A DNA stretch of 37,146 nucleotides, from positions 1-37,146 of the forward strand of contig JACMPG010000270.1 in NCBI GenBank assembly GCA_014377625.1, written 5' to 3'. The notes below the pieces were generated by a model, which worked only from the letters and a program-made list of their open reading frames with translations, was not told where the DNA came from and ran no database searches. Below, one piece after another: positions 1 to 37,146 of the stretch. Source of the stretch: Spirosoma sp. (GTDB lineage Bacteria > Bacteroidota > Bacteroidia > Cytophagales > Spirosomataceae). Each line of letters opens with the position of its first letter. The stretch's first letter is position 1. The position numbers and the translations under genes were made by a program.

Positions 1-1421
1 AAGTGGCCGCGCAGCTGGTTTTCGGGTTGCAACTCCCCTACCCGAGTGATTTTCCCGGTTTTGGCATAGAGGTCATCCAGCACCTTCCGGCGCGTGGCCA
101 CGGATTTATCGGGAAAGAAATTCTCCGCAAAAATCCCGCTTTTTTCGGCACCAGCAAGGTCGGGCATCAACGTCACCAACTCGGTTTTGCGCTGCGCCAG
201 AGTAGATGACACGGGCAACTGACGCGGCTGCAACTGACTAACCGACAGTATGGTGTCGATAACGGCCTGATTTACCTGCCCCATATTCGCGTAGGTCAGG
301 TTGGCGTAAGAGATGACGCCCAGACCATAATCGGGCAGGATGCGCCACTGACTGCCAAAACCCGGCAACCCACCGCTGTGACCCACCGTAATGCGCCCCG
401 TGCAGTTACGGCCCCAGCCCAGCCCGTAGCCATACGCACTCGTAACGGGACACGCCCCCGCCGACAGATTTGAGAACATCCAGGGATGCTGCATCTCGCG
501 CCGGGAACTGCGCCTAAGTATGGCGCTGTCGGCGTCGCTGCGCGGGGGCCAGGCGTCCTGCTGGAAGGCAACGTACTTGCTGAAATCCTCGACAGACGTA
601 ATCAACCCGCCCATGGCGCCCCACGAGCCATCGGCCAGTAGTGGCTCATCAATCCATTTACCATCGAGCCAGCGGTAGCCGAGGGCCAGTTTCCCGGCGG
701 GGACATCGGCGTAGTTCCAGATAGTATGAATCATGCCGAGGGGTTTCAGAATATCGTCGGTGATGTACTGCTGATACGACTTACCCGACACAACCGAAAT
801 AATGCGGCCCAGCATGGCAAAGCCGAGGTTACTGTACTCGTAGGCCTCCCCCGGCGCGTTGGCATTCGACAGTCCTTTGGCAATCAGAGCCAGTAAATCC
901 GCGTCGGAGTCGGCCAGTTGGCGGTCACCCCAGGGGTTATCTTCGGGGAAGCCTGCCGAGTGGGTTAGCAGGTTGCGGACGGTAATCCGGGGGGCGTCGG
1001 CGGTGAGGTATTTATGGGTTTTAAGTTCAGGAATGTACTGCTCGGCAGGGTCGTCGAGCCGGAGTTTACCCGCATCGCGGAGTTTGAGAATAGCCACGGC
1101 GGTAATGCTTTTGGTCATCGACGCAATGCGGAACAGCGACTGCGTGGTAGCAGGCGTTTTTTTAGCGACATCGGCATAGCCAAACGCACCGGAATAGACC
1201 AGTTTACCATCCAGCATAATCCCAAACGCCGTACCCGGATAGTGATTTTTTTCGGCCTGCTCCCGAAACAGCTTTTCGAGCATCGGAAACACAGCTTTGA
1301 GTTTAGCAAGCCGGTCGGCATCGGCAAACGTAGGCGGCTGATAGGTGGATACCGCCGGAACGGATGACTGCGCGTTGGCCATGAGTGGAAACAGCAGGAA
1401 CAGGAACAAGATAGACTTCAT
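1..1421 (-). CDS. Serine hydrolase, beta-lactamase/PBP4*-like fold (C-terminus beyond window)
   Basis: Class C beta-lactamase/D-alanyl-D-alanine-carboxypeptidase-like serine hydrolase, probably exported to the periplasm. Reading begins at the ATG at 1419-1421 and stays open to the window edge, so at least 473 residues are present and the 3' end is missing. Residues 1-17 form a signal peptide ending MANAQ. The three family motifs are all seen: SMTK (S101/K104, nucleophile and general base), YSN (Y196-N198) and HSG (H348-G350). About 120 residues follow the HSG motif, as in members with an extra C-terminal domain. It lies 24 bp downstream of the GNAT gene, and a second serine hydrolase lies upstream, so the three may be co-transcribed. 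Substrate cannot be told from sequence: esterase, peptidase and amidase roles all occur in this family. Confidence 0.85.
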   Translation of the reverse strand, partial: MKSILFLFLLFPLMANAQSSVPAVSTYQPPTFADADRLAKLKAVFPMLEKLFREQAEKNHYPGTAFGIMLDGKLVYSGAFGYADVAKKTPATTQSLFRIASMTKSITAVAILKLRDAGKLRLDDPAEQYIPELKTHKYLTADAPRITVRNLLTHSAGFPEDNPWGDRQLADSDADLLALIAKGLSNANAPGEAYEYSNLGFAMLGRIISVVSGKSYQQYITDDILKPLGMIHTIWNYADVPAGKLALGYRWLDGKWIDEPLLADGSWGAMGGLITSVEDFSKYVAFQQDAWPPRSDADSAILRRSSRREMQHPWMFSNLSAGACPVTSAYGYGLGWGRNCTGRITVGHSGGLPGFGSQWRILPDYGLGVISYANLTYANMGQVNQAVIDTILSVSQLQPRQLPVSSTLAQRKTELVTLMPDLAGAEKSGIFAENFFPDKSVATRRKVLDDLYAKTGKITRVGELQPENQLRGH

Positions 1422-1445
1422 GATTGTGAACTGGTTACGGGTGTC

Positions 1446-1964
1446 TTACAGGGCTTTCTCCATGACAATAAACGACAGCGGCACTTTGGGCAAACCAAAA
1501 CGCGGGTCGTCCATCGGGAAAGGTTCGGTCTGGCCGGTGGGCTGGTAGCCGCGCCGTTCATAAAAGGCAATGAGTTCGGCGCGTTGGGGCAGCACCGTCA
1601 TGGTCATCGTCTGGCAGTGTTTATCGCGGGCCAGTTGCTCGGCGGCTACCATAAGCTGCTTGCCAATGCCCCCCGTCTGCGCATCGGGCGAGACCGTCAG
1701 CATACCGAGGTACAGACTGTTATCGCGCTGTTCGAGATACACGCAACCGAGTAACGCCCCCGCTTTTTCGTATTTCAGAATCGTAGCGGTTCGGGTATGC
1801 AACATCTCACCGAGCGATGCCTCGCTGGTGCGGACACCGTCGAGCAGGTCAGCTTCGGTAGTCCAGCCCCGGCGCGAGCTGTCGCCCCGGTAGGCACTGT
1901 TAATCAGCGTGTTCAGCGCAGGAATATCCTGCTCCTTCGCCGGTGTAATGGTGGTATCATTCAT
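1446..1964 (-). CDS. GNAT-family N-acetyltransferase
   Basis: A 172-residue acetyltransferase of the GCN5-related (GNAT) family, which moves an acetyl group from acetyl-CoA to an amine. The acetyl-CoA binding segment around LTVSPDAQTGGIGKQLM matches the Q/R-x-x-G-x-G/A pattern, followed by the usual alpha3 and a C-terminal region FYERRGYQPTGQTEPFP typical of GNAT beta6/beta7. The open frame extends upstream to 2027, but I chose the ATG at 1964. The conserved domain begins just after it, and a promoter-like box lies 5 nt before it, inside the longer alternative. It sits between two serine-hydrolase genes, 26 bp after one and 24 bp before the other. The substrate is unknown. Confidence 0.85.
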   Translation of the reverse strand: MNDTTITPAKEQDIPALNTLINSAYRGDSSRRGWTTEADLLDGVRTSEASLGEMLHTRTATILKYEKAGALLGCVYLEQRDNSLYLGMLTVSPDAQTGGIGKQLMVAAEQLARDKHCQTMTMTVLPQRAELIAFYERRGYQPTGQTEPFPMDDPRFGLPKVPLSFIVMEKAL

Positions 1965-1969
1965 AGCCG

Positions 1970-1977
1970 TAAAGATA
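1970..1977 (-). promoter_or_regulatory. Bacteroidota-type -7 box upstream of the GNAT gene
   Basis: TATCTTTA, a 7/8 match to the Bacteroidota -7 consensus TAnnTTTG, stands only 5 nt before the ATG at 1964. It belongs to an 18-bp sequence (1961-1978) identical to the one before the serine-hydrolase gene at 3193. No clear -33 TTTG is visible at the expected distance. Transcription from here would start close to the start codon, giving a leaderless or nearly leaderless mRNA. Confidence 0.45.
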
Positions 1978-1990
1978 TGGACTGGCCCCA

Positions 1991-3193
1991 CTATTTTACC
2001 TGATTGTACGGCACGTAGTTTTCCCACTGCCAGGGCGTGAATACGTCGCCGATGGCGTAGGCCAGTAGTTCTTTAAAAATGCTTTCGCCGTTGTCGTTAT
2101 TCGTCATGATGACGATAGCCGTTTTACGGTCGGGGAAACAGATGGAGTAGTGGCCCCAGCCGTCGTCATGCCCCTCTTTGAAAAATGCCCGACCATACCG
2201 CGACTGCAACACCCCGACGCCCAGGCCGTAACTCAGCGCAATAGCGTCATTGTCAGTACTATCGACCCGGGCCAGCGGACCAAACTGCCGTTGCGAGCGG
2301 ATACGTACCTGTGGGCTGGTCATAGCAACGAAACTCTTCTTTATGAGTCCGTTCCCATTTATCAGGGCTGTGTAAAATTTCGTAAAGTCGGATAGTGTCG
2401 TACTCATTGACCCGCCCGCGCTGGCTTCTTTCCATTTCATCAGTTCGTACGGCTGTCCCTGCGCGTTGTGTCCATAGCAAATCGCCGGATCGAAACGGGT
2501 TTGCCAGACCTGACTGGTGTTGGTCATGCCCAGCGGCCTGAAAATCCGCTCCTGCGACAGTGTTTCGTAGTCTTGCCCGGTAATCTGCTCAATCACGAAT
2601 TGCAGCAGGTACATACCCTCGCCCGAATAGCTGTAGCGACTGCCCGGCTCGATCTTGATTTTCAGCTTCTTATCGGCCTCAAACCAACGCCAGTTCGGAA
2701 AGCCCGTCGTATGGGTCAGGCACATACGACCCGTGATTTTTTCGTAGCGTTTGTCCTCTCTAATGTCCTTGTAGCCTCGTTTGTAGCCCTTAATTTCGTA
2801 ATCGGGCAGGGGTTTGTCGAGATAGCTGACGAGGGGTTTATCCAGATCGATTTTCTTCTCATCTACCAGTTGCATGACGATATAGGCAAATACCGTCTTG
2901 GCAAACGAACACCCGTACATGACCGAGTTTTGCGTGAGCGGAATCGCTTTTGGTACGTCGGCCAGTCCGAACGTTCGGCTAAAAACGGGCTGATTCTGGT
3001 TGAATACCGATACCGCAACACCCGAAACGCTGGCGGTCTGCATCAGGTATTCGATACGCCGTTGCAGGCTGTCGACGGGTAATTTCGAACCGTCGAGCCG
3101 CCCGATGGCTTGCCCGTAGCTTGGCGGGATACTAAACAGAAAGAGCAACAGGGCGTAGCGCAGCCCGGCTAATTGAGTGATAGCGACCTTCAT
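1991..3193 (-). CDS. Exported serine hydrolase, beta-lactamase-like fold
   Basis: A 400-residue beta-lactamase-fold serine hydrolase with an N-terminal signal sequence (hydrophobic residues 12-24, ending near SYGQA). The nucleophile motif is SFAK (S96/K99), and the second motif is YSG (Y189-G191) in place of the usual YxN. The third motif is HDDG (H342-G345) rather than HxG, so substrate handling may differ from the neighbouring paralogue at 1-1421. The frame is open to 3292, but the ATG at 3193 starts exactly at the signal peptide and is preceded by the same promoter-like 18-mer as the GNAT gene. Stop TAG lies 26 bp before the GNAT start. The two hydrolases are diverged paralogues, not a recent duplication. 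The specific reaction is unknown. Confidence 0.85.
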   Translation of the reverse strand: MKVAITQLAGLRYALLLFLFSIPPSYGQAIGRLDGSKLPVDSLQRRIEYLMQTASVSGVAVSVFNQNQPVFSRTFGLADVPKAIPLTQNSVMYGCSFAKTVFAYIVMQLVDEKKIDLDKPLVSYLDKPLPDYEIKGYKRGYKDIREDKRYEKITGRMCLTHTTGFPNWRWFEADKKLKIKIEPGSRYSYSGEGMYLLQFVIEQITGQDYETLSQERIFRPLGMTNTSQVWQTRFDPAICYGHNAQGQPYELMKWKEASAGGSMSTTLSDFTKFYTALINGNGLIKKSFVAMTSPQVRIRSQRQFGPLARVDSTDNDAIALSYGLGVGVLQSRYGRAFFKEGHDDGWGHYSICFPDRKTAIVIMTNNDNGESIFKELLAYAIGDVFTPWQWENYVPYNQVK

Positions 3194-3198
3194 AGCCG

Positions 3199-3206
3199 TA
3201 AAGATA
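3199..3206 (-). promoter_or_regulatory. Bacteroidota-type -7 box upstream of serine hydrolase
   Basis: TATCTTTA, matching TAnnTTTG at 7 of 8 positions, is placed 5 nt before the ATG at 3193. A weak -33 candidate (TTGC) lies about 20 bp upstream. The surrounding 18-mer (3190-3207) is identical to 1961-1978. Confidence 0.45.
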
Positions 3207-3384
3207 TACGCCCACAAAGATTTTGCGCAACGGTAGCTGTTCTGCTTCCATCCGCAACATGATTTGGCCAAAGCCAAAGCCGGCCCATCCATCGAAAAGA
3301 AAGGCGGGCCGACTTTGGCCTGAAAACAATCAGTTGACTTTTGACGTACCCTGACCTTGTTTTATTAAGCTGGCAAAACTCAGC

Positions 3385-4119
3385 TTACTTCCCGCCGGGA
3401 CGCGAGGGGCGCACTTCAATTTTGCTGGGTAGGGTGCGCGGATTCATCTTCAGCAGGTCATAGACCAACTCACCAATGTCTTCGGGCTGGATTTTCCAGG
3501 CGTCGGCGTCGGTGGGGGTGTGGTCGGCGAATTCGGTAGCCACTGAGCCGGGCATGATGGTGCTGACCCGGATACCGTCGCTCCGCAAATCGAGCATCAT
3601 GGCCTGCGTAAAGCCCACCAGCCCAAACTTACTGGCGTTGTAAGCCGAGCCTTTCTCGAAGAAATTAGTACCGGCCAAACTGGCAATCGAGATGAAAAAG
3701 CCGCCTGTTTTTTTGAGTTCGGCAATACTCGCTTTGGCCGAATTGAACACGCCCGTCAGGTTAATGTCAATGGTTTCCTGCCATTGTTCCGGCGTCAGGT
3801 CCTGAATGGGAGCGAAATGACCTACGCCCGCGTTGGCAATGACGTAATCGAGCCGCTCCCACTGCTTCACCATCGCATCGACAACCGCTTGCTGCGACGC
3901 CAGATCGCGCACATCGGCGGCCATACCCATGGCGTAGCCGGGTTTGATTTCGTTGAGTTTACTCGCGGCCAGTTCTGCCGCTACCGACGACCGGCTGGTG
4001 ATGGCCACTTTCACGCCTTCGGTTACGAGCTTTTCGGCCACGCCGTAGCCAATGCCTTTCGAGCCGCCCGTAATAAGCGCGGTGCGGATGTGATTCTGGG
4101 GTTTTTCTGCTTCTGTCAT
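3385..4119 (-). CDS. Short-chain dehydrogenase/reductase (SDR)
   Basis: A 244-residue classical SDR, an NAD(P)H-dependent oxidoreductase. The cofactor motif TGGSKGIG is at 17-24, and the NAG motif at 96-98. The catalytic tetrad can be read as N120, S144 or S147, Y160 and K164 (YNASK). Length and motif spacing are those of FabG/sepiapterin-reductase-like members, but the substrate loop gives no clear substrate. It starts 11 bp after the alpha/beta hydrolase gene upstream, so the two are very likely one operon. The basic C-terminus KIEVRPSRPGGK is unremarkable for the family. Assignment to the SDR superfamily is secure; the substrate is not known. Confidence 0.9.
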   Translation of the reverse strand: MTEAEKPQNHIRTALITGGSKGIGYGVAEKLVTEGVKVAITSRSSVAAELAASKLNEIKPGYAMGMAADVRDLASQQAVVDAMVKQWERLDYVIANAGVGHFAPIQDLTPEQWQETIDINLTGVFNSAKASIAELKKTGGFFISIASLAGTNFFEKGSAYNASKFGLVGFTQAMMLDLRSDGIRVSTIMPGSVATEFADHTPTDADAWKIQPEDIGELVYDLLKMNPRTLPSKIEVRPSRPGGK

Positions 4120-4130
4120 GAGTTTAAACG

Positions 4131-5021
4131 TTAAGATTTCGCGCCTACCAGTTTCAGCAGGTCTTTGTAAATGAGGTTGTTTTTCCAGAATAGCTGCGTC
4201 ACCATCGGCACGTGTTTTTTACCCGGCATGCGGGTGTACGTATGCGGAATATCCAACATCGTCAGCTTCTTGTCGAACACCCGACCGGCGTCGATGATGC
4301 TGGGATACGAACGGCCGCCGATGTAGATCAGCATGTTCGGGTCGCTCTTCTCCAGAAAATACACCGGCGACACCGACCGCCATACCGCCGGGTCTTTACC
4401 AAATGACGTCAGGTACTGCTCATCGTTGGGGTACTTCATCTTCTGGAGGTAGTCGGCCATGTCCAGCCCGGCAGGATCGTCCGGAATGGCTCCTTTCACG
4501 GGATTTTTCGGCAAACCGAGGTTCGTAAACAAGTCGTCCTTCACGGTCAGCAGCGCGGCCAGTCCGCCCCCCGCCGAGTGGCCCATGACATAAATCAGGC
4601 TGGGGTCGCCCCCGTACTCGCCAATGTGCTGCGTAGTCCACAATACGGCGCGGGCGCAGTCGTCGGCCATGTCGGGCACCAAAACGTTGGGGGATAGACG
4701 GTAATTAATGATTACGGCCACTACGCCCTGCTTGGCCAGTCGGCGACCAATGAACCAGTAGATATTTTTGCTACCGCTATCCCAGTTGCCGCCATGAATG
4801 AACACAACTACGGGGAGGGGTGCATTGCCTTTTTTCTTCGGCGTATACACATCCAGAATGTTACGTTCGGCACTGAAATCGGGGGCGTCGGCGGCTTTAT
4901 ACGGAATATCTTTAATGCGTTTGCTCGGACTGGCTACGGCACATTCGTTGACTATAAACACAAGCAGTACGGCGGTGAAAAATAGAGCGGGTACTTGCCA
5001 TAAAAGGCGTAATCGGTTCAT
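4131..5021 (-). CDS. Exported alpha/beta hydrolase, carboxylesterase-like (BD-FAE type)
   Basis: A 296-residue esterase-like alpha/beta hydrolase with an N-terminal hydrophobic segment (residues about 8-28), which serves as a signal peptide or anchor. The oxyanion-hole motif HGGNW is at 76-80 and the nucleophile elbow GHSAGG carries S149. The likely acid is near D244 and the base is H270 (GKKHVPM). This arrangement is the one seen in the BD-FAE/arylesterase group that removes acyl or feruloyl esters from small molecules or polysaccharides; the actual substrate is unknown. The downstream SDR starts 11 bp after its stop, suggesting co-expression. The 60 bp before it lead into a large palindromic repeat. 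Confidence 0.88.
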   Translation of the reverse strand: MNRLRLLWQVPALFFTAVLLVFIVNECAVASPSKRIKDIPYKAADAPDFSAERNILDVYTPKKKGNAPLPVVVFIHGGNWDSGSKNIYWFIGRRLAKQGVVAVIINYRLSPNVLVPDMADDCARAVLWTTQHIGEYGGDPSLIYVMGHSAGGGLAALLTVKDDLFTNLGLPKNPVKGAIPDDPAGLDMADYLQKMKYPNDEQYLTSFGKDPAVWRSVSPVYFLEKSDPNMLIYIGGRSYPSIIDAGRVFDKKLTMLDIPHTYTRMPGKKHVPMVTQLFWKNNLIYKDLLKLVGAKS

Positions 5022-5081
5022 TGTATCGGAATAAGTTTGTGAATGGTGTAATAGTCAACGTGAATGCAGGGAGTGTTGTTT

Positions 5082-5228
5082 GCGTAGGTTGGTCACTGGT
5101 ACGCCAGCCCGGTCCTGACCGACCAGCCGCGTCAGCAACAAGTCAGCAACTTAGCTGCAACTACATTGTTAGCCGCTTCGCGGCTGGTCGGACAGGACCG
5201 GGCTGGCGTACCAGTGTCCAACCTACGC
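5082..5228. repeat. Large palindromic repeat, family A copy 1 (50-bp arms)
   Basis: The left arm 5082-5131 and right arm 5179-5228 are inverted copies, with 48 of 50 positions pairing. The two unpaired positions are a T opposite T and an A opposite A. The loop holds TACATTGTTAGCC (5162-5174). The outer end reads GTAGGTTGG in both directions. The right arm overlaps the last six bases of the helicase gene and provides its TAG stop codon. A second member of the family is at 35228-35357, with shorter arms but the same mismatches and loop motif. It may be a MITE or REP-like element; as RNA it would fold into a very stable hairpin between the helicase and hydrolase genes. Confidence 0.9.
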
Positions 5229-6368
5229 GCCCTGCAGATCAATCTCATCCGACTCCAGCATGGTAACGCGCTTTTTCATTTTCTTCTGGATGATGTAAAA
5301 ATGGTGTTCCTCGTCAGGAATAATCAGCGAGATGGCCTGTCCGGCGGCTTCGGCGCGGCCCGTCCGGCCAATGCGATGCACGTAATCTTTAGGCGACCGG
5401 GGCAGCTCAAAGTTAATGACCCAGGGCAGAAACTGAATGTCGATGCCCCGCGCAATCAGGTCGGTAGCCACCAGTACGTTGAGTCGTCCCGCTTTAAAAT
5501 CGGCGAGAGCGTCGGTGCGGCCACCCTGCGTTTTTTTACTGTGGATAGCCCCCGCCCGGATACCGTTCTTATTCAGCTTGACCACCAGATTATCCGCCGT
5601 CCTCACCGACGATACGAACACCAGCACCTGCTTCATGTTCTGGCTTTTGATAATGTACCGCAGCAACGGCCCCTTCCGGTCGGCACTGACGCGGTAAGCC
5701 GTTTGGGTGATCAAATCCAGATTTTCGGGCTCCTCTTCCACCTCGACCCGTACCGGCTCGTGCAGCAAATTCTGGTTGATAATCGTCTGTACGGCGTCGC
5801 CGAGCGTGGCAGAAAACAGGATAGTTTGTCGTTTCCGGGGCAGCAAATCGAAGATGGCATCCATCTCCTCGGCAAAGCCCAGTTCGAGCATCTTATCGGC
5901 TTCGTCCAGCACCAGGATCTCGATACCCGACAGCCGCAGCGCGTTGGCCCGCAGCAAATCGAGCAGCCGCCCCGGTGTGGCCACCACGATATCGGCCCCG
6001 TGAACGGCCACCATCTGCGGGTTGATGGCTACTCCGCCAAACACCGCTACGGTCTTGACCCGCTCCGGCAGGGCATTGCCAAACTCCTGAAATACGCCCG
6101 CTACCTGCGCGGCCAGTTCGCGCGTTGGCACCAGCACCAGTACGGTGGCGTAGCGGGTTTTAGCGGCCTGGGTACGGTGAAACAGTTCGAGAATGGGCAG
6201 GACGAAACTGGCCGTTTTACCCGACCCGGTTTTGGCAATACCCAGCACGTCACGCCCGGATAGAATCACCGGGATAGCCTGTTGCTGAATAGGATAGGGC
6301 TTGCCGTACTGCTGATCGGCCACCGCTTTCAGCAGCGGTTCGGACAAACCGAGAGTTGAAAATGACAT
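5223..6368 (-). CDS. DEAD-box ATP-dependent RNA helicase (RhlE-like)
   Basis: A 381-residue DEAD-box RNA helicase with two RecA-like domains and essentially no C-terminal tail. Visible motifs in order are the Q-motif (PIQ, 26-28), I AKTGSGKT (45-52), Ia PTRELA (81-86), TPGR (131-134), II DEAD (155-158), III SAT (186-188), V around ATDLIARGID (301-310) and VI HRIGRTGR (331-338). This is the complete set, so it should be an active ATP-dependent RNA remodeller in the cytoplasm. It lies 90 bp downstream of a second, longer DEAD-box gene. The stop codon and last codon fall inside palindromic repeat family A, so the end of the protein may have been set by repeat insertion. Confidence 0.95.
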   Translation of the reverse strand: MSFSTLGLSEPLLKAVADQQYGKPYPIQQQAIPVILSGRDVLGIAKTGSGKTASFVLPILELFHRTQAAKTRYATVLVLVPTRELAAQVAGVFQEFGNALPERVKTVAVFGGVAINPQMVAVHGADIVVATPGRLLDLLRANALRLSGIEILVLDEADKMLELGFAEEMDAIFDLLPRKRQTILFSATLGDAVQTIINQNLLHEPVRVEVEEEPENLDLITQTAYRVSADRKGPLLRYIIKSQNMKQVLVFVSSVRTADNLVVKLNKNGIRAGAIHSKKTQGGRTDALADFKAGRLNVLVATDLIARGIDIQFLPWVINFELPRSPKDYVHRIGRTGRAEAAGQAISLIIPDEEHHFYIIQKKMKKRVTMLESDEIDLQGA

Positions 6369-6398
6369 AAATACTCTGAACGGAGAAAGTTACGAAAC

Positions 6399-6438
6399 GG
6401 GCGTCAGAACGGGAGTGGTATCTCCCATGCTGACGCCC
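6399..6438 (-). terminator. Hairpin between the two helicase genes
   Basis: A two-part stem: GGGCGTCAG pairs with CTGACGCCC, and GGGAG pairs inside it with CTCCC around a 6-nt loop. It lies 20 bp downstream of the stop codon of the long helicase. On the minus strand it is followed by only a weak T-rich stretch, so it may be an attenuator or a processing site rather than a strong terminator. Confidence 0.6.
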
Positions 6439-6458
6439 TGTATATGCTATGTGTTTGG

Positions 6459-8024
6459 TTACTCGGCAGCGGGTTCCGGGGCGGATTGTCTGCCGGTTTC
6501 GGTCCCCTGTCCATCGCTACGCGGCCCTTTACGACGCTTCTTCCGACGTTTGGGCTTGTCAGATTCCTGACCGTTTGTGGGTTGTCCGGCATTTAGGCTG
6601 GCCGTTTCGGTGGGCGGAGTAATTGCCATAATGGTTTCAGGGCGGGGTTGCCGCTCACCGTTACGACTGTCGTTGCGGGTTTCGCTACCGCGTTCACTGC
6701 TACGCTGGTTGTCACCATCGCTGCGGGGCCCTTCGCCGTCACGCCGGTCGCGTCCACCCGAACGCGGCCCGCCACCACTGCGCCCATCGCGTCCGCCCGA
6801 ACGGCCACCACCCGAGCCGCCCGAACGCGGGCCGCCCCGATCGTCGCGCCGACGGCCAAAGCGTTTGGGATCGAACTCCGGCGATTTACCCATACCCAGT
6901 TCCTGGGTGATGGACTGCTTATCGACTTCGCGCTCGATGAGTTTTTCGATACTGACGATGCGGTTCTGGTCCTGATCGCTGATAAACGTGATGGAGGTGC
7001 CGGTAGTGGCAGCCCGTGCCGTGCGGCCAATGCGGTGTACGTAATCTTCGGCGTCGCGCGGGGTATCGTAGTTCACCACGTGCGTCAGATTGTCGATGTC
7101 GATACCGCGCGAGAGGACATCAGTAGCCACCAGAATCGGGAAGGCTTTATTCTTAAAGTCGCGCAACACCACTTCGCGGTCGTCCTGTTCGAGGTCGGAG
7201 CTAATGCCCCGCGCTTCCTGCCCAAGCTTGCTCAACGCCCGCACAATCACGTTTACTTCCGATTTTTTGGAGGTGAACAAGACCATGCTCAGCACCGGCT
7301 TCACACTGGTTTCGATCAGGTGAACCAGCAACGGCAGTTTTTGCTGATCGTAGGCCAGATAAAACTGCTGGTCGATACCCGCGGCAGGTTTAGACACCGC
7401 CAGCCGGATTTCTTCGGGTTCGGTCAGGATGCGTTTGGCAAACTCGCGGATTTTATTGGGCATCGTGGCCGAGAACAGCAGCGTCTGCCGTTTCTTCGGA
7501 ATCTTATCCACGATGTTCATGATATCGTCCGAGAAGCCCATATCCAGCATCTTGTCGGCTTCGTCCAGCACCAGCGTATCAATTTTGCTGAAGTCAACGT
7601 AGCCCAATTGCATATGCGCAATGAGCCTGCCGGGCGTAGCGATGATGATGTCGGCCCCGGTTTCGAGGGCTTTGCGCTGCTTGTCCCAGTCGTCGCCTTT
7701 GCCTCCGCCGTAGATAGCGATGCTGTTGGCCTGTACGAAATAGCCGAAGCCCTCTACCTGCTCGTCGATCTGTTTGGCCAGTTCGCGGGTGGGTACCAGC
7801 ACCAGAGTACTGGTGTGGTCATGGTCAGCGTGGGAAATACGGTCGAGCAGCGGAATGAGGTAAGCCGCGGTTTTGCCGGTGCCGGTTTGCGCGCTGGCAA
7901 TGAGGTCTTTGCCAGCAAGAATCTGGGGAATGGCCATCTCCTGAATGGGCGTGGCCTTCAGGTAGTTCATGGCATCGACACCCGCCAGGAGGTCGTCGTG
8001 GAGGTTGAACTCGGAAAATGTCAA
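6459..8024 (-). CDS. DEAD-box RNA helicase with Arg/Gly-rich C-terminal tail
   Basis: A 521-residue DEAD-box RNA helicase. Core motifs are PIQ (26-28), AQTGTGKT (45-52), PTRELA (78-83), PGR (131-133), DEAD (154-157), SAT, a motif V segment VATDVLSRGIDID, and HRIGRTAR. After the core (to about residue 385) comes a 135-residue low-complexity tail. It is rich in RGG/SGGR and DRR repeats and ends with a lysine/arginine cluster (KPKRRKKRRK). Such tails bind RNA non-specifically and can drive condensate or ribosome association. The gene is divergent from the royal-jelly-like gene, with a 235-bp spacer that includes a -7 box about 95 nt before the start, leaving room for a regulated 5' UTR. Likely roles are ribosome assembly or RNA decay at low temperature. 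Confidence 0.95.
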   Translation of the reverse strand: MTFSEFNLHDDLLAGVDAMNYLKATPIQEMAIPQILAGKDLIASAQTGTGKTAAYLIPLLDRISHADHDHTSTLVLVPTRELAKQIDEQVEGFGYFVQANSIAIYGGGKGDDWDKQRKALETGADIIIATPGRLIAHMQLGYVDFSKIDTLVLDEADKMLDMGFSDDIMNIVDKIPKKRQTLLFSATMPNKIREFAKRILTEPEEIRLAVSKPAAGIDQQFYLAYDQQKLPLLVHLIETSVKPVLSMVLFTSKKSEVNVIVRALSKLGQEARGISSDLEQDDREVVLRDFKNKAFPILVATDVLSRGIDIDNLTHVVNYDTPRDAEDYVHRIGRTARAATTGTSITFISDQDQNRIVSIEKLIEREVDKQSITQELGMGKSPEFDPKRFGRRRDDRGGPRSGGSGGGRSGGRDGRSGGGPRSGGRDRRDGEGPRSDGDNQRSSERGSETRNDSRNGERQPRPETIMAITPPTETASLNAGQPTNGQESDKPKRRKKRRKGPRSDGQGTETGRQSAPEPAAE

Positions 8025-8119
8025 GGGATCAGCAAGTGATAGTGAGAAAACGCTGACCTTCCTTTCCCGGCCAGCAAACCGATTCGCAACTCACTCGTGG
8101 CGAGCCGCTGATTTGGAAT

Positions 8120-8127
8120 CAAATATA
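8120..8127 (-). promoter_or_regulatory. -7 box (TATATTTG) for the long helicase gene
   Basis: TATATTTG read on the minus strand is a full match to the Bacteroidota -7 consensus TAnnTTTG. No convincing TTTG is seen at -33. It would give a 5' UTR of about 85-90 nt ahead of the ATG at 8024. Confidence 0.5.
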
Positions 8128-8259
8128 CGAAAAAGGCCGAAAAGTCGTACCGTTGCGGTTCCATAGACGGGTGTCGTGACCCGGTCAGATCACGCTGATT
8201 TTCCTAAACCTTCGCGCCTGACGGGGGTTACTATCGAATAAAACACGCAGCGTCGACGC

Positions 8260-9363
8260 ATGAAAACAGTTCTCTCTTTTATTCTGCTTATGAACGCCGG
8301 AATTCTCATTGCCCAGCAATCAGCCGCCGTGGAACAGGCCGCCGTGGAGCAGGCCGCTGTGGAGCAGGTGGCGGAGTTTGGCAAACACCGGCCCATCGGG
8401 GTAGGCGTTTCGAAAGAAAAACGGATTTTTGTCACCTTTCCCAAAACACCCGAAAACTACGACTACGGCTTAGCCGAAATCGTAAACGGACAGCGTCACC
8501 CCTACCCCAGTGCCGACTGGAATCGGTGGGACTCGACCAAACCCACCGAGCGATTTATGAACGTACAGGCTCTGTTCGTGGATAGGAACAATGACCTGTG
8601 GGTACTAGATCCGGGCAATCCCGGCGAGGAAGGTACCATTCCCGAAGGCATAAAACTGATGCACATCAGTCTGGCAGACAATAAAATTGTGACGATTTAC
8701 CGCTTCAAGGATTTGCCCCGCCAGAAGACGGCTCTGAACGATGTGCAGGTGGATACCGACAATCAGGTAGCGTATCTGTCCGACCCCAAACGGGCCGCTA
8801 TCGTGGTGCTGGATTTAAAAACCGGCAAAAGCCGTTCGGTGCTGGAAGGTGACAAATCGACCACCGCCGACCCTGATTTTGTCCTGAAACTTGATGGCAA
8901 AGAAGTTCGCGATAAGGCCGGCAAACCGTTTAGCAGCAACGTGAACGGCATTGCTCTGACTACCGATTTTCAGTATCTCTACTACCGGCCCATCACCCAG
9001 ACGAAACTATACCGCCTGGCTACCGAACACCTGCGCAACCCAACGCTATCGGCGGCAGAACTGTCGGCAAAAGTAGAGGTTGCGGCCGAAACGGGCGTGT
9101 CGCACGGCATGATCGCCGACCGCAACGGCAACGTGTACCTGACCGACTCGCCCGCCAAAGCTGTGCGCTACCTGACGCCCAGCCGTGAATTGAAAACCCT
9201 GGCCAGAGACAGCCGCTTCAGCTGGCCCGACAGTTTTTCTATTGGCCCCGACGGCTATCTGTACATGACCGACGCCCAGATCAACCGGGGTGCGAAATTT
9301 AACAATGGGCAGGACAAAACCGATTATCCATTTCGGCTCTACCGGATGAAGTTGCCTGACTAA
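8260..9363 (+). CDS. Major royal jelly / yellow-family secreted beta-propeller protein
   Basis: A 367-residue protein resembling bacterial members of the MRJP/yellow family, which form a six-bladed beta-propeller. Matching signatures include VGVSKEKRIFVTFP, the DRNNDLWVLDPG segment, LNDVQVD, AYLSDPKRAAIVVLDL and the closing blade FSIGPDGYLYMTDAQINR. A signal peptide (about residues 1-18, ending LIAQQ) sends it out of the cytoplasm. Three AAVEQ repeats follow the signal before the first blade. The biochemical role of bacterial members is generally unknown. The stop codon overlaps the stop of the convergent antitoxin gene within the 4 bases CTAA (9360-9363), so the two transcripts must run into each other. 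Confidence 0.85.
   Translation: MKTVLSFILLMNAGILIAQQSAAVEQAAVEQAAVEQVAEFGKHRPIGVGVSKEKRIFVTFPKTPENYDYGLAEIVNGQRHPYPSADWNRWDSTKPTERFMNVQALFVDRNNDLWVLDPGNPGEEGTIPEGIKLMHISLADNKIVTIYRFKDLPRQKTALNDVQVDTDNQVAYLSDPKRAAIVVLDLKTGKSRSVLEGDKSTTADPDFVLKLDGKEVRDKAGKPFSSNVNGIALTTDFQYLYYRPITQTKLYRLATEHLRNPTLSAAELSAKVEVAAETGVSHGMIADRNGNVYLTDSPAKAVRYLTPSRELKTLARDSRFSWPDSFSIGPDGYLYMTDAQINRGAKFNNGQDKTDYPFRLYRMKLPD
8323..8367 (+). repeat. Three 15-bp tandem repeats encoding AAVEQ
   Basis: Three in-frame 15-bp units (8323-8337, 8338-8352, 8353-8367), differing from each other at one or two wobble positions, encode AAVEQ three times right after the signal peptide. Copy number could change by slippage without breaking the frame. 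Confidence 0.85.
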
Positions 9364-9731
9364 GCCGTTTTGAGAATGTATTCAGCCCGGATGCGTAGCC
9401 GGTCATGGAGACGTTTAGCCAAGTCCATATTAACTTTGCGCTTGCCTGTCAACACTTCAGACAGACGGGTTTCAGTAATGCCAAGAATTTTCGCAGTATC
9501 ACGTTGCTTCAGGTTTTCCTGGAACATACGCAAACGTATCATTTCCGGCAGTGTGGCCGGTTCAACAGGCATTGGATAATGCTCGTCTTCGTACCGTTCA
9601 ACCAGCAGCGAAAGCCGTTGTAGCTCCGCCAAGTCGGGTTCGGTAAGGTTAGTAGAGCCTTTGGCTAAGTAGGTTTCGATCACCTCCATAGCCTGCTCGT
9701 ACTCCGTCGATGTTTCTACGGTCAGAATCAT
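9360..9731 (-). CDS. higA: HigA-type antitoxin, XRE helix-turn-helix protein
   Basis: A 123-residue protein with an acidic N-terminal half and a C-terminal XRE-type helix-turn-helix (residues about 68-108; AKILGITETRLSEVLTGKRKV is the core). This is the layout of the HigA/YgjM antitoxins that pair with HigB/YgjN mRNA interferases. It follows the toxin gene by 21 bp, giving the toxin-first order usual for higBA. It should neutralise the toxin and, through the HTH, repress the shared promoter. Its stop overlaps the stop of the convergent gene ending at 9363. Confidence 0.88.
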   Translation of the reverse strand: MILTVETSTEYEQAMEVIETYLAKGSTNLTEPDLAELQRLSLLVERYEDEHYPMPVEPATLPEMIRLRMFQENLKQRDTAKILGITETRLSEVLTGKRKVNMDLAKRLHDRLRIRAEYILKTA

Positions 9732-9752
9732 GTAGTAATTAAGTAAGTCTCT

Positions 9753-10046
9753 TCAAACAGAAGAGGCATCGACTTTGTCATATTCGGCGTGAGTACAGAT
9801 GAGCCGAATGAAAACAGTCCTTACGGGAAATATTATCCGGGCAATTAGACGGTATTGATTGCCTTTAATGTTAAAGACGTAGTTGTCATTACCAATATAA
9901 TCGACTGAGTTGAACGTGTTCTTGACGTCGGCAAGGTTACTCCAGTCGGCTACCTTTGTCTTGATAAACCATTCATTCAACGCTTCGGTGGCCTGGTGTT
10001 TGGTCAACGCATACTCGTTGATTCTCTTCTTGCTCACGATTACCAT
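9753..10046 (-). CDS. higB: HigB-type toxin (RelE superfamily mRNA interferase)
   Basis: A 97-residue HigB toxin. Family signatures are KKRINEYALTKHQATEALNEW, TFNSVDYIGNDNYVFNIKGNQYRL and the final strand with IRLICTHAEYDKVDA. HigB proteins are ribosome-dependent mRNA endonucleases, and the THAEYDK end is the most conserved part of this subgroup. Start is the ATG at 10044-10046, with no strong ribosome binding site. It is the first gene of the pair and should share its promoter with higA. The 160 bp upstream separate it from the divergent TonB receptor gene; I see no certain operator there. Confidence 0.88.
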   Translation of the reverse strand: MVIVSKKRINEYALTKHQATEALNEWFIKTKVADWSNLADVKNTFNSVDYIGNDNYVFNIKGNQYRLIARIIFPVRTVFIRLICTHAEYDKVDASSV

Positions 10047-10206
10047 GTGTGCGGTAGTTTTGGGGAGTGAATGAGTGTTTTTTCATAAGAATCAGGAAGA
10101 AAAGAGATGATAGAAACCTAGAAATCAAACTGGTATACGCCACATCTGATATCCAAACTTAAATCAAATATTACATTTTTCAAAATTTATTTTCGATTCC
10201 CATAAG

Positions 10207-12303
10207 ATGCTTCGCCTTCGTACAACATACACTCTTGTTTTGATTTCAGTACTTCTGTCAACCACCCTCCTCGCCCAAACCCCCACCCCCACTTCCCTGA
10301 CCAACGATACGCTGCAACTCAACGAGGTGGTGGTGCGGGGGTACGCAACGAACCGGCGGTTGCTGGAAACGGCGGCTTCGGTGGGGTTGCTCACGAGCCG
10401 GGATTTGCAGCAGCGGTTCGGTACACCCACGCCCATCCCGGCCCTCAACACGCTGCCCGGCGTGCGGGCCGACGAACGGTCGCCGGGGAGTTACCGGATC
10501 AGCATTCGGGGCAGTGCCATCCGGTCGCCGTTTGGGGTGCGCAACATCAAAGCGTACTGGAACGAACTGCCCCTGACCGACGCGGGCGGCAATACGCCCC
10601 TCAACGCACTGGACGTCAGAACGCTGGGTCGCATCGAGGTTATCAAAGGACCGTCGGGTAGTTTGTACGGGGCCGGTACGGGCGGTACGGTGCTGTTCAG
10701 CGGCTTATCCGTGCCCGACAAGAAAAGCCATGTCGAACTATCGACCCTCGGCGGTAGCTACGGGCTGTTCGGCAACGGCGTAACGGCGCAAACGGGCGAC
10801 GGAAAAACGGCCCTCTCACTCAGCTACAATCACCTGCAAAGCAACGGCTACCGCGACAACAGCGGACTCGTGCGCGACAACCTGACGCTGAGCGGCTCGG
10901 TTTCGGTGAGCGAAAAACAAACGCTGTCGGTGCTGGGGCTGTATTCCGATTTGCACTACCAGACGCCGGGCGGCCTGACCGATGCGCAGTTCGGGGCTAA
11001 CCCGCAGGCTGCCCGACCGGCCACGCGCACTCTGCCGGGCAGTGTTCAACAACAGGCGGGTATCTACCAGAAATACGGCTACCTCGGTTTGTCGCACGAG
11101 TACCGCTGGAGTGACCGCATCCAGAACACCACGGCCATCTACGGCACCACCACCGACTTCGCCAATCCGTTCATCACCAACTACCAGAAAACCGCCGATC
11201 AGGGACTGGGCGGACGTACCGTCACGCAAATCCGGCTGCCAAACGGTCCGCTACCCACGACATTTACCGTGGGAGCCGAACTGCTTCGTACGTTCAGCGT
11301 GATTCGGAACTTCGGCAACCGCGCGGGCGTACCCGACACCATCCAGACCGACGAAGAACTGACCGCCCGCCAAACCACCCTTTTTGCCCAGGCTGAAACC
11401 CAACTACCGGCTCACTTCCGGCTCACGGCGGGGGTTAGCCGTAACGATGTGCGCTACGGGTTTACGCGCTTTCCCATACGGGCCGCCGGAGCCATACCCG
11501 CCGAACTGCTGACCCGTACGTTTACGCCGGTCTGGTTGCCACGGGTAGCGTTGCTGCGCACGTTCGGGGATCGCGTATCGGCTTTTGCGAGCATCAGCAC
11601 GGGCTATTCGGCCCCGTCGCGCGACGAGATCAGGCCGTCGGCGGGGGGCTTCAACACGACGCTAAACCCCGAACGCGGCACGAGTTACGAGGTCGGCTTG
11701 CGCGGCTCGGCGTGGCAGAATCGGTTGCAGGTGTCGGTATCGGCGTATCAGTTCGGGCTACGCGAGACCATTGTGCGCCGGTCTAACGCTGCCGGGGCTG
11801 AGTTTTTCGTGAACGCAGGCCGCACCAACCAACGGGGGCTGGAAACGCAGATCAGCTACGATCTACGCGGTAAAGCATTCGACGTTCGGGTGTGGAACAA
11901 TCTGACGCTGACGGATTTCCGGTACCGCGATTATCAGCAGGGCAGCACCGACCTGTCGAACAACCGGATTCCGGGCGTTGCGCCGGTAACGAACGTAACG
12001 GGAGTGGACCTCCGCACCAACGCCGGACTGTACGGCTACGTGACGTATCAGTTTCTAAATCCGTTTTATCTGAACGACGCCAACACCGCCACCGCTGATC
12101 CCACCCGGCTGCTCCAGGCCACGCTCGGCTATCGGCACGCGTTGGGTAAAATCGTGACACTCGATGTGTATGCAAGTGGCGATAATCTGCTGGACCAGAC
12201 GTATTCGCTGGGCTACGACATCAACGCGTTTGGCGGGCGATACTACAACGCGGCTCCCGCACGTAATTTTGTTGGGGGTGTTCGGCTCAGCGTAAGCTGG
12301 TAA
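10207..12303 (+). CDS. TonB-dependent outer-membrane receptor (FecA/siderophore type)
   Basis: A 698-residue TonB-dependent receptor. A signal peptide (1-23, ending LLAQ) is followed by a TonB-box-like stretch (LQLNEVVVRGYA). The plug domain includes LPGVRADERSPGSYRISIRGS and the IEVIKGPSGSLYGAGTGGTV signature. A 22-strand-type barrel closes on an aromatic residue (FVGGVRLSVSW). It lacks the carboxypeptidase-D-like N-terminal domain of SusC proteins, so it fits iron-siderophore or small-metal-chelate receptors better than glycan importers. A lipoprotein gene starts 25 bp downstream and an ABC-type pair follows. The ligand cannot be named from sequence. The upstream region is AT-rich, with no clear consensus promoter. 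Confidence 0.92.
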   Translation: MLRLRTTYTLVLISVLLSTTLLAQTPTPTSLTNDTLQLNEVVVRGYATNRRLLETAASVGLLTSRDLQQRFGTPTPIPALNTLPGVRADERSPGSYRISIRGSAIRSPFGVRNIKAYWNELPLTDAGGNTPLNALDVRTLGRIEVIKGPSGSLYGAGTGGTVLFSGLSVPDKKSHVELSTLGGSYGLFGNGVTAQTGDGKTALSLSYNHLQSNGYRDNSGLVRDNLTLSGSVSVSEKQTLSVLGLYSDLHYQTPGGLTDAQFGANPQAARPATRTLPGSVQQQAGIYQKYGYLGLSHEYRWSDRIQNTTAIYGTTTDFANPFITNYQKTADQGLGGRTVTQIRLPNGPLPTTFTVGAELLRTFSVIRNFGNRAGVPDTIQTDEELTARQTTLFAQAETQLPAHFRLTAGVSRNDVRYGFTRFPIRAAGAIPAELLTRTFTPVWLPRVALLRTFGDRVSAFASISTGYSAPSRDEIRPSAGGFNTTLNPERGTSYEVGLRGSAWQNRLQVSVSAYQFGLRETIVRRSNAAGAEFFVNAGRTNQRGLETQISYDLRGKAFDVRVWNNLTLTDFRYRDYQQGSTDLSNNRIPGVAPVTNVTGVDLRTNAGLYGYVTYQFLNPFYLNDANTATADPTRLLQATLGYRHALGKIVTLDVYASGDNLLDQTYSLGYDINAFGGRYYNAAPARNFVGGVRLSVSW

Positions 12304-12328
12304 TGGACTTTTTAAACTACGTACTATT

Positions 12329-12928
12329 ATGAACCGACTATTCGTATTTCTCGCGTTTTTCATCGGACCCGTTCTGCTGAGCAGTGTAGTAAGTTGTGAT
12401 TCATGTCGTGACTCACAGCCGTACCGGTATCGGGTTGAACGATATGAACCGGTTCTACAGCGCAGCACAGATCGGAACGCGTATGACTTGGGAACGCCGA
12501 TCCCGCTTACTCGTACACTGACCAATGGCGACTCTATTCGATATAAGGCATTAGAGATCGGTTTACAGGGCAGAGAAGTACTGGCAAGCCGGTCGGTGGG
12601 TGGGTTTGCTCTTTACGCCTGCGATCCGGCAGTGACACCCATTAGCCGAATCAATCAGTTGACTGTCACCAGCGATCAATCATACAACGCCCGTTTCAAG
12701 GCCGGTGATGATTTGAGTGAATTGATGGTAATCGGCCACAGTTCACTCAATCAGCAACCATTAGCAACGTTTCTAAACGGCGCACAGCCAACTGCGGATT
12801 CCTACATCGTTCTGCGCTTCGCCGAACCGACTGACCGGGTGGCCGCGCACCGGTTCACCATTCGGGTGCAGACCGATGGTGGGCAGGTGATGGAGTCACA
12901 AACGGAATCCGTCATTATTACGCCGTAG
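12329..12928 (+). CDS. Hypothetical lipoprotein
   Basis: A 199-residue protein with a lipoprotein signal: hydrophobic residues 4-22 and a lipobox ending at C23 (SSVVSC). The mature part is beta-rich with no motif I can assign. It resembles small Bacteroidota outer-membrane or periplasmic lipoproteins of unknown function (DUF5034-like, not confirmed). It is 25 bp downstream of the TonB receptor and 45 bp before the ABC ATPase, in the same direction. It may serve the same uptake system, for example as a surface ligand binder, but this is inference from position only. Confidence 0.75.
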   Translation: MNRLFVFLAFFIGPVLLSSVVSCDSCRDSQPYRYRVERYEPVLQRSTDRNAYDLGTPIPLTRTLTNGDSIRYKALEIGLQGREVLASRSVGGFALYACDPAVTPISRINQLTVTSDQSYNARFKAGDDLSELMVIGHSSLNQQPLATFLNGAQPTADSYIVLRFAEPTDRVAAHRFTIRVQTDGGQVMESQTESVIITP

Positions 12929-12973
12929 CATTGGACATACCACTATACGCTGTTCACGCTTCACACCCTTCCC

Positions 12974-13621
12974 TTGACGCTCACCGTTTCTAACTTCGTC
13001 AAATCATACCATACCGACGCCGGACCACCCGTGCTGACCGTACCGTCGCTGGCGTTTGCGCCGGGTTTTCACTACTTCCGGGGCGGGAACGGGTCGGGAA
13101 AAACGACGTTTCTACGCTGCGTGGCGGGTTTGCTGCCATTTAGCGGGACTATTGTGCTGGACAATGCCTACGAGATAAACCGCGACCCGGTGGCCTACCG
13201 GATGCGAGTCAACTACGCCGAAGCTGAACCACTTTATCCCGATTTTCTGACACCCCGCGACCTGGCCAGTTTCGTGGGCCGGGCCAAACAGTCGCCCGTC
13301 GGGCAGACCGACGAACTCATCGACGTACTCAGTATGCGCGATTTCTGGACCAAACCCACGGGTCAGTTTTCGAGTGGCATGCTCAAGAAAACGTCACTGC
13401 TACTGGCCCTGCTCGGTACCCCCCGCCTGGTGCTGCTCGACGAGCCGCTGACCACCCTCGACGTTGAAACGGCCCAACGGCTGTTTGCTCACGTCCGCCA
13501 ACTACGCGAACAGCACGACGTATCGTTCTGGCTCACGTCGCATCAGGACGTAAGCCTGACGGGTCTGCCGCTGACGGGTATCTGGCAGGTGGGTCACGGA
13601 GGTATCGTTCCCGTAACCTGA
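12974..13621 (+). CDS. ABC transporter ATP-binding protein
   Basis: A 215-residue ABC ATPase. Walker A GGNGSGKT is at 37-44, the signature is FSSGM at 132-136 (a weak form of LSGGQ), Walker B LVLLDE is at 152-157, and the switch histidine is H190. Closest in size and style are the CcmA/YxlF-type ATPases that work with a single multi-pass partner. The only plausible start is the TTG at 12974: no ATG or GTG lies upstream in frame, and translation at once gives a proper first beta strand (LTVSNFVKSY). The membrane partner begins 8 bp after the stop, so the two form an operon. Substrate is unknown; export is as likely as import. Confidence 0.9.
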   Translation: MTLTVSNFVKSYHTDAGPPVLTVPSLAFAPGFHYFRGGNGSGKTTFLRCVAGLLPFSGTIVLDNAYEINRDPVAYRMRVNYAEAEPLYPDFLTPRDLASFVGRAKQSPVGQTDELIDVLSMRDFWTKPTGQFSSGMLKKTSLLLALLGTPRLVLLDEPLTTLDVETAQRLFAHVRQLREQHDVSFWLTSHQDVSLTGLPLTGIWQVGHGGIVPVT

Positions 13622-13629
13622 CTACACCT

Positions 13630-14724
13630 ATGCTCACTGTCTTATACCGGTTGCTGGTTTTGCCGTTTTACGTCCGCAATGCCGGTACGTTCCTCGTCGT
13701 GGTATTGCTGGCCTTCGGCTTCATGCGGCCGATAGACCACGAAGCCCTGATTACGGCGGCTCTCGGGTCGCCGTTTTTACTATCGGTGATTATCGGCTTA
13801 TGGACGCTGTACACGTACCGAACGCTCAGCTTTGTGCGAAGCCAACTGGCCGCGCCGGAACATCTGTTCCTTGATACGCTCCGGCTGGTACCGACGCCAA
13901 CGCGCGGGCTGTTCTGGCTGATTTTGCTCGGGAAACTACTGCTACCGGTCATTGGCTATGCCGTCTGGATGCTGGCACGGGCGGTGCATTACGGAGCTTG
14001 GGGAGCGTTTCTCGTCATCATTATCGCCCTTATCACCCTTGTTACACTGGCCGCAGTGGGAGCCGACTACCGGCTACGGCACCATCCACCCAACGCCTTT
14101 CGACTCCCCCGGACTTCGGTAAAGCTGCGCTACGAACTGTTCTTTCCGACGTACTGGCTACGGCACAAACCGCTGTCACTGCTGCTGACCAAGCTGATTT
14201 CGGGCGGGTTGCTGGTGGGCGTTTGCCGGCTCTACCCCACCGACGATTACGACGAGCGGCTGCTGCTCATCGGCCTGATGCTGGCTCTGATTACCCACTC
14301 ACGTGTGGCGCAGGAACTCAGCGATTTTGAGCATCGCTACCTGATTTTTCTGCCCAATTTACCATTGTCAACGGCACAACGGCTAACCCGATACGCGCTA
14401 ACCTACGGGCTGCTGTGGCTCCCCGAACTCCTGCTGCTTTGGCGCAACGTACCGGCCACGGTGTCGATTGGCTACGTGAGTCTGCTCTGGCTAACCGGCT
14501 GGGGCTGGCTACTATTGCTGCACGTGCTGGCCTACGGACGTAACATATCTCCCGAACCCTGGCAAACGGGCGTTTTTTCTGGGTTTATCATCGGCTTGCT
14601 GGCTATCATGTTCGGGTTGCCGGTCAGCGCGTGGCTGCTCGTTGGCTGGGGTGGTGCAGCCGGACTTGGCTATTTCTGGTCGTCTGAATTAAATTTTAAC
14701 ACAGAGGGAACAGAGGATTCATAG
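13630..14724 (+). CDS. Multi-pass membrane protein, probable ABC permease partner
   Basis: A 364-residue integral membrane protein with about nine or ten hydrophobic segments and no soluble domain. No named family motif is evident; it is identified as the permease of the ABC-type system by its position 8 bp after the ATPase. The last residues (NFNTEGTEDS) are hydrophilic and unlike the rest. They are encoded by a palindromic repeat (14706-14796), which also supplies the TAG stop. The natural C-terminus has therefore probably been replaced or extended by a repeat insertion just after the final transmembrane segment. Confidence 0.8.
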   Translation: MLTVLYRLLVLPFYVRNAGTFLVVVLLAFGFMRPIDHEALITAALGSPFLLSVIIGLWTLYTYRTLSFVRSQLAAPEHLFLDTLRLVPTPTRGLFWLILLGKLLLPVIGYAVWMLARAVHYGAWGAFLVIIIALITLVTLAAVGADYRLRHHPPNAFRLPRTSVKLRYELFFPTYWLRHKPLSLLLTKLISGGLLVGVCRLYPTDDYDERLLLIGLMLALITHSRVAQELSDFEHRYLIFLPNLPLSTAQRLTRYALTYGLLWLPELLLLWRNVPATVSIGYVSLLWLTGWGWLLLLHVLAYGRNISPEPWQTGVFSGFIIGLLAIMFGLPVSAWLLVGWGGAAGLGYFWSSELNFNTEGTEDS

Positions 14725-14796
14725 AGGTGAGGGAGACAAAAAATTGACGGAGAATTACAGTTGCTTCTCTGTTTTCTCTGTGAATCCTCTGTTTCC
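14706..14796. repeat. Palindromic repeat family B (CACAGAGGAACAGAGG type) between convergent genes
   Basis: Left arm 14706-14726 and right arm 14776-14796 pair at 19 of 21 positions around a 49-nt loop; the arms contain AACAGAGGATTCA and its complement. The adjacent bases continue the ACAGAG/CTCTGT pattern on both sides. Similar CACAGAGGAACAGAG repeats are, to my knowledge, scattered through many bacterial genomes. It encodes the stop of the permease gene and ends 20 bp from the stop of the convergent MFS gene, so it could act as a terminator in both directions. Confidence 0.75.
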
Positions 14797-14815
14797 TACG
14801 GGTTGAAAAAACTCG

Positions 14816-16159
14816 TTACTCCATAAGCAGCAACTGGCTTTCGGCTTCTTCCTGGTCCAGTTCGGCCATTTGTTCTACCTGCCGGTCGATGTTTATCAGG
14901 CGCAGTACCAGCATAGCGAGCAACAGCATCCCGACGAACGAGAAAAACGTCAGTTCCCAACTGGCATTTTCTTTGATCGGTCCAATCAGCGTGGCCCCCA
15001 CCATTGAGCCGAGTGCGCCGATGGTCATGTAAAACGTGAACTGACTGGCCGAAATCAGTTTGGAACAGCACTGCATAGCGATGGCGTACACGCCAATTTT
15101 GGCGAAGGCGTTTAACCACCGATACGCGATGATGAAGCCGTACATAAAGGCCGTATCGGCCCAGTAGTCTTTTAAAAAAGCCAGTCCGGCAACAAGGGTT
15201 ATGATGCCCAGAAAATAAAGGCTAATCATGCGCTTCTTCCCGAAACGCTCAATTAAATACCCACCTAAAAGCATCCCGCCGACACCGCCAATCAAATCGG
15301 CGGTGGCAAACGCCTGCGAATAAAAAACGTTGGTCCAGCCCGAAATTTTTACGGCAAAAAGCGGCAACAAGGTCTCGAAGAAATTATACGACCCCATCGA
15401 AATAAACAGCAGCAACGAAATCAGCAATGAGTTGCGCAACCGAAAAACGCTGTACAACGATTTCAGAATAGTACCCCAGTTCGTTAGCTGCATTTTCTGA
15501 CCGTGTACCGACGATTTCCCCGCCGTCCAGGGCAGCAGCTTTTCGCCGGGTTCTTCTCGCAGACAGATGGGTACCAGCGTAATAAGTCCAATCAGAATCG
15601 CAATCGCGAGCATGGCTGCTGTAAAACTGTAGGTGTTCAACAGCCAGCTACCGGCGGCTAACGCCAGCGAACTGCCAATCATTCTGGCACCGCCCATAAA
15701 TCCATTGGTACGGGCCTGCTCGTCGGCCGGGATGATATCGACCGCCATGCCATCGGTAGCCGCATCCTGAATGGCCCCCAGACTCGACAGCAGAAAAGCC
15801 GCCCCGGCAAATAGCTGTAAATTGTTCAGCGGGTCCGGTACGTAGGCTATCACAATGAGACCACCCACAAGACCAAATTGCCCGAACAAAACCCAGGGGC
15901 GTTTGCGGCCCATCGGCAAAAACGTGTACCGGTCCATGAGCGGGGCCACCACGAATTTAAACGTCCACGGCAATGCACAGGCCACGGCGAACGTACCGAT
16001 TTCGGTCGGTGTTTTGCCCTGCATCGCCATCCAGGCCGGAATACCGACGAACAGCATCCCCATGTTCAGCCCTTCGGCAAAATACAGCGCGGTAAAATTA
16101 AAGTACCGCCAAAACGTACTTTCCGACAGGACGGGTAAGTTGGTTGGGATCGTTGGCAT
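14816..16159 (-). CDS. MFS transporter, AmpG/PAT-like
   Basis: A 447-residue major facilitator with about 12 membrane helices. The first half carries strong AmpG-family signatures: FTALYFAEGLNMGMLFVGIPAW, the loop DRYTFLPMGRKRPWV, GAIQDAATDGMAVDII and ARTNGFMGGARMIGSSLA. AmpG proteins import muropeptides (anhydro-muropeptides) for cell-wall recycling, and related PAT-type members carry acetyl-CoA or other solutes. The exact substrate here is not certain. The C-terminus is a short acidic cytoplasmic tail. Upstream lies a palindromic repeat, then susD; downstream is a convergent ABC operon. There is no sign that it belongs to the SusCD operon. Confidence 0.85.
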   Translation of the reverse strand: MPTIPTNLPVLSESTFWRYFNFTALYFAEGLNMGMLFVGIPAWMAMQGKTPTEIGTFAVACALPWTFKFVVAPLMDRYTFLPMGRKRPWVLFGQFGLVGGLIVIAYVPDPLNNLQLFAGAAFLLSSLGAIQDAATDGMAVDIIPADEQARTNGFMGGARMIGSSLALAAGSWLLNTYSFTAAMLAIAILIGLITLVPICLREEPGEKLLPWTAGKSSVHGQKMQLTNWGTILKSLYSVFRLRNSLLISLLLFISMGSYNFFETLLPLFAVKISGWTNVFYSQAFATADLIGGVGGMLLGGYLIERFGKKRMISLYFLGIITLVAGLAFLKDYWADTAFMYGFIIAYRWLNAFAKIGVYAIAMQCCSKLISASQFTFYMTIGALGSMVGATLIGPIKENASWELTFFSFVGMLLLAMLVLRLINIDRQVEQMAELDQEEAESQLLLME

Positions 16160-16183
16160 GGGGGAGATTTGAGTTGACCTGAA

Positions 16184-16262
16184 TTTGTCATGCTGAGGAA
16201 CGAAGTATCTCTATATAAAAGATTTTTTTACATAGAGATACCTCCTTCGTCGGAATGACAAA
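16184..16262. repeat. Palindromic repeat family C (TGTCATGCTGAGGAACGAAG type)
   Basis: Arms 16184-16214 and 16232-16262 pair at 26 of 31 positions around a 17-nt AT-rich loop. The left arm reads TTTGTCATGCTGAGGAACGA and the right-arm complement TTTGTCATTCCGACGAAGGA. I recognise both as versions of a dispersed repeat common in Bacteroidota genomes. It lies 22 bp after the stop of susD and 24 bp before the MFS start. Confidence 0.8.
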
Positions 16263-16284
16263 AACGTCATCCTACCAGAAGAAA

Positions 16285-17709
16285 TCAAAAAAGCGGCACG
16301 TTCATGAATTGGTCGGGCAGGGGTTTGGGTACGTTCGGGTTGGTGTTTACTTCGCCCTGCGGGTAAATGAAGCGCTGCGGTTTTTTCGTACCCACGTACA
16401 GCGGAATAGGCAACTGCACTACGGGTAGGGCTTTGGCCAGCCGGCGGTAATCGGTAAAGGCTTCGTACTGCATCAGAAAAACGATGTACCGCTGACTGAT
16501 AATTTCGTACAACAATGCCGTTTGTACCGTCGGCAAACTCGTGCTATTAGCCAGCCCGCCCGGACCAAAATCGGCCACAATATATGGCTCGTACCTGCGG
16601 CCCGCAACCGGCATGGTTTTGCCATTGACGTAGCCGACCGATAGTCCCGCCCGAACGGCGTTGAGCGCGGTTAGTGCGCTGTCAGAAACGCCCAGCCGGG
16701 CCTGTGCTTCGGCAATGATGAGCTGATTTTCGTAGTACGTCAGAATGGGGTGGGGCGCGTTGGCCGTAAACGCACCGTCTGCCGTGTTGGGGTCCAGACT
16801 GCCGGTGACCGTAATGCCGGTCTTGAAATAATGATTATACAGGGCAGTTTCATCGGTTTTGGTATTAGCCTGGTTGATACGTGACTGCATCAGTTTGGGC
16901 AGGTACGCACCGTTGAAACCCGTATCGCCGGGCCGACTAACGCGAAAAAAATCGTAGTTCTGATTGATGTCGATGCCCTGACTCGTGCCGTGCGGAACGA
17001 GCAAATCATTCGCTGTACTGCCAATACCCAGCACGGCACTCGACACGGCTTTGGCATAGTCTCCGGTGTGCAGATACAGCCGCGCTTTCAGCGTATTGGC
17101 AGCCGCTTTCCACTTCACCACGTCGCCTTTGTACATAAAATCCTGGGCGGCAAAGGCCAGCCCCGACGGAGCCGACAGGTTCACAATGGCGTTGTCCAGC
17201 GTGGTTTGCAGAGCCGCATACACGTCCGTCTGCCTGTCAAATACCGGCGTGGGATACGTTTCCGGGTCGAACACCTGGCGGTATGGAACGTCGCCGTAGA
17301 GGTCGGTGGCTTTGGCGATGACCAGGGCTTCCAGTACCTGCCCCACGCCTTTGATCCATTTGTCGCCCAGCGCATCGGCTTTGGTCTGGATAAGCCTGGC
17401 CTGACTTCCAACCGGGTAGAGCGTGTTCCAGACAAACGCCTGCGACGAAACGATGTACTGCGCAAACCCCTGATGCGCCCGCGACAACCCATTCAGTTCG
17501 CCCGCCCAGATAGACGCAATCCTGACATCGGTGTCTTCGTGCAGCATGGCCACGCCGAGTAGCGTACCGGATAGCAGCGTAGCCACATCCACATCCGTCA
17601 CGGCGTTGGGATTACGCTGGATGTTGGGTTCCTCGAACAGATTTTTGCAACCGCCCAGAACGTAGATGGCCAGCAGGGCGATGATGAATTTATGGGATAG
17701 TTTTTTCAT
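16285..17709 (-). CDS. SusD/RagB-like outer-membrane lipoprotein (SusD-superfamily, DUF-type)
   Basis: A 474-residue SusD/RagB-family (SusD-like 2 type) nutrient-binding lipoprotein. The signal peptide has a lipobox LGGC (C21). Helix-rich TPR-like regions follow (YGDVPYRQVFDPETYPTPVFDRQ is a hallmark), and the C-terminal part is RYIVFLMQYEAFTDYRRL. SusD proteins sit on top of a SusC porin and capture glycans or peptides at the cell surface. The frame is open to 17796, but that extension is the translation of a palindromic repeat (PHPNPPNGEGG), so the ATG at 17709 is preferred. Its partner susC, directly upstream, has lost its N-terminal half, so this lipoprotein may have no working porin and may itself be poorly expressed. 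Confidence 0.9.
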   Translation of the reverse strand: MKKLSHKFIIALLAIYVLGGCKNLFEEPNIQRNPNAVTDVDVATLLSGTLLGVAMLHEDTDVRIASIWAGELNGLSRAHQGFAQYIVSSQAFVWNTLYPVGSQARLIQTKADALGDKWIKGVGQVLEALVIAKATDLYGDVPYRQVFDPETYPTPVFDRQTDVYAALQTTLDNAIVNLSAPSGLAFAAQDFMYKGDVVKWKAAANTLKARLYLHTGDYAKAVSSAVLGIGSTANDLLVPHGTSQGIDINQNYDFFRVSRPGDTGFNGAYLPKLMQSRINQANTKTDETALYNHYFKTGITVTGSLDPNTADGAFTANAPHPILTYYENQLIIAEAQARLGVSDSALTALNAVRAGLSVGYVNGKTMPVAGRRYEPYIVADFGPGGLANSTSLPTVQTALLYEIISQRYIVFLMQYEAFTDYRRLAKALPVVQLPIPLYVGTKKPQRFIYPQGEVNTNPNVPKPLPDQFMNVPLF

Positions 17710-17724
17710 GAATTTCGTCGTTTT

Positions 17725-17782
17725 ACCCCACCCCAACCGATACGTCAGACCGCCCTCTCCATTGGGGGGGTTGGGGTGGGGT
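17725..17782. repeat. Palindromic repeat family D (CCCCACCCCAACC type) between susC and susD
   Basis: Perfect 14-bp inverted arms ACCCCACCCCAACC (17725-17738) and their complement (17769-17782), with a smaller C-rich/G-rich hairpin inside. When read through it encodes PHPNPPNGEGG, a peptide that often appears in bacterial mis-annotations of this dispersed repeat. It begins 3 bp after the susC stop. Confidence 0.85.
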
Positions 17783-17785
17783 TGT

Positions 17786-19473
17786 TCAATACGCAATACG
17801 TACCGAGAACAGTACCGATTTTGTATTTGGGTTGGTGAACCAGTCCTGCCCGCGCGACAGGCCCGCGCCCGAAATATTTACTTCGGAATCAGTACCGGTG
17901 TAGTTCGTCCATAGCACCAGATTGCGGCCCGTCAGGCTGAAATCGACGCTGGACAAGTGCGTGAACCGACGAAAACCCGGACTACGCAGGCTATAGGACA
18001 ATGTAATCTCGCGCAGCCGCGATACGCTGGCATCTTCCACAAACTGCTTGTACGAGGCCGAGTTGGAAGCCGTTCCCCGCCCCTGCCACCACGCCTGATT
18101 GATGGCCACCGGGCCAGCACCGAAGTCTTTGATTTGCCCCTGAAAGGCCGTGCCCGCCGGAATAAGGCTGCCATTCACATCTTTCAGACCACCCGCTGGG
18201 GTTACTACCGTATTGCCCTGATCGCCGTGTACACCAAACGCATACATCGACCCGCGCGTGCCGTTGAAAAAATCATTGCCTGATACACGGTCGAAAAGTA
18301 CGTACAGCGACAGCCCTTTGTAGGAGAAGGTACTGCCCAGCCCACCCCGCCAGTTTGGGTTGGGGTTACCGATGATTTCGTTGCCGGTGCCGCCCTGCGG
18401 GAAGCCGTTCGCGTCTAAGATATACCTGCCCGTTTCGTCTTTCTGGAAATCGGTCGAGTAAAAGATACCGAACGGCTGCCCCGGAATCAGCGATGAGTTC
18501 TGCATGTAGCTATCGGGCAGAGTGTAGGCCGATGCACCCGCCAGCGAAACTACGTTGCTGCGGTTCAGCGAGAAATTGGCCGACAGGTTCCACCTGAAGG
18601 CACCGGTTGGAATCAGGTCGGCACCCGCATCGAGTTCGAGTCCTTTGTTGGCCAGTTCGGCCGCGTTGCTGTTGCGGATGGTGTAGCCTGTTTCGTTCGG
18701 CACGTTCAGCGACAGGATTACATCTTTGGTGTTATTGGTGTAGCCCGTAGCCGACAAACTGAACCGGTTGTTGAGAAAACGTAAATCAACGCCCACTTCG
18801 GCTTCGGTTTTGCGCTCCGGGCGCAGAAAATCGTTACCCGCCGTGGTACTCCGCACGTAGCCCCCGCCGTACAGCGCACTGGCCGCCGACAACCCGCTCG
18901 TGAACCCGAAAAAGTCCGAATAATTGGCTGGGCCGAACGTCGTAAAATTCTGGTACGGCTGCGGCTGAATGCCCACCTGCCCCCACGTCAGCCGGAGCTT
19001 ACCGAAGCTCAGCAGCGAACCGCCTTCCAGTACGGGTAGCTTACTAAACTGCCACGCCAAAGCCGCTGATGGAAAGAAGAAACTGCTGTTTGTCCTGGCG
19101 CCAAACGTCGACGCGCTCTCGTTCCGGCCCGTCAGCGTCAGAAACAGCTGATTGTACGCCTGCACGTCGGCCTGCGCATAATACGCATACGTCCGAATGA
19201 GCGAGTTGTAGTTTCCCGCCGTCAGGTTCGAGTTCAGGGCGTTGGTCAGGATATCGGGGGCGGTTGGTACAATCAGGTTGGTAATGGCGTTCTGGAGCGT
19301 GGCGCGTTGGCGGCTGTTGTAGTTCACACCCACCAGCAGCGATCCGCTGAAATCGTTGCTGAACGTCTTGTTAGCGGTGGCAAACACGTCGGTGTTGAAT
19401 TGCTTCTCGGTAATCCAGTTTTTGGACAGGTAGCCGGTTAGATACCGGCCCGAGTTGCGGGCGAAGCGTTCTA
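17786..19473 (-). pseudogene. SusC-like TonB-dependent receptor, 5' part missing
   Basis: The C-terminal ~560 residues of a SusC/RagA-type receptor, from mid-barrel (FARNSGRYLTGYLSKNWITEK) to the terminal strand ending in SVRIAY. Barrel signatures LTLTGRNESASTFG, LRLTWGQVGIQPQPYQNF and RPERKTEAEVGVDLRFLNNRFSL are intact. A full SusC is about 1,000 residues. The signal peptide, carboxypeptidase-like domain, plug and first strands are all absent. The frame runs directly into an IS630-type element at 19473. On the far side of the element only 52 bp remain before the blaR1 stop, so the N-terminal part is not simply displaced by the IS; it has been deleted. The fragment is unlikely to make a functional receptor. 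Confidence 0.85.
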
Positions 19474-19500
19474 GTGTTACATAAAGATTAGCTTGTCAGG
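19474..19500 (+). repeat. IS630 left terminal inverted repeat
   Basis: Begins GTGTTACATAAAGATTAG right after a TA dinucleotide and pairs with 20694-20720. Confidence 0.85.
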
Positions 19501-19967
19501 TTCTTTGGCTTTTAGAAGAATAACTTCTTACTGCCATGGTCAAGTATCGATTCAAACTCACGCCCAATGAACGCCTAGAGTTGCTGGCTAAAATTCAGAA
19601 GGGCAAAGCAGCCGCTAAATCAATCCAAAAAGCACAAGTGCTGCTGGCCAGCGATGATGCGGTAGAACGCCAAAGCGAAACCCATATTGCCGCTACCTAT
19701 CATCTCTCGACCCGCAGCGTGGAGCGGATTCGCAAAGACTTCTGCGAGCGGGGCATGGCTGTTTTTCAGCCCAACCCCCACCAGCCCCGTTCCGACAAGA
19801 AAATCACTGGTGAGCTCGAAGCCCACCTGATTGCCATTGCCTGTAGTGAGCCGCCAGCCGGTGAAAGTCGCTGGAAACTACAGGCTATCGCTGACCGGCT
19901 GGTCGAGTTACAAGTGGTTGACAAGTTCTCCCACACGAGTGTGGCGACGGTGTTAAAAAAAACGAAC

Positions 19968-19981
19968 CGCCGGGCGGCCCC
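19968..19981 (+). other. GC-rich 14-bp insertion 1 in transposase
   Basis: CGCCGGGCGGCCCC between Asn and Val codons (AAC / GTT). One base can be assigned to either side, so the exact edge is uncertain. With its left neighbour it forms the palindrome CCGCCGGGCGG. It shifts the reading frame by +2. Confidence 0.65.
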
Positions 19982-20199
19982 GTTAAGCCCTGGCGGGTCA
20001 AAGGCTGGCGGTCCGCCGATGCGGTGATACCACCCAAGCAAAATGCTGACTTTGTGTATCACATGGAACAGGTGCTGGCCGTTTATGAGCGGCCATATGA
20101 CGAACGGTTTCCCGTTGTTTGTGTGGACGAATCGCCCAAACAACTCATTGAGATCAAGCAGTATCGGTCGGCTGATGGTACTCGAATTGAGGATTCGGA

Positions 20200-20215
20200 C
20201 CGGGTCGCCGGAGCG
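20200..20215 (+). other. GC-rich 16-bp insertion 2 in transposase
   Basis: CCGGGTCGCCGGAGCG, splitting a GAA (Glu) codon in EDSEYVRHG. Edges are unambiguous. CCGG-GTCG-CCGG can fold as a small hairpin. 14 of its 16 bases equal insertion 3. Confidence 0.85.
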
Positions 20216-20510
20216 ATACGTCCGACATGGAGTTGGAGAGATTTATATGGCGTTTGAGCCGTTGGCAGGGCAGCGTTTTGTAGCCGTCGAAGACGATCAC
20301 AAAGCGATTACCTGGGTGGGCGTGATTGCGAATCTAATGGATGGCCCATATGCCCAATGCCTAAAAATGACGGTAGTTGGCGACAACCTGAGTGCTCACA
20401 AACCCAGTGCTTTTTATACAGTTTTTGGGGCTGAAAAAGCCCGAAGTTATTTGGATCGACTGGAGTTTGTGTACACGCCCAAACATGGTTCGTGGTTGGA
20501 CATGGCTGAG

Positions 20511-20526
20511 CCGGGTGGCCGGAGCC
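20511..20526 (+). other. GC-rich 16-bp insertion 3 in transposase
   Basis: CCGGGTGGCCGGAGCC between the catalytic-motif GAG codon and ATC in MAEIELS. Edges are unambiguous. It is built as two 8-bp halves, each beginning CCGG, as in insertion 2. Confidence 0.88.
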
Positions 20527-20693
20527 ATCGAACTTTCTATTTTGCAACGAGATTGCCTAAATCGGCACATTGCGACAAAAGAATTGCTGGTGGCAGAAAT
20601 TAACGCTTGGCAGGCAAAACGGAATGCCAAACAGGCGAAAGCGAACTGGCAGTTTACCACCAAAGATGCCCGGATAAAACTACACAAACTCTA

Positions 20694-20720
20694 CCCGACT
20701 ACTTAATCTTTAAGCAACAC
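20694..20720 (-). repeat. IS630 right terminal inverted repeat
   Basis: The complement begins GTGTTGCTTAAAGATTAA and ends next to a TA dinucleotide. It overlaps the last codons of the transposase frame. Confidence 0.85.
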
Positions 20721-20774
20721 TAGTATATGATGACTACGCGATGGGTGGTTACCCGTTAAAATTGCGATTACCAG

Positions 20775-22502
20775 CTAAAAATCACCCGAGTAAAACGGAC
20801 TAAATACGTAGTAGGTACTGTCTCGTTTGGCGCGCTTGGGTTCAGTCTGAATATGCAATTCAAAACGGGGAAGCGGGTTGTCAGCCCGAAACCAGTCGGT
20901 GTAGGGCCGCTCGCGGGTTTGCAGCCGGGCTACCTCGCGCACGTGAATCGTCCTGACGTCGGCGGCTGTGGCGGGAATTCGGTTTATGAAAATGACGGTG
21001 TTGTCGGTAAACTCATCGTACAGTTTCAAATGCTCGTTTGGGCTCCGTTCGACCAGCGCGTTTTTGTTGTGGAAAAAGGTGGCTTCGAGTAACGAATTCA
21101 TGGTGAACATGTGCGAATCACCGTGGGGATGCTGTGACAGACTGGCCGCCTGTAAGAGGGTGAAAAACTGTTTTCGATGCCCGCTGAACTGCAGCGGTTT
21201 CGGGCTTGTCTGGATTAGTATCTGGTAAGGTTTCAGGATTGTGTTGATGCCGGGCTGATCGTCCCACTGATGCATCACGAATACCTCACGCACAAACTCC
21301 GGCGCTATCTGGCTGAGTGATGTTGCGGGCGTTTCTTTCCCATCGAGATACACGGCAACCGCGAATGTATAGCCATCTGCGATAGCAAAGCGATTTCCTT
21401 TAAGCGTTAAAACGACTGGTTCGCTGGTAGCAAGCCGGGTGCCTGAGCGCGTTTGATACAGGGCCAGGTGCTGATACCACGGACCGGAATCTTCCAGGGC
21501 AACAACCCTCGCCCGCGTTGGACTGGTGGCGGACAGTCGTTTATCATTGACCGCCAGATTTTTGGAAAATTGTTCATCCTGCTTATGCCGACACGCCAGT
21601 CCCATCAACCCCAGCATACCGGCCCACAACACGTACCGCGCCCAAACCGAAGGGCCGGAGCCGCGCCGGTTCATCATACCGATACGTTGCTTCAGTTCAG
21701 AACTGCTAAAGGTGTTTCCGATGACTGCCCGACCACCCGCCAGACTCACTTTTACCAGATTGTACTGGTACGACCGTGCGTCGATGCCCTCGTTCAGCAC
21801 GGCGCGGTCGGCGGCAAATTCGAGGGTTTGGTGCAGCAGATGCCGGAACAGATATACGGCGGGATTGAACCAGAAAAAAATACCCAGCACCTCGGCTCCC
21901 AGCATGTCTGCGCTGTGCCACGCCCGCACGTGTACCCGTTCGTGCCGCAGAATCTGCTCCAGTTCGTATGGTGCGTGGTTGTCGGGGTTCAGCACCACCC
22001 ATTTGAAGAAGGAAAACGGCGAAGCGACGGTCGGATTATGTACCAGCACAAAATCGGAATACGGCTCGTGTTCTGACTGGTTGATGAGCCGCCGGAGTGA
22101 TAGCAACTGCACCATGAGCCGGATTAGCAACGCCAGCGCAACGAGTCCGTAGAGAACAATCAGTAGCTGTTGCCATGACCAGCCAACCGGTGCGGGTAGT
22201 TGTCCACCAAAGGCCGGGTACGTCTTGCCGTTTGGCATGGTGATGGTCACATCTGCCGGGGGCGGAGTGGGCAGAACACGCGGAACGATTACCTGCGCCG
22301 TTCGGTACATCACGTTTTTGACAGGCTGTGGTCGCCAGTCGGGTAGGGTGAGCAGGGGCAGACCCAGCGCGGCTACTACGCCCAGCCAGAGGGCCAGCCG
22401 GTTGGCTCCAAAGAATGTTTCGCGACGGAGCAGGACATAATATGCCACACTCACTACCAGCAACAGCCCATTGGCCAGCACTATGTAACGCAGGGTTTCC
22501 AT
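20775..22502 (-). CDS. BlaR1/MecR1-type M56 membrane metallopeptidase sensor
   Basis: A 575-residue M56-family protein. It has N-terminal membrane helices (about 5-24, 34-52, 108-135), then the M56 signature SPFSFF (161-166) and zinc motif HERVH (H187, E188, H191), followed by the helix FFWFNPAVYLF. After a last membrane helix near residue 285 there is a ~270-residue C-terminal part. It lacks the SxxK/YGN/KTG motifs of the penicillin-sensing domain of classical BlaR1, so the signal is probably not a beta-lactam. The BlaI-type repressor gene is 32 bp upstream in the same operon. On signal the protease is expected to trigger cleavage of the repressor. The 3' end faces the IS630 element 54 bp away. 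Confidence 0.9.
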   Translation of the reverse strand: METLRYIVLANGLLLVVSVAYYVLLRRETFFGANRLALWLGVVAALGLPLLTLPDWRPQPVKNVMYRTAQVIVPRVLPTPPPADVTITMPNGKTYPAFGGQLPAPVGWSWQQLLIVLYGLVALALLIRLMVQLLSLRRLINQSEHEPYSDFVLVHNPTVASPFSFFKWVVLNPDNHAPYELEQILRHERVHVRAWHSADMLGAEVLGIFFWFNPAVYLFRHLLHQTLEFAADRAVLNEGIDARSYQYNLVKVSLAGGRAVIGNTFSSSELKQRIGMMNRRGSGPSVWARYVLWAGMLGLMGLACRHKQDEQFSKNLAVNDKRLSATSPTRARVVALEDSGPWYQHLALYQTRSGTRLATSEPVVLTLKGNRFAIADGYTFAVAVYLDGKETPATSLSQIAPEFVREVFVMHQWDDQPGINTILKPYQILIQTSPKPLQFSGHRKQFFTLLQAASLSQHPHGDSHMFTMNSLLEATFFHNKNALVERSPNEHLKLYDEFTDNTVIFINRIPATAADVRTIHVREVARLQTRERPYTDWFRADNPLPRFELHIQTEPKRAKRDSTYYVFSPFYSGDF

Positions 22503-22534
22503 GAGAAATTGATTTGCGTAATTCGTAACGGATG

Positions 22535-22894
22535 CTACTTTTTCTCGATCATAGCCAGAATTTCGCGGAGTTCGTCGGCGGATATTTTTTCGTTCTCGGC
22601 GAAATAGCTCACTAAGTTCTTGTACGAATTGTCGAAATAATCGCCCACGACTTTGGTCAGTACGAAGCGATTCTGATACTGTTCTTTGCTCACGACGGCA
22701 AAATACTGGTGGGTATTGCCGTAGGCGCGGTGGTTTACGTAGCCTTTTTCTTCGAGGTTGCGGACAATGGTCGAGACCGTATTGTAATGGAGGGGCGGGT
22801 TGCTGAACTCAGGCACCATGTCTTTTACGTAGCATGGTTCCATGCGCCACAATACCTGCATAACTTCTTCTTCTTTGGCAGTTAGTTTTTCCAT
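22535..22894 (-). CDS. BlaI/MecI/CopY-family repressor
   Basis: A 119-residue winged-helix repressor. The DNA-binding part is KLTAKEEEVMQVLWRMEP and VSTIVRNLEEKGYVNHRAYGNTHQYFAVVS, and a C-terminal dimerisation helix pair ends AMIEKK. BlaI proteins repress their own operon as dimers until cut by the BlaR-type protease. Start is the ATG at 22892-22894, only 4 nt after a -7 promoter box, so the mRNA is likely leaderless. Two direct 18-bp operator-like sites lie just upstream, covering the promoter. It is first in the operon with the M56 sensor and divergent from gldH. Confidence 0.93.
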   Translation of the reverse strand: MEKLTAKEEEVMQVLWRMEPCYVKDMVPEFSNPPLHYNTVSTIVRNLEEKGYVNHRAYGNTHQYFAVVSKEQYQNRFVLTKVVGDYFDNSYKNLVSYFAENEKISADELREILAMIEKK

Positions 22895-22898
22895 AACG

Positions 22899-22929
22899 TA
22901 AACCTAAAACTATTTTTATCGTTTGCAAA
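22899..22929 (-). promoter_or_regulatory. Promoter of blaI-blaR1 (TTTG-N19-TAGGTTTA)
   Basis: On the minus strand TTTG (22926-22929) is followed after exactly 19 bp by TAGGTTTA (22899-22906). These match the Bacteroidota -33 and -7 elements. The -7 box ends 4 nt before the ATG, so the transcript should begin at or very near the start codon. Confidence 0.7.
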
Positions 22930-22944
22930 CTATTTCAATCGTTT
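22907..22944. promoter_or_regulatory. Tandem BlaI-type operator (two 18-bp sites)
   Basis: AAACTATTTTTATCGTTT (22907-22924) and AAACTATTTCAATCGTTT (22927-22944) are 16/18 identical. Each has AAAC and GTTT ends in inverted orientation, and they start 20 bp apart, about two helical turns. The first lies between the -33 and -7 boxes and the second overlaps the -33 box, so bound repressor would block polymerase. The set also lies 22 bp from the -33 box of the divergent gldH promoter. Confidence 0.65.
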
Positions 22945-22965
22945 TCGCGCCAGTGCTGCCAGAAG

Positions 22966-22996
22966 TTGATAAGCTATACGGTGCGTAGTAGCTTTG
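22966..22996 (+). promoter_or_regulatory. Promoter of gldH (TTGA-N19-TAGCTTTG)
   Basis: TTGA (22966-22969), then 19 bp, then TAGCTTTG (22989-22996), a perfect TAnnTTTG -7 box. It rules out the upstream TTG codon at 22994 as start, because that codon is within the -7 box. The 5' UTR would be about 15 nt. Confidence 0.7.
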
Positions 22997-23017
22997 TCGT
23001 TCCTGTTAAAACGAGAT

Positions 23018-23494
23018 ATGAAGCAACTGATCGGGGTGGTTTGTCTGGCACTGCTGCTGACTAACTGCGATAGCAACGCGGTTTACAAAGCGTATGAAGA
23101 TATTGATGGCGGTAAGTGGTACGTCAAGAATGCACCGTCGTTCACCTTCGAGATTACTGACGCATCGGTGCCGTACAACATCTATTATAACCTGCGTAAC
23201 AGCCTGTCATACGGCTACTACAACCTGTATGTGACGCGCTACCTGCGCGACGCCACCGGCAAAGAAATCGAGTCGCGCTTAGACGAACTGCTGCTGATGG
23301 ATGCCAAAACCGGCAAACCCAACGGCGACGGTATCGGCGATCTGTACGACCATAAATTTCTGATGAAGCGCAATTACCGGTTTCCCAAGCAGGGCAAGTA
23401 CACCATGCAGCTGCGCCAGTACATGCGTCAGGACCCACTGCTACACATCGAAAGCGTGGGTATCACCGTCGAAAAAGCGCAACCCGCCCGCTAA
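23018..23494 (+). CDS. gldH: Gliding motility lipoprotein GldH
   Basis: A 158-residue lipoprotein with lipobox LTNC (C17). The pattern matches GldH: an N-terminal W-x-F beta strand region (DGGKWYVKNAPSFTFEITD), YNIYYNLRNSLSYGYYNLYV, the loop GKPNGDGIGDLYDHKF, and the closing QGKYTMQLRQYMRQDPLLHIESVGITVEK. GldH is a cell-envelope lipoprotein needed for gliding in Flavobacterium and is conserved in Bacteroidota with type IX secretion. The ATG at 23018 was chosen over an upstream in-frame TTG that falls in the -7 box. A PAP2 phosphatase gene begins 3 bp downstream, so they are co-transcribed. Confidence 0.88.
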   Translation: MKQLIGVVCLALLLTNCDSNAVYKAYEDIDGGKWYVKNAPSFTFEITDASVPYNIYYNLRNSLSYGYYNLYVTRYLRDATGKEIESRLDELLLMDAKTGKPNGDGIGDLYDHKFLMKRNYRFPKQGKYTMQLRQYMRQDPLLHIESVGITVEKAQPAR

Positions 23495-23497
23495 GCT

Positions 23498-24130
23498 ATG
23501 TCGGTTTTAATTGACCTGTTGCGTAGAAATCGCTGGTTTTTTCTTCCCTACGCGCTCACATTGACCGTTGTCGGTACGTTGCAGCTGCTCACTACGCAAA
23601 CACAGTTGATGCGCTGGGTTAACGTCCGCAACACGCCCATAGCCGACGTTTTCTTTCTCTACGTCACGTACCTCGGCGACGGGGCTTTCTTTGTGATTAT
23701 CTGCATTATTCTGCTGATATACAATCGCCGAATGGGTATTCTGGCTTTTGCCAGTTTCGCCCTGTCGTCGCTGGTATCGTTGTTTCTGAAAACGGTTGTA
23801 TTTGATGGGTCTCCGCGCCCGCTGCGTTTTTTCGAGCATTCGCTTAGCGAATATCACCTCATCGAAGGGCTGGATATTCACAGCTACAACAGTTTCCCGT
23901 CGGGCCACACCACGTCGGCTTTCGCGCTGTTTGGTCTGCTGGCTTTTCTGGACAGGCGAAAGGATAGGGGCTGGGTTTACTTTTTAATAGCGGCTCTTAC
24001 CGGCTACTCCCGGGTGTATCTGTTTCAGCATTTCGTGGAAGACGTGTTCGTCGGCTCGCTCATCGGTACGGGCGCGTCCATGCTGGTATATCTGTGGCTA
24101 AAAAAAGTAAGCCGCGCCGGCGGCCCCTAA
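23498..24130 (+). CDS. PAP2-family membrane phosphatase
   Basis: A 210-residue type 2 phosphatidic-acid phosphatase with about five or six membrane helices. The three active-site motifs are present: KTVVFDGSPRP, PSGH, and SRVYLFQHFVEDV (SR-x5-H-x3-D). Such enzymes remove phosphate from lipid phosphates such as phosphatidic acid, undecaprenyl pyrophosphate or lipid A; which one is not evident. It follows gldH by 3 bp. Its TAA stop overlaps the TAG stop of the convergent BatA-like gene within CTAA (24127-24130). Confidence 0.9.
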   Translation: MSVLIDLLRRNRWFFLPYALTLTVVGTLQLLTTQTQLMRWVNVRNTPIADVFFLYVTYLGDGAFFVIICIILLIYNRRMGILAFASFALSSLVSLFLKTVVFDGSPRPLRFFEHSLSEYHLIEGLDIHSYNSFPSGHTTSAFALFGLLAFLDRRKDRGWVYFLIAALTGYSRVYLFQHFVEDVFVGSLIGTGASMLVYLWLKKVSRAGGP

Positions 24131-25200
24131 TCCTCCAGCACATTACCGAAGATCGTGCATTTTAGCAGCAGGGCCAGTAGCAGAAATACGATGGCCCAGT
24201 GCAGATAAATCCGGTAATAATCGCGCACATCTTCGGAGACCCGGACTCGAACGGGGGCTTTCTCGAGCCGGTTGATCTGCGCAAAAATGGCCTGAAGCCG
24301 GCGGGTGTCGGTGGCCCGGAAAAAACTGCCGTTGCCCGTGGCGGCAATCGTCTTCAAAATCCCTTCATCGACCGTGGCCGCTTCCAACGCCGACGTAATG
24401 GGTTTACCTACGGCAATCGTATAAATCCGAATGTCAAACGCTTTGGCCAGCCGGGCCGCCGTAACGGGGTCGAGGTTGCCCGCTGTGTTGTCGCCGTCGC
24501 TGAGCAGGATAATGATTTTGCTGCGGGTGGTGCCCGATCTCAGACTATCCGTTTGGGTACTGTCGGCGGTGGTTTGGGGGCGTAGCCGCAGGATACACCG
24601 GGACAGGGCATCGCCAATGGCCGTACCCGACGTGCGGATCATCCGGGCGTTCAAGTCGCTCAGGTACTGCTTAACGAGGTCGTAATCGGTGGTGAGCGGG
24701 CAGAGCGAATAGGCTTCCCCGGCAAAGACTACCAGCCCGATGCGGTCGTGTTTACGGCCTTTCACAAACGACTGCGCCACGCGCCGGGCGGCAGACAGTC
24801 GGGTGGGTGGCAAATCGGTTTCGGTCATCGAATCTGATACGTCCATCGCCAGCATAATATCGATTCCGTCCGATTCTTCCTCCCGCTGCTCGCGCACAAT
24901 CTGCGGCCGGGCCAGGGCCACCAGTACCAGGCTCACGCCCAGAAAAACGCTGATGGGCAGTACGTACCGAAGACCGCGCAATAACGTTGCGCTCCTATGC
25001 GCTGGTTGACCATCCGCCGTTCGGAGCAGTATTGGTTCGAGCGATATCGTCAATCGCTGCTGCGAACGGCGGTGTAGGTAGTAACGCAGCACAAACAGTA
25101 GTAACACCACCGGAATACCCCACAGCACCAGCGGATTGGAAAATCGGTATTGCTGCCACTGCCCCCAACCCAGCCAGCGTATATCGTACCAATCGTTCAT
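24127..25200 (-). CDS. BatA-like VWA-domain membrane protein
   Basis: A 357-residue protein with two N-terminal membrane helices (about 24-40 and 78-97), a von Willebrand A domain with MIDAS motif DVSDS (D120-S124), and a C-terminal membrane helix. This is the layout of BatA from the Bacteroides aerotolerance cluster. The usual partners (BatB, BatC, BatD, MoxR, DUF58) are not next to it; the neighbour 12 bp upstream is glmS. It may be a stand-alone paralogue or separated from the cluster. Function of Bat proteins is still unclear; membrane-complex assembly under stress is the usual proposal. Confidence 0.85.
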   Translation of the reverse strand: MNDWYDIRWLGWGQWQQYRFSNPLVLWGIPVVLLLFVLRYYLHRRSQQRLTISLEPILLRTADGQPAHRSATLLRGLRYVLPISVFLGVSLVLVALARPQIVREQREEESDGIDIMLAMDVSDSMTETDLPPTRLSAARRVAQSFVKGRKHDRIGLVVFAGEAYSLCPLTTDYDLVKQYLSDLNARMIRTSGTAIGDALSRCILRLRPQTTADSTQTDSLRSGTTRSKIIILLSDGDNTAGNLDPVTAARLAKAFDIRIYTIAVGKPITSALEAATVDEGILKTIAATGNGSFFRATDTRRLQAIFAQINRLEKAPVRVRVSEDVRDYYRIYLHWAIVFLLLALLLKCTIFGNVLED

Positions 25201-25212
25201 ATATTTCCCCGC

Positions 25213-27054
25213 TTACTCTACCGTTACGGACTTGGCCAGATTGCGCGGCTGATCTACGTTGCGGCCCCGCATTACGGCAATGTCGTAGGCCAGTAATTGC
25301 AGCGGTACCACCGAGATCAGCGGCATCAGTACGTCGTGGACTTTCGGAATTTCGATGGTGAAGTCAACCATATCGGGCAGGTTGGTGTCGCCTTCAGTCG
25401 TTATGGCAATGACGCGGCCTTTGCGGGCTTTCACCTCCTGAATGTTCGACACCACTTTCTCGTACGAGCCATCTTTGGTTGCAATCACTACCACTGGCAT
25501 GTCTTCGTCGATAAGGGCAATGGGGCCGTGCTTCATCTCGGCAGCGGGGTATCCCTCGGCGTGGATGTAGCTAATTTCTTTGAGCTTCAGCGCACCTTCC
25601 AGGGCCACCGGGAAGTTCATGCCCCGACCCAGATAAATGAAGTTGCGGGCGTAGGTGAAAATATAAGCGATGTCCCTGATCTTCTGCGCCGACTCCAGCA
25701 CCTTCGCCACCTTATCCGGGATGCCTTCCAGTTCAACCAGCAACTGCCGAAACAGGGCGTCGGTAATGGTGCCTTTGCGGTGGGCCGTGGCAATGGCCAT
25801 AATCGTCAGCACCGTAACCTGCGCCGTAAATGCCTTGGTACTCGCTACGCCAATCTCCGGCCCCGCATGGGTATAGGCCCCGGCATCGGTAGCGCGGGCA
25901 ATAGACGAACCCACCACGTTGCAGACGCCGAAAATGGTGGCTCCCTTCGATTTGGCCAGTTCTATGGCCGCCAGCGTATCGGCCGTCTCGCCCGACTGTG
26001 AGATGGCAATGACAATATCGCCCTCGTTGATGATCGGGTTACGGTACCGAAACTCCGATGCATACTCAACCTCGACGGGTATCCGGGCCAATTCTTCAAA
26101 CAGATATTCGGCCACCAGCCCCGCGTGCCACGACGTACCGCAGCCGAGGATAATGATCCGCTCCGACCGAGCCAGCTGATCCATATAGTCACGCAGGCCG
26201 CCGAGTTGGATTGTACCGGCGTCGGCCAGGACGCGGCCCCGCATAGAGTCGGCAATGGAGCGGGGCTGCTCAAAAATTTCCTTGAGCATGAAATGGTCGT
26301 AACCGCCCTTTTCGATAGCTTCGAGTTCCAGTTCAATCTTGTGGACGTAGGGCGTAGTAAGCGTGTTGTCCAGCGTAGTTACGCGCAGTTCATCGTTTGT
26401 GATGACCGCAACTTCGTAATCGTTCAGATAAATTACGTCTTTGGTGTACTCCACAATGGGTGTAGCATCAGACGCCAGAAAATACTCGCCGTTGCCCACG
26501 CCAATCACTAAGGGTGATCCTTTGCGGGCGGCAATCAACTGCGTAGGATCGGCTTCGCTCATGACCACAATGGCATAGGCACCCACCACCTCCCGCAACG
26601 CCAGCCGCACGGCATCTTCGAGCGACGCATCGGGTGTGTTTTCCCAGATGTCTTCGATAAACTGCCCCAGCACTTCGGTATCGGTCTCGCTCTGGAAGCT
26701 GTGTCCTTTCTTGAGCAACGCCTGTTTGATAGTGGCGTAGTTCTCGATGATGCCGTTGTGAATGATAGCCAGTTTCCGGTGAAACGAGTAGTGCGGGTGG
26801 GCATTTACGTCGTTGGGTTCGCCGTGGGTGGCCCACCGGGTATGGCCCATGCCGATGGTGGCGTGCAGATCGCGCCCGGCCAGTTCGGCTTCCAGCGCAG
26901 CTACTTTGCCTTTCTTCTTGAATACGCTCAGGCCCGCTTGATTTTGCAGGGCCACGCCCGCACTGTCGTAACCCCGATATTCGAGTCGTTTCAGGCCTTT
27001 TATAATAATCGGAGCCGCGTCCTGCTGCCCCACATACGCTACAATACCACACAT
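25213..27054 (-). CDS. glmS: Glutamine--fructose-6-phosphate aminotransferase (isomerizing)
   Basis: A 613-residue GlmS that makes glucosamine-6-phosphate from fructose-6-phosphate and glutamine, the first step to UDP-GlcNAc for peptidoglycan and LPS. The N-terminal class II glutaminase domain starts with the catalytic Cys2 (MCGIVAYVGQ) and includes RLEYRGYDSAG and GHTRWATHG. Two SIS sugar-isomerase domains follow (GCGTSWHAG, SQSGETADT, GEIGVASTKAFT-like region), and the end reads NLAKSVTVE with the conserved C-terminal K-x-V-T-V-E. Length is normal. The upstream 175 bp hold the terminator of the preceding gene and no visible glmS ribozyme. The BatA-like gene follows 12 bp downstream. Confidence 0.97.
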   Translation of the reverse strand: MCGIVAYVGQQDAAPIIIKGLKRLEYRGYDSAGVALQNQAGLSVFKKKGKVAALEAELAGRDLHATIGMGHTRWATHGEPNDVNAHPHYSFHRKLAIIHNGIIENYATIKQALLKKGHSFQSETDTEVLGQFIEDIWENTPDASLEDAVRLALREVVGAYAIVVMSEADPTQLIAARKGSPLVIGVGNGEYFLASDATPIVEYTKDVIYLNDYEVAVITNDELRVTTLDNTLTTPYVHKIELELEAIEKGGYDHFMLKEIFEQPRSIADSMRGRVLADAGTIQLGGLRDYMDQLARSERIIILGCGTSWHAGLVAEYLFEELARIPVEVEYASEFRYRNPIINEGDIVIAISQSGETADTLAAIELAKSKGATIFGVCNVVGSSIARATDAGAYTHAGPEIGVASTKAFTAQVTVLTIMAIATAHRKGTITDALFRQLLVELEGIPDKVAKVLESAQKIRDIAYIFTYARNFIYLGRGMNFPVALEGALKLKEISYIHAEGYPAAEMKHGPIALIDEDMPVVVIATKDGSYEKVVSNIQEVKARKGRVIAITTEGDTNLPDMVDFTIEIPKVHDVLMPLISVVPLQLLAYDIAVMRGRNVDQPRNLAKSVTVE

Positions 27055-27159
27055 AGTGAATTAGAATTTACGAAGAGTGATTTACGATTAACTACTGCAT
27101 TACCGCCCTACTGGTTGTTGGTGAATACTACTCCAGAGTGTTACGATGCAAAGTAAAAC

Positions 27160-27187
27160 GTAAAAAGCCGGAATTCCGGCTTTTTAC
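27160..27187 (-). terminator. Perfect 28-bp palindrome, rho-independent terminator
   Basis: GTAAAAAGCCGGAATT and its mirror complement form an unbroken 28-bp palindrome: a GCCGG stem with A/T runs on both sides. It lies 41 bp after the stop of the DUF4270 gene on the minus strand and ahead of glmS, and should end the DUF4270 transcript. Confidence 0.85.
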
Positions 27188-27228
27188 ATACGATATAAAC
27201 AAGTCAGACTTGACTAACTCGCTGCCGG

Positions 27229-28704
27229 TCAGGTCGAAGTTGTGTAGAATACAATCAGTTTCACGCTGGTTTTTCCGTCCATAATCATACGCCAGAGCCG
27301 GTCTGTCAGATAAAACTGCGTCTGATCCGATATGCCCCCGGTTTGCGGATTTGACGCGAGCAAATCACCCCCGGGCGACAGCAGCACCAGACCCGTATTT
27401 GGACTTACATTGGCAACGATCGACTGAAAATAGCCGCCGAGTTCAAAGGTATAGGTGTTCCGCAGCAGATCCCGGCCTACCTGCTGTACCTGAACGAAAC
27501 TGCCCGGCGTCCGGTCAAATGGCCCCATGAAGGGTACTAAAAACGGAAAACCACCGAATGCCGAAATACCCGTACCAACCACAGGTAATCGGCGTAACTG
27601 GTTTTTCTCGTTTACCTCGGCCAGAGCCAGAAGACCAGGATTGGTAAATAACAGATTTGTTGGAACAGTTGGCGTAATGATCAGATCGGCCCGGTTGATA
27701 GCCACCCGGCCACCCGGCGACAGATTTTTCAGCGATGGGAAGCTCAGTTTGGTCGTAACCCCCGTAGCGGGCTGATTGTAGGTGAACCCACCCGTAGCGG
27801 CTGCCGGTAGTGGAACACCCTTCTGCAACCGGGCCAACGGCGTTGCGCTGCGGTCGGTAGTGATCTGATTGAACCGCTTGCCATTGAGCAGCAGGAATTG
27901 CGTCCGGCGTGACGTTTCGCCCTGCACGTGGTAGTACACGGCAACGTAGGAGCCAAAAATGGTACTATTTGATATAACTCCGGGCTGGAAACCCAGCATA
28001 GCTGCCTGCGCCGTAGCATCGGACGTTAGTAACAGACCCGACCGGAACTGAGCCTGGAAAGCCGCATTATTGGCTACCTTACCCGCGTCAGTATTTGCAA
28101 CGGTAAGTATCTGTTTGCCATAAGCGTCGGGCAACGGAAAACGGGCGGGTACCGAGTCCCGGGCAGTTGGCCGGGGACGGATCACCCGCTTAGCCAATGG
28201 TGTCGCTTCGGAACCTACTACGCTGCTGATGTCGTATGACTGTGCCTGACGCAGACTGTCGGTCAGCCGAAAGACCTGAATCTCCTGCCTTATCGTCGTG
28301 TCGCCGTACCAGGCTCCGTTCAGATCCAGCACCAAACGGGTCGAGTCATAGACAATCCGGCTGGGCGTTGTGGCCACGTTGGTCAGCGTATCGTTTACGA
28401 CAAAATCGGTGGCAAAGCGGGACTGTACGAACGCTTTCGCCTGTATCTTGCCAAAGACCGGATCAGTGTAACGACCAACCAACAGCATACTTTGATCGTT
28501 GCTGCGCACTGAATCCAGCAGAATCGTTTCGCGGGTAATGGTCAGCGTGTCGGTGTATAAAATCCCTACCGGCGTAGTGGGCGACAAACCAATTTCCTTG
28601 GGTTCTTCACAGGCCAGAACGCCCGCTACGGAACCAGCGAGTAGAAAAAGTCTACCCAGCCAGTTGCGTGTAGAGGTTGTAATAGCGTTCGGCAACATCT
28701 TCAT
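27229..28704 (-). CDS. DUF4270 lipoprotein
   Basis: A Bacteroidota-specific DUF4270 protein of about 490 residues. From the ATG at 28704 a basic start and hydrophobic stretch lead to lipobox VLAC (C32). Family features include PVGILYTDTLTITRETILLDSV near the N-terminus and the GRYTDPVFGKIQAKAFVQ segment. Its function is not established; members are predicted surface or periplasmic lipoproteins. The start region lies inside the 3' end of the upstream GT5-domain gene (overlap about 50 bp). Possible starts are 28698, 28704 or 28716, none with a clear ribosome binding site, so translation is probably coupled. The pairing with the GT5 protein and divergent panC is a known Bacteroidota arrangement. 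Confidence 0.85.
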   Translation of the reverse strand: MKMLPNAITTSTRNWLGRLFLLAGSVAGVLACEEPKEIGLSPTTPVGILYTDTLTITRETILLDSVRSNDQSMLLVGRYTDPVFGKIQAKAFVQSRFATDFVVNDTLTNVATTPSRIVYDSTRLVLDLNGAWYGDTTIRQEIQVFRLTDSLRQAQSYDISSVVGSEATPLAKRVIRPRPTARDSVPARFPLPDAYGKQILTVANTDAGKVANNAAFQAQFRSGLLLTSDATAQAAMLGFQPGVISNSTIFGSYVAVYYHVQGETSRRTQFLLLNGKRFNQITTDRSATPLARLQKGVPLPAAATGGFTYNQPATGVTTKLSFPSLKNLSPGGRVAINRADLIITPTVPTNLLFTNPGLLALAEVNEKNQLRRLPVVGTGISAFGGFPFLVPFMGPFDRTPGSFVQVQQVGRDLLRNTYTFELGGYFQSIVANVSPNTGLVLLSPGGDLLASNPQTGGISDQTQFYLTDRLWRMIMDGKTSVKLIVFYTTST

Positions 28705-29458
28705 CTTCGGCAGCATCAAATTTATGTTCGGGGAAATCGTTTAAAATGGCATTCAGGCTTTCGCTCGTTTCTTCGTCGGCCCGCACCACGGCGTCGGCGT
28801 AGGTAGAGCCGAGCCGGATAAAGCCTGTAAAATCGGCAGATTTTAATTCGGCAAGCATGGCTTCGTCGATGTCCATCATTCGGGCCTTCTCAATCAGGTC
28901 GCCATTAAACCGGTGATCGAACCCATTGTTATAGACCGTAAAGACCGACTTGGTGTCTTTGAACATCGGGTCGTTTTTGTAGGTCGTTTTTAGATACAGC
29001 GGAATCAGGGCGGTCATCCAGTCATTGCAGTGTACGATGTCTGGTGCCCAGCCGAGTTTCTTTACCGTTTCCAGCACGCCTTTGCAGAAGAAGATAGCCC
29101 GCTCGTCGTTGTCGTCGTAGAAACGGTTTTCCTTGTCATGGAAAACGTACTTCCGCTGGAAATAGTCTTCGTTATCGATGAAATAGACCTGTAGCTTGGC
29201 CGTCGGAATGGACGCTACCTTGATGATCAGCGGTTTTTCCTCGTCGCCAACGGCAATATTGATACCCGATAGCCGTACCACCTCGTGCAGCCGGTTTTTA
29301 CGTTCGTTGATCAGCCCGAAGCGCGGTACCAGAATACGGATTTCCATGCCTTTTTCCTGCATGACCTGTGGCAATTTGCGGACAAAATCGGCCACGTCGG
29401 ACGTTTTCAGGAAGGGGTTGATTTCACTGGCTACGTAAAGAATGCGTAATTTGCTCAT
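28652..29458 (-). CDS. GT5-domain-only 'glycogen synthase' family protein
   Basis: A 268-residue protein corresponding to the N-terminal (GT5) domain of starch/glycogen synthase, without the C-terminal glycosyl-transfer domain (full enzymes are about 475 residues). It starts like a synthase (KLRILYVASEINPF) and keeps PDIVHCNDWMTALIPLYL. The ADP-glucose-binding KTGGL motif, however, reads KTSDV (K18). With half the catalytic fold and the key glycines missing it is unlikely to make glycogen; this short form is widespread in Bacteroidota and may have a regulatory or other sugar-binding role. It is divergent from panC (92-bp spacer) and overlaps the DUF4270 gene downstream. Confidence 0.85.
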   Translation of the reverse strand: MSKLRILYVASEINPFLKTSDVADFVRKLPQVMQEKGMEIRILVPRFGLINERKNRLHEVVRLSGINIAVGDEEKPLIIKVASIPTAKLQVYFIDNEDYFQRKYVFHDKENRFYDDNDERAIFFCKGVLETVKKLGWAPDIVHCNDWMTALIPLYLKTTYKNDPMFKDTKSVFTVYNNGFDHRFNGDLIEKARMMDIDEAMLAELKSADFTGFIRLGSTYADAVVRADEETSESLNAILNDFPEHKFDAAEDEDVAERYYNLYTQLAG

Positions 29459-29550
29459 AGGTAACGGGAAGCGTGTGATGTCTGAGAATCAAAAAACTTG
29501 CAAAATTATACAAATTTTTCCCGTATTTCAATCATTCTTCGCTAAAAAAG

Positions 29551-30390
29551 ATGCGTCAGTTTACGTCCATTCCTGCCCTTCGTCAGCACCTCAGCACCCT
29601 TGATCCTGCCCAAACCGTTGCGCTTGTACCCACTATGGGCGCGTTGCACGAGGGGCATTTAGCGCTCGTTGAACAGGCCCGGGAGGAGAACGACGTAGTT
29701 ATATGCAGCATCTTTGTGAACCCCGTTCAGTTCAATAATCCCGCCGACCTGGCCCTCTACCCGCGTACCCTCGACGCTGATCAGGCCCTGCTCGAACCGG
29801 CGGGCTGCGACGTAATTTTCGCGCCCGCTGCCGATGAGATGTATCCCGAACCGCCCGCGCTGATGCTGAACTTTGGCGAACTCGAAACAGTGATGGAAGG
29901 GGCCATGCGACCGGGGCATTTCAACGGCGTGGGTATTGTGGTGGCCAAGCTGTTCAACATCGTACAGCCGCACCGGGCATATTTCGGTCAGAAAGATTTA
30001 CAGCAGGTAGCCGTAGTGCGCCGGTTAATCCGCGACCTGAGTTTCCCCATCGAGCTAATCCGGTTTCCCACCGTGCGCGAACCTGACGGCCTGGCCCTGT
30101 CGTCGCGCAACCGTAACCTAACGTCCACCGAACGCCAACAGGCACCCGCCCTGTACGAGGCCCTGACAATGGCCCATGATCTGCTGCGCGGGGCACAGTC
30201 CGTAACACAGGCCAAAGCCGCCGTAACGGCTCTTTTCGCCGACCGGCCCGGCTTCCGGCTCGAATACGTCGAAGTCGCCAACGCCGACACGCTCCAGCCC
30301 GTTACCGAAGTGCTGGCACCGGGCCAAACCGCCATTTGTATAGCCGCCCACCTCGGCCACGTCCGCCTGATCGACAATCTGGTATTTTGA
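29551..30390 (+). CDS. panC: Pantothenate synthetase
   Basis: A 279-residue PanC, joining pantoate and beta-alanine with ATP in coenzyme A biosynthesis. Signatures include PTMGALHEGH (27-36, ATP-binding HxGH), CSIFVNPVQF, YFGQKDLQQ and LALSSRNRNL. Length is normal and the protein is complete, ending LGHVRLIDNLVF. The last 113 bp (30278-30390) are duplicated 733 bp downstream after a toxin-antitoxin cassette, with mostly synonymous differences. Excision between the two copies would rebuild a full panC. Divergent from the GT5-domain gene. Confidence 0.96.
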   Translation: MRQFTSIPALRQHLSTLDPAQTVALVPTMGALHEGHLALVEQAREENDVVICSIFVNPVQFNNPADLALYPRTLDADQALLEPAGCDVIFAPAADEMYPEPPALMLNFGELETVMEGAMRPGHFNGVGIVVAKLFNIVQPHRAYFGQKDLQQVAVVRRLIRDLSFPIELIRFPTVREPDGLALSSRNRNLTSTERQQAPALYEALTMAHDLLRGAQSVTQAKAAVTALFADRPGFRLEYVEVANADTLQPVTEVLAPGQTAICIAAHLGHVRLIDNLVF

Positions 30391-30415
30391 AGAAAAACGA
30401 CAACCCAACAAGCTA

Positions 30416-30637
30416 ATGAATGCACGAATCACAATCGACCCCGCCGTTTGTCACGGCAAACCAACTATCCGCGGCTCACGGCTTTTGGTAACTACCATTC
30501 TGGAACTGCTGGCTGATGGAGCAAGCTGGCCGGAACTGCTGGAAGAATACCCCGCCCTTGAACCAGACGACATCCGGGCTTGCCTGTCGTATGCTGTACA
30601 GCTAAGTCAGTTCAAATCGTTACCGCTGGCCGCATGA
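30416..30637 (+). CDS. DUF433 protein, probable antitoxin
   Basis: A 73-residue DUF433 protein (ITIDPAVCHGKPTIRGSRLLVTTILELLADG is the hallmark, followed by EEYPALEPDDIRACLSYA). DUF433 proteins have a helix-turn-helix-like fold and pair with DUF5615 PIN-like toxins such as the one that follows. The stop codon TGA overlaps the ATG of the toxin gene (ATGA), so translation is coupled. Begins 25 bp after the panC stop, within the segment bracketed by the panC 3'-end duplication. Confidence 0.88.
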   Translation: MNARITIDPAVCHGKPTIRGSRLLVTTILELLADGASWPELLEEYPALEPDDIRACLSYAVQLSQFKSLPLAA

Positions 30638-30987
30638 AGTTCCTCGTTGACGAGCAATTGCCTGTATTACTCGCCGAGTGGCTGCAATCCAAAGGGTATG
30701 ATGCTGTGCACGTCTCGTCTCTGTTGGCTAACGTCAGAATCCCAGATAGCTACATTTGCGAGCGAAGTATGGCCGAAGATCGAATCGTTGTCACCAAGGA
30801 CAGCGACTTTCTCAACTCATACCTCCTCAGGCAACAGCCGTACAAACTGCTTTACGTAACGACGGGAAACCTGCGAAATCGCCCCATGCTCGACTTATTC
30901 AGGACGTCGTTCGGACAACTGATTGCGGCCTTTGAAACAGCGGAGGTCATTGAACTCAATCAACAGACGATGAGGGTCTGGTTCTAA
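30634..30987 (+). CDS. DUF5615 PIN-like protein, probable toxin
   Basis: A 117-residue DUF5615 protein with PIN-like nuclease fold. It has the first acidic residue in KFLVDEQLP (D6), the middle TKDSDF motif, and conserved LLYVTTGNLRN. Partner of the DUF433 antitoxin through a 4-bp ATGA overlap. These modules (MbcAT/VapBC-like in logic) are presumed RNases held in check by the antitoxin; activity of this one is inferred. The frame extends upstream to 30580, but the ATG at 30634 fits the domain start and overlap. Lies inside the panC-flanked cassette. Confidence 0.88.
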   Translation: MKFLVDEQLPVLLAEWLQSKGYDAVHVSSLLANVRIPDSYICERSMAEDRIVVTKDSDFLNSYLLRQQPYKLLYVTTGNLRNRPMLDLFRTSFGQLIAAFETAEVIELNQQTMRVWF

Positions 30988-31010
30988 AACGACACGAGTT
31001 TTCCTGACTC

Positions 31011-31123
31011 CCAACGCTGACATGCTCCAGCCGGTTAGCGAAGTGCTGGCACCGGGCCAAACCGCCATTTGCATAGCCGCCCACCTCGGCCACGTCCGCC
31101 TGATCGATAATTTGGTATTTTAG
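31011..31123 (+). pseudogene. Second copy of the panC 3' end
   Basis: 113 bp aligned without gaps to 30278-30390 with 9 differences (about 92% identity). It encodes NADMLQPVSEVLAPGQTAIC and on to LIDNLVF, with its own TAG stop in place of TGA. Only two of the differences before the stop change an amino acid (T to M, T to S). No start codon or upstream panC sequence is attached. It ends 9 bp from the stop of the convergent M28 peptidase gene. Likely the displaced original terminus of panC, or the residue of a duplication. Confidence 0.9.
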
Positions 31124-31132
31124 GGTTAGCCA

Positions 31133-32221
31133 TCACTCATTTGCTACCCGCCAAGCGGTTTGGAAGATCAGCGTGGCGCGTTTTCGCAGGGCTTCGTAAT
31201 TGATTTTATCGGCGGTGTCACTAAACTGGTGGTAGTCGGTGTGCTGGCCGCTGGTAAAGAACAAGGCGGGGATGCCGAGTTTAGCAAAGTTGTACTGGTC
31301 AGAGCGATAAAAGAACTGCTCGGAGTCGTTGGCCGTATCGTAGCCTCCTTCGTTGAGGGCCAATCCTGACGTTTGGCGGTTAGCTGCTTCGGCAATTTGC
31401 TGCAACGGCGCACTTTGATCGTCGCGGATTAAGTAGCAATAATCGGGGGTTCTCCGATGCAACTGATCCACCCGGCCAATCATATCAGTGTTGATGTTAG
31501 CCTTAAGCTGACGTAGCGGAATGGAACTGTTATAGACAAAAAATAGCGACCCCAGTAACCCCACTTCTTCGCCCGAAAAAAGCAGAAACAGCACGCTACG
31601 CTGACTCCTGACACCCTGCCGGGCCAGACTGTCGAAGATGGCGGCCACCTCCAGCACCGTGGCCGTACCGGATGCGTTATCGTCGGCCCCTGGATAGAAA
31701 CGGTTGCCTGACTTGCCCAGATGGTCATAATGTGCCGACACAACGACGATCTCTGTTTTCAGCTCGTTGCCAATGAGCAGACCGCCTACATTGAACCCAA
31801 ATGAGACCTTGCTGCTGTCTTTAGCGGTTTGCGGCAGCGGCACCAGTTCAGACCGTTTGGTCGTTGCCCGGAGGTTACTACCATAACTACCATTCGCTGG
31901 CCCAAACAGGGCAACGTCGGTTGTTGTAAAGGCAAAAGCCTGACGGAACGATGCCTGCGTGGAGTCGAATCGGAAAGGAGCCGTTAAATGGTTCTGTCTG
32001 AAGGTCCGAATGCAGTAATTGGCCGCCAGCAACTGACCGGGCGTACCCACCTGACGCCCACCAAACTCTTCGGAAGCCAGCGTGTAAACGTGCTGCTTTA
32101 ACCGTTCGACCGAGACGCTAACCTGCGAAACGTCTGGCTGGGCCGATACCCTGCCAATACCAACTAACAGCAACAAAATTATCCGACCGTTACCCGCAAT
32201 CATTCTCTTTATACCAGACAT
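31133..32221 (-). CDS. M28-family zinc aminopeptidase, exported
   Basis: A 362-residue M28 peptidase with a signal peptide (hydrophobic 12-22, cut near VSAQ). Zinc-binding and catalytic residues are visible: SAHYDH (H164), PGADDNASG (D180/D181), SGEE (E218/E219), NTDMIG and the final SGQHTDYH. These enzymes remove N-terminal residues from peptides in the periplasm or outside the cell. It is the last gene of a minus-strand stretch, convergent with the panC 3'-end copy. A strong hairpin (32236-32274) separates it from the M14 peptidase gene upstream, so it is probably transcribed on its own. Confidence 0.92.
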   Translation of the reverse strand: MSGIKRMIAGNGRIILLLLVGIGRVSAQPDVSQVSVSVERLKQHVYTLASEEFGGRQVGTPGQLLAANYCIRTFRQNHLTAPFRFDSTQASFRQAFAFTTTDVALFGPANGSYGSNLRATTKRSELVPLPQTAKDSSKVSFGFNVGGLLIGNELKTEIVVVSAHYDHLGKSGNRFYPGADDNASGTATVLEVAAIFDSLARQGVRSQRSVLFLLFSGEEVGLLGSLFFVYNSSIPLRQLKANINTDMIGRVDQLHRRTPDYCYLIRDDQSAPLQQIAEAANRQTSGLALNEGGYDTANDSEQFFYRSDQYNFAKLGIPALFFTSGQHTDYHQFSDTADKINYEALRKRATLIFQTAWRVANE

Positions 32222-32235
32222 AGTGGGCCAAAAAT

Positions 32236-32274
32236 AAGCCGCTGCCCGTATCTGATCGATACGGGCAGCGGCTT
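32236..32274 (-). terminator. Strong rho-independent terminator after the M14 peptidase gene
   Basis: A 17-bp perfect stem (AAGCCGCTGCCCGTATC and its complement) around a 5-nt loop, followed on the minus strand by ATTTTTGG. It lies 18 bp after the stop of the M14 gene and 15 bp before the M28 start. Confidence 0.92.
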
Positions 32275-32292
32275 AACTATAAAATTACTGTA

Positions 32293-35112
32293 TTACTCCG
32301 TACCAACCTCACTACTGGCTGAGCTGGTTTTGCCGAGGGTGTAGAGTTGGTTGAAGAGGAACTTGAAGGTGCCCTGCGCCTGCGCCCGGAAGGTGATCTC
32401 CGGCCCAAACGCGAAGAACTTGCCCGCGCCAACCGGAGCCATGAACGCGGTCACGCCGTCTTGCAAATACGACTGTCCCCATGCCCAGCCGCTACGTAAC
32501 GGTTTGGCCGAATCGAACCAGGCGAGGGGCGTGACCTGTCCTTTGGCAATGGCTTCGGGGGCGAGTTTGAACACCGGACTGGCATCGAAATACACGTCGG
32601 TCTGGCTCGGTAATCCCCACGTAGCCTGTTGCGTAGAATCGACGCCAACGCGCAATACGCTGCCCGGAATGTAGTATTTCTCGTTGGGCAGCGGCCTGTC
32701 TTTGCCGCCCGTCGTGATCTCCATCAGCGCGTTGCGGACGGGTAAGCCGAGGTGATACGCCAGGTTGGTGCTGCTGCCGATGGTCACAACCTGCCCGCCT
32801 GCTTCCAAAAACGTTTTGATCTGCGGAATCGACTTTTCGGCGGTGATTTTGCCCAGACGCGGGCGGTACTCAGCAGGCGTGTTTTCTTCTTTCGGTTCGC
32901 GCTCCGAGCTGTTGTATGTGTTTTCCTCTTTGCCGTCGAGGGCCGGAATGGCGCGGGTCACGAACACAATCACGTCGAACTTCTTCTTCAGATCGCCCGC
33001 GTCGATGTCGGCGGGATAGACCACGGTCATGGGGAAGTGGTACTGCTCCATCAGCCAGCGTACCCAGCCCGACGGCATTGACCCGCCGTAGCTATCCCAG
33101 AGTGCAATGCGCATGGGCGATACTTTGGTCATGGCCGTAGCCGGGCGTTTGGCCAGCCCGCTAATTTCCAGCCCCAGTTCCTTCGCCGATTTGTCTAAAA
33201 GCGTTTTGGCTTTGGCCGACGCCGGTACAAAAAATGCGCCCGCTTCTGCCGACTTTCCGCCCGTGCCATTGGGCATACGGAACACCTCGATGCCCGACGC
33301 CAGCAGGTCATTTACGGCAATAAACGAGTTGTTGGCCCGGCTGCTCAGCACGTAGCCCGCCGTGGCCTGGCCCATAACGTGACCTTTGGGCGATTGTAGT
33401 TCGCCGAGGGGCAGCTTTTTGAACGGTCCGTCGAACCCGTCCAGAATTCGGTCAACCTGTACATTCATCAGGTAGGCCAGCGTCCAGCCGGCGGCATCGT
33501 AGGGGCGCACGGGTGGGCCACCGGGATACTGGAAATCGTTGGGGTGGTCCTGCGGCTCAAACATGTCCAGCACGTGGGGCCGGAACGCCTGATCGGTCTT
33601 GACAATGAAGGAACCCGACGGGTATTTTTTGCCCGCTACGCTGAAATCGGCGGTGGCCTGCTGTACCTGAATGCCGGTCTTGATGAGCGCGTTCACGAAC
33701 TTGGTCGCCGTAGCAAAATCGGCCTGACTGGCCGGAATGATGAATCCGCGTGGGTCGCGCTGCGCCGGGGCCGTCATGATGGTATCGTAGTATTTCTTCG
33801 GCACCCCACCGCCCCTCGGCAGCAGACCGTACTGCGCCAGACCCGCATCGGTGGCGGGTTTGGCCTTTTTGGGGTCGTTGGCAAAGGCGTCTTCGATGGC
33901 GTCGATGCGTTTGGGCGTCAAGGCCCAATAATCGCTGCTACCCCGCTCGATGGAGTTTTTGCCCATGCGGTAGATGTTGAACAATAGATCATCGCGGTAG
34001 CGGGCGGCATAGCCCAGCACGGCATAGTTCAGTGACAGCGAGTAGTCAATAGACTGCTTGAAGTGCCATTTCTGGGGTGTAATCGGAAAGGGCGTGTTGC
34101 CGTTGGGAATCAGCCGTTTCGGTACCAGCGGAATGTCTTCGGGCGTGGGACCACCCACAATTTCGGTGAGCAGACCAATCATGTTATGGAAGTGCGTGGT
34201 GGTGCGCAGCCCGCCGTTGTACCAGGTCGAGAACACCGAGCCGCCGAGCCGCGTAAAGCCCGGCTTGTTTTCCTGATTGAGCCGGTTAATCATCGCGGCA
34301 CCGAGCGCGTCGATGCCCGTAACCATGAGCGGGTCGAAGACGTAGTTGAACGGGTCGCGGTAGGGCGGTCCGGCCACCACCGATCCGGCCGGGCCGCGCT
34401 GGTGGTGGTTGTACATAATCTGCGGAATCCATTCCACGAACAGCTGACGGCCCATGTTCTGCGTCTCTTTCATGTTCATGATGAAGAAATCGCGGTTGTT
34501 GTCGTGGCCGATGTATTTCTGGTACAGCCGGGGCAGGTTGTCGGCAGAGCGTTTTTCGGGGGTCTTTTCCCGCATGTACCAGTTGCTGACCAGTTCCTGC
34601 CCGTCGGGGTTGGCGTGGACAAACATGATGATGTCGTTGTCCAGAATCCGCATCGTTTCGGGGTCGGTGCGGCTCACAACCTGGTAGATGGTTTCGATAA
34701 GCTGGTGTGCGCCCACGACCTCGGTAGCGTGCAGCCCACCGTCAATCCAGACGATGGCTTTTCCCTCGTTGGCTAAGGCATGGGCCTGCTCATCGGTGAG
34801 GTTTTCGGCACGGGCCAGTCTGGTGGAGATTTCCTTATACCGGTCTAACTTCCTGAGATTCTCCGGCGACGATACGATCAGCATGTACTGATGCCGCCCT
34901 TCTTCGGTCAGGCCCATATCAACCAGCTTAACGCGGTTCGACGCGGCCGCAATTTTCTTGAAATACGCTTCGGTCTGGGTGTAGGTGGCCAGTTGGTAAT
35001 CGTCGCCAATGGCAAAGCCGAAGTGTTCTTTGGGCGTCGGAATGGTCTGGGCCACAGCCGGACGAAGCCCCGGCAATAGCAGCAGGGCAAGCAAGTAAAG
35101 GGAGATACGCAT
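32293..35112 (-). CDS. Large M14-family zinc carboxypeptidase, exported
   Basis: A 939-residue secreted metallopeptidase. A signal peptide (1-21, AVAQ) leads into an M14 domain with HATE (H128, E131) as the first zinc ligands, FVHANPDG, NNRD (substrate carboxylate arginine), the third ligand in YNHHQ and the catalytic-type Glu in GLLTEIVGGP. After about residue 400 comes a long C-terminal region. It includes a stretch like a class I glutaminase-type Rossmann domain (RIALWDSYGGSMPSGWVRWLMEQYHFPMTVV, then VIVFVTRA), as in other long Bacteroidota M14 proteins. Likely degrades extracellular peptides. A palindromic repeat of family A lies just upstream and a terminator just downstream. Confidence 0.9.
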   Translation of the reverse strand: MRISLYLLALLLLPGLRPAVAQTIPTPKEHFGFAIGDDYQLATYTQTEAYFKKIAAASNRVKLVDMGLTEEGRHQYMLIVSSPENLRKLDRYKEISTRLARAENLTDEQAHALANEGKAIVWIDGGLHATEVVGAHQLIETIYQVVSRTDPETMRILDNDIIMFVHANPDGQELVSNWYMREKTPEKRSADNLPRLYQKYIGHDNNRDFFIMNMKETQNMGRQLFVEWIPQIMYNHHQRGPAGSVVAGPPYRDPFNYVFDPLMVTGIDALGAAMINRLNQENKPGFTRLGGSVFSTWYNGGLRTTTHFHNMIGLLTEIVGGPTPEDIPLVPKRLIPNGNTPFPITPQKWHFKQSIDYSLSLNYAVLGYAARYRDDLLFNIYRMGKNSIERGSSDYWALTPKRIDAIEDAFANDPKKAKPATDAGLAQYGLLPRGGGVPKKYYDTIMTAPAQRDPRGFIIPASQADFATATKFVNALIKTGIQVQQATADFSVAGKKYPSGSFIVKTDQAFRPHVLDMFEPQDHPNDFQYPGGPPVRPYDAAGWTLAYLMNVQVDRILDGFDGPFKKLPLGELQSPKGHVMGQATAGYVLSSRANNSFIAVNDLLASGIEVFRMPNGTGGKSAEAGAFFVPASAKAKTLLDKSAKELGLEISGLAKRPATAMTKVSPMRIALWDSYGGSMPSGWVRWLMEQYHFPMTVVYPADIDAGDLKKKFDVIVFVTRAIPALDGKEENTYNSSEREPKEENTPAEYRPRLGKITAEKSIPQIKTFLEAGGQVVTIGSSTNLAYHLGLPVRNALMEITTGGKDRPLPNEKYYIPGSVLRVGVDSTQQATWGLPSQTDVYFDASPVFKLAPEAIAKGQVTPLAWFDSAKPLRSGWAWGQSYLQDGVTAFMAPVGAGKFFAFGPEITFRAQAQGTFKFLFNQLYTLGKTSSASSEVGTE

Positions 35113-35227
35113 ATTTAGGGGGTAAGCAACTCTATTTCTCAGAGAAAGAGAATAAAGTTTGGTGACGGGAGTTAGTTAACCGTTTTTCGTCGGCTAAAAT
35201 ACGTCACAGGCTTATTTTATGCAACCG

Positions 35228-35357
35228 GTGTAGGTTGGTCACTCTTGACCGACCAAGTCGCAAAACGGCTAATACTGTGGTTCAAGCTAAGCATACAACA
35301 CAGAGTAGGTACATTGTTAGCCTTCAGCTTGGTCGGACAAGAGTGTCCAACCTACAC
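35228..35357. repeat. Palindromic repeat, family A copy 2 (30-bp arms)
   Basis: Arms 35228-35257 and 35328-35357 pair at 28 of 30 positions. The two unpaired positions are again T opposite T and A opposite A, at the same places relative to the conserved ends as in copy 1 (5082-5228). The loop contains TACATTGTTAGCC (35310-35322), also shared. Outside the right arm the end sequence AACCTACAC is repeated in tandem; this second unit holds the TAG stop of the GT2 gene. It lies between the GT2 and M14 peptidase genes. Confidence 0.9.
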
Positions 35358-35360
35358 AAC

Positions 35361-36191
35361 CTACACCGCATCGACCGGTACTTCGGCTTTGACAGCAGCA
35401 GCGGGGCGGGGGATGTAATGGCGGAAGAAACTGCTGATCTTCATCTGCAACACGCCAAATACCGCTTCCTTGAAAATATGCGACGACATCTTGGAGACGC
35501 CTTTGGTGCGGTCGGTGAAGATGATGGGGACTTCGGCGATGCGGAAACCGTATTTCCAGCAGGTAAACTTCATCTCGATCTGAAACGCGTAGCCCACAAA
35601 TTTGATGGGATTACGCAGGATCACCTCCAGCACCCCGGCCCGGTAGCATACAAATCCTGCCGTGGGATCCATGATGCTCATGCCCGTAATGAACCGGACG
35701 TAAACCCCCGCAAAATACGACATCAGCACCCGGCCCATCGGCCAGTTCACTACGTTAACGCCCTTGATGTACCGCGAGCCAACCGCTACGTCGGCCCCGT
35801 CTATGGCGCAGGCGTGGTAAAGTTTAATCAGGTCTTCGGGGTTGTGCGAGAAGTCGGCGTCCATCTCGAACAGGAATTTGTACCCCCGCGACAACGCCCA
35901 TTTGAACCCGTCGATGTAGGCCGTGCCGAGGCCGAGTTTGCCGCGCCGTTCCAGCAGGTTGAGCCGCCGGTCGGGTCCGGTAGTCGGAAATTCCTCCTGC
36001 AAATCGCGAACGCGCCGGGCCGTACCATCGGGCGAGCCGTCGTCGACAATCAGGATATCGAAGACATCGGACAGGCTGAACACCTTGCGGATAATGGCTT
36101 CGATATTCTCAATTTCGTTGTAGGTTGGTATGACTACTAAGCGTTCTTTCACAGCAAGGGACGTATAGAGTGGCAGGTAATTTATTAACAA
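35361..36191 (-). CDS. Polyprenol-phosphate mannosyltransferase-like GT2 (DPM1 type)
   Basis: A 276-residue family 2 glycosyltransferase of the dolichol/polyprenol-monophosphomannose synthase group. Motifs are PTYNE (22-26), DDGSPDGT (50-57), GLGTAYIDGFKWAL, the metal-binding DADFSH (111-116), and GYAFQIEMKF with a later RTKGVSKMS. There are no C-terminal membrane helices, so it is the soluble, membrane-peripheral form. It should load a sugar (typically mannose or glucose) onto a polyprenyl phosphate for later transfer to envelope polymers or proteins. A GTG at 36152 is an alternative start, since the residues before it are weakly conserved. Stop TAG lies in a repeat unit beside the palindrome 35228-35357. 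Confidence 0.9.
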   Translation of the reverse strand: MLINYLPLYTSLAVKERLVVIPTYNEIENIEAIIRKVFSLSDVFDILIVDDGSPDGTARRVRDLQEEFPTTGPDRRLNLLERRGKLGLGTAYIDGFKWALSRGYKFLFEMDADFSHNPEDLIKLYHACAIDGADVAVGSRYIKGVNVVNWPMGRVLMSYFAGVYVRFITGMSIMDPTAGFVCYRAGVLEVILRNPIKFVGYAFQIEMKFTCWKYGFRIAEVPIIFTDRTKGVSKMSSHIFKEAVFGVLQMKISSFFRHYIPRPAAAVKAEVPVDAV

Positions 36192-36222
36192 AAATCGGGA
36201 GGTGATTTGTACAAAATAATTA

Positions 36223-37146
36223 TTAAAATTTGTTAATCAGGGATTTAGTTTCAATTTCTCCGGCCATGGCGCGGGCTTTGCCAATGCAATCGGGTAACGA
36301 CAATCCGCCGTACCAGTTCGCACAAACCCGCAATTGATCACCTACCGCAGCCGCCACCAGCGGTTTCAGTGCGGCCAGTTTCGCATCGTATTGCGGGATG
36401 GCCCGCTCCCAGCGATAAAGATCCCGAAACACTGGCGCACTGGCCGAAATGCCAAAACTCCCGGCCAACTCGCGGTGAACATTTTCAAAAATGACCTCGT
36501 CGGGTTGCCGGGCGTTATCAGGGCTTTGAGAACCGCCCACAAACGTGGTGAACAGCACCTCATCGGTAGGGCAGCGACCCGCAAATAGCGAACTACTCCA
36601 GATATGTCCGGCACAAAAGCGATTCTCTTTCTTCGGATTCAGCCCGCCAAACCCGTTGAGTGGATGACTCACATCGGTACGTCTATAAACCGAATGTACA
36701 GCGGTCATGTAGGGGTAATTGATTGCCCACAAAGACCGGGCCAGTTCCGGATTGTATGACTGCACCAGCCGGGCTGCTGCGTCGGTGCCGGTGGCCAGCA
36801 CTAACTGATCGACGGTAGTTATTCCCGATACGCCTGTTACGCGCCAGCCGCTACCCACCCGCCGAATTTTCTGCACCGGATCGTTTAGCGACAGATTCGT
36901 AAGCCGCGATGCCAGCGCGTTGGGTAGCATCTGCATCCCGTCGGTAAAACTGAATGACTGCTTCCGAACCGCCGACGATTGGTTTTTGATGAAGCCCCGC
37001 AGTACCGAGCCGTAGTCTCGTTCGTAAGCAATCAGCGACGGAAACGTTTCAGACACCAGCAACTGCTCCGGGTCTCCGGCGTAAATACCCGCTACAAACG
37101 GCCCTACGGCATAATCGACCAGTTCGGGCGTGAATCGACGCCGGAA
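36223..37146 (-). CDS. hemG: Protoporphyrinogen oxidase (N-terminus beyond window)
   Basis: The C-terminal ~307 residues of an oxygen-dependent protoporphyrinogen oxidase (HemG/HemY type, FAD enzyme), which oxidises protoporphyrinogen IX in haem biosynthesis. The first visible residues RRRFTPELVDYAVGPFVAGIYAGDP are a strong family signature. TDGMQMLPNAL and the final ANWYGGLSLPDCIGKARAMA with the FAD-binding glycines follow. The N-terminal Rossmann GxGxxG domain lies beyond the window edge. It ends 31 bp before the GT2 start; the two may be co-transcribed. Confidence 0.92.
   Translation of the reverse strand, partial: FRRRFTPELVDYAVGPFVAGIYAGDPEQLLVSETFPSLIAYERDYGSVLRGFIKNQSSAVRKQSFSFTDGMQMLPNALASRLTNLSLNDPVQKIRRVGSGWRVTGVSGITTVDQLVLATGTDAAARLVQSYNPELARSLWAINYPYMTAVHSVYRRTDVSHPLNGFGGLNPKKENRFCAGHIWSSSLFAGRCPTDEVLFTTFVGGSQSPDNARQPDEVIFENVHRELAGSFGISASAPVFRDLYRWERAIPQYDAKLAALKPLVAAAVGDQLRVCANWYGGLSLPDCIGKARAMAGEIETKSLINKF

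Follow-up and report, generated by a model that had tools for sequence, protein, structure and literature searches.

Two genes in one stretch of a Spirosoma sp. genome end inside, or immediately beside, the same repeat. The stretch, referred to here as the window, covers 37,146 nucleotides (contig JACMPG010000270.1) and carries two copies of the repeat, family A. Does the repeat supply the stop codons of these genes, or did it arrive where the genes already ended? The initial annotation raised both possibilities by describing the end of the repeat as either a target-site match or a gene-ending module.

The family A repeats and their transposase gene

Copy 2 (35228-35357) was recognized by its sequence and fold as an inverted REP pair (REPIN/BIME) at the 3' end of the GT2 gene. 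This gene encodes a glycosyltransferase of family 2 (Pfam PF00535) and occupies 35361-36191 on the minus strand, with its TAG stop at 35361-35363. Pattern matching and folding placed the left REP of copy 2 at 35230-35254 on the plus strand (a GTAG foot plus the hairpin GGTTGGTCACTCTTGACCGACC) and the right REP at 35331-35355 on the minus strand (a GTAG foot plus the hairpin GGTTGGACACTCTTGTCCGACC). Copy 1 (5082-5228) is an inverted pair of longer REPs that also belongs to family A. Its left REP, found by pattern match, lies at 5084-5124 on the plus strand, and its right REP at 5186-5226 on the minus strand. A DEAD-box helicase gene (5223-6368, minus strand) ends in the right REP: as the initial annotation had stated, the helicase TAG (5225-5223) lies in the end of the right arm, within the GTAG foot. 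Each hairpin of both copies has GTAG at its outer foot.

The region of copy 2 (35228-35366, minus strand) has a predicted fold as DNA of -35.2 kcal/mol with a z-score of -7.2, and its left and right hairpins reach -7.3 kcal/mol each as single-stranded DNA. The hairpins of this copy differ by paired base changes between the arms, with GGTC/GACC in the left and GGACA/TGTCC in the right. An Rfam search of the window gave no match at gathering scores. The window also contains two direct 111-bp copies that are 94% alike and 733 bp apart (30278-30388 and 31011-31121), as well as a further inverted repeat with 33-nt arms of 82% identity (14694-14726 and 14776-14808) that perhaps belongs to another repeat family.

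Family A is defined by a GTAG foot followed by the hairpin GGTTGGWC..GWCCGACC. This strict pattern matched 33 times in the same genome, a draft of 378 contigs, while the reversed-pattern control matched 0 times; 35 other genomes of the genus also gave 0 matches to the strict pattern. The family occurs in three layouts: inverted pairs, an array (on contig C22), and 28-bp double-foot singles bounded by GTAG and CTAC (L029 6798-6825, L030 9021-9048, L031 2516-2543 and L223 4654-4681). At one inverted pair (L027, 9290-9330 and 9409-9430), the genes on either side end nearly alike, in TGGATAATGTGAAGTAG, which forms an inverted flank outside the arms.

Contig C22 carries a gene for a REP-associated transposase (RAYT) flanked by family A REPs. 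The encoded protein scored 81.8 bits against NCBIfam NF047646 (REP-associated tyrosine transposase), above the cut-off of 80, and its sole match in the PDB at E-values up to 0.1 was the E. coli TnpA-REP structure 4er8. The motifs NHVH and WQ are present, and the third motif reads YILNNL, without the final P of YIxNNP. A scan of named genomes for this RAYT gave no close relative; the 14 that it found, in Hymenobacter, Poribacteria and Latescibacterota, share 35-51% identity with it. The RAYT gene itself stops (C22, 6485-6487) at the TAG of the next REP foot. Thus GTAG lies 5' of a palindrome, copies are many, dispersed and often in inverted pairs, and the same REPs lie beside a RAYT gene. Judged by these sequence features, family A is a GTAG-tagged REP/REPIN family, a kind of REP that is already known. 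Ordinary intrinsic terminators would share the position at gene ends, but no T run follows the stems of copies 1 and 2 when the sequence is read directly, and neither the conserved GTAG foot nor the RAYT neighbourhood fits such terminators, which makes this disfavoured explanation very improbable.

Gene stops in and beside REP feet

How often does a REP foot serve as a stop codon? REP ends were collected with a pattern looser than the strict one in the window and 24 fetched stretches. Frames were scored by codon use, so that the genes counted here are codon-scored stop-to-stop frames and not annotated genes. This gave 49 REP ends, 29 with a scored gene end in the range from 400 bases before to 120 bases after the foot and 20 without one. 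A scored gene end lay within 100 bases of 27 REP ends, and in 14 of these 27 the TAG of the foot was itself the stop of the gene (distance 0). The remaining 13 comprised seven genes that stop 3-9 bases outside the foot (one near-stop frame, on the minus strand of contig C15, resembles an antisense frame), five that stop 41-80 bases away, and one that continues into the element for 50 bases. An even spread of stops across 101 positions would give 14 at distance 0 with a probability of ~1e-21; the model is crude, but the excess is plain. Long frames (at least 300 codons, any strand) in these stretches stop at TAA in 73 cases, at TGA in 53 and at TAG in 37.

Some REPs end two genes. On each of contigs C111 and C130, a pair of converging genes has its two stops in the two ends of a single REP unit. 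Thus the 28-bp REP at L030 9021-9048 provides the stop for hemB, a gene of C130, and for cmk, which converges with it. The orthologues of hemB and cmk were not neighbours in the six relatives searched. The names uvrC, lysS, hemB and cmk were borne out by profile comparison, and LytTR, peptidase S9, pcd, purA and TolC are putative names read off the sequences.

Evidence on where the genes ended in the absence of the repeat comes from orthologues. For GT2, 35 relatives matched and the 29 whose loci were returned were read, leaving six out. The GT2 stop falls at the same codon in 23 of these, one codon off in five and two codons off in one, and the orthologues stop with TAA (12), TAG (12) or TGA (5). 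The helicase stop falls at the same codon in all 29 relatives read (TGA 18, TAG 6, TAA 5). The last residue of the helicase is A here, versus Y in 28 and F in one of the 29 orthologues; the final codon thus departs from that of the orthologues at the point occupied by the repeat. Among orthologues without the repeat, the bases after the stop are unrelated and any of the three stop codons is used. The comparison suggested by the initial annotation therefore gave a divided answer: the codon position of the native stop is shared, and the surrounding bases are not.

Furthermore, protein lengths were compared with orthologue medians for a larger set. The foot-stop set of the orthologue tests came from the looser list and includes a C145 gene and a short C319 LytTR frame that are not at distance 0 in the 27-gene count. 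The length comparison leaves out the RAYT gene and the LytTR gene of C22; of its 14 foot-stop queries, one, the plus-strand gene of C111, failed the 45% identity filter, which left 13. A length no more than 1 aa from the median was seen for 9 of these 13 and for 5 of the 6 near-stop genes (the helicase and GT2 are included in these counts), compared with 12 of the 20 controls. Orthologues exceed three of the foot-stop genes (C289, C145 and hemB of C130) by 2 to 5 aa, and the short C319 LytTR frame differs by 36 aa. Because orthologues without a REP stop at or near the same codon, the repeat, as judged by comparison between species, either replaced native stops or came to lie against them, and proteins were trimmed little. 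About half of the gene-adjacent family A copies serve as a stop, and the protein is altered slightly or not at all. As a description, then, the term gene-ending module holds.

These results are best explained by a model that we consider very probable. Family A, as a GTAG-tagged REP/REPIN family, would have been spread by the RAYT of C22, and its copies would have landed at, or a few bases from, native stop codons, an insertion history read from other species. In genes whose stop coincides with the start of an element, the foot TAG is now the stop in use and the hairpin begins at that codon, leaving the protein end unchanged or nearly so in most cases. Presumably only those insertions survived that kept the gene end intact.

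Landing at stops would not necessarily require a choice of target. REPs may insert anywhere, with selection keeping those past the last codons; if, close to the stop, only copies with an in-frame foot TAG survived, many insertion positions would collapse onto distance 0. We give this explanation an even chance. It is consistent with the 14 of 15 genes reading into a REP that are in the stop frame (one third expected), with the seven genes of 27 that end just outside the foot, and with the known preference of REPs for gene 3' ends (PMC3733652). However, random cuts in the last codons should shorten proteins, and the observed shifts resemble those of controls, several being 0 or +1 aa. The REP units of C111 and C130 that stop two converging genes also argue against it.

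The GT2 gene presents a variant of the foot-stop arrangement. The unit AACCTACAC occurs in tandem, at 35349-35357, the end of the right arm, and at 35358-35366, beyond the arm; the sequence from 35347 to 35366 reads ccAACCTACACAACCTACAC. The first unit is mirrored at 35228-35236 by GTGTAGGTT, which is also how the extra unit reads on the minus strand. The initial annotation described both units as lying outside the right arm. The exact 9-bp tandem is there, but only the second unit is outside. That second, outer unit does contain the GT2 stop (35363-35361, minus strand), as had been noted. The stop in use is thus an outer GTGTAG, 9 bases before the element's own foot TAG, and the protein ends in VDAV, as in many orthologues. 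The classical MITE hallmark, a target-site duplication on both sides, was absent at copy 2, the only copy examined for it: the 9-bp repeat is tandem on one side only, and no direct copy lies outside the left arm.

Two origins of the outer unit can be considered. Either the native gene end is followed by the element, or the unit is a 9-bp tandem copy of the foot region. The second could have arisen by slippage: the foot of the inserted REP would at first have been the stop itself, an arrangement like that of copy 1, and the arm end would then have been duplicated. It is a coin-toss whether this occurred. An exact tandem of at least 5 bp ending on GTAG was found at 2 of 49 REP ends, versus 8 among the 2328 GTAG sites of these stretches that do not belong to a REP (binomial P 0.012), and these two ends are GT2 (9 bp) and contig C319 (7 bp). 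Slippage would account for both exact tandems. On the other hand, the GT2 orthologue of genome G012, which has no repeat there, also ends GCG GTG TAG, so that the first six bases of the outer unit may be native, and the outer AAG TAG of C319 is likewise found in two orthologues (L149, L141).

GTAA-footed REPs in related genomes

Relatives in the genus carry another type of REP, GTAACGCGG..CCGC, whose foot spells a different stop. A G precedes TAA in 55 of 58 pattern matches in genome G001, giving a GTAA foot. REPs of this type flank a RAYT gene on both sides in G001 and adjoin one in G002, and the GTAA-footed family was noted beside RAYT genes of congeners at L305-L343 (G001), L247 and L329. 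The RAYT at L329 of G001 looks split in two frames. The TAA of a GTAA foot is the stop in 7 of 28 G001 genes that end within 100 bases, or in 6 of 27 without L320, which has no clean hairpin.

Does the foot match a target? Like the IS200/IS605 transposases with their target, a RAYT might insert directly 3' of four bases that read as the foot does, GTAG or GTAA. Its in-gene insertions would be purged, the surviving ones would sit on natural stops, and the foot would then be the old stop. Sites with and without a REP bear on this possibility. Between G001 and G022, 26 of 27 sites matched at 88-99%, with a REP or a decayed form of it at 25 by alignments read by eye, and no empty site was found among the 27 G001 REP ends; L317 (a 77% match, probably a paralogue) and L320 were set aside. 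Genome G015, which matches 26 ends at 79-97%, was found by eye to lack such a REP at eight sites (L310, L322, L326, L327, L330, L335, L337 and L342). At L310 and L335, where G001 has foot-stops, the G015 genes (L310/L424 and L335/L437) end at the same codon with GTAA; at L310/L424 the sequence is CTG TAA and then the next gene. The G015 sites may have lost a REP rather than never having had one. With that reservation, GTAA kept at both REP-less stop sites hints weakly that the foot matches the target. Two further observations agree with a target match: the GTAG and GTAA families each supply the stop spelled by their own foot, and the outer TAG at GT2, C319 and C107 agrees with some orthologues. 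However, GTAA ends 16 of 62 G015 genes anyway (~26%, the two sites included), so two of two would arise by chance with a probability near 0.07. GTAA is also absent, by eye, from the junction at the five REP-less G015 sites at which the REP position is past the stop (L322, L326, L327, L330, L337). A target match, the other half of the initial proposal, is therefore possible but less likely than not.

A test for memory of the GTAG stop in orthologues was dropped as evidence. At 60% identity or more, orthologues had TAG in 9 of 32 foot-stop rows versus 13 of 46 rows for control genes that end in TAG, and at 40% identity in 11 of 39 versus 14 of 49; the controls were the 22 best-scoring of 37 candidates, of which 20 gave an orthologue. 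Control genes keep TAG hardly above background, so the test has no power at this distance to separate a target from a supplied stop.

Another possibility is that the arrangement is maintained for its function. By analogy with what has been proposed for E. coli REPs, a hairpin at the stop might be kept for stalling the terminating ribosome or for protecting the mRNA end. Here, the last base of the stop is paired in the predicted REP stem, and G022 retains each of the six clean GTAA foot-stops of G001, one of them as TAG (GTAG). The GTAG REPs that end uvrC and an FAD-linked oxidase gene (closest model YdiJ, below cut-off) in the genome of the window (G000) have GTAA REPs at precisely the same place in the G012 orthologues, and near the end of a third gene (C107) G012 again has a GTAA REP. 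REPs of the other family were thus found at or close to the same gene ends in 3 of 18 genes versus 0 of 16 controls. Over three genomes, however, the excess is 4 of 51 versus 0 of 49 (P 0.12), with one of the four (G009 L133) lying over a neighbouring gene end, and many copies lie away from any scored gene end. Selected control of gene ending is therefore an unlikely, though not far-fetched, explanation. 

Relatives also differ in the REPs themselves. At one gene end (L321/L403 and L432), a REP pair of the GCGGACATCC type in G015 occupies the precise position of the GCGGGTGG type in G001 and G022. At L323/L392, L333/L412 and L342/L414, G001 and G022 share the arms of the REP pair, but the spacer looks inverted in one relative to the other, as if the loop of the pair flips.

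The model of landing at or near native stops can be extended to the genus as a speculation that we regard as improbable on present evidence. RAYTs would spread REPs whose feet take two stop forms, GTAG and GTAA, the foot being the transposase target or left junction; stops would be protein-neutral safe landing places, and gene ends would be reused by different families.

Relation to known REP systems

Where RAYTs insert REPs and why REPs crowd at gene ends is not settled in the literature consulted. With half of the gene-adjacent REP ends of one genome serving as stops, a sister family with GTAA feet, and a few sites with and without a REP, the idea of safe landing at stop codons becomes answerable by strain sequencing. 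Mobile DNA may determine where genes end in genomes of this kind.

A literature search for GTAA together with extragenic palindromes returned nothing on REP feet, judged by titles, and a search for extragenic palindromes in Spirosoma returned only a Caldithrix study, again by title. The REP tetranucleotide is described as GTAG or GTGG (PMC6006769, PMC3686654), and GTAA has 0 occurrences in the main text of these two papers. REPs have been reported very close to, or immediately after, the stops of RAYT genes (Nunvar 2010).

In E. coli, REP hairpins lie within 15 nt of the stop codon (PMC12306157). There the hairpin comes after the stop, whereas here the stop is part of the repeat. The REPINs of Pseudomonas fluorescens (PMC3116915) have an inverted REP pair as their unit, as here; their excision was seen in sequence reads, whereas no movement of family A copies was observed. 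Another related system is subclass 2.4 of RAYT/TnpA-REP (Quentin 2018, PMC6006769), which is known in Bacteroidetes and has NHVH, WQ, YIxNN and double-foot GTAG..CTAC REPs in common with the system described here. It differs in having YIxNNP where the RAYT of C22 has YILNNL, and its feet are GT[AG]G, whereas congeners here have GTAA as well.

Family A resembles the GTAG REPs of Di Nocera 2013 (PMC3733652) in having a GTAG foot and a short palindrome and in occurring as pairs and singles by gene 3' ends. In the available text of that study, GTAG repeats are tied to Proteobacteria, Cyanobacteria, Chloroflexi and the PVC group, with Bacteroidetes named for CGTC repeats only, and the termini of GTAG REPs are said to provide often a TAG stop to flanking ORFs. 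A count of stop overlaps and a comparison with empty orthologues are given here and have no counterpart in that text. Thus, REP feet that serve as stops are ordinary in kind, and what is added here is their count in this genome, the orthologue controls and the GTAA form.
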